From Micrococcales bacterium (GTDB taxonomy: Bacteria > Actinomycetota > Actinomycetes > Actinomycetales > Microbacteriaceae), in NCBI GenBank assembly GCA_024639965.1, contig JAHEGC010000004.1, positions 22,366 to 79,026 on the forward strand: DNA of 56,661 bases. The letters run 5' to 3'. Shown piece by piece: positions 1 through 56,661 of the stretch (position 1 is the stretch's first letter; each line of letters begins with the position of its first letter). Made by a program: the position numbers and the translations under genes. A model generated the notes under the pieces. That model worked only from the letters and a program-made list of their open reading frames with translations. It had not been told where the DNA came from and searched no databases.

Positions 1-512
1 CGGTCCGTTGCAGTGAAGGAAATGGCGGCCTGATCAATCTCGACCGAAATGTTCATCATCGCCGGCTGACCGTCATCTTTGAGAGCGGCGACGCCGACCT
101 GGGCGATCGCCTCAGAGAACGATTCTCCGTCGAAGGTGCCAATCGCCGCAGGCACCTCGGGAAGGTTGGGGTACTCGTTGAGTGGCATCACGGAAAGGGA
201 AAATTTTGCGGATCCTGAGGTGACGATCAATTTCGAGTCAACCAGAGCGATCGTGACGGTGTCACCGGGAAGACGGCTCGTGATGTCGGCGAGAATTTTT
301 CCCGAGACGAGGACAGACCCGGTTTCGGAGACATCCCCCTCGATCGTGGTGCGAGTGGAAACATCGTGGTCGAACGACGCGAACGTGATTCCCTTATCGT
401 CGACATCGACTCGAACACCCGCCAGGGTGGGATTCGCACTCTTGGCGGTGAGGAGCTTCGTAACAAAAAGCACGGCTTGTGACAGCACATCTTTGTTGGA
501 AGTGAATTTCAC
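1..512 (-). CDS. dnaN: DNA polymerase III beta clamp, N-terminal part (truncated by window edge); GTG start at 512
   Basis: Minus-strand translation MKFTSNKDVLSQAVLFVTKLLTAKSANPTLAGVRVDVDDKGITFASFDHDVSTRT... matches beta clamp domain 1; lies next to dnaA. Confidence 0.93.
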   Translation of the reverse strand, partial: MKFTSNKDVLSQAVLFVTKLLTAKSANPTLAGVRVDVDDKGITFASFDHDVSTRTTIEGDVSETGSVLVSGKILADITSRLPGDTVTIALVDSKLIVTSGSAKFSLSVMPLNEYPNLPEVPAAIGTFDGESFSEAIAQVGVAALKDDGQPAMMNISVEIDQAAISFTATD

Positions 513-861
513 GAGGGACCTCTCAAATCAAGTCGGTTTCTTATTCTGGCACAAAGGGGCGACGAGTCGAAAACTGTTTCGGAGCTACGTGGCCACCCGA
601 TCGGTTTACGTTATGGGATAACTCGAGCTCTCTCTTAAGTTAAGTTAATCGTATTAACGTCGGTGGATATGTGGATAACTCCCGGTTCTCCGAGCGTGCT
701 GGCTGAACTACAACGGTGAAAGTTATCAGTAAGTTGTTGGTATCCAAAGAACAACTCTGGGGCGGGAACCGGCCCGACCAACGTTATCCACAGGACTAAA
801 CCGAATTTTGTGGAATTGGTTTAGTTTTCCACATCGTTAACCACAGTTTTCGGGGACAACC
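513..861. promoter_or_regulatory. Probable oriC: AT-rich dnaN/dnaA intergenic region with DnaA boxes (TGTGGATAA 670-678, TTATCCACA 784-792)
   Basis: Two perfect 9-mer DnaA boxes plus near-matches (TTTTCCACA, TTAACCACA) and AT-rich stretches between dnaN and dnaA. Confidence 0.75.
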
Positions 862-2247
862 TCAACGAGACAATTGTTTGATGATGTGCGTGAGATCGGT
901 CACCTGGTTGTAGACCGAGCGACGCTCCTTCATTAACTCCGCGATCTTGTTGTTGGCGTAAATAACGGTTGTGTGGTCACGACCGATGAGCTGCCCGATC
1001 TTGGGGAGGGACATGGAGGTCAATTCGCGGCACAAATACATCGCGATCTGACGTGCTTGCGCGATAGCGGCGGCGCGGGAATTCCCATAGAGATCGTCCA
1101 GGGATAGTTCGAAGTATTTCGCGACCTGGTCGATGATGTCGGTAGGTGAGACCTCGCCCTCTTCGAGCGTGATCATATCTTTGAGAATCGTCTGCACGAG
1201 AGACAGGTCGATCGGAACTCTGTTGAGACTTGCGAACGCGGTGACTCGAATAAGTGTTCCCTCGAGCTCACGAATGTTCGATGCCACCTTGGTGGCGATG
1301 TATTCGAGAACATCGTGATTGACACCCAGTTCTTCGGCCGCCGCCTTCTTTCGAAGGATTGCGATTCGGGTTTCCAAGTCAGGAACTTGAATGTCGGTGA
1401 TGAGACCCCACCCGAAACGGCTGCGCATCCGCTCCTCGAATCCGACCAACTGTTTCGGAGGAACGTCACTCGTGATTACGACCTGCTTGCCGTGTTCGTG
1501 CAACGTGTTGAACGTGTGGAAGAACGTGTCCTGCGTTCCGTCCTTCCCGCCGAGGAACTGGATGTCGTCGATAAGAAGGAGATCGACCTCTCGATAACGC
1601 TGGTTGAAGGACCCGGCCTCACCCTTGACCATGGCGTTGACGTAATCGTTGGTGAATTCTTCACTCGTAACGTAACGGACCTTGATTCCGGGAAAGACAC
1701 CCTGGGTGTAGTGACCGATCGCGTGGAGGAGGTGGGTTTTACCCAATCCCGAACCACCGTAGATGAAGAGGGGGTTGTACGCCTTTGCCGGCGATTCCGC
1801 AACGGCGAGCGCCGCCGCGTGGGCAAACCGGTTGGACGGGCCGATGACAAATTTGTCGAACGTGTATTTCTGGTTGAGGCGCGCCTCGGTTGAGTTGACA
1901 CTCGCGCCCAGCGACGGCGGCTCACCCAGCAGCGGCGCGATGAGGGGTGGCGTGATGTTGTCGATGTCGTCGTTTTCGCGAATGGCGGGGTTGACGACGA
2001 TGGCGAAGTTGGAAATTTCCTCGTCGTCGACTGCGGACAGGGTGCGAATGAGATCGTCCCGAGCGCGGTCGATGAGGTCTCGCGCGAAATCAGATTCCAC
2101 TTCGATGTACAGCGTTCCCTGCATGATTCCCTGGGGAACGGCGGACTCGAGCACGGCGAGAATTCGAGGCGTGACGTCGACACCGTGAGAGACCTCATTG
2201 ACGACGTTGCGCCAGAGGCTTTCAAGGGGGCTGAGTTGAGTGGTCAT
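862..2247 (-). CDS. dnaA: Chromosomal replication initiator DnaA
   Basis: [17 protein letters not shown] Walker [14 protein letters not shown]-terminal [18 protein letters not shown]-binding signature. Confidence 0.98.
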
Positions 2248-2261
2248 CGCTTTTCTGTGAC

Positions 2262-2270
2262 TGTGGATAA
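2262..2270 (-). promoter_or_regulatory. DnaA box in dnaA/rpmH intergenic region
   Basis: TGTGGATAA, perfect reverse complement of TTATCCACA. Confidence 0.6.
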
Positions 2271-2433
2271 GTCACCATACTAATGAGCATTCGCGGTGCG
2301 CAATCCCTGAGCCTCGAACTGTGGACAAGCCGGACATCACGGTTTGACTCGCGACAGGATGTGTCCTATTCTTTTGTGGTTGCGCGTCTTCGCGTCAACC
2401 CCGATCGTTCCGGCCCCACGCCGAGGAGAAAAT

Positions 2434-2571
2434 ATGTCGAAGCGTACCTTCCAGCCCAACAACCGCCGCCGCGCCAAAGTGCACGGCTTCCGTCTCCGTA
2501 TGCGTACGCGTGCGGGACGCGCGATCCTTGCCGCTCGTCGTCGCAAGGGACGCACCGAGCTCAGCGTCTAA
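2434..2571 (+). CDS. rpmH: 50S ribosomal protein L34
   Basis: [45 protein letters not shown]. Confidence 0.98.
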
Positions 2572-2578
2572 TTTCGCG

Positions 2579-2893
2579 GTGTTGCCTCGCCAGCAGCGAA
2601 TCGTGTCGGCGGACGATTTTCGTCACACGATTCGACGCGGTGTTAAGAGCGTGGCCCCTCATGTGGTCGTATACCGACACGGTGCCGGACCGGCGCGTGT
2701 CGGTATCGTCATTTCTAAGGCGTGTGGTGGAGCCGTCGTGAGGAACACCCTCCGGCGCCAATCTCGGGCCATCACTCGGAAACTCATCGCCGAAGGTGTG
2801 CTGTCGGGTGACGTTGTCGTTCGATTCCGCTGCGACGGTTCAACACCCACCTTTGCGGAGCTCGAGGCGGAGATTTCCGCGGGATTAGGTTGA
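2579..2893 (+). CDS. rnpA: Ribonuclease P protein component
   Basis: GTG start; VLPRQQRIVSADDFRHTIRRG... with RNR-like NTLRRQSRA; follows rpmH. Confidence 0.92.
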   Translation: MLPRQQRIVSADDFRHTIRRGVKSVAPHVVVYRHGAGPARVGIVISKACGGAVVRNTLRRQSRAITRKLIAEGVLSGDVVVRFRCDGSTPTFAELEAEISAGLG

Positions 2894-2897
2894 ATCC

Positions 2898-3203
2898 GTG
2901 AATCTTGTGTGGGCTTTCTTTCTTCTCCCCCGAAACATCGCGGTGGTGCTACTCCGTTTCTATCGCGCGGTCATCTCCCCCATCTACGGTGACGTGTGCC
3001 GATACCACCCCACGTGCTCCGCATACGGGCTCGGGAGCATCCAACAGTTCGGCATCGTGCATGGTGGAGCATTGACGATCAGCCGAATAATTCGATGTAA
3101 CCCGTGGTCACGTGGCGGAATCGACGACGTACCTGCCAGAATGGACGGTAACTTCCCCCTGTCGCGTTTCGGGTTCGTCCTTCCGAAACAGAAAGACCAG
3201 TAA
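2898..3203 (+). CDS. yidD: Membrane protein insertion efficiency factor YidD
   Basis: LRFYRAVISPIYGDVCRYHPTCSAYGLGSIQQFG signature. Confidence 0.95.
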   Translation: MNLVWAFFLLPRNIAVVLLRFYRAVISPIYGDVCRYHPTCSAYGLGSIQQFGIVHGGALTISRIIRCNPWSRGGIDDVPARMDGNFPLSRFGFVLPKQKDQ

Positions 3204-4156
3204 TGCCTGACATTCTCGGAATTATCCTGTGGCCGTTCCGCTGGGCCATCGAAGCTCTTCTCGTCGGATTCCACACCGTGCTCACCAGCATCGGTCTCGA
3301 CCCGTCCTCGGGATGGACGTGGGCACTGTCGATCTTCGGCCTCGTCGTTGTCGTGCGTGCCGCCCTCATTCCGCTCTTCGTTCGTCAGATCAAGAGCCAA
3401 CGCAAGATGCTCGAGGTTGCCCCGGAGCTCAAGCGCATTCAAGACAAGTACAAGGGCAAGCGCGACCAGTTCTCGCGTGAAGCGATGACCCGCGAGACGA
3501 TGGCGCTCTACGGAAAGCACGGAACGTCACCGTTCTCTTCCTGCCTCCCGCTGCTCGTGCAGATGCCGGTCTTCTTCGGTCTCTTCACCACACTGAGCAA
3601 CGCGGCGCAGGACAAAGCAGGAATCGGCCTCATGGACGCCGCGCTCGCACAGAACTTCGGTCAGGCCGTCATCTTCGGTGACGCACCGCTCCGTCTCGCG
3701 ATGTCGACCGCGGACGGCAACATGACCGTCATTCTGGTCGCGGGAATCATGGTCGTCGTGATGACGGTGTCGCAGTTCATCACGCAGAAGCAAATCATGT
3801 CGAAGAACATCTCGAAGGCGATGAAGGAAAGCCCGACTTACAAGCAGCAGCAGATCTTGCTCTATATCCTCCCTCTCGTATTCCTCTTCTCAGGTTTCGC
3901 TTTCCCCCTCGGAGTCACTCTGTACTGGCTCGTGTCGAACTTCTGGACGATGGGACAGCAGTTCGTCGTCATTCGCAACATGCCGACACCGGGTTCGGAG
4001 GCGCACGAGAAGTGGCAGGAGCGTCAGCTCAAGAAGGCGGAGCGCAAGGGAACCGCGCCCGCCGTGGAAGCCGCGGAGGACGAAACTCCGAGCACGACCC
4101 AGCGTCAGCAGCCTGTTGGAAAGAACCGCGCCAAGCGCGGAAAGGGAAAGAAGTAA
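3203..4156 (+). CDS. yidC: Membrane protein insertase YidC
   Basis: YidC/Oxa1 family TM pattern, KSQRKMLEVAPELKRIQDKYKGKRDQ; synteny. Confidence 0.96.
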   Translation: MPDILGIILWPFRWAIEALLVGFHTVLTSIGLDPSSGWTWALSIFGLVVVVRAALIPLFVRQIKSQRKMLEVAPELKRIQDKYKGKRDQFSREAMTRETMALYGKHGTSPFSSCLPLLVQMPVFFGLFTTLSNAAQDKAGIGLMDAALAQNFGQAVIFGDAPLRLAMSTADGNMTVILVAGIMVVVMTVSQFITQKQIMSKNISKAMKESPTYKQQQILLYILPLVFLFSGFAFPLGVTLYWLVSNFWTMGQQFVVIRNMPTPGSEAHEKWQERQLKKAERKGTAPAVEAAEDETPSTTQRQQPVGKNRAKRGKGKK

Positions 4157-4615
4157 ATGACTGAATCGCACGACGCTGCGGACATCGCGGCCGACTACAT
4201 CGAGGGACTCCTCGACATCGCCGATCTCGACGGAGACATCGAGATCACCCAATCGAACGGGCGGGACTACCTCTCCATCGTTGCGACGAATGAGGGCGAC
4301 CTCGCAACTCTCGCAAAGTCCGACGCGGTATCTGCTCTTCAAGAACTCGCCCGCCTCGCCGTTCACACTAAGACGGGCGACTTCTCTCGACTCATCCTCG
4401 ACGTCGCGGGCTCTCGCGACGCGCGTTCCAAGGAACTCGAGCGACTCGTCGATAGAGCGGTCGAACGCATCGAGGGCGGCGCTCAGTCAGCCGCACTTCC
4501 CCCGATGTCGTCCTACGAGCGCAAGCTCGTGCACGACTTCGTGAGCGAGCGTGGCCTCGCCTCACACTCCGAGGGTGAAGGCGCGGAGCGTCACACCGTC
4601 ATCAGCAACGCATAG
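4157..4615 (+). CDS. jag: R3H/KH RNA-binding protein (Jag/KhpB-like)
   Basis: C-terminal R3H-like MSSYERKLVHDFVSERGLASHSEGEGAERHTVI; follows yidC. Confidence 0.9.
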   Translation: MTESHDAADIAADYIEGLLDIADLDGDIEITQSNGRDYLSIVATNEGDLATLAKSDAVSALQELARLAVHTKTGDFSRLILDVAGSRDARSKELERLVDRAVERIEGGAQSAALPPMSSYERKLVHDFVSERGLASHSEGEGAERHTVISNA

Positions 4616-4629
4616 TTTCACGTGAAACA
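4614..4629. promoter_or_regulatory. parS-like site, 1 mismatch
   Basis: AGTTTCACGTGAAACA vs consensus TGTTTCACGTGAAACA; overlaps jag stop and rsmG start. Confidence 0.85.
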
Positions 4630-5275
4630 TTCGGCGATCGAACCCGAACCGGCCGTCGCGGCGCAACTGTGCGGCGATGCAATTGAGACGGTTCGGCGCT
4701 TCGCTCACGAGTTAGGCACGCGAGGCGAAGAACTCGGTCTGATCGGTCCGGATGAAGCGCCGCGGCTGTGGACTCGTCACATCCTCAACTGTGCACTGGT
4801 CGCACCCGTGGTTCCGACGGACAGTGTGTCCGGCGGTCGAGTCTCCCTTGCGGATGTGGGGAGCGGCGCGGGGTTGCCCGGTCTTGTGCTCGCGATGATC
4901 AGGCCGGACATCGATGTCACGCTCATCGAACCGCTCGAGCGACGAACCAAGTGGCTGACGGAAATGGTCGACTTTCTCCAGCTGACCAACGTCACGGTGT
5001 TCACGGGCCGGGCGGAAGACTTCCGCCCCCGCAAATCATTCGACGCGGTTACCGCCCGGGCGGTCAAAGCGCTCAAGGGGCTACTCCCCATCCTCACCCC
5101 ACTCGTTGTTTCGGGTGGCCACATCGTTCTCCTCAAGGGCCAACGTGTCGATGAGGAGATCTCCGACGCCACCGACATCATCCGGCGCCTCGGTTTGACG
5201 GGCGCGGTCAGTTCGGTGCTCGGAGAGGGAATCGTCGACGAACCGACGCGGTTGTTCACCGCTAAGGTGGAATAG
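4622..5275 (+). CDS. rsmG: 16S rRNA (guanine527-N7)-methyltransferase
   Basis: LADVGSGAGLPGLVLAMIRPDIDVTLIEPLERRTKWL; synteny with parAB. Confidence 0.95.
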   Translation: MKHSAIEPEPAVAAQLCGDAIETVRRFAHELGTRGEELGLIGPDEAPRLWTRHILNCALVAPVVPTDSVSGGRVSLADVGSGAGLPGLVLAMIRPDIDVTLIEPLERRTKWLTEMVDFLQLTNVTVFTGRAEDFRPRKSFDAVTARAVKALKGLLPILTPLVVSGGHIVLLKGQRVDEEISDATDIIRRLGLTGAVSSVLGEGIVDEPTRLFTAKVE

Positions 5276-5292
5276 CCCTTCGAGGAAGTCGA

Positions 5293-5308
5293 TGTTTCAC
5301 GTGAAACA
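5293..5308. promoter_or_regulatory. parS centromere site (perfect)
   Basis: TGTTTCACGTGAAACA exact, upstream of parA. Confidence 0.95.
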
Positions 5309-5368
5309 TGTGAATCGAGTGGTGGCTACGAGGCACAATTTCGTGGCGAGCAGAAAGAGAGGGACGGC

Positions 5369-6247
5369 GTGACCGATAACGACGCGACTCCGCTCGCCAC
5401 CGAACTCATGGATCTCACGCGACGCCGCGAAATTCTCCGCGAGGCGACCGCGCCCCTTCCGCCCAGTACTCGAATTGTTGCTCTGTCCAACCAGAAGGGC
5501 GGAGTCGGAAAGACGACCACCGCGGTCAACATCGCCGCCGCTCTCGCGAAGCTCGGCGCCCGAGTACTCGTCATCGACCTCGACCCCCAGGGCAACGCGT
5601 CGACCGCTCTCGGAGTGGAACACACCGCCAAGGTCCAGGGCGTCTACGAATCCATCATCGGATCCGTTCCCCTCGTCGACGTGGTTCGCCAGAGCCCCAA
5701 CAACGCCAACCTCACCTGCGTGCCCGCGACCATCAACCTCGCCGGCGCGGAGATTGAACTCGTCAGTGCCCCGGCGCGCGAGACGCGACTCAAGAGCGCG
5801 ATCGAGGAATACCTCGCCACCGTCGAGGACAAGCCGCACTACATCTTCATCGACTGCCCGCCGTCGCTCGGATTGCTCACCCTCAATGCGCTCACCGCGG
5901 CGAACGAGGTTTTCGTTCCGATTCAAGCCGAGTACTACGCGCTCGAAGGCGTCACGATGCTCTGGGACAACATCGCGATGGTTCAGAAGTTCCTCAACCC
6001 CCGTGTGTCGATCACGGGCGTGCTGCTCACGATGTACGACCCCCGCACCAACCTTTCGCGCGAAGTCGCCGACGAGGTCAAACGCCATTTCCCCAATCTG
6101 GTGTTCCGGTCGGTCATCCCCCGATCCGTTCGAGTGTCGGAAGCTCCGAGCTATCAGCAGACCGTAATTGACTATGACCTGGATTCGGCGGGAGGCATCG
6201 CGTATCGCGAAGCCGCCATCGAATTCGCCGAGCGAGGGGTGTACTGA
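5369..6247 (+). CDS. parA: Chromosome partitioning ATPase ParA
   Basis: NQKGGVGKTTTAVNIAAALA deviant Walker A. Confidence 0.97.
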   Translation: MTDNDATPLATELMDLTRRREILREATAPLPPSTRIVALSNQKGGVGKTTTAVNIAAALAKLGARVLVIDLDPQGNASTALGVEHTAKVQGVYESIIGSVPLVDVVRQSPNNANLTCVPATINLAGAEIELVSAPARETRLKSAIEEYLATVEDKPHYIFIDCPPSLGLLTLNALTAANEVFVPIQAEYYALEGVTMLWDNIAMVQKFLNPRVSITGVLLTMYDPRTNLSREVADEVKRHFPNLVFRSVIPRSVRVSEAPSYQQTVIDYDLDSAGGIAYREAAIEFAERGVY

Positions 6248-6248
6248 C

Positions 6249-7196
6249 ATGGCGGACAAGCGAACCGGACTCGGCCGCGGAATCGGGGCGCTCATCCCCA
6301 CGTCGGGTGAATCGATTCCCGAACGAGGTATCGACGTCTTCTTCCCCGCCGAGGGAAGCTCGCCCGCCCGCGAGGTCCCGGGTGCGCGCCTGCAACTGAT
6401 CGACCCCAAACAGATCGTCCCCAACCCCCACCAGCCGCGCACGGAGTTCCGACCTGAAGAACTCGCCGAGCTCGAGCACTCGATTCGTGAGTTCGGTGTA
6501 CTCCAGCCCATCGTCGTTCGCCCGCTCGCGGGGACCGGCGCGGAGGCGACTTTCGAACTGGTCATGGGAGAGCGACGCCTGCGCGCGTCGAAGGCCGTCG
6601 GTCTCAAGGCGGTTCCCGCGGTCGTGCGCGACACCAAGGACGCGGACATGCTTCGCGACGCACTTCTCGAGAACCTGCACCGTGCGAACCTCAACCCGCT
6701 CGATGAGGCGTCGGCGTATCAGCAGTTGCTCGAGGACTTCGGAATCACGCAGGAGGAACTCGCCAAGCGAATCGGCCGCTCTCGTCCTCAGGTGACGAAC
6801 ACGTTGCGTCTGCTCAAACTCCCCGTCAAGGTTCAGCAGCGCGTCGCCGCGGGAGTGCTCTCGGCCGGGCACGCTCGCGCGATCCTGTCGGTTCCTGATG
6901 AGGCGGGTCAGGAAAAGCTTGCCACCAAGATTGTGGCAGAGGACCTGTCGGTGCGCGCGGCCGAAGAAGCCGCCACCACGCTGGGATCGGGAAAGAACAA
7001 GCCGGGCAAGGCGAAGCCGAAGGCGGGAAGCCGACGCGACCACCTTGACGCGATAGCCGCCAAACTCGGCGACCGCCTCGACACCCGCGTCTCGATTGCG
7101 ATCGGCGCGAAGAAGGGGTCGATCGTGATCGACTTCGCGACGGTGGCCGACTTGAACCGCATCGCCGGCGAACTCGGCGTCTCCGTCAACGACTAA
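6249..7196 (+). CDS. parB: Chromosome partitioning protein ParB
   Basis: MADKRTGLGRGIGALIP..., NPHQPR, GERRLRASK, LLENLHRANLNPLDEA. Confidence 0.97.
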   Translation: MADKRTGLGRGIGALIPTSGESIPERGIDVFFPAEGSSPAREVPGARLQLIDPKQIVPNPHQPRTEFRPEELAELEHSIREFGVLQPIVVRPLAGTGAEATFELVMGERRLRASKAVGLKAVPAVVRDTKDADMLRDALLENLHRANLNPLDEASAYQQLLEDFGITQEELAKRIGRSRPQVTNTLRLLKLPVKVQQRVAAGVLSAGHARAILSVPDEAGQEKLATKIVAEDLSVRAAEEAATTLGSGKNKPGKAKPKAGSRRDHLDAIAAKLGDRLDTRVSIAIGAKKGSIVIDFATVADLNRIAGELGVSVND

Positions 7197-8482
7197 AAAG
7201 CCCGATCAGAGACATTTTTTGTGCTCGATTCGAGCTGATGGGTGACGGAATCAGCCCGTTCCACCTCATGGTGGAGCACGCCGGCCAGGCGACGCACACC
7301 CTCACGGATCTCCGCAGGATTGGGATAGCAGAAGGCGAGCCGAATCCTGTCGCGTCCGAGTCCGTTCGCGTAGAACGCCGTGCCGGGGGTGTACGCGACG
7401 TGTTCCGCCACCGCCCGCGGCAGCATCGCGCGCGAGTCCAGGTTCGATGGGATGGACAGCCACACGTAAAATCCACCGTTCGGTTCGGTTCGTGCGTAAC
7501 TCGGGAGGAATTCGTCGAGCGCTCCGAGAATCGCGTCCCGGCGCTCACGATAGATGCCGCGGAAGTGATCGATTTGTGACGTCCAGTTCGCATGCGCGAG
7601 ATAGTCGCTGATGATGTTCTGTGACATCGCACTGGGACAGAGGATCGCGGACTCGGAGGCCAACACCAACTTCTCGCGAATTCCGCGCGGAGCGAGAGCC
7701 CAACCCACGCGGAACCCCGGTGCAAACGTCTTCGAGAATGATCCGAGATACACGATCCCGTCCTCATCAATCGATCGAAGAGCGGGGGGAGCGGGGCGGT
7801 CGAACCACAGCAACCCGTACGGATTGTCTTCGATGATGAGGATGTGGTGTCGCTTCGCAATCGCCACGAGTTGAGCACGGCGGCCCTCCGCGAGAGTCAC
7901 ACCGCTCGGATTGTTGAAGTTGGGAACCAGATAGAGGAACTTCATCGTTCGACCCGCGGCGATGACGCGTCGAATCGCCTCGTCGAGGGCTTCGGGGATC
8001 ATGCCGTCGTCGTCGGTCTCGACGTGCTCAATGCCGGCCTGATACGACCGGAAGATCCCGAGAGCTCCGAGATAGGAGGGGCTCTCGACGAAAACCACGT
8101 CACCCTCGTCGATGAACAGCTTGGTGAGCAGGTCAAGCGCTTGTTGTGATCCGGTTGTTACGACGACGTTGTCGGCGCTTCCGTTGATTCCTTCGAGTGC
8201 GCAAATGTCGATGATACGCTCGCGGATTTCGAGGCTCCCCTGACCCGAACCGTATTGCAGAGATTCGGGACCGCGCTCACGCATTACGCGTTGTAATGTT
8301 TCCGCGATGGTGTCGAGGGGCAGAGCCGAGACGGCGGGCATTCCGCCGGCCAACGACACCACTTCGGGACGTGACACCACCGCGAAGAGTGCGCGCACCT
8401 CCGACGCACTCAACCCCGAGGTCCGCACGGCGTAGTCGTCACGCCACGGGTCGCGCGGCGGGCTCACTGGGTCCGTCGTCAT
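7193..8482 (-). CDS. PLP-dependent fold-I aminotransferase (MocR-type/2-aminoadipate aminotransferase-like)
   Basis: LQYGSGQGSLEIRERI, GSFSKTFAPGFRVGW PLP-lysine motif; start trimmed to MTTDPVSPP. Confidence 0.85.
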   Translation of the reverse strand: MTTDPVSPPRDPWRDDYAVRTSGLSASEVRALFAVVSRPEVVSLAGGMPAVSALPLDTIAETLQRVMRERGPESLQYGSGQGSLEIRERIIDICALEGINGSADNVVVTTGSQQALDLLTKLFIDEGDVVFVESPSYLGALGIFRSYQAGIEHVETDDDGMIPEALDEAIRRVIAAGRTMKFLYLVPNFNNPSGVTLAEGRRAQLVAIAKRHHILIIEDNPYGLLWFDRPAPPALRSIDEDGIVYLGSFSKTFAPGFRVGWALAPRGIREKLVLASESAILCPSAMSQNIISDYLAHANWTSQIDHFRGIYRERRDAILGALDEFLPSYARTEPNGGFYVWLSIPSNLDSRAMLPRAVAEHVAYTPGTAFYANGLGRDRIRLAFCYPNPAEIREGVRRLAGVLHHEVERADSVTHQLESSTKNVSDRAF

Positions 8483-8495
8483 GCCGTCCCCGTGT

Positions 8496-8819
8496 TTAGG
8501 CGATGAATTCGGCGAGATCCTGCTCGAGAGCGGGGCGCGGCTTCGCGCCAACGACGGTCTTGACGACCTCTCCGCCCTTGAACACCTTCATAGCGGGGAT
8601 GTTAAGAATGTTGTATTCGACCGCGAGGTCGGGGAAATCGTCGACGTTGAGCTTGACGATGTCGATCTTGTCGGCGTGCGCTTCGGCGATCGCGTCGAGG
8701 ATCGGCGAAACCGCACGGCACGGACCGCACCACGGCGCCCAGAAATCGACAATGACGGGCTTGTCGTTCTGCAAAACCTCCGCCGCGAAATTCTCCGCGG
8801 TCACGTCACGAGCACTCAT
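8496..8819 (-). CDS. trxA: Thioredoxin
   Basis: VDFWAPWCGPCRAVSPIL. Confidence 0.97.
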   Translation of the reverse strand: MSARDVTAENFAAEVLQNDKPVIVDFWAPWCGPCRAVSPILDAIAEAHADKIDIVKLNVDDFPDLAVEYNILNIPAMKVFKGGEVVKTVVGAKPRPALEQDLAEFIA

Positions 8820-8857
8820 GTTGTCCCCCTTGTTGGATGGGCTAATTCTATCCGAGG

Positions 8858-9781
8858 CTAGTGGGCGTCGGATTCGAGAAAATGCTGGGCGTCGAGTGCG
8901 GCGACCGCACCGGTGCCCGCCGCGACGATCGCTTGGCGATAGGTTGGGTCGATCAAATCCCCGGCGGCGAAGACGCCCGGTACCGAGGTCAGCGACGAAC
9001 GCCCTTCCACTCGAACATTGCCCTCAGGGGTGAGCGTGATGACATCCTTGACGAGGTCGGTGCGCGGGTCGGAGCCGATGGCGATGAAGAGACCTTCGAC
9101 GTCGAGCGTGCGGGTCGATCCGTCGGCCATGTCGAGTGTGATTCCGGAAACCGTGTCAGCGCCCAGAATGCCCGAAACGGCTGCGCCGGTGATGAACTGA
9201 ATCTTCGGGTCGCTCTTCGCGCGCTGCAACATCGCCGGCGACGCGCGGAACGTGTCCGAACGATGCACGAGGTAAACCGTGTCGGCGAATTTGGTGAGGA
9301 ACGTCGCTTCCTCCATCGCCGAGTCGCCACCGCCGATGACCGCGACCGCCCTGTTGCGGAAAAACGCACCGTCACACGTCGCGCACCACGAAACACCGAA
9401 ACCGGAAAGTCGTGCTTCGTCGGGGATACCGAGTTTGCGGTATTCGCTACCCATCGCGAGGATCACGGCGCGGGTTTCGACCACGTCGCCGTTGCCCATA
9501 GTGACCTTCTTCACGTCTCCCGTGAGATCGACCTCGGTCACATCGTCGAAGAGCAGTTCGGCACCGAAGCGTTCCGCCTGGGCCTGCATGTTCATCATGA
9601 GCTCGGGTCCCATGACGCCCTCGGGGAATCCGGGGAAGTTGTCGACCTCGGTCGTGTTCATGAGATCGCCGCCCATTTTCACGCTCGACGTCACGACGAG
9701 CGGTTTGAGCTCCGCGCGCGCCGCGTAGATGGCGGCGGTGTACCCCGCGGGGCCAGAACCGATGATGACAAGATCGCGCAC
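8858..9781 (-). CDS. trxB: Thioredoxin reductase
   Basis: VIIGSGPAGYTAAIYAARA, CATCDGAFFRNR, GGGDSAMEEA. Confidence 0.97.
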   Translation of the reverse strand: MRDLVIIGSGPAGYTAAIYAARAELKPLVVTSSVKMGGDLMNTTEVDNFPGFPEGVMGPELMMNMQAQAERFGAELLFDDVTEVDLTGDVKKVTMGNGDVVETRAVILAMGSEYRKLGIPDEARLSGFGVSWCATCDGAFFRNRAVAVIGGGDSAMEEATFLTKFADTVYLVHRSDTFRASPAMLQRAKSDPKIQFITGAAVSGILGADTVSGITLDMADGSTRTLDVEGLFIAIGSDPRTDLVKDVITLTPEGNVRVEGRSSLTSVPGVFAAGDLIDPTYRQAIVAAGTGAVAALDAQHFLESDAH

Positions 9782-9817
9782 GCGAGAATCCTTTCGACGC
9801 AGGTCAGCAACCCCAGC

Positions 9818-11404
9818 CTACGGTCGGTTATTCCTCCGCGAGCGCAGGGGCGCGAGAAGATCCCGAGCGGTTGGGTCGCGCAACAGTACGAGACCGACGA
9901 GGAAGGTGATACCCATGATCGCCGCGATGAATCCGGCCCAGAGAACCGCCCCACCGATCGAATCGGTGGAGGGGAGTGCGTCGCGAACCATGACTCCGAC
10001 CCCGAGCGAGGGGAGTGCGGCGATGACGAATCGAGCAATCCCGACCGTGAGACGTCGGAAGCCGAGAGTGCCGAGTTGCCGGCGCAACATGACGGCGAGC
10101 AACGCCGCTTGAACGAAGGTCGAGAGTGACATCCACAACGCGATCCCGGTGGCGACCGCTGAGACGGGCCCGGCCCCGACGGCGAGAATTCCGATGCCGA
10201 ACACCGCGGTCTGGGCGAGTTGAACAAGGAACGGTGTGCGCGTGTCTTCGAGGGCGTAAAAAATGCGCTGCAGGATGAAGGCGATTCCGAACGGCACAAG
10301 GCCGAGTGCATAGAGCGCGACGACGTCCGCCATGCCCGCCCCGGACTGGTCGGCGAACACGATGGCGACGTACGGCGACGCGAGACAGAGGATTGCACTG
10401 GAGATGACCATGAACAGGGAAACGCGAGAAATCGACTCCCGAACGTCCGCCGCGAGCCGATCCCACCGTTTGTCCCGTACATCGGTGGCCATCCGCGTGA
10501 AGTAGGCGGTTCCCAACGACACGGTGATGACCGAGTGGGGGAGCATGAAGACGAGCCAGCCAAATCGGAGGACCGCAAGACCCGGTTCGTTGAAGGCGGT
10601 TGCGACGGACGCAATGTTGCTCTGCAGGATTCCCGCCAGTTGGGTGACGAGAATCATTCCGAACGTCCACGCCGCGAGTTTCGTTGTGGTGCCCAAGCCC
10701 ACCCCACGGAATCGGAAATCGGGACGGAAGGAGATTCCCGCTCGTTTGAGGAAGGCGAAGAGTGCGACCGCCTGAACGAGAACGCCGAGCGTGGCGCTTC
10801 CCGCCAGGATGGCAATCGAGCTGGGTGACCAGGACGATGAGGACGTCACGTCTCCGGTGAATACCGCTGTGAACCAAATCATTCCCGCGATCGCGACGAT
10901 GTTGTTGAGTGCCGGAGCCCAGGTGAACGGACCGAACAGCCCACGGGCGTTGAGGACCTCACCGACGAGGGAGTAAACAGCGTAGAAGAAGATTTGCGGC
11001 AGACACCACCATGCGAATGCGGTTGCCAGCCCGAGGGCACCGTCGTCGAAACCCTGACGCGCGTAGAGGTTGACGAGAAACGGAGCGAGTCCGGTCGCGA
11101 GGATCGTGACCACAAAAACCAGGGACATTCCGAGAGTCAGCAGACGGTTCACGTACGCTTCTCCGCCGTCTTCGTGCAAACCCGCCTTGACGATTTGTGG
11201 AACGAGAACGGCGCTGAGCACACCACCCGCAACGATGACATAAACGTTGTTGGGGAGTTGATTGGCCAGGGCGAAGGCGTCGGCGCCGGCACCGACGACA
11301 CCGACGGTCCGCGCGAGCACCACTGCGCTGATGAATCCGAGAATGCGCGACACGATCGTGCCCGACGCGAGCAGGAGGCTCGAGCGCCCGATCCGATTAG
11401 GCAC
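9818..11404 (-). CDS. murJ: Lipid II flippase MurJ (MviN family)
   Basis: Multi-TM MviN pattern, synteny between trxAB and cca. Confidence 0.92.
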   Translation of the reverse strand: MPNRIGRSSLLLASGTIVSRILGFISAVVLARTVGVVGAGADAFALANQLPNNVYVIVAGGVLSAVLVPQIVKAGLHEDGGEAYVNRLLTLGMSLVFVVTILATGLAPFLVNLYARQGFDDGALGLATAFAWWCLPQIFFYAVYSLVGEVLNARGLFGPFTWAPALNNIVAIAGMIWFTAVFTGDVTSSSSWSPSSIAILAGSATLGVLVQAVALFAFLKRAGISFRPDFRFRGVGLGTTTKLAAWTFGMILVTQLAGILQSNIASVATAFNEPGLAVLRFGWLVFMLPHSVITVSLGTAYFTRMATDVRDKRWDRLAADVRESISRVSLFMVISSAILCLASPYVAIVFADQSGAGMADVVALYALGLVPFGIAFILQRIFYALEDTRTPFLVQLAQTAVFGIGILAVGAGPVSAVATGIALWMSLSTFVQAALLAVMLRRQLGTLGFRRLTVGIARFVIAALPSLGVGVMVRDALPSTDSIGGAVLWAGFIAAIMGITFLVGLVLLRDPTARDLLAPLRSRRNNRP

Positions 11405-12824
11405 GTCGGCGCCGATCGCGAATCTGGCGGACGATTCCCACGCTGAGGATGATGCTCACAAATCCCACGAAGACGGCGAGTGTCACGCCCTCCCACTGTG
11501 CTTGGATTTCCACGGGGAGAACGATCGGGCCGCTGATGTCAAACCCCTCGGCGGTGGTCAGGGTGACGACGAGTGCGGTGTGGCCGTTCGCGACCGTTTC
11601 CACGGGGATCGACACCTGTTCGTTCGCCCCCGCCGCAATCGTCACCTCCAGGTCAGGGGAGTCGACGCGCATCGCACCAGTCTGAGATCGCGCCGCGAGC
11701 GTGACGGTGATGTCGGTGGTTGACAGGTTGCTGACGGTGACCGGGATGTCCGCCTGGTTAGACAGAATCGTGTACTCGGCACCCTGCTGAACGGCCACAA
11801 CATCGGAATACGTTCGCGCGTTGCGGAGGTAGTTGCGGACCAGCGCGACGAATTGGTCATCGTCAGCGAGCCCCGCGAGAACGCAAATCCGCTCAAGCCG
11901 CGGAAGTGCGATGGCGGCGGGGTTAACACCAATGGCGGAAATTCTCCTGTCGAATCGGTGTTGAGTGAGCAGTGTCGCGACCACATCCGCATGGGGCTTT
12001 GAGATGACGGGGTTGCCGAGCGTCTCGGTCGTCGCGGGCTCGTATCGGGTGAGGGAGACACCCCGCGACGCGAGTTCGTCGAGAACGGCCGATGCTCGAG
12101 CGGGGTCGATGGCGCCAGGCGAACGCGGAAGAGATACCGCGCGAACGGTCCCGTCGCCAAGAATTCTGCCGACGACGTCGACCGCGCTGAGCGCCGCTCT
12201 CGGAGATACTCCGTCTGCGAGGAGCGCGCCTCCCGTCGCCGACAGCGCGTTGCGATTGCCGGGGAACGTGGCATCGTCGACGATGAGGGCAGTGAAGCCG
12301 AGCGTGTGAACGCGCGACACCGAGTTGCGATCGCCCACGCGACCCGTCGGCCAGCCCACGATGTCGGAGGCACCGACCCCCGACAATTCGCTCAATTGGA
12401 TCGCGGAAATTCGATTGTTCGTTGCGGTGGCCGCGAGCGCAAACGGGTCGGCGTTACCCCAGGGCAGGTCGAGGGGATTCGAGCGCTGCACGGCAGCCAG
12501 CCACGCCACGGCGCTCGCGGGAGCATCGTCGCCGAGGCGCTCGATGCTCGCGGTGATTCGGGAGTCGAGCGCGATCGTCGCGCCGTGTTCGAGTGCTGCC
12601 GCGGAGAGAACCGCCCAACCGCCCCCGGCGGCAGTGTTCGATTCGAGTTCGGCGGCGTCGAGGGAACCCGTTGACGTGGTCGCCGACACGATGGGAACCA
12701 CCACCGACATCGTGATGCGCGGTGCGGCCGGCGCGGGCGTGGCACTGCCGAAAACGGCGGCGACGAGCGCGAGCAGCCACGCGATTCGATACCGCCCGGC
12801 ACGAAGCACGAAGGCACCCGACAT
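11397..12824 (-). CDS. DUF6049-like secreted/membrane protein (signal peptide, large exodomain, C-terminal TM)
   Basis: N-terminal hydrophobic signal, C-terminal TM; position between murJ and cca as in other actinobacteria. Confidence 0.75.
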   Translation of the reverse strand: MSGAFVLRAGRYRIAWLLALVAAVFGSATPAPAAPRITMSVVVPIVSATTSTGSLDAAELESNTAAGGGWAVLSAAALEHGATIALDSRITASIERLGDDAPASAVAWLAAVQRSNPLDLPWGNADPFALAATATNNRISAIQLSELSGVGASDIVGWPTGRVGDRNSVSRVHTLGFTALIVDDATFPGNRNALSATGGALLADGVSPRAALSAVDVVGRILGDGTVRAVSLPRSPGAIDPARASAVLDELASRGVSLTRYEPATTETLGNPVISKPHADVVATLLTQHRFDRRISAIGVNPAAIALPRLERICVLAGLADDDQFVALVRNYLRNARTYSDVVAVQQGAEYTILSNQADIPVTVSNLSTTDITVTLAARSQTGAMRVDSPDLEVTIAAGANEQVSIPVETVANGHTALVVTLTTAEGFDISGPIVLPVEIQAQWEGVTLAVFVGFVSIILSVGIVRQIRDRRRRA

Positions 12825-12831
12825 GACGGTA

Positions 12832-12841
12832 AGTCTAGACT
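12832..12841. promoter_or_regulatory. Palindromic AGTCTAGACT: overlapping -10 hexamers TAGACT on both strands for divergent leaderless genes
   Basis: Plus TAGACT 12836-12841 is 8 nt before ATG 12850; minus TAGACT 12837-12832 is 7 nt before ATG 12824. Confidence 0.6.
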
Positions 12842-12849
12842 GACGGGGT

Positions 12850-14283
12850 ATGGAGAACGTGGCGGAGGCGATGGCCAGACTGACGTCGCTCGCGGCGAGC
12901 GACGCCGTTTCCGCGCTCTCCGCGGGCTTTGTTTCCGCCGGTTTCGAGCTCGCTCTCGTCGGTGGATCCGTACGAGATGCGTTCCTCGGTCGGAACATCA
13001 GCGACCTCGACTTCGCGACGAACGCGACGCCCGACGAGATTCTTCGGGTGGTGGCCCCGCTCGCCACGTCGACCTGGGACATCGGGCGCGACTTCGGCAC
13101 CATCGGCGCGGTTGTTCACAACCAGACGGTCGAAATCACCACGTATCGCTCGGATATTTACGATCGGGAATCCCGCAAACCCGAGGTGACGTTCGGAACG
13201 ACCATCGGAGGCGACCTCGTTCGACGAGACTTCGCGGTCAACGCCATGGCGTTCTCACTGCCGGCGAACGTTCTGGTTGATCCGTCGGGCGGCTTCGACG
13301 ATCTGCTCGCTCGCCGACTGCGCACTCCGGGCACTCCGGAAAAGTCATTCGCCGACGACCCACTTCGCATGATGCGCGCCGCGCGATTCGCCGCCCAACT
13401 GGGCTTCGAACCAGCACCCGAGGTCATCGACGCGATGCGCGACCGCGCCGAATCGATTCTCATGATTTCGGCGGAACGCGTGCGAGACGAACTCGTCAAA
13501 CTTCTCGCCGCGGCCGACCCCGTTCCCGGAATCCGAATTCTGGTGGACTCGGGGATTTGCGATCACGTGTTGCCCGAACTGCCCGCGCTGATTCGCGAGC
13601 ACGACGAACACGGACGCCACAAGGATGTGTACGAGCATTCCCTCAAGGTGCTCACCCGCTCGATTGCGCTCGAGGGAGAGCGCTTCCCCGATCGCGAGCC
13701 CGACACGATCGGCCGCCTCGCCGCGTTGCTGCACGACATTGGCAAGCCCGCAACGAGGTCGTTCGACAATTCCGCCACCGTCACCTTTTACGGTCACGAT
13801 TCCGTCGGTGCGCGCATGGCGAAGAAGCGACTCGTCGCACTGCGCTTCGACAACGAGACAATCGCGCGGGTGTGTTCGCTCATCCGCCTGCACTTGCGAT
13901 TCTTCGGCTATTCCGAGGGTGCGTGGACGGATTCAGCGGTTCGCCGTTACGTGCGCGATGCCGGCGAGGATCTCGAACGCCTCCACGTGCTCGTCCGCAG
14001 TGATGTGACGACGCGCAACGAGCGCAAGCAGAAGGCGATGGACGCGGCGTACACGGAACTCGAAGCGCGCATTGTCGAAATTCGCGAGCGCGAGGAAATC
14101 GACGCCATTCGCCCCGACCTCGACGGCGACCAGATCATGTCCATTCTCGGTTTGCGACCAGGTCGTGGTGTCGGGTTGGCGCGCGACTTCCTGCTCGAAC
14201 TTCGACTCGACGAGGGGCCGCTCGGCGCCGACGAGGCGGAACGTCGCCTCCGCGCGTGGGCAGCCGACCGCGAATTGTCTTAA
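12850..14283 (+). CDS. cca: CCA tRNA nucleotidyltransferase with HD domain
   Basis: [28 protein letters not shown] motif LLHDIGKP. Confidence 0.95.
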
Positions 14284-14305
14284 CCCCCGGCTCTCGGCTA
14301 TTGTT

Positions 14306-14369
14306 GGAGGGTTGCCCATCGGGCGACACGCACCAGATGCAATACCCTCCTGCTACAGAAAGTCTGTAG
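14306..14369 (+). ncRNA. Structured rpsF 5' leader (candidate S6:S18-type autoregulatory element)
   Basis: Stem GGAGGGTTGC/GCAATACCCTCC enclosing GCCC-ATC-GGGC, then CTACAGA-AAG-TCTGTAG hairpin followed by CCG. Confidence 0.5.
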
Positions 14370-14398
14370 CCGCTGAGTCCAGAGGAGGTGGGTTATTC

Positions 14399-14740
14399 AT
14401 GCATCCCTACGAAATGATGGTGATTCTCGACCCCGAGGTCGATGAGCGCACTGTCCAGCCGACGCTCGAGAAGTTCCTCGGCGTCGTCACCACTGATGGT
14501 GGCACCGTCGAGAACCTCGACATTTGGGGCCGCCGCCGTCTCGCCTACGAAATCAAGAAGAAGAGTGAAGGCATCTATGCCGTCATCAACTTCACCGCGA
14601 CCCCCGCGACCACGCAGGAACTTGAGCGCCAGCTTCGCCTCAACGAGTCGGTCATGCGCACCAAGGTTCTCCGTGCCGACGAGGCCGTTGCTCGTATCGC
14701 GGCCGTAGCCCTCACCGAGGCGAAGGCCGACGCGGAGTAA
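14399..14740 (+). CDS. rpsF: 30S ribosomal protein S6
   Basis: [19 protein letters not shown]...[23 protein letters not shown]. Confidence 0.97.
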
Positions 14741-14745
14741 TCCCC

Positions 14746-15249
14746 ATGGCGAACGACACAATCATCACGGTTGTCGGCAACCTCACCGCCGACCCCGAAC
14801 TGCGCTACACGCAGAACGGCGTGGCCGTCGCGAACTTCACGATCGCGTCGACCCCTCGCACGTTCGACCGCGCGAGCAACGAGTGGAAGGACGGCGAAGC
14901 GCTGTTCCTTCGCGCGAGCGTGTGGCGTGAATTCGCCGAGCACGTCGCCTCCTCGCTCTCGAAGGGTGCTCGCGTCGTTGCGACCGGACGTCTTCGTCAG
15001 CGTTCTTTCGAAACGAAGGAAGGCGAGAAGCGCACGTCGATCGAACTCGAGGTTGACGAGATCGGCCCCTCGCTCCGTTACGCGACCGCGGCAATCACTC
15101 GCGCGGCGGGTGGAGCGTCCGGCGGTTCCGCGTCGAACGACTGGTCGGCTCCGGCCGGCGGCAACGACTGGGGCAACAGTGCACCTCAGACCGACAGCCC
15201 GTGGGGTGGCGGCACGACTGAGCCCCCGTCGGACGACGTCCCCTTCTAA
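14746..15249 (+). CDS. ssb: Single-stranded DNA-binding protein
   Basis: [25 protein letters not shown]; acidic C-terminal tip DDVPF. Confidence 0.97.
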
Positions 15250-15277
15250 CCAACTCTTCACGTAAAGGATTCACATC

Positions 15278-15538
15278 ATGGCAGGTAAGGCAACCGGCGA
15301 TCGCCGCAAGCCGCGCGCCGGAAAGGGAGCCAAGGCGCTTCCCCCCGCACGCGCAATCAAGATCGACGTCATCGACTACAAGGACGTCGTCACTCTTCGC
15401 AAGTTCATCTCGGAGCGCGGCAAGATCCGTTCGCGTCGCATCACGGGTGTTTCGGTTCAGGAGCAGCGCCTCATCGCTCGCGCGGTCAAGAACGCGCGCG
15501 AGATGGCTCTTCTTCCCTACGCTGGCGCTGGCCGCTAA
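15278..15538 (+). CDS. rpsR: 30S ribosomal protein S18 (Cys-free form)
   Basis: [50 protein letters not shown]; no cysteine. Confidence 0.97.
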
Positions 15539-15549
15539 GGAGCACGACA

Positions 15550-16002
15550 ATGGCAAAACTCATTCTCACTCATGAGGTGTCGGGCCTCGGTTCGCCCGGC
15601 GACGTCGTCGACGTCAAGAACGGCTACGCCCGCAACTATCTCGTCCCCCAGGGTCTCGCAATCGTGTGGACTCGCGGTGGCGAGAAGCAGGTCAGCGACA
15701 TCAAGAACGCTCGTGCCGCTCGTGCTCTCGCATCCCTCGAGGACGCTCAGGCACTGAAGGCGAAGCTCGAGAGCGCAACCATCACGGTGAAGGCTTCGGC
15801 CGGACTCGGCGGTCGCCTCTTCGGTTCGGTGAAGACCGCGGACATCGCCGCGTCGGTCACCGAAGCGGGACTCGGCGACATCGACAAGCGCTCGATCGAA
15901 ATCGGCACCGCCATCAAGGCGACCGGTTCGTATTCGGCGACGGTCAAGCTCCACGACGGCGTCGTGGCGACCCTCGCCCTCAAGGTCATCGCCCGCAAGT
16001 AA
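15550..16002 (+). CDS. rplI: 50S ribosomal protein L9
   Basis: [37 protein letters not shown]. Confidence 0.97.
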
Positions 16003-16020
16003 GGCCTTCGACCGGGTTTC

Positions 16021-16057
16021 GAAACGCCCGTGGTGCCCCGCGCACCACGGGCGTTTC
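16021..16057 (+). terminator. Strong hairpin downstream of rplI (16-bp perfect stem, 5-nt loop)
   Basis: GAAACGCCCGTGGTGC-CCCGC-GCACCACGGGCGTTTC; no long U-tract. Confidence 0.75.
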
Positions 16058-16187
16058 CCTGTGAAATGGGGAAACCTTCGTGTGGAAAAGTTAAAGGTTC
16101 AACCATAACTCTAAACAACTTTCCCCACAGGCTGCCTATTAGAAAAACATGCGGTCAAACGGCATTTTTGCAACACGCTCGATATTT

Positions 16188-16262
16188 TTATCCACAGTTT
16201 TCCACAATGTCTCCACAGGAGACAACGGCGTGTTTCACAGGCAATCCCCAGAGTTATCCACA
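16188..16262. promoter_or_regulatory. DnaA-box cluster upstream of dnaB
   Basis: TTATCCACA 16188-16196, TTTTCCACA 16198-16206, TCTCCACAG about 16210, TTATCCACA 16254-16262 in an AT-rich block. Confidence 0.6.
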
Positions 16263-16385
16263 CCCCCGTTTGCGCCCCGTCGCGTGATTTCGTAGCGTTC
16301 ACCGAAGGAGTGGCGTGGCGCCCGACGATGTCGGAGCCGACCCGCATACTGAAAGACCCCTCCCCCTCGACAGAGAAAGGCGATC

Positions 16386-17744
16386 GTGGCAGGACCTCAA
16401 CTCGAACTGGTGCCCGAAGGTACCGGCGATTCCCGCGTTCCGCCGAACGACGCCGCCGCAGAGCAGAGCACGCTCGGCGGAATGTTGTTGTCGAAGGACG
16501 CGGCGGGTGAAGTTGCGCAACTGGTCAAGCCCACCGATTTCTATCTGCCCAAGCACGAAATAATCTTCCGTGCCATCACCGCACTGTTCGCCAAAGGTGA
16601 GCCCACCGACGTCATCATGGTGACCGAGCAGCTCAGCCGGGAGGGCAACCTTCAAAAGATCGGTGGCGCCAGCTACCTGCACACGCTCGAGTCGTCGGTC
16701 CCGACCGCCGCGAATGCGACCTATTACGCGAGCATCGTCGCGAGCAAGGCGCTCCTGCGCCGGCTCGTCGATGTGGGAACACGCATCACTCAAATGGGCT
16801 TCGCCGCTGAGGGAGAGCCGCACGACCTCGTCAATTCGGCGCAGACCGAGGTGTTCAACATCGGTCGTGCCGCCGAGGCGAACGACGCACAGTTCGTGCG
16901 TGACACCATCGACGCCACGATCCAGGAACTCGAACTCATTCAGGCCCGCGGTCATCACGAGCCCGAAATCCCCACCGGGTTCCGCGAGGTCGATGACGTC
17001 ACCAACGGCCTTCACCCGGGTCAGCTCGTGCTCATCGCCGCACGACCCGGTCTCGGTAAGTCGACCCTCGCGCTCGACTTCGCGCGGTCCGCGGCGATCA
17101 AGAACAACGTGCCCACCGTGTTCTTCTCGCTCGAAATGAACGCGATGGAAATCTCCCAGCGCCTCATTTCGGCGGAAGCGAACGTGTTTCTCAGCGATAT
17201 CCGAAAGGCCGACCTCAAAAGCGACCAGTGGCGTCGCATCACCGCGACACAGGGGCGGGTTCTCGACGCCCCATTGCTCATCGACGACAGCCCGAACCTC
17301 ACGCTCACGGAGATTCGCGCGAAGTGTCGCCGTCTCAAGCAGCAGCACGGCCTCAAGCTCGTCATCATCGACTACCTCCAACTCCTCACGAGTGGCGGCA
17401 AGGTGGAAAGCCGCCAGCAGGAAGTGTCGGAGTTCTCACGTTCCCTCAAACTCTTGGCCAAAGAGCTGCACGTTCCCGTCGTGGCGCTTTCCCAGCTCAA
17501 CCGAAACTCGGAGCAGGGACAAGGCGACAAGCGTCCGCAACTCTCCCAACTTCGTGAGTCGGGATCGCTCGAACAAGACGCCGACATCGTCTTCCTCCTG
17601 CACCGTGAGCGGTACCAAGAACAGGGCGAAAATCGCAACGATGCCGAGCTGATCATCGCGAAGCACCGAAACGGTCCGACGAAGGACATCAAGGTGAACT
17701 TTGAGGGCCAATTCTCGCGTTTCACCGAGATGGCACAGATCTAG
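16386..17744 (+). CDS. dnaB: Replicative DNA helicase
   Basis: NDAAAEQSTLGGMLLSKDA, RPGLGKSTLALDFAR, KLVIIDYLQLL; GTG start. Confidence 0.97.
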   Translation: MAGPQLELVPEGTGDSRVPPNDAAAEQSTLGGMLLSKDAAGEVAQLVKPTDFYLPKHEIIFRAITALFAKGEPTDVIMVTEQLSREGNLQKIGGASYLHTLESSVPTAANATYYASIVASKALLRRLVDVGTRITQMGFAAEGEPHDLVNSAQTEVFNIGRAAEANDAQFVRDTIDATIQELELIQARGHHEPEIPTGFREVDDVTNGLHPGQLVLIAARPGLGKSTLALDFARSAAIKNNVPTVFFSLEMNAMEISQRLISAEANVFLSDIRKADLKSDQWRRITATQGRVLDAPLLIDDSPNLTLTEIRAKCRRLKQQHGLKLVIIDYLQLLTSGGKVESRQQEVSEFSRSLKLLAKELHVPVVALSQLNRNSEQGQGDKRPQLSQLRESGSLEQDADIVFLLHRERYQEQGENRNDAELIIAKHRNGPTKDIKVNFEGQFSRFTEMAQI

Positions 17745-17780
17745 AAATTTGGTCGACCCGCAAGCAATTAGGCTGTGCCT

Positions 17781-18503
17781 ATGCCGTCGTTGAATGAGAA
17801 CCTCTCGGGACTGAAGCGCGTCATCGATGTCGTTCGACCTTTCGGCCGCGCCGGAGCCGCGTTCCTTGCCGGCCTCGCTATCACGTTCGTGCAAGATCAT
17901 TCCTACGTGGTCGGTCTCGCGGGCATGCTCTTCGTCGTCGCCGTGTCCCTCCTCGTTCACGACGGCCCGCGCACTTTGTTCAACCGTGCCACCTGGTGGA
18001 TCGCGCTCGTTGTGTTCCTGTTCGGTGTTCTCGGTCTCGCCCTCGGCAAGATGTCCCCGTCCGCGACGCTCTCGCTCATCATGGCGCTCGCCGCGTTCGA
18101 GACGGGTCTCGCGATCGCACGATCGGATCGACTGTGGGCGTGGTCGACGGCCGTCTTCGTCGTCGCACTCTCCGTCGTCTATTTCGCGGCACCCCACGAA
18201 TCCCCCATTCCGGCAGGGCTCACCGGTGCCTGGGCGATCCTCGCGGGCGTTTTCGAGATCATCGCCGTTTTCGACATGCACGTGAAGTTCGCGAAGTCGA
18301 AGGTTGGCGGCGCCGTCACCTCCGCCGCAAAATCCGCCGCGACATCCACGGCGAAGGCGGGTGCGAAGGCCGCCAAGGCGGGCGCCAAAGCGGGAGTAGC
18401 GGCCGCTAAGGCGGGAGCGAAAGCCACCGTACGCGGTGCTCAGGCAACAAAACGTGGCGCAACACGCCTCGGAAAGGCGGCTCAGCGTGGCACGAAACGA
18501 TAA
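17781..18503 (+). CDS. DUF308/HdeD-like multi-TM membrane protein with Ala/Lys/Gly-rich histone-H1-like C-terminal tail
   Basis: Several TM helices then KSAATSTAKAGAKAAKAGAKAGVAAAKAGAKATVRGAQATKRGATRLGKAAQRGTKR; leaderless-type TAGGCT 6 nt before ATG 17781. Confidence 0.8.
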   Translation: MPSLNENLSGLKRVIDVVRPFGRAGAAFLAGLAITFVQDHSYVVGLAGMLFVVAVSLLVHDGPRTLFNRATWWIALVVFLFGVLGLALGKMSPSATLSLIMALAAFETGLAIARSDRLWAWSTAVFVVALSVVYFAAPHESPIPAGLTGAWAILAGVFEIIAVFDMHVKFAKSKVGGAVTSAAKSAATSTAKAGAKAAKAGAKAGVAAAKAGAKATVRGAQATKRGATRLGKAAQRGTKR

Positions 18504-18708
18504 GACGCGACCCATGCAGTTGGTGGGCCTCGCCCTCTTCGCGACGCTCTTCATCGGCGGAATCGTTCTCGCGGTCACCCGCAACGCCGAACTCGCGGCA
18601 ATCTTCGGCGGTGGCGCATTCGTCATCACCATCGTCACGCTCGCGATGATCGTCCTGACGATGTCGCCCGAACTCCCCGCGAAGCCGACGAACAACCCGC
18701 ACGACTAG
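18487..18708 (+). CDS. Small two-TM membrane protein
   Basis: VARNDKTRPMQLVGLALFATLFIGGIVLAVTRNAELAAIFGGGAFVITIVTLAMIVL; overlaps upstream gene. Confidence 0.7.
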   Translation: MARNDKTRPMQLVGLALFATLFIGGIVLAVTRNAELAAIFGGGAFVITIVTLAMIVLTMSPELPAKPTNNPHD

Positions 18709-20085
18709 TTAGTCGAGGAAGTCGACCAGCTTCGAGGCGAGCCCGACGTACGTCGCGGGAGTGAGATCGAGAAGTCGCTCCTTGCCCGCCGCGGACATCT
18801 CCAGCCCCTCGATAAACGCGCGCACGTCACTTTCGGTGAGCCGCTTGCCACGCGTGAGATCCTTGAGGAGCTCATACGGATTGTCGATTTCGGTCGTTCC
18901 CGCGGCGCGTTCGGCGCGCAGAACGGTCTGAATCGCTTCGCCGAGGACCTCGAGGTTGTCGCCGAGATCGGCGAGGAGCGCGTCGCGGTTGATGCCGATT
19001 TCTCCGAGACCGCCGCGGATGTTTGCGATTGCCAGGAGTGAGTGTCCCAGAACAACACCGAGATTGCGCTGGGTGGTCGAGTCGGTGAGGTCGCGCTGCA
19101 TACGCGACGTGACGAGGGTCGAGGCAAGAGCGTCACCGAGCGCCGTTCCGATTTCGAGGTTCGCCTCGGCGTTTTCGAATCGAATCGGATTGACCTTGTG
19201 GGGCATGGTGGACGAGCCGGTCGCACCCTTGACCGGTATCTGCGTGATAAAGCCGTTGGAGATGTAGGTCCACACGTCGGTGCAGAGGTTGTGGAGTACG
19301 CGATTGACGAGTCCGATGCGCGTGAGCAACGCGGCTTGCGTGTCGTGCGATTCGATCTGGGTCGTGAGCGGGTTCCACTCGAGCCCGAGCGACTCGACGA
19401 AGCTGCGCGAGATGCGAATCCAATCGATCTCGGGAGCCGCGACGACGTGGGCCGAGAAGGTTCCCGTGGCACCGGAGAACTTACCCGTGAGGGTGATCGC
19501 GTCGACCTCTCGCAGGGTGACCTGGAGACGGTGAACGAACACCGCGATCTCCTTGCCGAACGTTGTCGGGGTTGCGGGTTGTCCGTGAGTGCGAGAGAGC
19601 ATGGGGGTCTCGCGCTCGGCACGCGCGAGGTCGGTGAGTGCGTCGACGAGCGCCGCCGCGGCGGGGCGCCACACCTCGCGAACCGCGCGACCAAGAGTGA
19701 TTCCGTAGGAGAGATTGTTGATGTCCTCGCTTGTACATGCGAAGTGCGTCAATTCGGCGAGGCGCGAAAGCCCCAGTCGGTCGAGATGCTCACGGACGAG
19801 ATATTCCACGGCCTTCACGTCGTGCTTCGTCGTGGCCTCCAACTCGGCGATTCGAGCGACGTCGTCATCTCCGAAATTTGCGGCGACCTCACGAAGCGAT
19901 GCCGCTTCGGCCGCGGTCAGCGAGGAACCGAACAAGCCCTCGTTCGCCAGCGCGATGAGCCATTCGATTTCGACGTGAACTCGGGCGCGATTGAGCCCCG
20001 CTTCGGAGAGAAACTGACCAATCTCGGCGACCGACTGGTGGTAACGACCATCGAGTGGGCTGAGCGGTTGCGGGGAAAGCGCCAT
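18709..20085 (-). CDS. purB: Adenylosuccinate lyase
   Basis: SPLDGRYHQ, KGATGSSTMPHKVNPIRFEN. Confidence 0.96.
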   Translation of the reverse strand: MALSPQPLSPLDGRYHQSVAEIGQFLSEAGLNRARVHVEIEWLIALANEGLFGSSLTAAEAASLREVAANFGDDDVARIAELEATTKHDVKAVEYLVREHLDRLGLSRLAELTHFACTSEDINNLSYGITLGRAVREVWRPAAAALVDALTDLARAERETPMLSRTHGQPATPTTFGKEIAVFVHRLQVTLREVDAITLTGKFSGATGTFSAHVVAAPEIDWIRISRSFVESLGLEWNPLTTQIESHDTQAALLTRIGLVNRVLHNLCTDVWTYISNGFITQIPVKGATGSSTMPHKVNPIRFENAEANLEIGTALGDALASTLVTSRMQRDLTDSTTQRNLGVVLGHSLLAIANIRGGLGEIGINRDALLADLGDNLEVLGEAIQTVLRAERAAGTTEIDNPYELLKDLTRGKRLTESDVRAFIEGLEMSAAGKERLLDLTPATYVGLASKLVDFLD

Positions 20086-20202
20086 GCCTCCATTCTCGCA
20101 GTTTTCTCCCCACCGCGTGGGTCGCACGGTCGTTCCCCAATCGTGCCGAATGGCGCGCGGGGAGGTGGCCGTCTACGCCACCGTTGTGGGGTGATCACCG
20201 TG

Positions 20203-20367
20203 ATGGGGGGCGACCCTCGAGCCGACATTGACAGCGCACTGAGTGCGCTCTCCGCGAGTGTCGCGCGCGACGGCTGGTTCGGCCCGGCACGCATCGCTTA
20301 CGACGAGGTGGTCTCCTCTCTTGTTCGCAGACTCGTCGTCGTCGATGTCAGCGCCGGACACGGATGA
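20203..20367 (+). CDS. Small helical WXG-like ORF coupled to downstream hydrolase (GTG alternative start at 20191)
   Basis: MGGDPRADIDSALSALSASVARDGWFGPARIAYDEVVSSLVRRLVVVDVSAGHG; ATGA overlap with next gene. Confidence 0.5.
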   Translation: MGGDPRADIDSALSALSASVARDGWFGPARIAYDEVVSSLVRRLVVVDVSAGHG

Positions 20368-21443
20368 TCCCTCCCGTCTCGGTTGATTCCACCTCGCTCG
20401 GTTACACCGCCGACGCGCTTGCCCGCCGGGTCAGCGATCTCGGTGTAGCCGCCGGGCACCTCGCTCGCGCGACCGTCACCGCCTCCATCGACCCGCGCTT
20501 CGACGCCGCTCGTGTCGAAATTGATGCCGTCTGGCGTGAGGTCTGTCGACTCCACGACGACCTCACCGCGGTGCTCGTCGCGCTCGTCCCGAGCGAGGCT
20601 AGTCGAATCGACTGCACGTCCTCCGTTTTCGGCGCGTTCGGAGGGGTTTTCGGTGCGCTGTCCGTGGTCGCGTCGGCGGTGATCGACGGGCGGGCATGGG
20701 CGCCGCTTCGCTCCGTTTCATCGGCGGTCGAGGGTTCGGCGCCGTGGGCAACTGCCAGCGCTGCCGTTGTCGGAGTCGAACGTGTCGGCGAGGCAACCGC
20801 GACAACCGCGCCCGACACCATGGCGGCACGGGTGAATCGAATCCCGCGCGGGCCCGATCGAATTCGCGTCGATCGCTTCGCTGGTCCGGACGGTGATCGG
20901 TTCGAGGTTTACCTCGGGGGCACCGATTTCACCGCGGCAGCGGAGGATCCGTGGTGGGCGGGCACGAATTTCGACCTGCTTGCATCGGGACGTTCGCGAT
21001 CGGTGGCGGCAACGGAAGAAGCCCTGCGGCTCGCGGGAGTGACACGGGATACGCCGATCGTGCTCACGGGACACTCGCAGGGTGGAGCGATCGCCCTCGC
21101 GCTCGCTCGGTCGGGCCACTTCACCGTCGACGCGGTGTTCACCGTGGGCACACCCGTCGGACTTGTCGGTGACGCACCGAACGTTCCCACGTTTCACGTG
21201 GAACACGTCAACGACGTTGTGCCTGCGCTCGGCGGTACGGTCGCCGACACGACGGGGACGACCTGGTTCGCCACGCCGACACACGGCGAGTGGGGAATCG
21301 AGGCGCATCTCTGGGAGACCTATCGCGACACCGCCGCCCGTGTCGACGCAACAAACGACCCAACCCTCACCGCCGTCGAACAGCGAATCCGACGCGACGG
21401 AGCCGGGGTGGTGTCGACCTTTCGGGTGACTAGTTCCTGGTGA
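20364..21443 (+). CDS. Alpha/beta hydrolase (lipase-like) with N-terminal helical domain
   Basis: GHSQGG nucleophile elbow, FTVGTPVG, late His region; N-terminal coiled/helical segment. Confidence 0.8.
   Translation: MIPPVSVDSTSLGYTADALARRVSDLGVAAGHLARATVTASIDPRFDAARVEIDAVWREVCRLHDDLTAVLVALVPSEASRIDCTSSVFGAFGGVFGALSVVASAVIDGRAWAPLRSVSSAVEGSAPWATASAAVVGVERVGEATATTAPDTMAARVNRIPRGPDRIRVDRFAGPDGDRFEVYLGGTDFTAAAEDPWWAGTNFDLLASGRSRSVAATEEALRLAGVTRDTPIVLTGHSQGGAIALALARSGHFTVDAVFTVGTPVGLVGDAPNVPTFHVEHVNDVVPALGGTVADTTGTTWFATPTHGEWGIEAHLWETYRDTAARVDATNDPTLTAVEQRIRRDGAGVVSTFRVTSSW
21190..21205. promoter_or_regulatory. Degenerate parS-like site inside hydrolase CDS (2 mismatches)
   Basis: CGTTTCACGTGGAACA. 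Confidence 0.35.
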
Positions 21444-21831
21444 CGGGACGCGTGAAAGGCCGCAGCACGACCCCGATGAGCCAGTTGCACAGCGACATCA
21501 CGAGCGCGCCGAGAACACCCCAACCGAACGACGTGATGACGAGACCGAAGCCGAGATACGGGGTCACACTGGCGACGAGCATGAGCAGCGCGCCGTTGAC
21601 GACGAGCGCGATGAGTCCCAGAGTCAGCAGATAAATCGGGAACGCGACGATGCGGATGAAGTTTCCGATGACGGCATTGACGATGCCGAAGATCGCGGCG
21701 ACGGTCGCATAGGACAGCGCGGTGTCCAAGTCGCTCGAACCGAACGGGACGAGCTGGATTCCGTCCACGAGGAGGTCGGAAATCCAGAGCGCCAAGGAGT
21801 TGACGATCAAACCGAGAAGCAGTCGAACCAT
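21430..21831 (-). CDS. 4-TM phage-holin-superfamily-IV (DUF/PF04020-like) membrane protein
   Basis: MVRLLLGLIVNSLALWISDLLVDGIQL...FGIVNAVIGNFIRIVAFPIYLLTLGLIALVVNGALLMLV. Confidence 0.85.
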   Translation of the reverse strand: MVRLLLGLIVNSLALWISDLLVDGIQLVPFGSSDLDTALSYATVAAIFGIVNAVIGNFIRIVAFPIYLLTLGLIALVVNGALLMLVASVTPYLGFGLVITSFGWGVLGALVMSLCNWLIGVVLRPFTRPVTRN

Positions 21832-21870
21832 GAGTACAGCCTACGCGCGAGCACATCGTAGGCTGAAATG

Positions 21871-22956
21871 GTGAGCCTGTTCAGCAGAGAGAGCCGAGTC
21901 GTTGTGCGACCGGAAATTCTGAACCTGCCCGCCTACAAGCAGGGTCGACCGGCACCCGCCGACGCGTTCAAGTTGTCGTCTAATGAGAATCCGTTCCCGA
22001 CCCCCGCGTGGGTCGCGGAGGCGATGGCCGAGGCGCAGGTTTCGCGCTATCCCGAATCGACGTCGCGAACCGTGCGCGAGCGGATTGCCGCCGAGTGGGC
22101 GTGCGATGTGGACGAGGTCATCGTCGGTGCGGGATCCGTCTCGATTCTCTACCAACTCATTCAGGCGGTGTCGGGTCCGGGAGACAACATTGTTTTCGCA
22201 TGGCGGTCTTTCGAGGCGTACCCGTGGATTGCGACGGTGGCGGGTGCCGAGGGAGTGCGCATTCCCAACCTCCCTGACCACCGACACGATCTCGACGCAA
22301 TGATCGCCGCGGTCAACGATCGCACCCGTGCCGTCCTCCTCTGCACCCCAAACAATCCGACGGGTGCCGCCATCACGACTGACGAATTCCACAACGCGAT
22401 GGCGCGCATCCCCGACGACGTCCTCGTCATCCTCGATGAGGCGTACGCGGAGTTTTCCCACGAGCCCGACATCGTCTGCGGCAAGAAAATCACGGGTGGC
22501 TATTCGAACCTCGTGATGCTGCGAACCTTCTCCAAGGCCTACGGCCTCGCTGGCCTCCGAATCGGATACGGCATCGGGCCCGCGGCGATTCTGCAGGCCG
22601 CCAATTCCACGGCGATCCCCATGGTCGTCACCGAACAAGCGCAACGAGCGGCGCTCGCCGTGCTCGATCACAAGGACGATGCCATGGTGCGGGTGATGGA
22701 ACTTTGTGCGCGACGCGACCGGGTGTGGAGCGACCTCGTCGGCCAGGGGTGGAGCGTTCCGCGCCCGCACGGCAACTTCGTGTGGCTTCCCACGGGAACG
22801 GACACCGACAAGGCCGCCGAAATTCTCGAAAACGGCGGAATCATTGCTCGCGTGTTCCCCGGCGACGGAATTCGCGTGACAATCGGCGAGGCCGACTCGG
22901 TCGAACCGTTCCTCGCGGCCACGGCACGCATCATCGCGGCCGACCTGCAGCACTAG
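21871..22956 (+). CDS. hisC: Histidinol-phosphate/aromatic aminotransferase
   Basis: LSSNENPFPTP, LCTPNNPTG, RTFSKAYGLAGLRIGYG; GTG 21871 preferred (TAGGCT 6 nt upstream; ATG 21868 also possible). Confidence 0.88.
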   Translation: MSLFSRESRVVVRPEILNLPAYKQGRPAPADAFKLSSNENPFPTPAWVAEAMAEAQVSRYPESTSRTVRERIAAEWACDVDEVIVGAGSVSILYQLIQAVSGPGDNIVFAWRSFEAYPWIATVAGAEGVRIPNLPDHRHDLDAMIAAVNDRTRAVLLCTPNNPTGAAITTDEFHNAMARIPDDVLVILDEAYAEFSHEPDIVCGKKITGGYSNLVMLRTFSKAYGLAGLRIGYGIGPAAILQAANSTAIPMVVTEQAQRAALAVLDHKDDAMVRVMELCARRDRVWSDLVGQGWSVPRPHGNFVWLPTGTDTDKAAEILENGGIIARVFPGDGIRVTIGEADSVEPFLAATARIIAADLQH

Positions 22957-22980
22957 AGGCGAAACGGCTAGTCTGTTCTT

Positions 22981-24093
22981 ATGCCGTACACCGAGGCGAC
23001 CCTGCAGCTGCTGTCCATCGATGGCACTCTTGTCGAGAGCGATCGCACCGCGGAATATCGCGCCATCGTCGACAAACTCGGCGACGACCAGCTCCGCGAG
23101 TTCTATCGCCACATGGTCACGACCCGCCGATTCGACATCGAATCGGGCAACCTCCAGCGACAGGGGCAACTTGCGCTGTGGATTCCCAGCCTCGGTCAGG
23201 AAGCGGCACAGGTTGGCTCGGCCTTCGCGAGCCGCCCGCAAGACATGATCTTCCCGTCGTATCGCGAGCACGCCGTTGCGCGCATCCGCGGAATCGACCC
23301 CATCCACATCATCGAACTTCTGCGCGGTGTCACGAACGGCGGCTGGAACCCGAACGACTTCAACGTTCGTCTGTATACGCTCGTTCTCGGATCGCAGACA
23401 CTGCACGCCGCCGGATATGCGATGGGTATTGGCTTCGACGGCAAGTCCGGAACGGGCAAGGTCGACAAGGACGAAGCGACGATGGTCTACTTCGGCGACG
23501 GCGCAACGAGCGAGGGCGACGTCAGCGAAGCACTCGTCTTCGCACAGTCCTACCAAGCGCCGATCGTGTTCTTCCTCCAGAACAACCAGTACGCAATCTC
23601 GGTGCCGGTCGTACGCCAGTCGCGCAGCCCGCTCTACAAGCGCGGTGAAGGATTCGGAATCGAGTCGTACCAGATCGACGGAAACGACGTCCTCATCTCC
23701 TATGCCGTCACCCGAACCGCGCTCGACGCGGCTCGCGCGGGCGAGGGCCCGCGTTTCATCGAAGCGCAGACCTACCGACTCGGTGCTCACACCACGAGTG
23801 ATGACCCGACCAAGTACCGCGAACAGTCGGAAGAGGATTATTGGAAGGAGCGCGACCCGATCGCGCGTTTCGAGAAGTTCCTCCGCACCAAGGGCGAGAG
23901 CGACACGTTCTTCGCCGAGGTCAAGCAGGAGGGTGAAGATCTTGCCTCCGACATTCGCACGCGAACCCTCACGCTCACCGCCCCGACGATTGACGTGATG
24001 TTCGACCACGTGTTCACCGACGATCACCCCGTCACCGCGGCACAGAAGAAGTGGCTCGTCGAGTACGAGAAGTCGTTCGGGGGTGAGCGATGA
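22981..24093 (+). CDS. 2-oxoacid dehydrogenase E1 component alpha subunit (pyruvate or branched-chain)
   Basis: YFGDGATSEGDVSEALVFA thiamine-PP motif, YRLGAHTTSDDPTKYR. Confidence 0.93.
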   Translation: MPYTEATLQLLSIDGTLVESDRTAEYRAIVDKLGDDQLREFYRHMVTTRRFDIESGNLQRQGQLALWIPSLGQEAAQVGSAFASRPQDMIFPSYREHAVARIRGIDPIHIIELLRGVTNGGWNPNDFNVRLYTLVLGSQTLHAAGYAMGIGFDGKSGTGKVDKDEATMVYFGDGATSEGDVSEALVFAQSYQAPIVFFLQNNQYAISVPVVRQSRSPLYKRGEGFGIESYQIDGNDVLISYAVTRTALDAARAGEGPRFIEAQTYRLGAHTTSDDPTKYREQSEEDYWKERDPIARFEKFLRTKGESDTFFAEVKQEGEDLASDIRTRTLTLTAPTIDVMFDHVFTDDHPVTAAQKKWLVEYEKSFGGER

Positions 24094-25067
24094 CCGAAAA
24101 CCTGTCGATGGCGAAGGCCATCAACCTCGGCCTTCAGCGCGCGCTCGCCGACGACCCCAAAGTGTTGCTCATGGGGGAGGACATCGGAACACTCGGCGGC
24201 GTCTTCCGCGTGACCGAGGGTCTCAAAAAGGAGTTCGGCGAGAACCGAGTTCTCGACACCCCGCTCGCCGAGTCGGGAATTGTCGGAACAGCAATCGGTC
24301 TCGCGATGCGCGGCTACCGTCCCGTCTGTGAAATCCAATTCGAAGGATTCGTGTTCCCCGCTTTCGACCAGATCGTCACCCAGCTGGCGAAACAGACGAC
24401 GCGTCACCAGGGCACTCAATCCTTCCCCGTCGTGATTCGCATCCCCTACGGCGGGCACATCGGTGCGGTCGAGCACCACCAGGAAAGCCCCGAGGCGTAC
24501 TTCGCCCACACCGCGGGCCTCCGTGTCATTTCGCCCGCGACGCCCAACGACGGATTCCACATGATCCAGCAGGCGATCACGTCGAACGACCCCGTCATCT
24601 TCCTCGAACCGAAGGCACGTTATTGGCCGAAGGGCGATGTGGACATGTCGAACGCGGCCGCGCCGATGCACCAGTCACGCGTTGTGCGAACCGGCACAGA
24701 CATCACACTCGTTGGACACGGCGCCATGGTCGCCATGATGCTCGATGCCGCCGAAGTGGCCCAGAGCGAGGGAGTTTCCATCGAGGTCGTCGACCTTCGC
24801 TCGCTCTCGCCCATCGACTACGACCCGATCATTGCGTCGGTGCAGAAGACCGGCCGACTCGTCGTCTGCCAGGAAGCCCCGGGCAACGCCTCCGTTGGTT
24901 CGGAAATCGCCTCGACCGTCGCGGAACACGCGTTCTATTACTTGAACGCACCAGTTCTTCGAGTCAGCGGTTTCGACGTTCCGTTCCCGCCCGCGAACCT
25001 TGAGGGTTTGTATCTTCCCGATGTCGACCGAATTCTCGACGCGGTCGATCGAGCGAGAGGGTACTGA
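24090..25067 (+). CDS. 2-oxoacid dehydrogenase E1 component beta subunit
   Basis: [56 protein letters not shown]. Confidence 0.95.
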
Positions 25068-25068
25068 C

Positions 25069-26433
25069 GTGGCTGTAGTTGATTTCCCGCTTCCCGACGT
25101 CGGTGAGGGTCTCACCGAAGCCGAGATTGTGCAGTGGCGCGTGAAGAAGGGCGACACCGTCGCGATCAACGATGTGCTCGTCGAGATCGAGACCGCCAAA
25201 TCGCTCGTTGAGTTGCCGAGCCCGTTCGCCGGAACCATTGTCGCGATTCTCGCTGCCGAGGGGGATACGGTCGCCGTCGGCACGCCGATCATTCAGGTCG
25301 ATTCGGAGGGTGGCGTTCCCGCACCGCTTCACCCCGCCCCCGAGATGAAGCACGACCCCGAAACTCTTCAGGCGAGCAAGCCGCCCGCGAGCAAACCCGC
25401 CGCGAAGGCGGAAGCCGAGTCGAAGCCCGAACCGGTTTTGGTCGGATACGGCAGCAGCGGACACGCAACCTCGCGTCGCGGCAAGCGCACGAATAACGCA
25501 CCGAGCGCTCCCGTTTCGGTGAGCGGCGTCGACGGCGTCACCGAACCCGTGGTCTACCCGCCCGCGGGATCGACTCCCGTGCTCGCCAAGCCACCGGTTC
25601 GCAAGCTCGCCAAGGAACTCGGCGTCGACATCACGAAGGTGCCGGCGACTGGAGCGAATGGCGAGGTCACTCGTGACGACGTCGTGCGTCAATCCGAAGT
25701 GAAGACGGTCTTCCGCAACGCCGAAACACCCGAGTGGCCGAGCGAACGCGAGGAGCGCATCCCCGTCAAGGGCGTCCGTAAGGCAATCGCCTCGGCGATG
25801 GTCAAGTCGAAGTTCGAAGCGCCGCACGTCTCAGTGTTCGTCGACATCGATGCGACCCGAACCATGGACTTCGTCAAGCGACTCAAGGCGTCACCCGACT
25901 TCCAGGGGATTCGCGTGTCGCCGCTTCTCATCATGGCGCGTGCCGTGATTTGGGCCGTCCAGCGCAACCCCACCGTCAACTCGTCGTGGACCGACAAGGA
26001 GATTGTCGTTCACCACTATGTCAATCTCGGGATCGCCGCCGCGACGCCGCGAGGGCTCATTGTGCCGAACGTCAAGGAAGCGCAGTCGCTCAACATGAAG
26101 CAACTCGCGATGGGGCTCGAACAGCTCACCATAACCGCACGGGATGGCAAGACGACCCCCGACGAGATGTCGAACGGAACCATCACCATCACGAACCTCG
26201 GTTCGTTCGGAGTGGACACGGGAACACCCATCATTAACCCCGGTGAGGTTTCCATCGTCGCGCTCGGAACCATCAAGCAGAAGCCGTGGGTCGTCGACGG
26301 CGAGGTCGTTCCGCGATTCGTCACCACAGTCGGAGCCTCATTCGACCACCGTGTCGTCGACGGTGATGTCGCCAGCCGATTCCTCGCCGACGTCGCGAGC
26401 ATTATTGAAGAGCCGGCCCTCCTCCTCGACTAG
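25069..26433 (+). CDS. Dihydrolipoamide acyltransferase E2 component
   Basis: One lipoyl domain ([12 protein letters not shown]), E3-binding domain, catalytic C-terminus with [16 protein letters not shown]. Confidence 0.95.
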
Positions 26434-26436
26434 TTT

Positions 26437-26465
26437 TTGACAATCATTCTCAATAACGATACGGT
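26437..26465 (+). promoter_or_regulatory. Zur-controlled promoter: Zur box TGACAATCATTCTCA (26438-26452) overlapping TTGACA-N17-TACGGT
   Basis: Imperfect palindrome TGAnAATnATTnTCA; -10 ends 6 nt before ATG 26472. Confidence 0.7.
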
Positions 26466-26471
26466 CGGGGA

Positions 26472-26753
26472 ATGACACTCATCACTTTGGCCGCGGACGC
26501 TCACGATGCCGGGCTTTCATTCTGGGACGAATTGTGGGCCATCACGTTCGATCCCGCTCACATCGTGTCGGAACTCATTTGGCAGCTCGTGTTCGACGGT
26601 TTGTTCGTCGCCCTGTTATACGGAGTGGTCTTCAAGCGTTGGCTCCTTCCTCGTCTCCGCCGTGAAATCCACAAGGATCTCGATGCGGAGCACGGAATCG
26701 AACACCACGACGACCACATCCACATCCGGGGCGTCAACGACCACGACGACTGA
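26472..26753 (+). CDS. Zinc-linked single-TM microprotein with His/Asp-rich tail
   Basis: ...IWQLVFDGLFVALLYGVVFKRWLLPRLRREIHKDLDAEHGIEHHDDHIHIRGVNDHDD; immediately upstream of zur. Confidence 0.75.
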   Translation: MTLITLAADAHDAGLSFWDELWAITFDPAHIVSELIWQLVFDGLFVALLYGVVFKRWLLPRLRREIHKDLDAEHGIEHHDDHIHIRGVNDHDD

Positions 26754-26754
26754 G

Positions 26755-27135
26755 ATGACAACCGCTACTCGAACTACCCGGCAACGCACCATGATCGAAG
26801 CCGCGCTATCGGGAGTCGCCGAGTTCGTTTCCGCACAACAGCTGCACGCGCTACTGGGTGCCGATGCTCCGTCACTCGCGACGGTTTATCGCACTCTTCA
26901 AAGTCTCGAACGAAGCGGACAGATAGACACCGTCAATCGGAACGGAGAAGCGGTCTATCGCGCGTGCGCCCCGACTCATCATCATCACCTCGTCTGCACC
27001 GTGTGTTCGACCACGATCGAGGTCGCCGGTGACGAGGTCGAGCGCTGGGCATCTCAAACCGCCACCGAGCACGGTTTCGCGTTGCAAACGCACGTAGCCG
27101 ACATTTATGGCACGTGTGTCGCGTGTTCGACCTGA
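26755..27135 (+). CDS. zur: Fur-family zinc uptake regulator
   Basis: ATVYRTLQSLERSGQIDTV, HHHHLVCTVCSTTIEV, IYGTCVACST. Confidence 0.9.
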   Translation: MTTATRTTRQRTMIEAALSGVAEFVSAQQLHALLGADAPSLATVYRTLQSLERSGQIDTVNRNGEAVYRACAPTHHHHLVCTVCSTTIEVAGDEVERWASQTATEHGFALQTHVADIYGTCVACST

Positions 27136-27137
27136 GT

Positions 27138-27166
27138 TTGTGCCAATTCCACATTTCGCGTACCCT
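27138..27166 (+). promoter_or_regulatory. Candidate promoter of rpmB operon (TTGTGC-N17-TACCCT)
   Basis: -35/-10-like hexamers with 17-bp spacer; implies a leader of about 100 nt. Confidence 0.45.
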
Positions 27167-27278
27167 TGAGACGTTGCGCGTTAACTCGTGCACGCCGTGG
27201 TCGGGTCACCCGATTCGACTGCAGACAAGTGATCTTGGGTGAGGGCTCGTACCTCACGGTAACTACAAGGAGAAAACC

Positions 27279-27515
27279 ATGGCAGCAGTGTGCCAGGTGA
27301 CCGGAGCCGTTCCTGGTTTCGGACACAGCATTTCGCACTCGCACCGTCGCACCAAGCGTCGGTTCGACCCCAACATCCAGAAGAAGACGTACTACGTGCC
27401 GTCGCTCGGCCGTAAGGTAACCCTCACGCTGTCGGCGAAGGGCATCAAGGTCGTCGACGCTCGCGGAATCGACGCCGTCGCCCGCGACCTCATCGCCCGA
27501 GGAGTGAAGCTCTAA
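27279..27515 (+). CDS. rpmB: 50S ribosomal protein L28 (zinc-ribbon-less type)
   Basis: [57 protein letters not shown]. Confidence 0.96.
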
Positions 27516-27685
27516 TGGCCAAGAAGTCCCAGGACATCCGTCCGATCATCAAGATGCGTTCGACGGCTGGAACCGGGTACACCTACGTGACCCGCAAGAA
27601 CCGTCGAAACGACCCCGACCGCCTCGTGCTCAAGAAGTACGACCCGGTTGTCCGTAAGCACGTCGAATTCCGTGAGGAGCGCTAA
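27515..27685 (+). CDS. rpmG: 50S ribosomal protein L33 (Cys-free)
   Basis: [56 protein letters not shown]. Confidence 0.96.
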
Positions 27686-27688
27686 ACC

Positions 27689-27994
27689 ATGGCGAAGAAA
27701 AGCAAGATTGCTCGTAACGAGCAGCGCAAGGTAATTGTCGCCCGCTACGCGACGAAGCGTCTCGAGCTCAAGAAGGCGCTCGTCGACCCCAACGGAACCG
27801 CGGAGTCGCGCGAGGCAGCACGCCTCGGACTCCAGAAGCTCCCCCGCAACGCGTCCCCTGTTCGTGTTCGCTCGCGCGACGCGATTGACGGCCGCCCCCG
27901 CGGTGTCCTCTCGAAATTCGGCATCTCGCGTGTCCGATTCCGCGAAATGGCACACCGGGGCGAATTGCCGGGTGTCAAGAAGTCTTCTTGGTAG
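27689..27994 (+). CDS. rpsN: 30S ribosomal protein S14 (long Cys-free form)
   Basis: [14 protein letters not shown]...[39 protein letters not shown]. Confidence 0.96.
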
Positions 27995-28009
27995 TCTGAA
28001 AGCGCTCAA

Positions 28010-28027
28010 TCAGTAGGTAACTACTGA
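28010..28027 (+). other. RNA hairpin with GNRA (GUAA) tetraloop in hup 5' region
   Basis: TCAGTAG-GTAA-CTACTGA, perfect 7-bp stem. Confidence 0.6.
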
Positions 28028-28065
28028 GAAGGCACTCCAAACACCAAAGTCTTAGGAGGACTTCG

Positions 28066-28338
28066 ATGAACCGTTCCGAGCTCGTCGCGGCAATCGCCGG
28101 ACACACCGGACAGAGCCAGGTCGCTGTCAACAGCGTGCTTGACGCCCTCTTCACGACCGTTGCCGGCGAAGTTGCCAAGGGTAACAAGGTCACCATCCCC
28201 GGTTGGGTCGCTTTCGACCGCACCAACCGCGCCGCTCGTACGGGACGCAACCCCCAGACCGGCGCTACCATTCAGATCGCGGCCTCGAAGAGCGTCAAGG
28301 TCTCGGCTGGTTCGAAGCTCAAGGCTGCTGTCAAGTAG
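28066..28338 (+). CDS. hup: HU-family nucleoid protein
   Basis: MNRSELVAAIAGHTGQSQVAVNSVLDALFTTVAGEVAKGNKVTIPGWVAFDRTNRAARTGRNPQTGATIQI. Confidence 0.95.
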   Translation: MNRSELVAAIAGHTGQSQVAVNSVLDALFTTVAGEVAKGNKVTIPGWVAFDRTNRAARTGRNPQTGATIQIAASKSVKVSAGSKLKAAVK

Positions 28339-28353
28339 TCATTGGATTTCCCG

Positions 28354-28384
28354 AAAGGGGGCGGAGGCAACTCCGCCCCCTTTT
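28354..28384 (+). terminator. Rho-independent terminator of hup
   Basis: AAAGGGGGCGGAG-GCAA-CTCCGCCCCCTTTT with T-rich tail. Confidence 0.95.
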
Positions 28385-28418
28385 CTTTTGCCCTCGTGAC
28401 CGTGGGTAGGCTCAAAGG

Positions 28419-30359
28419 GTGACCCGAACGCGCGTACTCCTGCTCGTCGCGTTGGTTCTCGCCACATTCTCCGGTGTCGCATTCTCACTGGAACTCGGCG
28501 GTGCGGCCCACGCGGCGCAGTTCGACGACCCGGGTGATCTCGTGCGCTGGGGTGGCCCACTCGTCACGTCGCTCGTCTCCCTCGCCGGCGCCCTGACAAT
28601 TGGCGGCCTTGGCGTGGTTCTCTTCGTTCTCCCGCCCGGCGCGGCGCAGGAGCGCGTCCAAGCCGTCGCGCTCGGTTCGGGAATCGTGTGGACGATCGCC
28701 GTGCTCGCGCGGATTCTCTTCACGTATTTCACGGTCGTCGGCACGCCGTTCGCGTTCGACGAGGGGTTCGACGCCGACTTCGGTTTCTTCCTCACGGGCA
28801 CCGACCTCGGCCGACTGTTGCTCATCATCCTCGGCATGACCGCTCTGACAACCGTGCTCATCGCGTTCGCCCGAACGTTCTTCTGGCAGGCGGTGGCGTT
28901 TCTACTTTCCGCCGCCACCGCATGGCCGTTCGCCGAGATGTCTCACTCGGGTTCGACGGCGAACCACGGCATCGCGGTCAACGCGCTGGTGTTGCACATC
29001 ATCTTCGTCTCGCTCTGGACGGGTGGGCTGGTGGCGGTCCTCGTGGCAATGTTGGCCGGCACCGACCGCCTCAACGCGCTTCGGCGGTACTCGTCGATAG
29101 CACTGCTGTCGATTTCGATCGTCGTGGTAACGGGACTCGCGAGCGCGATGATTCGCATCGGCTCGTGGGACAACCTCGTGACCGAGTACGGAATTCTGGT
29201 TCTACTCAAGGCGACCGCGACCGTTGTGCTTGCGCTGCTCGGCGTGCGCTGGCGACGACAGATAATCCCCCATCTCGATTCGGTGAAGGGAGTTCTCGGC
29301 TTCGCCGCGCTCGAAACCGCGATTCTTGGTTTTGTCGTGGGTCTCGCGACGGGACTCGCTCGAACCGCCCCACCCGTCGAACAGACGGCAACGGGGGCGC
29401 TCACCCCCGCCGAAATTCTCACCGGCCGCCCGCTTCCGCCCGCGTGGAGTTGGACCACCGCGGTGACCGAGTGGAATCTCGACCTCATCTGGGGCATCTT
29501 CGCGGTGTTCACCACCCTCTGGTACCTCTGGGGGGTGGCACGACTGCGCCGCCGCGGCGACACATGGCCGATACACCGCAGCATCGCCTGGGTGTTCGCG
29601 ATGGGGGTGCTCGTCTATTCGACGAGCGGCGGCGTGGCGGTCTATGGTGAGTTCCTGTTCAGCGCCCACATGATCGAACACATGTTGCTCACGATGCTCG
29701 TGCCGGTCGGTATCGTTCTCGCGGCACCAGTGACCCTCGTTGCGCGAGCCATCGAGGTTCGGCACGACGGTTCCCGTGGAATGCGCGAATGGTTCCTCGG
29801 GATCGTCCACTCGAGGTGGATCGGATTCGTCGGACACCCGCTCATCGCCACGGTCGTGTTCGCGCTGTCTCTCATGGTGTTCTATTACTCGCCGCTTCTC
29901 TCATGGGCGACGACCACGCACCTCGGCCACGAATGGATGATTCTGCACTTCCTACTCTCCGGTTACCTCTTCATTCAGGCGCTCATCGGGGTCGACCCGT
30001 CCCCTCACCGAACGCCCTACCCGATGCGCATGATCCTCCTGATGGCGACGATGGGTTTCCACGCGTTCTTCGGCCTCTCGCTCATGACGGGCGAAGCGTT
30101 GCTGTTGCCCGAATGGTTCGGCGCGATGGGGCGCACCTGGGGTGACCCGCCCCTTGTCGACCAACAGACGGGCGGCGGGATCGCTTGGGGGATTGGCGAA
30201 CTGCCAACCCTCGTGCTCTCGGGGTTGGTGATTCTCTCGTGGATTCGCTCCGACGACCGCGAAGCGAGGCGACTCGACCGACAGGCGGTGCGTAACAACG
30301 ACGCCGAACTCGACGAATACAACCGCATGCTCGGTCGACTCGACGACCGTTCGAAATAA
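28419..30359 (+). CDS. Fused CopD-like copper resistance / CtaG-like cytochrome c oxidase assembly membrane protein
   Basis: CopD-like N-terminal TM half, CtaG-like C-terminal half (AHMIEHMLLTMLVPVGIVLAAP, GHEWMILHFLLSGYLFIQAL). Confidence 0.88.
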   Translation: MTRTRVLLLVALVLATFSGVAFSLELGGAAHAAQFDDPGDLVRWGGPLVTSLVSLAGALTIGGLGVVLFVLPPGAAQERVQAVALGSGIVWTIAVLARILFTYFTVVGTPFAFDEGFDADFGFFLTGTDLGRLLLIILGMTALTTVLIAFARTFFWQAVAFLLSAATAWPFAEMSHSGSTANHGIAVNALVLHIIFVSLWTGGLVAVLVAMLAGTDRLNALRRYSSIALLSISIVVVTGLASAMIRIGSWDNLVTEYGILVLLKATATVVLALLGVRWRRQIIPHLDSVKGVLGFAALETAILGFVVGLATGLARTAPPVEQTATGALTPAEILTGRPLPPAWSWTTAVTEWNLDLIWGIFAVFTTLWYLWGVARLRRRGDTWPIHRSIAWVFAMGVLVYSTSGGVAVYGEFLFSAHMIEHMLLTMLVPVGIVLAAPVTLVARAIEVRHDGSRGMREWFLGIVHSRWIGFVGHPLIATVVFALSLMVFYYSPLLSWATTTHLGHEWMILHFLLSGYLFIQALIGVDPSPHRTPYPMRMILLMATMGFHAFFGLSLMTGEALLLPEWFGAMGRTWGDPPLVDQQTGGGIAWGIGELPTLVLSGLVILSWIRSDDREARRLDRQAVRNNDAELDEYNRMLGRLDDRSK

Positions 30360-30455
30360 CCGCGACTTTTCCTCCCCATTCGCGCGTGCCGCCACGGGTC
30401 GGCGACGGCGCTCGCGGGTACTGTGGAGAGTCCGCCCCTCGACGAAAGGCTCTTC

Positions 30456-31760
30456 GTGACGATCCATCTCACGCCCGAACAGGCGCGACTCATGGACGTC
30501 ATCGAGAACACCCGCGAACACGTGTTCGTCACGGGGCGAGCGGGAACGGGCAAGTCGACGTTGTTGCAGGAGTTCGTGCAACAGACGAAGAAGGCGCTCG
30601 TTATCGCCGCCCCGACGGGCGTAGCGGCGCTCGCGGTCGGTGGGCAGACCATTCACTCGCTTTTCCGGCTTCCCGTTGGGCTCATCACGAAGGAAACCAA
30701 GTTCTATCCCGTCAGCGATGACGCCCGAACACTTCTTCGCCGCATCGACACCGTCGTCATCGACGAGATTTCGATGGTTCGTTGTGACACGCTCGATGGT
30801 CTTGATCGCCGGATGCGCTCGGTGCGCGGCCGACGCCACGAACCGTTTGGTGGCGCTCAGGTCGTCATGTTCGGCGACCCGTACCAACTTCCTCCCGTTC
30901 TCAAGGACGGTCCCGAAAAGCAGTACCTCATGGATAACTACCGTTCGCCGTGGTTCTTCGACGCGAAGGTGTGGACCGACGTCACACCACGCGTCGTCGA
31001 ACTCACCGATGTGATGCGACAAGACGAGGGGGAGTTCCGCGACATCCTCGACCGCATGCGCAACGGGGCAATGACCGAAGTCGACGGCAATCGACTCAAC
31101 GAAATCGGTTCGCGCCGACCGATTCCCGAGGGAACCATCACTCTCTCGGCGACGAACGCGAGTGCCAACGCGATCAATGCGCGCGAGCTCGCGTCACTTC
31201 CCGGCGAGGTCAAGCGGGCCACCGCACACATCGACGGTGATTTCGGCGCGCAACACCCCGCCGAGGAAGAGCTCGAACTCAAACCGGGCGCTCGCGTGAT
31301 GTTCCTTCGCAACGACTCCTTCACCGAAGGCTCACGCTGGGTCAACGGAACGCTCGGTACCGTTGTGAAAATCGACGCCGCCGTGCACGTCGCGCTCGAC
31401 GACAATCCCCGCGAATCCGTCGAGGTGAAACCGGTGCAGTGGGAGAAGATTCAGTACACCTATGACCCGACCGAAAACAAGGTCGAAGCGGATGTCACTG
31501 CCGTGTTCGAACAGTTCCCGTTGCGGCTCGCGTGGGCGGTGACCATCCACAAGTCGCAGGGCCAAACCCTCGATTCGGCGGTGCTCGATTTCGGGCGCGG
31601 CGCCTTCGCCGACGGCCAGGCGTACGTCGCGTTCTCCCGAATCCGATCGCTCGAGGGGGTCTTCCTCTCGCGCACGCTCCGCCCCACCGACATTCAAGTG
31701 AACGGCCGCGTCGTCGACTTCATGCGCACCGCGAAGGACAACGACTTTCTCGTTGAGTGA
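30456..31760 (+). CDS. PIF1/RecD-like SF1 helicase
   Basis: VTGRAGTGKSTLLQEFV, APTGVAALAVGGQTIHSLF, VIDEISMVRCD, FGDPYQLPPV, LAWAVTIHKSQGQTLDSAVLDFGRGAFADGQAYVAFSRIRSLEGV. Confidence 0.92.
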   Translation: MTIHLTPEQARLMDVIENTREHVFVTGRAGTGKSTLLQEFVQQTKKALVIAAPTGVAALAVGGQTIHSLFRLPVGLITKETKFYPVSDDARTLLRRIDTVVIDEISMVRCDTLDGLDRRMRSVRGRRHEPFGGAQVVMFGDPYQLPPVLKDGPEKQYLMDNYRSPWFFDAKVWTDVTPRVVELTDVMRQDEGEFRDILDRMRNGAMTEVDGNRLNEIGSRRPIPEGTITLSATNASANAINARELASLPGEVKRATAHIDGDFGAQHPAEEELELKPGARVMFLRNDSFTEGSRWVNGTLGTVVKIDAAVHVALDDNPRESVEVKPVQWEKIQYTYDPTENKVEADVTAVFEQFPLRLAWAVTIHKSQGQTLDSAVLDFGRGAFADGQAYVAFSRIRSLEGVFLSRTLRPTDIQVNGRVVDFMRTAKDNDFLVE

Positions 31761-32024
31761 CTAGAAAGGCGGAGGCTCCGGCTTGCTTCCCCCGATCCAC
31801 GCGCACAGCTGCTCGTGGGTCACGGAATTCACTCCGGACTGGAGCAAGCCCAATTGCGTGTAATTCGGCAGGCCCTCGTTGTGCATGTTTACGAAACCGT
31901 CGGGCGCGCCCGTCAACGCGCCTTCGGCCGTACCCACCACGAGTACCCAGCCCGTTGACATCAACGAGCTTCCGTATTTTCGCTTGATGAATTGTGACAC
32001 CGCGTCATCCATTGTGATCTCCAT
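31761..32024 (-). CDS. Hypothetical protein
   Basis: MEITMDDAVSQFIKRKYGSSLMSTGWVLVVGTAEG...PPPF; SD-like GGAGG upstream; fits between flanking genes. Confidence 0.6.
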   Translation of the reverse strand: MEITMDDAVSQFIKRKYGSSLMSTGWVLVVGTAEGALTGAPDGFVNMHNEGLPNYTQLGLLQSGVNSVTHEQLCAWIGGSKPEPPPF

Positions 32025-32152
32025 GCATCCTCCGTTCACTTCCGTTCTCGGCGGAAGGCTGGTCAGGGTACACTCGACCACCCACGCCAAACAGAACGCA
32101 GCGATGCGCACGGTGCAGCGCCAAGAAAACCGCGAAACGATAGGCTCGTTCC

Positions 32153-32728
32153 ATGCTTCTCAGTGACCGCGACATCCGGGCCGAACTCGAGTCGGGGCGG
32201 GTTCAGCTCGACCCGCTCGATCTCGGGATGATCCAGCCGTCGAGCATCGACGTACGGCTCGACAAGTACTTCCGGTTGTTCGACAACCACAAGTACCCGT
32301 TCATCGATCCGGCCGAAGAGCAGCCCGACCTGACTCGTGCGGTCGAGGTTCACCCCGACGAGCCCTTCATTCTTCACCCCGGCGAGTTCGTGCTCGGAAG
32401 CACGTTCGAGCTCGTCACCCTTCCCGATGATGTCGCCGCCCGACTCGAGGGAAAGTCGTCGCTCGGTCGACTCGGTTTGCTCACGCACTCAACCGCAGGC
32501 TTTGTCGACCCCGGGTTCTCCGGCCACGTCACGCTCGAACTGAGCAACGTTGCGACGCTGCCGATCAAGCTGTGGCCCGGAATGAAAATCGGTCAGCTCT
32601 GTTTCTTCCGCCTCACTTCGCCGAGCGAAAATCCCTACGGCAGCGAGAAATACGGGAGCCGTTACCAGGGTCAGCGCGGGCCTACGGCCTCGCGTTCGTG
32701 GAAGAACTTCCACAAGACCGCGCTCTAG
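32153..32728 (+). CDS. dcd: dCTP deaminase
   Basis: [56 protein letters not shown]. Confidence 0.97.
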
Positions 32729-33258
32729 TCGAGACGAGATTCGACCAGCTGCTCGTGTTGCCACACGAGCCACGGGCTGAACGCGAACGGTGCGCCTTCG
32801 ATTGCGGCGCGGAGGTTCTCGGGTTTCACCCAACGCCACTCGCACACCTCGTCAGGCGACGGATCGGGTTCACCGACCGCCGTCGCCGCGAAAACGGGGC
32901 AGATCTCGTTTTCCACGATGCCCGAGGCGTCGACCGCACGATAACGGAAGTCGGGGAGTGCGACACGGATGTCGCGGATTTCGAGACCGAGCTCCTGGAG
33001 CGCGCGACGACGAATCGCGTCGTCCATCGATTCGTCGGGACCGGGGTGACCGCAAAACGAGTTGGTCCACACCCCGGGCCACGTCTTTTTAGAGAGAGCC
33101 CGGCGGGTGATGAGCACTTCGCCGTTCGCGTTAGTCACGTGACACGAAAACGCGAGGTGCAGCGGTGTCTCGGTCGTGTGAACGCTCACCTTCGGGGCGG
33201 TCCCCACGGGGTTTCCACCCTCGTCGACGAGGACGACAAGTTCAGCTTCGGTGCTCAT
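32725..33258 (-). CDS. idi: Isopentenyl-diphosphate delta-isomerase
   Basis: [53 protein letters not shown]. Confidence 0.96.
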
Positions 33259-33316
33259 ATCCCGTTAAGGCTATCCTGAGAACGTATCGCGGTGAAGCAC
33301 TGGAGGAGGTGTCCGA

Positions 33317-34186
33317 ATGGCCCGCCTCAGCCTCTACTCTCGTGTCGCCGAGCGATCAGCCTCGCTCGTCATTCGGGACTATTCGACCTCGTTCGGTCTC
33401 GCAACGCGAATTCTCTCCCCAGGGACCCGCCAGCACATCGACAACGTTTACGCGCTCGTCCGCCTCGCCGACGAGGTCGTTGACGGTGTCGCAACCGAGG
33501 CGGGGCTCACCCGTGCGCAGGTTGGCGCGCAACTCGACGCCCTCGAGGCAGACACCTACGCGGCGATGGCGTCGGGGTACTCGACGAACCTCATCGTGCA
33601 CGCCTTCGCGTTGACCGCGCGGGCCACCGGGATCGACCGTGACGTGGTTGAGCCCTTCTTCCACTCGATGCGCATGGATCTCGCCGATCGCGTCTACACG
33701 CCCGAATCATTCGCGACCTACGTGTACGGGTCGGCCGAGGTCGTCGGGCTCATGTGCCTCGCGGTGTTCATTCGCGATGCGAAACCCGCACCCGACGTCG
33801 CCCGCACCCTCTACCTCGGCGCCCGCGCGTTGGGGGCGGCCTTTCAGAAGGTCAACTTTCTGCGCGACCTTCGCGCCGACGTCGACGACCTGGGCCGCTC
33901 GTACTTCCCCGGCGTCACCGTCGCAACCTTCGCCGACGACGACCGAGACCGCCTCTGTGACGACATCGACAACGACCTTGGCGCGGCCGCTCGCACCATT
34001 CCTCTGCTTCCCCGTGATGCCGCTCGAGCCGTTGGCCTTGCCCACGGCCTGTTCGCACGCCTCAACGCGAAGATCCGCCGCACTCCGGCGGCCACCCTCA
34101 AGACCACACGCATCCGGGTCAGTGACCCCGAGAAATTCGCGATCGCCGCACGGGTGATTGTCGCGGGAACGAAGGCACCCCAATGA
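33317..34186 (+). CDS. crtB: Phytoene synthase
   Basis: YSTSFGLATRILSP, RLADEVVD, QKVNFLRDLRADVDDLGRSYFP. Confidence 0.95.
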   Translation: MARLSLYSRVAERSASLVIRDYSTSFGLATRILSPGTRQHIDNVYALVRLADEVVDGVATEAGLTRAQVGAQLDALEADTYAAMASGYSTNLIVHAFALTARATGIDRDVVEPFFHSMRMDLADRVYTPESFATYVYGSAEVVGLMCLAVFIRDAKPAPDVARTLYLGARALGAAFQKVNFLRDLRADVDDLGRSYFPGVTVATFADDDRDRLCDDIDNDLGAAARTIPLLPRDAARAVGLAHGLFARLNAKIRRTPAATLKTTRIRVSDPEKFAIAARVIVAGTKAPQ

Positions 34187-35757
34187 CCAGTCAACACGTC
34201 GTCATCATCGGAGCGGGAATCGGCGGCCTCGGTGCCGCAGGTCTGCTCGCCAAGGAGGGCTACCGCGTAACGGTGCTCGAGTCACTCCCGACCGTCGGCG
34301 GTCGCGCCGGCACGTGGGAGAAGGACGGCTTCCGATTCGACACCGGCCCGTCGTGGTATCTCATGCCCGAGGTGTTCGACCACTATTTCCGGCTCATGGG
34401 AACCACCACCGAGGACCAACTCGACCTGAAGTTGCTCGACCCCGGCTATCGCGTGTTCTTCGAGAACGGTGCGGGTGCGGCGGATGTCGTTGACATCGAG
34501 GTCGGACGCGACAAGAACCTCGCGGTGTTTGAATCGATCGAACCGGGTTCGCGCGGTTCGATGGAGCGGTACCTCGACTCCGCCACCGAAACTTACGAGA
34601 TCGCAAAGAAGTATTTCCTCTACTCGTCGTTCCGCAACCTGCTCCCGATCCTCAAGGCGGAGGTCGTTGGCCGACTCGGCACCCTCGTTCGCTTACTCAC
34701 CGGCAACCTGTGGTCGTTCGCCTCGCGCTACGTGCGTTCCAATCGCGCGCGCCAGATTCTCGGGTACCCCGCGGTGTTCCTGGGCGCAAGCCCGTTTGAC
34801 GCTCCCGCGATGTTCCACCTGATGAGCCACCTCGACCTCGTCGACGGCGTTCAGTATCCCCAGGGTGGATTCATCAAACTTATTGACGCCATCGCCAACC
34901 TCGCGATGAACCACGGCACCGAGATCCGCACGAGCGCTCGCGTCGTCCGGATCGACACCGAGCGTCGGGGCAAGGCGAAGGCCACGGGCGTTACGTACGT
35001 TGACGCCGCGGGCACCGAACACACCATTGACGCCGATCTTGTCGTCTCGGCTGCCGATCTGCACCACACCGAAACCACATTCCTACCGCGCGAGCTCCAG
35101 AGCCTCCCCGATGAGTGGTGGAAGAACAAGCAGCCGAGCCCGGGGGCGGTGCTGCTCTATCTCGGAGTCAAGGGTGACCTCCCCGAGTTGCTGCATCACA
35201 GCCTCTTTTTCACGAACGACTGGCAGGGCAACTTCACGCAAATCTTTGCCGACAAACCGAGCGTTCCCGACCCCGCGTCGTTTTACGTGTGCACCCCGAG
35301 CCATTCCGATGCGAGTGTCGCTCCAGCCGGACACTCGAACGTCTTTGTGCTTGTACCGTGCCCCGCCGACGTGTCGCTCGGACGTGGTGGGCTCGACGGC
35401 AAGGGTGACGCCTCAATCGAAGAGGTCGCTGATCGAACGATCGATCACCTCGCGCGTTGGGCGGGAATCCCCGACCTCCGTGATCGCATTGTGGTGCGCC
35501 GAACCGTGGGCCCGGGCGACTTCCACCACGACCTCGGCGCGTGGCGCGGTAACTCACTCGGGCCGGCGCACACCCTCATGCAGAGCGCGGTGTTCCGTGC
35601 GAAGAACCACTCGGCCAAGGTCGACGACCTCTATTACGTGGGCTCGGGAACCATCCCCGGAATCGGACTGCCGATGTGTCTCATTTCCGCCGAGGTTCTC
35701 CTCAAGACGCTGCGCGGTGACACCTCCGCCGGCCCGTTGGCCGACGCCGAGCTCTGA
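34183..35757 (+). CDS. crtI: Phytoene desaturase
   Basis: VVIIGAGIGGLGAAGLLAKEGYRVTVLE, DTGPSWYLMPEVFDHYF, YYVGSGTIPGIGLPMCLISAEV. Confidence 0.95.
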   Translation: MTSQHVVIIGAGIGGLGAAGLLAKEGYRVTVLESLPTVGGRAGTWEKDGFRFDTGPSWYLMPEVFDHYFRLMGTTTEDQLDLKLLDPGYRVFFENGAGAADVVDIEVGRDKNLAVFESIEPGSRGSMERYLDSATETYEIAKKYFLYSSFRNLLPILKAEVVGRLGTLVRLLTGNLWSFASRYVRSNRARQILGYPAVFLGASPFDAPAMFHLMSHLDLVDGVQYPQGGFIKLIDAIANLAMNHGTEIRTSARVVRIDTERRGKAKATGVTYVDAAGTEHTIDADLVVSAADLHHTETTFLPRELQSLPDEWWKNKQPSPGAVLLYLGVKGDLPELLHHSLFFTNDWQGNFTQIFADKPSVPDPASFYVCTPSHSDASVAPAGHSNVFVLVPCPADVSLGRGGLDGKGDASIEEVADRTIDHLARWAGIPDLRDRIVVRRTVGPGDFHHDLGAWRGNSLGPAHTLMQSAVFRAKNHSAKVDDLYYVGSGTIPGIGLPMCLISAEVLLKTLRGDTSAGPLADAEL

Positions 35758-35760
35758 ACG

Positions 35761-37131
35761 CTAGCGAAGCGGCTTGATCTTGATGGGCAGAAGCAGCGCG
35801 AGCCCGACAGCAAGAACGGTCACGATTCCCAGGATGCCCCAGTAATCGGCCCCGCCAAGGGTGATGAAATAGGCGAACAGCGCCGGCGTGATGAACGAAA
35901 TCGCGCGACCCGTCGTTGCGTACAGACCGAAGAGCTCGCCCTCCTCGTTGGGGCGGGCAAGGCGGCCGATCAGGGCACGACTCGACGACTGCGCGGGACC
36001 GACGAACAGCGTGAGGAGAAGCCCGAACACCCAGAACGTAGCCGGACCACCCTCGTGGTTGATGTAGAGCAGGCCACCGGAGATGACGAGGCCGACGAGC
36101 GACCACACGATGACGCTCTTCGAGGAGAAGAGGTCGTCGAGGTAACCTCCGAGGAAGACGCCGAAGCCGGCGACGAGGTTGCCCGCGATAGCGAACAGGA
36201 TAACTTCGGTGTCGCCGAGCCCGAACACCTTCCCGGCGAGGATTCCGCCGAAGGTGAAGACGCCGACGAGGCCGTCGCGGAACACGGCGCTCGCGAACAG
36301 GAAGTAGAAGGTTTCGGGGGTGTCGCGCCACAGTGAGGCAACCTTGCGGAAGACCTTCCCGTACGAGGCGAAAATGCCCTTGCCGCCGTCGGGATCGACG
36401 GCAACGTTCTCGGGGATGAGCGTCATCGCCGGGATGGAGAACACGAGCGACCAGACCGCGGCGATGAGCACGATGGCGCGAATGTTCGCGCCGTTGTCAT
36501 TCGTGACACCGAACCAGTGCACGTCACTGAGGATGAAACCGAACAGGGCGATGACGAGAACGACGATTCCGCCGACGTAGCCCATGCCCCAGCCGAATCC
36601 CGAGATGCGGCCCATGTTCTTTGGGTTCGATATCTGAAGGAGCATGGCGTTGTAGTTGACGTTCGCCATTTCATAAAAGATGTTGGCGACAGCGACGAGC
36701 ACGATTCCGGCCATGAAGAACGCGGGTGACCCCTGGATGAAGAACATCCCGAACGTGGCGGCGACCGTGATGAGCGTGTTGATCGTGAGCCAGCGTCGGC
36801 GCCGACCGCCCTGGTCGGTGCGCTGCCCCACGATGGGGGCGAGGATCGCGACGATGACACCGCCGATCGCGAGTGCCCAACCGAGCTGCGCGGTGAGGGC
36901 GGCACTCGCGGCGTTGTAGACCCTCTCCTCGAAACCACCGGTGATCGTCACGCCTTCGCGTGGCTTGTACGCGGCGACCACATCGGGGTCGATGAAGTAG
37001 TCGGAGACAATGTACCGCGAGAACACGAACGTCGTGATGAGAACCGAGAAGGCGGAGGTCCCCCAATCCCACAGGGCCCACGAGAGGGTATGGGAGAAAG
37101 GGGTCTTGGCGGGAACGGCGGCGTTCGTCAT
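35761..37131 (-). CDS. MFS transporter, UMF1-like
   Basis: ALWDWGTSAFSVLITTFVFSRYI, GFGWGMGYVGGIVVLV; about 12 TM. Confidence 0.85.
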   Translation of the reverse strand: MTNAAVPAKTPFSHTLSWALWDWGTSAFSVLITTFVFSRYIVSDYFIDPDVVAAYKPREGVTITGGFEERVYNAASAALTAQLGWALAIGGVIVAILAPIVGQRTDQGGRRRRWLTINTLITVAATFGMFFIQGSPAFFMAGIVLVAVANIFYEMANVNYNAMLLQISNPKNMGRISGFGWGMGYVGGIVVLVIALFGFILSDVHWFGVTNDNGANIRAIVLIAAVWSLVFSIPAMTLIPENVAVDPDGGKGIFASYGKVFRKVASLWRDTPETFYFLFASAVFRDGLVGVFTFGGILAGKVFGLGDTEVILFAIAGNLVAGFGVFLGGYLDDLFSSKSVIVWSLVGLVISGGLLYINHEGGPATFWVFGLLLTLFVGPAQSSSRALIGRLARPNEEGELFGLYATTGRAISFITPALFAYFITLGGADYWGILGIVTVLAVGLALLLPIKIKPLR

Positions 37132-37189
37132 GGGTCAACGCTAGCGAAGTTCGGTGAAGAATCGCAGACCTACGACTGATTTTTAGAAA

Positions 37190-37208
37190 CTGAGCCGACT
37201 CGGCTCAG
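37190..37208. promoter_or_regulatory. Inverted repeat CTGAGCCGA-C-TCGGCTCAG in MFS/dnaK intergenic region
   Basis: Perfect 9-bp arms. Confidence 0.6.
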
Positions 37209-37250
37209 ATTTCCCCCATGAACTTGACAAAGTTATCCACAGGTGTCAAA

Positions 37251-37271
37251 CTTGACACAACGCGGCTCAAG
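37251..37271. promoter_or_regulatory. HAIR-like HspR operator upstream of dnaK
   Basis: CTTGACA-CAACGCG-GCTCAAG, 7-7-7 architecture of HAIR (CTTGAGT-N7-ACTCAAG); hspR is in the same cluster. Confidence 0.65.
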
Positions 37272-37356
37272 TTGACAGGTCACACTGGCGACACCGCGAG
37301 AACTTCCTCGAAACGAGAAGAAATCGCCGGAGACGGCGAAGAAGGAGAAGAGAACA

Positions 37357-39195
<1,839 letters not shown>

Positions 39196-39197
39196 TC

Positions 39198-39770
39198 ATG
39201 TCGGACAACAACGAACAACCTAACGATGAGCAGGTTCCCCCCACCGACGACGCCACTGAGGCGCCGGAGGCGGGGGAGCCGACGCTCGCCGAGGAAGCCG
39301 CTGAGAGCGACGCCGAGGCGTTGCTGGAGCAGATGCTCGGCGAGGTCGAACGCAACCTCGTGGAGGAATACCGCGATCGCGCCGCCCGCGCCGAAGCCGA
39401 ACTCGCGAACTTCCGCAATCGTGTCGAGCGCGACCGTGCCGCCAATCGCGACGCGGTCATCGCCGAAGTGATTCGCTCGGTGCTCCCCGCTATGGACGAT
39501 CTCGCCCGAGCGGAATCGCACGGCGACCTCGCGGGCAGCCCGCTCGAGATTGTCGCACAGAAGATTCGCACCGGCTTCGCACGATTCGGCCTCGAGCCGG
39601 TCGGCGCGGTGGGCGAACCGTTCGACCCCAACCGCCATGAGGCGATCGTCAAACTCCCCACCGAGGGCGCGACCGCGGAGACCGTGGCCGACGTCGTCGA
39701 GGTGGGGTACACGCTCGGTGAGCGACTGATTCGACCCGCGAAGGTCGCCGTCGCCGCTCCCGCGGAGTAG
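39198..39770 (+). CDS. grpE: Nucleotide exchange factor GrpE
   Basis: RAEAELANFRNRVERDR; between dnaK and dnaJ. Confidence 0.95.
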   Translation: MSDNNEQPNDEQVPPTDDATEAPEAGEPTLAEEAAESDAEALLEQMLGEVERNLVEEYRDRAARAEAELANFRNRVERDRAANRDAVIAEVIRSVLPAMDDLARAESHGDLAGSPLEIVAQKIRTGFARFGLEPVGAVGEPFDPNRHEAIVKLPTEGATAETVADVVEVGYTLGERLIRPAKVAVAAPAE

Positions 39771-39788
39771 GTCGAAGGGAGGACGCCG

Positions 39789-40757
39789 ATGGCCAGTCAG
39801 GATTGGTTCGAGAAGGACTTTTATGCCGTGCTCGGCGTCACTAAGACCGTCTCCGATGCCGAACTCAAGAAGGTTTACCGCAAGCTCGCTCGAGAGTTTC
39901 ACCCAGATTCGAATCCCGGTGACGCCAAGGCGGAGGCGCGCTTCAAGGAAATCTCCGAGGCGTACACCGTTCTCTCGGACCCGCAAACCCGCCAGGAATA
40001 CGACCAAGTTCGGGCGATGGGTGGCGGCGCTCGATTCACGAGCGGAGCACCCGGCGCGGCGGGCGGTTTCGAGGACATGTTCGGCGGAATGTTCGGCGGC
40101 GGTGGCGGCAACAGCCGCGTTCGATTCCCGACGGGTGGCGACGACATCTTCGGTGGACTGTTCGGCGGCGGTGGCGGGGGCTTCCCCGGACAGCGACCGA
40201 GTCCCAGCAAGGGCGCCGACCTTTCGGCAGCGATCACAATCGATTTCCGCACCGGAATTCAGGGCGGCGAGGTGAGCCTCGATTTGCGCGGCCAGAAGCC
40301 GCTGAAAGTGGCAATCCCCGCGGGCGTCAACGACGGCCAGAAAATTCGAGTACGCGGTAAGGGCGAGGCGAGCATGACCGGCGGACCCGTCGGTGACCTC
40401 GTACTGACCGTGACGGTTCGCGACCACCCCGTCTTCGACCGCGACGGGGACAACCTTCGCATCGATATCCCCGTGACAATCCCCGAGGCGGTTCTCGGCG
40501 CGACGATCGAGGTGCCCACGCTCGACGGCGAACGGGTCAAGGTGAAGGTGCCCGCCAACACCCCGAGCGGTCGCGTTCTGCGTGTGAAGGGTCACGGGGT
40601 TTCGGTCAAGGGCAAGAAAGGCGACCTGCTCGCGACCATCCTCATCGTCACCCCCGACTCGCTCTCGGACACCTCGAAGAAGCTCATCCAGGAGTTCGCC
40701 GCGGCGAACGACGGCGAAAGCCCCCGTGACACCCTGTACGGGAAGGCTGCCCTCTAG
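39789..40757 (+). CDS. dnaJ: J-domain co-chaperone, type without Zn finger (CbpA-like)
   Basis: J domain with HPD, G/F region, C-terminal beta domains; no cysteines. Confidence 0.95.
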
Positions 40758-40765
40758 GAGGCGAC

Positions 40766-41188
40766 GTGTTCAGCGAAGACGATCCCATTTTTCCCATCGC
40801 CCACGCGGCAGAACTTTCGGGCATGCACCCGCAGACACTGCGCCAATATGATCGGCTCGGTCTCGTCTCGCCCGGCCGCACCGCGGGCAAGACCCGTCGC
40901 TATTCGATGCGCGACATCGTGCAACTTCGTGAAGTTCAACGGCTCTCGGCGGAGGGACTCAACCTCGAGGGCATCCGGCGAATCCTCGAACTCGAGAACA
41001 CCGTGACTGAACTGACCAAGCGGGTTCGGGAACTCGAATCGATGCTCGCGGACGAACTCATCTCGCGTCCCGGAAGCCGCGTGTTCGCGGCGGGAACCGG
41101 CGGCGAGGTCGTGCCGCTCCGTGCGGGCACCCGAAGCCAGAAATCCAATCAACTCGTCGTCTGGCGTCAGTTCCCGTGGTGGAACTGA
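40766..41188 (+). CDS. hspR: MerR-family heat-shock repressor HspR
   Basis: [37 protein letters not shown]; after dnaJ. Confidence 0.93.
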
Positions 41189-41204
41189 CCGAAAGGAGGA
41201 ACCG

Positions 41205-43355
<2,151 letters not shown>

Positions 43356-43378
43356 ACACCCCAACCGAAAGCGACACC

Positions 43379-43951
43379 ATGTCCAAGCGCGCAGTGACCG
43401 AATTCCCCATCAACGAAACACTCGCAACGAGGTGGAGTCCCCGGGCGTTCGACCCGAGCGTGATCCTCACCCCCGCCGACCTTTCGTCGGCCTTTGAGGC
43501 GGCACGCTGGGCACCCTCGGCCAACAACCTGCAGCCGTGGCAGTTCATCGTCGGGTTCCGCGGTGACGACGTCTTCACTGCGATCGCCAATGACCTCTCC
43601 GGCTTCAACCAGTCGTGGGCCCCGGACGCTGGCGCTCTTGTGGTAGCGATCACGAACACCGTCACCGCGTCGGGCCGCGCCAACGCCTATGCACGCTACG
43701 ACCTCGGTCAAGCCGTCGCGCACTTCACCATTCAGGCGACGAGCGACGGACTCATGACCCACCAGATGGGTGGATTCGACATCGACGCGCTGACCCTCGC
43801 GCTCGAGGTGCACGAGCCGTGGGAAATTGTCTCGCTTATCGCCGTCGGTTCGCTCGGAGACCCGCACCGCTTGCCCGAAGATCGTCAAGCATCGGAGACC
43901 GGTCCGCGCGAGCGCAAGCCCTTCAATGAGGTCGTCGTTCGCGGGCTCTAG
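43379..43951 (+). CDS. Nitroreductase-family protein
   Basis: RWSPRAFDPS, AARWAPSANNLQPWQFIVG. Confidence 0.9.
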   Translation: MSKRAVTEFPINETLATRWSPRAFDPSVILTPADLSSAFEAARWAPSANNLQPWQFIVGFRGDDVFTAIANDLSGFNQSWAPDAGALVVAITNTVTASGRANAYARYDLGQAVAHFTIQATSDGLMTHQMGGFDIDALTLALEVHEPWEIVSLIAVGSLGDPHRLPEDRQASETGPRERKPFNEVVVRGL

Positions 43952-44223
43952 CCCAACATCGCCTTGTCCATCAGCGCGAAGAGTGCGCTCTTCATCTCGC
44001 CGCGATTCGTCACGGGGTAGGGCCAGGTGATGGGCACCTCACGGCTGACTCCATCTTTGGTGATCGAGAACAGGCCGTGGGTCTCGGTGATGTCGACGAG
44101 CGTCACATCGGATTCGAGCTCGGCGCCGGCGAGGCGTTCGGCGATGAACCGCATGTGGTCGGCCATCGACGGGTCGTTCATGTAGTCGCAGACGCCGGTG
44201 ACGTCGTTGGGGTCAAGAGGCAT
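43948..44223 (-). CDS. Small protein, DUF2470-like
   Basis: VCDYMNDPSMADHMRFIAERLAGAE...VDITETHGLFSI. Confidence 0.6.
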   Translation of the reverse strand: MPLDPNDVTGVCDYMNDPSMADHMRFIAERLAGAELESDVTLVDITETHGLFSITKDGVSREVPITWPYPVTNRGEMKSALFALMDKAMLG

Positions 44224-44246
44224 GGTTCACGATAACCCGAGACGGG

Positions 44247-45317
44247 TCATTTCGCGTCGGTGAGGGCGGCGCAGATCGCCTCGGCGAATCGAACGACATC
44301 GGCCTCGGTGGTGTCGAAGGCGGTCATCCAGCGAACTTCGTTGATAGATTCGTCCCAGTCGTAGAAGTGGAACGTCTCGCGCAGCCGGTCGATCGCGGGG
44401 CGCGGGAGGGTCGCGAACACTGCGTTCGCCTCGGTCTTCTGTGTGAAGGCGAGCTCGGGAGCCTCGCCGCGAACGATTGCGCCCTCGAGGGTGTCGCGCA
44501 GTATCGCCGCCATCGCGTTGGCGTGACGGGCGGCCGACATGCCGAGGTCGTTCTCGAGCAGCGTGAGGTACTGCTGCGAGACGAACCGGAGTTTGCTGCC
44601 GAGCTGCCCAATCGCCTTGCGCAGGTAGAGCATGCCGGGGGCGGTCTCGGGGTTGAGCACGACCACCGCTTCAGCGCCCATTCCGCCGATTTTGGTGGCG
44701 CCGAACGAGAGGATGTCCACGCCCACGTCGGTGGTCATCTCGCGGAAGGTCACACCGAGCGAGGCGGCCGCGTTCCACAGCCGCGCGCCGTCCATGTGCA
44801 CGGTCATACCCTTGTCGTGGGCGAACCGGGTGAGGGCGCGAATCTCGTCGAGCGAGTACACCGTGCCCAGCTCGGTCGTTTGGGTGATCGAGAGCACGAG
44901 CGGTTGCGCGCGGTGCTCGAAACCGAACCCCCACGCCTCGGTGGCGACGAGGTCGGGGGTCAATTTCGCGTCGGGCGTGGGAACGGGGTAGAGCTTGAGG
45001 CCCGTGATGCGCTCGGGCGCGCCCCCCTCGTCGGTGTGGATGTGCGCGTGAGTGGAACACACCACCGCACCCCAGCGCGGCATCGATGCGGTGAGGGCGA
45101 GCACGTTGGCGCCCGTGCCGTTGAACACGGGAAAGATTTCGGCCTGCTCGCCGAAGGTGTCGCGAATGACGGCGCCGAGTTGGGCGGTGTACGGGTCGTC
45201 GCCGTAGGCACTGACGTGCCCACCGTTGGCGATGGCGAGGCCGTCGAGGATTTGCTGGTGAACGCCGGCGTAGTTGTCGCTCGCGAAGGCGATGCGGTGG
45301 GGGTCGTGGATCGTCAC
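44247..45317 (-). CDS. Low-specificity threonine aldolase/beta-eliminating lyase
   Basis: FASDNYAGVHQQIL, SFGATKIGGMGAEAVVVLNP PLP-lysine region; GTG start. Confidence 0.9.
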   Translation of the reverse strand: MTIHDPHRIAFASDNYAGVHQQILDGLAIANGGHVSAYGDDPYTAQLGAVIRDTFGEQAEIFPVFNGTGANVLALTASMPRWGAVVCSTHAHIHTDEGGAPERITGLKLYPVPTPDAKLTPDLVATEAWGFGFEHRAQPLVLSITQTTELGTVYSLDEIRALTRFAHDKGMTVHMDGARLWNAAASLGVTFREMTTDVGVDILSFGATKIGGMGAEAVVVLNPETAPGMLYLRKAIGQLGSKLRFVSQQYLTLLENDLGMSAARHANAMAAILRDTLEGAIVRGEAPELAFTQKTEANAVFATLPRPAIDRLRETFHFYDWDESINEVRWMTAFDTTEADVVRFAEAICAALTDAK

Positions 45318-45336
45318 GGTTCCATTCTGCCGTTCG

Positions 45337-46170
45337 TCACCAGAACATGGGGCGGTCGTCGTCCTCGTCGCCTCCGCCAAGTTCGACGACGACGGGAACG
45401 TGGTCGCTGGGTGAATCGCCCTTGCGCTGGTCGCGGTCGATGAACGCGTCGGTCACGTCGGCGGCGAACCCAGCCGAACCGAGCACGAAGTCGATGCGAA
45501 GTCCCTCGTCGCGGGGGAACGCGAGGTTCTTGTAATCCCAGTAAGTGAAGCCCGCGGGTTGCCGCGGGCGAACGACGTCGGTGAGCCCGATTCGCTCGAA
45601 TTCGGCGAACGACGCGCGTTCGACGGGTGAGATGTGGGTCGAATGGCCCGGGACCATGCGCGGGTCACCGCAATCGCCGTCGAGCGGCGCGATGTTGAAG
45701 TCGCCCGAGATTGCGAGTCGGTCGAACCGGTTCATCTCGTCGACCATCGCTGTGCGCAACGCCTCAAGCCATCGGAGTTTGTAGGTGAAGTGCGGGTCGT
45801 CGAGCGCCCGGCCGTTGGGCACGTAGAGACTCCAGAAGCGAACGCCGTCGACGGTGGCGCCGAGAGCCCGGGCTTCGAGGGGAGGTTCGCCTTCGCCGTC
45901 GTGATCCTTCGCGAAGCCCGGCATTCCCGGGAACCCGACGGTGACATCGGCGAGACCGACGCGGGAGAGTATTGCCACCCCGTTCCATTGGCTGAGCCCG
46001 TGGTGGGCTACCTCGTACCCTGCTGCCTCGAACGGCGCGAGAGGGAACTGGTCGTCGCGACATTTCGTCTCTTGAAGCGCGAGCACGTCGATGTCGCTCG
46101 ACTCGAGCCACGAGACGACCCGCTCGTAGCGGGTCCGAATCGAGTTGATGTTCCACGTCGCGATGCGCAC
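45337..46170 (-). CDS. xth: Exodeoxyribonuclease III / AP endonuclease
   Basis: RIATWNINSIRTR, LALQETKC, GDFNIAP, RIDFVLGS, SDHVPV. Confidence 0.95.
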   Translation of the reverse strand: MRIATWNINSIRTRYERVVSWLESSDIDVLALQETKCRDDQFPLAPFEAAGYEVAHHGLSQWNGVAILSRVGLADVTVGFPGMPGFAKDHDGEGEPPLEARALGATVDGVRFWSLYVPNGRALDDPHFTYKLRWLEALRTAMVDEMNRFDRLAISGDFNIAPLDGDCGDPRMVPGHSTHISPVERASFAEFERIGLTDVVRPRQPAGFTYWDYKNLAFPRDEGLRIDFVLGSAGFAADVTDAFIDRDQRKGDSPSDHVPVVVELGGGDEDDDRPMFW

Positions 46171-46204
46171 GAGAGCGAGTTTAGGCGTTCGATAAGGTGG
46201 AGGA

Positions 46205-46756
46205 ATGACCGACGACCGCGCCCGACTCGCGTCGCTCATCCGCGACAACGCCGTGTTCTTCGGCGATTTCACGTTGACGAGCGGAAAAAAGGCGACGTAT
46301 TACATCGACCTGCGCAAGGTGAGCCTCGATCACCGCGTAGCGCCCCTCATCGGTGACGTCATGGTCGACCTCATCGACGACATCCCCGACGTGTTCGCCG
46401 TCGGCGGGCTCACGATGGGCGCCGACCCGATCGCCTCGGCGGTTCTGCACCGCGGAGTGCTCAAAGGCAGGGATTACGACGCGTTCGTTGTGCGCAAGGA
46501 GCCCAAAGATCACGGTCGCGGCAAACAGGTAGAAGGCCCGGACCTCGAGGGCAAGCGCGTCATCGTGCTCGAAGACACCTCCACTACCGGGGGCTCGCCG
46601 CTCGCCGCAGCTGCCGCACTCGAGAAGGTCGGCGCGATTGTGGTTGCCGTCGCGGTGGTTGTTGACCGCGATACCGGCGCACGCGAGAAGATCGAGGCCG
46701 CGGGGTATCAGTACCGCGCCGCACTCGGGCTCGGCGATTTGGGGCTCGAGCCGTGA
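46205..46756 (+). CDS. pyrE: Orotate phosphoribosyltransferase
   Basis: FTLTSGKKATYYIDLRKVSL, VIVLEDTSTTGGSPLAA. Confidence 0.94.
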   Translation: MTDDRARLASLIRDNAVFFGDFTLTSGKKATYYIDLRKVSLDHRVAPLIGDVMVDLIDDIPDVFAVGGLTMGADPIASAVLHRGVLKGRDYDAFVVRKEPKDHGRGKQVEGPDLEGKRVIVLEDTSTTGGSPLAAAAALEKVGAIVVAVAVVVDRDTGAREKIEAAGYQYRAALGLGDLGLEP

Positions 46757-47832
46757 CCGACGAACCACGCGAGGACAACGCCGACGATGTCGAATGGCTC
46801 AAGAACGCCTTCGACCGTGCCAACCAGGGTGACAACGGAACCGTCTCAGAGACACCCCGACCCACACCGACACCTTTTGACGAGTCGGCTCGCCGACACG
46901 ACCTCGACCTGGATTTCGAGACTGAAAACTTTCAGCCCGTCACCGAATTCAAACCGGTTCAGATTCCCCGGGAAGAGCCCGCCCCACCCGCGGCGGTAGA
47001 GCCAAAGACCGAAGCGCTCGATGCGCTCGAAATTCCCGAGACTGCGCAACCGGCTCAACCCGAAGCTCCCACCGCTCCCGTCGTCGCCCAGGAGACGACC
47101 GGAATCGACCGTCTCGACGCGATTTTCGCGGGTGCCGCGACACCGTCCGATTCGGAGCCGACTACCGCGATGCCGACGGCGGAGAAGTCCGGCCGCGGAT
47201 CGCGCAAGCCGAAACGCGACGCGGCGATGACCGCCACCGACCCCGCCGCCTCGGCGAAGTTCCGACAGCAACTCGTCTTGGTGGCTGCGGGAATCGGGAT
47301 TGTGATTCTTTCGATTGGTGGCTTTCTCGCTGGTCGGGTCATTGGAAAGCCCGCGGTCGCGCCTGTGGCAACACCCACCGCGGAACCCGCGCCCACCGCC
47401 GCGCGCGAACCGGGCGACTGGGCGTTCGACAAACTTTTCGGTGGCGAATGCATTTCACCGTTCGGCGGAGCGTGGAGCGAAACATTCACCGTGGTCGATT
47501 GCGCCACCGAACATGCCGCACAACTCGTCTACGCGGGTGACCTCGCCACCGACGGGTCGTACCCGTCGTTCCCCGGCGAAACCCACATCGGCAACGCGGC
47601 GATGACGCTGTGCCAGCGCGAGGGCGTGCTGAGCCTCTCGGCCGCCAAGAAGTATTCCGACATCCTCGTGTCGAGCGCGTATCCCGTCTCGCAGGAGGCG
47701 TGGGATTCGGGTGACACTCGTTATTACTGTTTCGTCAGTCGCGAGGCGGACGCGAGCTTCACGGGCGATCTCGCCGGGTCGTTGCTCAGCGCGCCGAGCG
47801 AAGCGACTCCGGCACCGTCGGCGACGCCGTAA
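46753..47832 (+). CDS. Septum-formation-family single-TM protein (long disordered N-terminus)
   Basis: TM LVLVAAGIGIVILSIGGFLAGRVIG; C-terminal GECISPFG...FTVVDCATEHAAQLVYAG. Confidence 0.75.
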   Translation: MTDEPREDNADDVEWLKNAFDRANQGDNGTVSETPRPTPTPFDESARRHDLDLDFETENFQPVTEFKPVQIPREEPAPPAAVEPKTEALDALEIPETAQPAQPEAPTAPVVAQETTGIDRLDAIFAGAATPSDSEPTTAMPTAEKSGRGSRKPKRDAAMTATDPAASAKFRQQLVLVAAGIGIVILSIGGFLAGRVIGKPAVAPVATPTAEPAPTAAREPGDWAFDKLFGGECISPFGGAWSETFTVVDCATEHAAQLVYAGDLATDGSYPSFPGETHIGNAAMTLCQREGVLSLSAAKKYSDILVSSAYPVSQEAWDSGDTRYYCFVSREADASFTGDLAGSLLSAPSEATPAPSATP

Positions 47833-48640
47833 CGTCAAGTCGCGATTCGATCACGGCGATCGAATCGGGGTTGCGATCGATGAGCACCGTGTTGCGGTCG
47901 AGGGCACGGGCGGCAGCACCCGTCGTGCCGCTCCCCGCGAACGGGTCGAGAACCCAATCCCCCGGTCGGCTCGACGCCGCGATGATGCGCCGCAGAATGC
48001 CGACCGGTTTCTGGGTGGCATACCCCGTCTTCTCGCTCCCGGTTGGGGAGACGATCGTGTGCCACCACACATCGGTCGGCAGTTTCCCCCGCTCGCGCTT
48101 CTCGGGGGTCACCAGACCCGGGGCCATGTAGGGCTCGCGATCGACCGTGTCCGAATCGAAAAAGTACGTCTTCGGGTTTTTCACATAGACGAGAATCGTG
48201 TCGTGTTTGGTCGGCCAACGTTTGGTCGACTTCGCCCCATAGTCGTAGGCCCAGATGATCTCGTTGAGGAAGTTCTCGCGCCCGAAGAGCGCGTCGAGGG
48301 CCACCTTCGCGTAATGGGCTTCGCGGTAGTCCAGGTGCAGATAAAGCGTGCCCGAGTCGGTGAGCAACCGGTGCGCCTCACGCAAACGGGGCTCGAGGAA
48401 CTCCCAATAATCCTCGAACGCGTCGTCGTAGCCGTAGAGCACGCCCTTGACGGTGTCGTAGTTCGCGCCGCCGAACCCCACGCGCGTTCCCGTCGAACTC
48501 TTCTGCGTCGACATCGTCTGTCGTTCCTGGCGGCGTCCCGTGTTGAACGGCGGGTCGAGGTACACGACCTGGAACGTGCCGTCGGCGAGCGAGCGCATCA
48601 CGTTGAGGTTGTCCCCCTCGATCAGGTGTGTTGCGTTCAT
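47786..48640 (-). CDS. Solitary site-specific DNA methyltransferase (beta-class, DPPF)
   Basis: VVYLDPPFNTG near N-term and VLDPFAGSGTTGAAA near C-term; no endonuclease next to it. Confidence 0.9.
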   Translation of the reverse strand: MNATHLIEGDNLNVMRSLADGTFQVVYLDPPFNTGRRQERQTMSTQKSSTGTRVGFGGANYDTVKGVLYGYDDAFEDYWEFLEPRLREAHRLLTDSGTLYLHLDYREAHYAKVALDALFGRENFLNEIIWAYDYGAKSTKRWPTKHDTILVYVKNPKTYFFDSDTVDREPYMAPGLVTPEKRERGKLPTDVWWHTIVSPTGSEKTGYATQKPVGILRRIIAASSRPGDWVLDPFAGSGTTGAAARALDRNTVLIDRNPDSIAVIESRLDVTASPTVPESLRSAR

Positions 48641-48645
48641 TCCCC

Positions 48646-48652
48646 TAAATTA
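48646..48652. promoter_or_regulatory. Overlapping divergent -10 elements between DNA-methyltransferase and SpoU methylase
   Basis: TAAATTA: plus TAAATT 6 nt before GTG 48658; minus TAATTT 6 nt before ATG 48640. Confidence 0.6.
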
Positions 48653-48657
48653 ACAGA

Positions 48658-49302
48658 GTGGAACACGACGAGTCGCACGCGCCGAGCGCGGAACTGTCGA
48701 CTCACGGAGTTGGGCCGTGGCGAGGCGATTGGCCCGACGACCCGCGGTTCGACCCCGACCTGCTGCGCGACGGTGACACCCGCAACGTCATCGACCGCTA
48801 TCGGTATTGGCGCGTCGACGCGATAGTGACCGATCTCGATGAGCGCCGACACGGATTTCACGTCGCTATCGAGAACTGGCAGCACGACCTCAACATCGGG
48901 TCAATCGTGCGCACCGCCAACGCGTTCCTCGCCGACACCGTGCACATCGTCGGGCGGCGGCGTTGGAACAAGCGGGGGGCGATGGTGACCGACCGTTACC
49001 AACACGTGATGCACCACCCCACTATCGCCGAGTTTCTCGAATGGACGCGCGCCCACGACCTCCCCGTCATCGGGGTCGACAACGTCGACGGGTCGCGCTC
49101 GATCGACGAGACGGCACTTCCCGAACGCTGCGTTCTGTTGTTCGGCCAGGAGGGCCCCGGCCTATCTCCCGAGGCAATCGCCGCGAGCGACGTGGTTGTC
49201 GAAATCCCGCAATTTGGATCGACTCGATCGCTCAATGCTTCCGCCGCGGCGGCGATCGTCATGCACTCGTGGGTTCGGGAGCACGTGACCGCCAAACGAT
49301 AG
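48658..49302 (+). CDS. TrmH/SpoU-family RNA methyltransferase
   Basis: NIGSIVRTANAF, VLLFGQEGPGLS, SLNASAAAAIVM. Confidence 0.93.
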   Translation: MEHDESHAPSAELSTHGVGPWRGDWPDDPRFDPDLLRDGDTRNVIDRYRYWRVDAIVTDLDERRHGFHVAIENWQHDLNIGSIVRTANAFLADTVHIVGRRRWNKRGAMVTDRYQHVMHHPTIAEFLEWTRAHDLPVIGVDNVDGSRSIDETALPERCVLLFGQEGPGLSPEAIAASDVVVEIPQFGSTRSLNASAAAAIVMHSWVREHVTAKR

Positions 49303-49335
49303 ACTTGTCGGGTTGCCCGAACCGAAGGAATCGTC

Positions 49336-50622
49336 ATGCCCGCCGCCGTCATCGTTGGAGCGCAATGGGGCGACGAGGGCAAGGGCAAAGCCACGGACCT
49401 CATCGCCTCGCGCATCGATTACGTCGTGAAATTCAACGGCGGCAACAACGCGGGCCACACGGTCGTCATCGGAAACGAAAAGTACGCGTTGCACTTGCTG
49501 CCGTCGGGAATCCTCACCGAGGGTGTCACCCCCGTCATCTCGAACGGTGTCGTCGTCGACCTCGAGGTGCTCTTCGAGGAACTCGACGCGCTCACGACCC
49601 GCGGAATCGACGTGTCGCGCCTTCGCATCTCGGCCAACGCCCACGTCATAACCGAATACCACCGCACGCTCGACAAAGTGACCGAACGATTCCTTGGCAA
49701 ACGCCAGATCGGCACGACGGGCCGCGGAATCGGACCGACCTACGCCGACAAGATCAACCGCGTCGGAATTCGCATCCAGGACATCTTTGACGAGGGAATC
49801 CTGCGCCAGAAGGTCGAGGGGGCGCTCGACCTCAAGAACCACCTCCTCGTCAAGATCTACAACCGCCGTGCGATTGTGGTTGACGACATCGTCGCCGAAC
49901 TGCGCTCGTACGCCGACCGCCTTCGCCCGATGGTGTGTGACACGTCGATGTTGCTGCACCAGGCACTCATTGAGGGCAAGACGGTTCTGTTCGAGGGCGG
50001 ACAGGCAACGATGCTCGACGTCGACCATGGAACCTACCCGTTCGTCACATCGTCCAACTCCACCGCGGGAGGCGCCTCGACGGGTGCGGGTATCGGCCCC
50101 AACCAGTTCACCCGAATCATCGGAATCGTCAAGGCCTACACGACGCGCGTCGGGTCGGGTCCGTTCCCCACGGAGCTCGACGACCAGTTCGGCGAACGCC
50201 TTCGATCGGTCGGTGCCGAATTCGGCACGACCACCGGCCGTCCCCGTCGTTGTGGATGGTACGACGCCCCCATCGCGCGTTATTCGGCCCGCATCAACGG
50301 AATCACCGACTTTGTGCTCACCAAGCTCGACGTGCTCACGGGTCTCGACGAGATCCCGGTGTGTGTCGCCTACGAGGTCGACGGCGTGCGTTTCGACGAA
50401 ATGCCCGTCAACCAATCCGACTTCCACCATGCCAAACCGATCTACGAGAACTTCCCCGGCTGGAGGGACGACATTTCGGGCGCTCGCCAATTCTCCGACC
50501 TCCCCGCCAACGCTCAGGCTTACGTGCTCGCGGTTGAAAACATGTCGGGCGCTCGAATTTCGGCAATCGGAGTCGGACCCGCTCGTGACGCGATCATCCA
50601 GCGTCACGAACTGCTTGACTAA
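49336..50622 (+). CDS. purA: Adenylosuccinate synthetase
   Basis: [32 protein letters not shown]. Confidence 0.98.
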
Positions 50623-50705
50623 GACTCGTCCAAGGTTTGGTAAAGGCCGCATTGCCCGTGGCGCATCGAAATTAGACTGATGTCATCTCACCAAGGAGAA
50701 TCCCC

Positions 50706-51026
50706 GTGACCGTCCGACACGCAGCCATCGCCGCAACTCTGTTGATAGCGACCGTGTCGATCGCCGGTTGTTCCCCGTCGGTGCCGTCGGAGACGATGAG
50801 CGTCATCCCCGGAAACGACATCCTCACCGCCGATCTCAGCAACGACGTCACTGCGCGCGGCGTGGTTCTCGCGGCGGTCTTGCTTGTTGCCGGCGACATC
50901 GACAAGGCGATGACCAAGGGAACCGTTACTCAGGCGGAGGTCGACGCGGCGCGCGAAGCGATGGCCGACGGAACACTCGACATGTGGCGCCAACGCGCAG
51001 ATTCAGATCAGGCGGCAAGCAAATGA
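50706..51026 (+). CDS. Small lipoprotein
   Basis: Lipobox LIATVSIAGC; SD AAGGAG; TAGACT promoter about 50673. Confidence 0.75.
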   Translation: MTVRHAAIAATLLIATVSIAGCSPSVPSETMSVIPGNDILTADLSNDVTARGVVLAAVLLVAGDIDKAMTKGTVTQAEVDAAREAMADGTLDMWRQRADSDQAASK

Positions 51027-51535
51027 CCACCAAGCGTTTCATGACAATGGCGGCCATCGCCGCGGTGACGGCGGGGGTTTTCGGCACCGGCCAAGCGGCA
51101 CTCGCGTACACCGATGATGCGGTGAAGCGCGCAATCGTCACCATCGTTCTCAAGAACCTCGGCGTCGAGCCGAGCAGTTCCATCGTCGACGCGATCGTCG
51201 CCGACCTTCCCCTCGACGCCCTGTCGACGAACCTCGTCGATGAGGTCGGGGCGGCCCTCGACGCCGGCGACGACCCCACATTGATCGTCGGTCAGACGGT
51301 CGATTCCGACGGCGACGGTGTGCCCAACGAAAACGGCGCACTCGATTCCGAAAGTGACGACTTCAGCACGGATGACGATTCGGACAACGACGATGGCTCG
51401 GATGACGACAACTCCGGCTCCACCGTCAATGGCGGTGGTGGTGATGACGATTCGGACAACGAAGATGACGATTCGGACGAAAGTGACGAAGGCGATTCGG
51501 AACATTCGGAAGATTCCGAAGATCCCGACAACTAA
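51023..51535 (+). CDS. Secreted acidic Asp/Ser-repeat protein with DxDxDG calcium-binding-like motif
   Basis: Signal peptide TMAAIAAVTAGVFGTGQAALA; VDSDGDGVPNENG; DDDSDNDDGSDDDN tail. Confidence 0.75.
   Translation: MTTKRFMTMAAIAAVTAGVFGTGQAALAYTDDAVKRAIVTIVLKNLGVEPSSSIVDAIVADLPLDALSTNLVDEVGAALDAGDDPTLIVGQTVDSDGDGVPNENGALDSESDDFSTDDDSDNDDGSDDDNSGSTVNGGGGDDDSDNEDDDSDESDEGDSEHSEDSEDPDN
51371..51480 (+). repeat. Short direct repeats GATGACGATTCGGACAACGA in acidic-tail coding region
   Basis: Copies at 51371-51390 and 51443-51462, partial at 51464-51480. Confidence 0.75.
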
Positions 51536-51564
51536 CACAGACTCCCCAGGGGTGGGGTGAATAC

Positions 51565-51600
51565 GCGCCCGTTCGCATTTCGATGCGGGCGGGCGCTCTC
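51565..51600 (+). terminator. Intrinsic terminator after acidic protein gene
   Basis: GCGCCCG-TT-CGCAT-TTCG-ATGCG-GG-CGGGCGC then TCTCCTTTT. Confidence 0.8.
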
Positions 51601-51619
51601 CTTTTGTAGGCTGAACACT

Positions 51620-51919
51620 ATGGACGAGGAAACCGCCGCGAGACTTCGCGATCTGCGACAGAGCATCGACAACATCGATGCGGCGCTTGTGCACATCCTC
51701 GCGGAACGCTTCCGATTCACTCAGCAAGTCGGCGTGCTCAAGGCTCAGGCGGGATTGCCCAGCTCCGACAAGCAGCGCGAGGCGGAGCAAATCGAACGTC
51801 TTCGCGGTCTCGCGGCCGACGCGAACCTTGACCCGTCGTTCGCGGAAGAGTTTCTCAATTTCATCGTCGCCGAGGTGATTCGTCACCACGAGAAAATCGC
51901 TAACGACAGCGATGCGTAA
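51620..51919 (+). CDS. Chorismate mutase (AroQ-type)
   Basis: LRDLRQSIDNIDAALVHILAERFRFTQQVGVLKAQAGLPSSDKQREAEQIERL. Confidence 0.92.
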   Translation: MDEETAARLRDLRQSIDNIDAALVHILAERFRFTQQVGVLKAQAGLPSSDKQREAEQIERLRGLAADANLDPSFAEEFLNFIVAEVIRHHEKIANDSDA

Positions 51920-51925
51920 ACGCCC

Positions 51926-52510
51926 CTACGAGTGAGGGATGTGCGCGTAGAGCTTGTGCGCGGTGGAGATGCAGTCGTCGATCATGCGCGGTTGGCGCTT
52001 GACCGTGACGTATTTGGGGCCAACCCACGCTGGCACGAACCCACCGTCGGGAGACTTCCCACGAAGCATCCACGCGAACACGCACTCTTCGGCACCGGTG
52101 ACGAAGAGTTGCCACTGAACCTGCCGCTTGTAGCTGAGCGGAACGAAATCGTACGAACCCCAGTCGCGGCCCGTCGTTTTGACCTCGACGATGCGACCGT
52201 GGTCGGGCGAGAGCCCGTCGGGCGTCGCCATCATCCACTGCTCCTCGGTCGATGCGATGAGCCAGTCGTTACCTTCGATGTCGAATCGTTCCGCGAGGCG
52301 GGCGATGATGTTGGGTTCTTGGTCACGACCGAACGCCATGTAAGCGTTGTCGGGAATGGGGGTCGGGTCGGCGATCTGCGCCGAGACCTCGGCGAAACCC
52401 TTCTCGTCGTGAGCCTTCCCAACCATCGTCGCGGTCACGCCCGTCGCGCGCACGCGAATCCATTCGTCGTAATCGGCACTCTGCACCAGGAACCGGGATT
52501 TCTCGATCAA
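51926..52510 (-). CDS. YqaJ-like (lambda exonuclease fold) nuclease; probable TTG start
   Basis: R.TGVTATMVGKA, FGRDQEPNIIARLAERF, ATPDGLSPDHGRIVEVKTTGRDW. Confidence 0.8.
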   Translation of the reverse strand: MIEKSRFLVQSADYDEWIRVRATGVTATMVGKAHDEKGFAEVSAQIADPTPIPDNAYMAFGRDQEPNIIARLAERFDIEGNDWLIASTEEQWMMATPDGLSPDHGRIVEVKTTGRDWGSYDFVPLSYKRQVQWQLFVTGAEECVFAWMLRGKSPDGGFVPAWVGPKYVTVKRQPRMIDDCISTAHKLYAHIPHS

Positions 52511-52582
52511 CGCGTCTCTACCTTTCGAACTTCTCCACGCTAACGGTGGTCGACCACGCCAAACGGGTCGACACGAGGGGTG

Positions 52583-54886
52583 TCAGCCGCCAACGACAGC
52601 GCCGAAGTGTGCGGGCAGGGTGCCTCGGTGGGTGCCGCGAAGCGTATCGAGGGGGATGTCGAACAGGCCCTGAACCGAAAGCGCGCGGGATTCGCGGTCG
52701 GTGACGCCCACGCGAAGCACGGGTACACCGCGACCGTCACAGAGCCCGCGGAACTTGACGTCGTCCTCGCGGGCGACCGTGACGATGGCGCGGGCCTGCG
52801 TCTCGGAGAAGAGTGCCGCGGTCGTGTCGACGCCGTCGCGCGAGACGATCTCGTCGAGCCAGACTCGGGCACCGACACCGAAGCGCAGGACGCCGTCGGC
52901 GACCGCGCGGAGGAAACCGCCCGTACCCAGGTCGATGGCGCTCGTCACCATTCCTTCGTGAGCGGCCGCGCCGAGCAGACCGGCGAGCGCCTTTTCGGCA
53001 CCGAAGTCGACGCGCGGGGGAACGCCACCGAGGTGGTCGTGCACGACGCCCGCCCAGGCCGACCCGCCGAGTTCGTCGGCGGTGACGCCGAGGAGATAGA
53101 TGTTCTCGCCCTCGTCTTGCCACCCGGAAGGCAGGCGACGCGCGACGTTGTCGATGGACCCCATCACCGCGACGACGGGCGTCGGGTGAATCGGTTGGTC
53201 GCCCGTCTGGTTGTAGAACGAGACGTTGCCGCCCGTGACGGGGATCCCGAGTTCGAGGCAACCGTCGGCAAGGCCCTCGACGGCTCGGGCGAACTGCCAC
53301 ATCACCTCGGGATTTTCGGGGCTACCGAAGTTGAGACAGTCGCTCACCGCGAGCGGGGTTGCTCCGCTGGTGGCGACGTTGCGATACGACTCGACGAGAG
53401 CTAGTTGCGCACCCACATAAGGGTCGAGCTGGCAGTAGCGCCCGTTGGCGTCCGTCGCGAGGGCGACGCCGAGCCCGCTTTCCTCGTCGATGCGAATCAT
53501 GCCCGCACCGTCGGGAGTGTGGAGGGCGGTGTTGCCCATCACGTAATAGTCGTACTGGTTGGTGATCCAATCGGTGTCGGCTTCGTTGGGCGACCCGAGG
53601 ATCGCGAGGAACTGCTTTGTGAGCGCCTCACCCTCGGTTTCACGTGCGAACTTCGACGGCGAATCCGCTTGCAGTGCGTCGAGCCAGGCGGGGTATTCCA
53701 TCGGGCGCTCGTAGACGGGACCGTCGATGGCGACGGTCGTCGGGTCGACGTCGACGATGGTCTGGCCCTTCCACTCGATGATGAGTCGGCCGGAGTCGGT
53801 GACCTCGCCAAGCACGCTGGCTTCGACATCCCACTTGGTCGTCACTGCGAGGAACGCGTCGAGCTTCTCGGGGCGCACAATCGCCATCATGCGCTCCTGG
53901 CTCTCCGACATGAGGATCTCTTCGGCGGTCAGCGTGGGGTCGCGCAGAAGCACGTTGTCGAGGGTGATGTGCATGCCGCCGTCACCGTTCGACGCGAGTT
54001 CACTTGTTGCACACGAGATTCCCGCCGCACCGAGATCCTGAATGCCCTCGACGCAATCACCCGCGAACAATTCGAGGCAACACTCGATGAGCACCTTCTC
54101 GGCGAACGGGTCGCCCACCTGAACGGCCGGCCGTTTGGTCGGGCCGCCCTCGGCGAAGGTGTCCGAGGCGAGGATCGAGGCGCCGCCAATGCCGTCGCCG
54201 CCCGTTCGGGCGCCGAACAGCACGACGAGGTTGCCCACGCCTTTGGCGTTCGCGAGGTGAAGGTTTTCGTGGCGCAGCGCGCCGACCGCGAGCGCATTGA
54301 CTAGCGGATTCGCCTGATACACCGGGTCGAACCACGTCTCGCCCCCGATGTTGGGGAGACCGAGGCAGTTTCCGTAGAACGAGATTCCGCTGACGACTCC
54401 GCCCACGACACGGTTCGTGTCGGGGTGGTCGATAGCGCCGAAGCGAAGGGCGTCCATGACGGCGACGGGACGAGCACCCATCGAGATGATGTCGCGCACG
54501 ATTCCACCGACGCCGGTGGCCGCGCCCTGGAACGGTTCGATGTAGGAGGGGTGGTTGTGGCTTTCAATCTTGAACGTGACCGCCCAGCCCTCGCCGATGT
54601 CGACGACGCCGGCGTTCTCTCCCATTCCGACCATGAGGTGTTTCGTCATGTCGGGCGTCACCTTCTTGCCGAACTGACGCAGGTGTACCTTCGACGACTT
54701 GTAGGAGCAGTGCTCCGACCACATCACCGAATACATCGCGAGCTCACCGCTCGTCGGGCGACGGCCGAGAATGTCCCGGATGCGCTGGTACTCGTCGGGC
54801 TTGAGGCCGAGCAGGTGGAACGGCTGATCCTTCTCCGGCGTCGCGGCGGCGTTCTCGACGGTGTCGGGCACGTGGTCGTGGGTCAC
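52583..54886 (-). CDS. purL: Phosphoribosylformylglycinamidine synthase subunit PurL
   Basis: [32 protein letters not shown]; start trimmed to GTG 54886. Confidence 0.97.
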
Positions 54887-54900
54887 GGATTCTCCAGGTC

Positions 54901-55596
54901 TCAAGAAAGGACGGTGGCGGCGAGTACCGACTGGAACATGGCGAGACCGTCGGTTCCCGATGACATCGCTTCGGGCATGTCGGGGCCGAAGCCCGGTTCG
55001 ACGGCGTGTTCGGGGTGGGGCATGAGCCCGACGACGTTGCCGCGCGCGTTGCGCAAACCCGCGATGTCCCGCAGCGAGCCGTTCGGGTTGACATCGACAT
55101 AGCGGAAAGCGACGAGCCCATCGCCCTCGAGACGATCGAGCGTCTCCTCGTCGGCGATGAACCCGCCCTCGCCGTTCTTGAGGGGAATCACGATCTCCTG
55201 TCCGACGGAGTATTTGTTGGTCCACGCTGTGTCGACGTTCTCGACCCGAAGCTTCTGGTCGCGGCGAATGAACGTTCCGTGATCGTTGCGGATTAGGCCG
55301 CCGGCGAGCAGGTGCGCTTCGACGAGCACCTGAAAACCGTTACAAATTCCGAGAACGGGCATTCCCTTGTTCGCGGCGTCGATGACCTCGCTCATGATGG
55401 GCGAATGCGCGGCGATGGCGCCACAGCGCAGGTAATCGCCGTACGAGAACCCGCCGGGCAAAACGATGGCGTCGACACCCTGAAGGTCGTGTTCGCCGTG
55501 CCAGAGCGAAACGGCCTCACCTCCCGCGAGCGTGATCGCGCGCAGAGCGTCACGGTCGTCGAGCGAGCCGGGAAACGTGATAACGCCGACGCGCAT
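54901..55596 (-). CDS. purQ: Phosphoribosylformylglycinamidine synthase subunit PurQ
   Basis: [51 protein letters not shown]. Confidence 0.97.
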
Positions 55597-55597
55597 G

Positions 55598-55846
55598 TCA
55601 GTCGGCCACGCGGATCGAGATGACGTCTTCGATGACGTCGTTGGACAGCACGTCCTTCGCAATTTCACCGATGTGCTCCAGAAGCTTCGGGGTCACCTCG
55701 CCGTCGATGGTCAGTTCGAAGCGCTTGCCGATGCGAACATCGGTAATCTCACCGTCGCCGAAGCGCTGCAGTGCCCGAGCGGTCGCCTTTCCGGCCGGAT
55801 CCAGAAGGACCTCTTTCGGCATGACCTCGACGATGACTGTGGGCAC
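55598..55846 (-). CDS. purS: Phosphoribosylformylglycinamidine synthase subunit PurS
   Basis: [33 protein letters not shown] start. Confidence 0.94.
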
Positions 55847-55902
55847 GGGCGCTCCTCGAATTGGCGACGATTTCGCCTCCAGTCTACCGAGCGCGCGCGG
55901 CG

Positions 55903-56661
55903 CTAACCCGCGACGGCGAGTCGAACGGTGTTGCCCCACGGGTCGTCGAGTTCGACCGTCGCACCGTTGTCGCGCAAGTCGTGACCGGCGTGACGAAGTC
56001 GCTCGAGGGTGGTGCCGTAATCGTCTGCACTGGGGAGGTCGATTTCGAGAATCCCGAGGCCGAGCGTGGGTTGGCGAACACCCGCACCTTTGCTGCGCCA
56101 GATGTTCATCGCCATGTGGTGGTGGTAACCACCGGCCGACACGAAGACGGCGGCATTGTTCCACTCGAAGGTCTGGTCGAACCCAAGATGGTTGACGTAG
56201 AACTCCTGAGCGGTCGGAATGTCACCGACGGAGAGGTGCACGTGGCCCACTTCGACGTTGCCGGTGCCGTGCGCGCCGACCGACGTTTCCGTGGCGTACT
56301 GCTGAATGAACTGGTTGGGGTCGAGGTAAAGCGTGTCCATCTGGATTTCGCCGTTCTCCACGCGCCACGCGTCGCGCGGTCGATCCCAGTAGAGCTCGAC
56401 ACCGTTGCCTTCCGGGTCGTTGAAGTAGAACGCCTCGGAGACGAGGTGATCGGACGACCCGGTGAAGGAGCCGGGGAACTGCTGTGCAACGGCGAGAACG
56501 CTTGACGCGAGAGTCGACTTGTCGTCGAACAGGATTGCGGTGTGGAAAAGGCCGGCATCCGACGGGCCCGCGTGCTTGAGCGCGGGCGAGTGGCGAAGCG
56601 TCATGAGGATGCGGTTGCCGCGCCCCAGAGTGCGCACACCGCCGGCGAGGTCGGCGAGAAC
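55903..56661 (-). CDS. VOC-family glyoxalase/dioxygenase (truncated by window edge)
   Basis: GLFHTAILFDDK, DHLVSEAFYFNDPEGNGVELYWDRPRDAW, HVHLSVGDI. Confidence 0.88.
   Translation of the reverse strand, partial: VLADLAGGVRTLGRGNRILMTLRHSPALKHAGPSDAGLFHTAILFDDKSTLASSVLAVAQQFPGSFTGSSDHLVSEAFYFNDPEGNGVELYWDRPRDAWRVENGEIQMDTLYLDPNQFIQQYATETSVGAHGTGNVEVGHVHLSVGDIPTAQEFYVNHLGFDQTFEWNNAAVFVSAGGYHHHMAMNIWRSKGAGVRQPTLGLGILEIDLPSADDYGTTLERLRHAGHDLRDNGATVELDDPWGNTVRLAVAG

Follow-up and report, generated by a model that had tools for sequence, protein, structure and literature searches.

A phage-related membrane microprotein behind a predicted Zur operator, at the position of znuACB in a genus of small-genome Microbacteriaceae

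What does a zinc repressor control when its predicted operator stands in front of a gene for a 93-aa membrane protein of no named family? The question is raised by a locus in a window of 56,661 nt (the whole stretch of DNA that was analysed), where the gene for this microprotein, here named sp93, is followed directly by zur. A preliminary description regarded the microprotein as a candidate component of zinc homeostasis; the comparisons given below support that link and add two elements that the first reading did not have, namely the replacement of znuACB and a viral family. On balance, sp93 is probably a phage-related metal-binding membrane microprotein that was recruited as a Zur-repressed effector of zinc starvation, in the place of znuACB. 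The features of the locus are collected in Table 1.

Table 1. Features of the sp93–zur locus and its neighbours, in window coordinates
Feature	Position	Strand	Basis and remarks
2-oxoacid dehydrogenase E2 gene, last of E1a-E1b-E2, upstream neighbour	25000..26433	+	PF00198, PF00364, PF02817; one edge of syntenic slot
Zur operator (predicted), 21-bp; 15-bp core TGACAATCATTCTCA at 26438-26452	26435..26455	+	sequence; overlaps -35
-35 hexamer TTGACA	26437..26442	+	sequence, consensus only
-10 hexamer TACGGT	26460..26465	+	weak, 3/6; 17-nt spacer from -35
sp93, single-pass membrane microprotein, 93 aa	26472..26753	+	predicted N-out/C-in; conserved ORF
sp93 membrane segment, about residues 35-55, holding invariant D42	26574..26636	+	Kyte-Doolittle maximum at residues 35-53, 19-residue window
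Inner ligand motif HxxxDxxH, residues 67-74 (H67 D71 H74)	26670..26693	+	invariant in 36/36 sequences
His/Asp-rich tail, residues 76-93	26697..26750	+	cellular copies only; none in phage homologues (alignment)
zur, Fur-family zinc repressor	26755..27135	+	PF01475, 1.3e-24; co-directional, 1 nt past sp93 stop
rpmB-rpmG-rpsN, Cys-poor zinc-free type, downstream neighbours	27279..27994	+	other edge of syntenic slot

The Zur/Fur-type palindrome described earlier is exact. TGACAATCATTCTCA has no mismatches to TGAnAATnATTnTCA and is the sole exact match to the Zur pattern in both the window and the whole 1.37 Mb genome. When up to two mismatches are allowed, the genome contains 14 sites per strand, versus 3 for a reversed-pattern control; the nine sites of this genome with one or two mismatches that were examined lie within coding sequence or away from zinc genes. 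At ≤3 mismatches, the window (1–56661) contains 13 matches compared with 5.9 expected from shuffling, all of them weak except the perfect one. In the 21-bp actinobacterial format, the box reads TTTTGACAATCATTCTCAATA and is close to the cg2911 operator of C. glutamicum, TGTTGACATCCTTTTTCAATA (PMC2823685). The layout of actinobacterial Zur operators, 21 bp with a 1-bp centre (PMC2823685), is the same in the window. C. glutamicum Zur operators cover the −35 element or the entire core promoter, and several of their targets are leaderless (PMC2823685); the window, with an operator over the −35 hexamer and a leaderless-type start, has the same arrangement.

The TTGACA-N17-TACGGT promoter that had been placed over the box was recovered at the same coordinates, with 6 nt between TACGGT and ATG 26472. 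A leaderless transcript is predicted because the −10 hexamer ends so near the start codon, in agreement with the leaderless-type promoter proposed before. A strict consensus promoter scan does not report this promoter, TACGGT being weak; the −10 hexamers of congeners at the equivalent place are stronger (TATGCT and similar). In seven congeners (L033, L034, L035, L036, L038, L041 and L044), the sp93 start codon is overlapped by an additional Zur-like palindrome, either TGAGAATGATAATCA or TGAGAATGATTATCA; such tandem operators are not present in the window.

As described, zur starts one base past the microprotein stop, at 26755; its frame is open in-frame upstream to 26506, and relatives put the start at about 26755. 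The closest solved relatives of the product are S. coelicolor Zur (3mwm, 5e-34) and M. tuberculosis FurB/Zur (2o03, 2e-33), both far ahead of Fur/PerR structures. According to this structural comparison, none of the 12 ligands that make up the three zinc sites of S. coelicolor Zur (ScZur) is lost (D58, C71, H75, H76, H77, H78, C81, C84, E96, H113, C121 and C124). The zur product is the sole Fur-family protein detected in the genome.

The genus was taken as GTDB MWH-Ta3 (Microbacteriaceae), which comprises small-genome, mostly aquatic bacteria. The sample consists of 15 genomes; the best of these, Microbacteriaceae bacterium MWH-Ta3, is 99% complete, and several others are incomplete MAGs. The gene order in the genus is E1a-E1b-E2-[box]-sp93-zur-rpmB-rpmG-rpsN-hup-ctaG. 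In two other compact Microbacteriaceae (L121 and L122), the order is E2-[box]-znuA-znuC-znuB-zur-rpmB-rpmG-rpsN; the L122 box, TGACAATCATTTTCA, is located just past the E2 stop, upstream of znuA. A box of this kind also precedes znu genes and zur in L123 and L124, two relatives whose operon is larger. It is thus the cargo that differs, sp93 being in the place of znuACB, whereas operator and repressor have been retained.

The importer itself was not found elsewhere in the genus. ABC-3 permeases are present in none of the 15 genus genomes versus 7/7 of other genera tested, and ZnuA in 0/7 genus genomes versus 7/7 of other genera; ZIP (PF02535) is likewise missing from the seven genus genomes searched, and sp93 itself has no match to it. 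Since the best genome is nearly complete, an assembly gap is an unlikely cause of these absences. NRAMP, by contrast, was detected in each of the seven congeners searched for it; no Zur-like box was seen upstream of its gene in the loci inspected, and NRAMP could carry zinc alone. In the six genomes scanned with the tight pattern, all operator-like sites elsewhere fall within coding sequence (obg, era and an MMPL-like gene, as identified by their translations). Only one target is therefore visible for the zur that 13 streamlined genomes keep, the scans covering six genomes and being liable to miss weak Zur sites. Because a complete Zur is kept in these genomes with one visible promoter-type operator, its cargo, sp93-zur, must merit regulation; the retention of Zur together with one operator is the strongest argument for sp93 as a zinc-starvation effector.

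The sp93 gene is present in all 15 genus genomes, with a Zur-type box before it and zur directly behind it in 13. In the remaining two, G006/L042 and G005/L043, there is neither zur nor box at the sp93 locus, and a Fur-family protein was not found in these genomes (79–87% complete). There sp93 is located between E2 and rpmB and its tail is different; the cargo remains and the operator is gone. The proposed Zur control of the microprotein is thus consistent with a box that is kept in the 13 zur-bearing genomes and gone from the two zur-less ones, but this predicted zinc control is not universal, because in the latter sp93 persists on its own. Among 300 Microbacteriaceae genomes of 84 genera, sp93 occurs in the MWH-Ta3 genus only. 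A phylum sample gave no convincing match (one at E 0.002, within a long frame), and a plasmid search gave no homologues. The rpmB-rpmG-rpsN genes (27279–27994), although near zur, have no Zur box in the genus.

The sp93 ORF can be taken as real: all 15 genomes conserve it, and purifying selection on it is strong (median dN/dS about 0.13, 55 usable pairs). The product has the single hydrophobic segment attributed to it, at about residues 35–55. No Lys/Arg residues precede this segment and seven follow it, and for this reason an N-out/C-in topology is predicted. The AlphaFold2 model consists of one long helix (residues 28–74), with block pLDDT 88–97 across residues 21–60; the His/Asp-rich tail is the low-confidence part. 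Eight columns are invariant among 36 sequences (alignment A5), namely D27, P28, H30, E34, D42, H67, D71 and H74. Seven of the eight are Asp/Glu/His, although residues of this kind fill just 13 of the 55 columns in the core (hypergeometric P = 6e-5), and these seven ligand-type residues fall within a 140-degree arc on an ideal helix. The predicted topology puts D27/H30/E34 at the outer end of the helix, H67/D71/H74 at the inner end and D42 between them, within the membrane. Such conservation suggests that sp93 binds metal. The metal-ligand-rich tail, emphasised in the preliminary description, has the sequence quoted there, but it is not the conserved core: it is confined to cellular copies, and the ligands that never vary across the family are located within or close to the membrane helix.

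With ample zinc, zinc-loaded Zur on the −35 operator would shut off the sp93–zur transcript. When zinc falls, Zur would be released and a leaderless mRNA would give sp93 and fresh Zur. The microprotein would insert with its N-terminus out and its C-terminus in, and its long helix would show D27/H30/E34 outside, D42 within the membrane and H67/D71/H74 with the His tail inside, all on one face. This ligand face may help zinc to reach the cytoplasm, with sp93 either forming a homo-oligomeric conduit or joining another transporter, for example the constitutive NRAMP, as a small subunit. Zur presumably binds the operator in vivo, and oligomerisation and an uptake or accessory transport role of sp93 are likewise presumed.

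The architecture of the protein also bears on whether zinc is moved at all. In one alternative, sp93 carries no zinc across the membrane but is tethered there to buffer, chaperone or sense it, or acts as an adaptor modulating Zur or a transporter. The predicted topology, which places the His/Asp tail and HxxxDxxH in the cytoplasm, suits such a role, as do the predicted co-transcription with zur and a tail that only cellular copies have and that differs where zur is missing, in two genomes. A cytoplasmic buffer, however, has no need of invariant D27, H30 and E34 outside and D42 in the membrane, and the gene occupies the importer position of relatives, which makes this role rather unlikely. Within the transport reading, one predicted helix is unusual for a transporter. 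It is a tentative and unlikely suggestion that the single-helix phage-derived protein forms a homo-oligomeric import conduit for zinc or divalent metal, which took over the function of a three-gene ABC transporter while the Zur operator stayed the same, and that its actinophage relatives are auxiliary metal-uptake genes.

Outside the MWH-Ta3 genus, the sp93 family was found only in viruses, the majority of them actinophages, in 22 IMG/VR contigs and ten Streptomyces phage records; the phage homologues include those of Stanwilliamsviridae such as Wakanda (gp102) and BillNye (gp141). The shared core is DPxH(I/L)xxEL...D...K...HxxxDxEHG, and the phage rows of alignment A5 are 38–61% identical to the window protein. 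Several of the viral contigs carry WhiB, an actinophage mark. The phage homologues mostly stop at EHGIxH or shortly after and have no His tail; no zur linkage and no Zur box were seen at the gene. The tail and the linkage to zur, which had been put forward as traits to look for in homologues, are thus not general traits of the family: the tail belongs to cellular copies, in altered form in the two zur-less ones, the linkage is kept in 13 of 15 congeners, and actinophage homologues have neither. The ancestral role of the family may therefore not be zinc.

In a midpoint-rooted tree, 14 of the 15 cellular copies form one clade within the viral diversity and the G005 copy is placed among phages, but the grouping of all cellular copies in one clade is not rejected either (AU p 0.26). 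Occurrence in one bacterial genus, set against a wide viral spread, favours phage-to-host transfer, the rooting of the tree being by midpoint. The G005 copy (L043:5001–5228) is shorter and resembles the phage forms (DPNHIIAEL, ETW start); no promoter box precedes it, and its translation seems to be coupled to that of E2; a separate acquisition or an exchange with phage is possible.

The viral kinship raises the alternative of a phage-related membrane protein for exclusion or phage defence that came to lie behind the old znu promoter, zinc control being incidental and the ligand-like residues serving folding or partner binding. Every other homologue is viral, and the contexts are mixed (replication module, WhiB, tRNA clusters), as is typical of moron or host-takeover genes. 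A complete Zur with its operator in 13 genomes without another visible target is hard to explain in this way, and sp93 has no PADLOC match; an anti-phage function is quite improbable. Least probable of all is that the operator serves zur autoregulation only and sp93, as a passenger, does something that has no relation to metals: autoregulation of zur is known in some bacteria, actinobacteria included (PMC6103462), and two genomes have kept sp93 although zur is missing, but a self-only repressor should vanish fast from streamlined genomes, and sp93 is the first gene of the operon, right behind the operator, with invariant residues of metal-ligand types.

Family and fold searches gave no name for the 93-aa protein, as the first reading had anticipated. 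The window sp93 has no match in Pfam, PHROGs, PADLOC or PDB sequences and one match in NCBIfam, far under the cut-off; a PDB fold search found no similar fold, as expected of a lone helix, and Rfam gave nothing across the window. NCBIfam MIGRI (0.03–0.12) was dropped as weak, as were DUF350 (0.0075, in one of 36 family members) and a PHROGs match of the Wakanda homologue (0.02). Judged by its alignable core with all eight invariant residues, sp93 is a member of an unnamed family of actinophage small membrane proteins.

The recruitment of sp93 as a zinc-starvation effector can be set beside known systems. Like the actinobacterial znuACB-zur operon, the locus has a 21-bp operator over the −35 hexamer, a leaderless-type start and zur as the last gene; it differs in having, instead of three ABC genes, one for a 93-aa single-helix protein. 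With Wakanda gp102 and BillNye gp141 it shares the core, whereas the phage forms have no long His tail. MntS and KdpF of E. coli are small proteins that are induced by, or work with, a metal or ion transport system; sp93 has no sequence relation to them and, unlike sp93, they have known partners. A bacterial metal-starvation regulon appears to have shrunk to a single microprotein of phage kinship, at the position that the classical importer has in relatives, which suggests a new way of handling zinc, by a very small membrane protein. If true, this would represent a new minimal family of zinc-handling proteins, account for streamlined Microbacteriaceae living without ZnuACB or ZIP, and give the unnamed actinophage family its first functional lead, suggesting that viruses carry metal-acquisition genes.

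The surroundings of the viral homologues vary. In one phage group (L102–L105), the homologue is located between a ssDNA-binding protein and a DNA polymerase, in a replication module. In L114 (5649–7124), L111, L113 and L118, a queuine tRNA-ribosyltransferase-like protein (DNA 7-deazaguanine type) is encoded nearby on the opposite strand.
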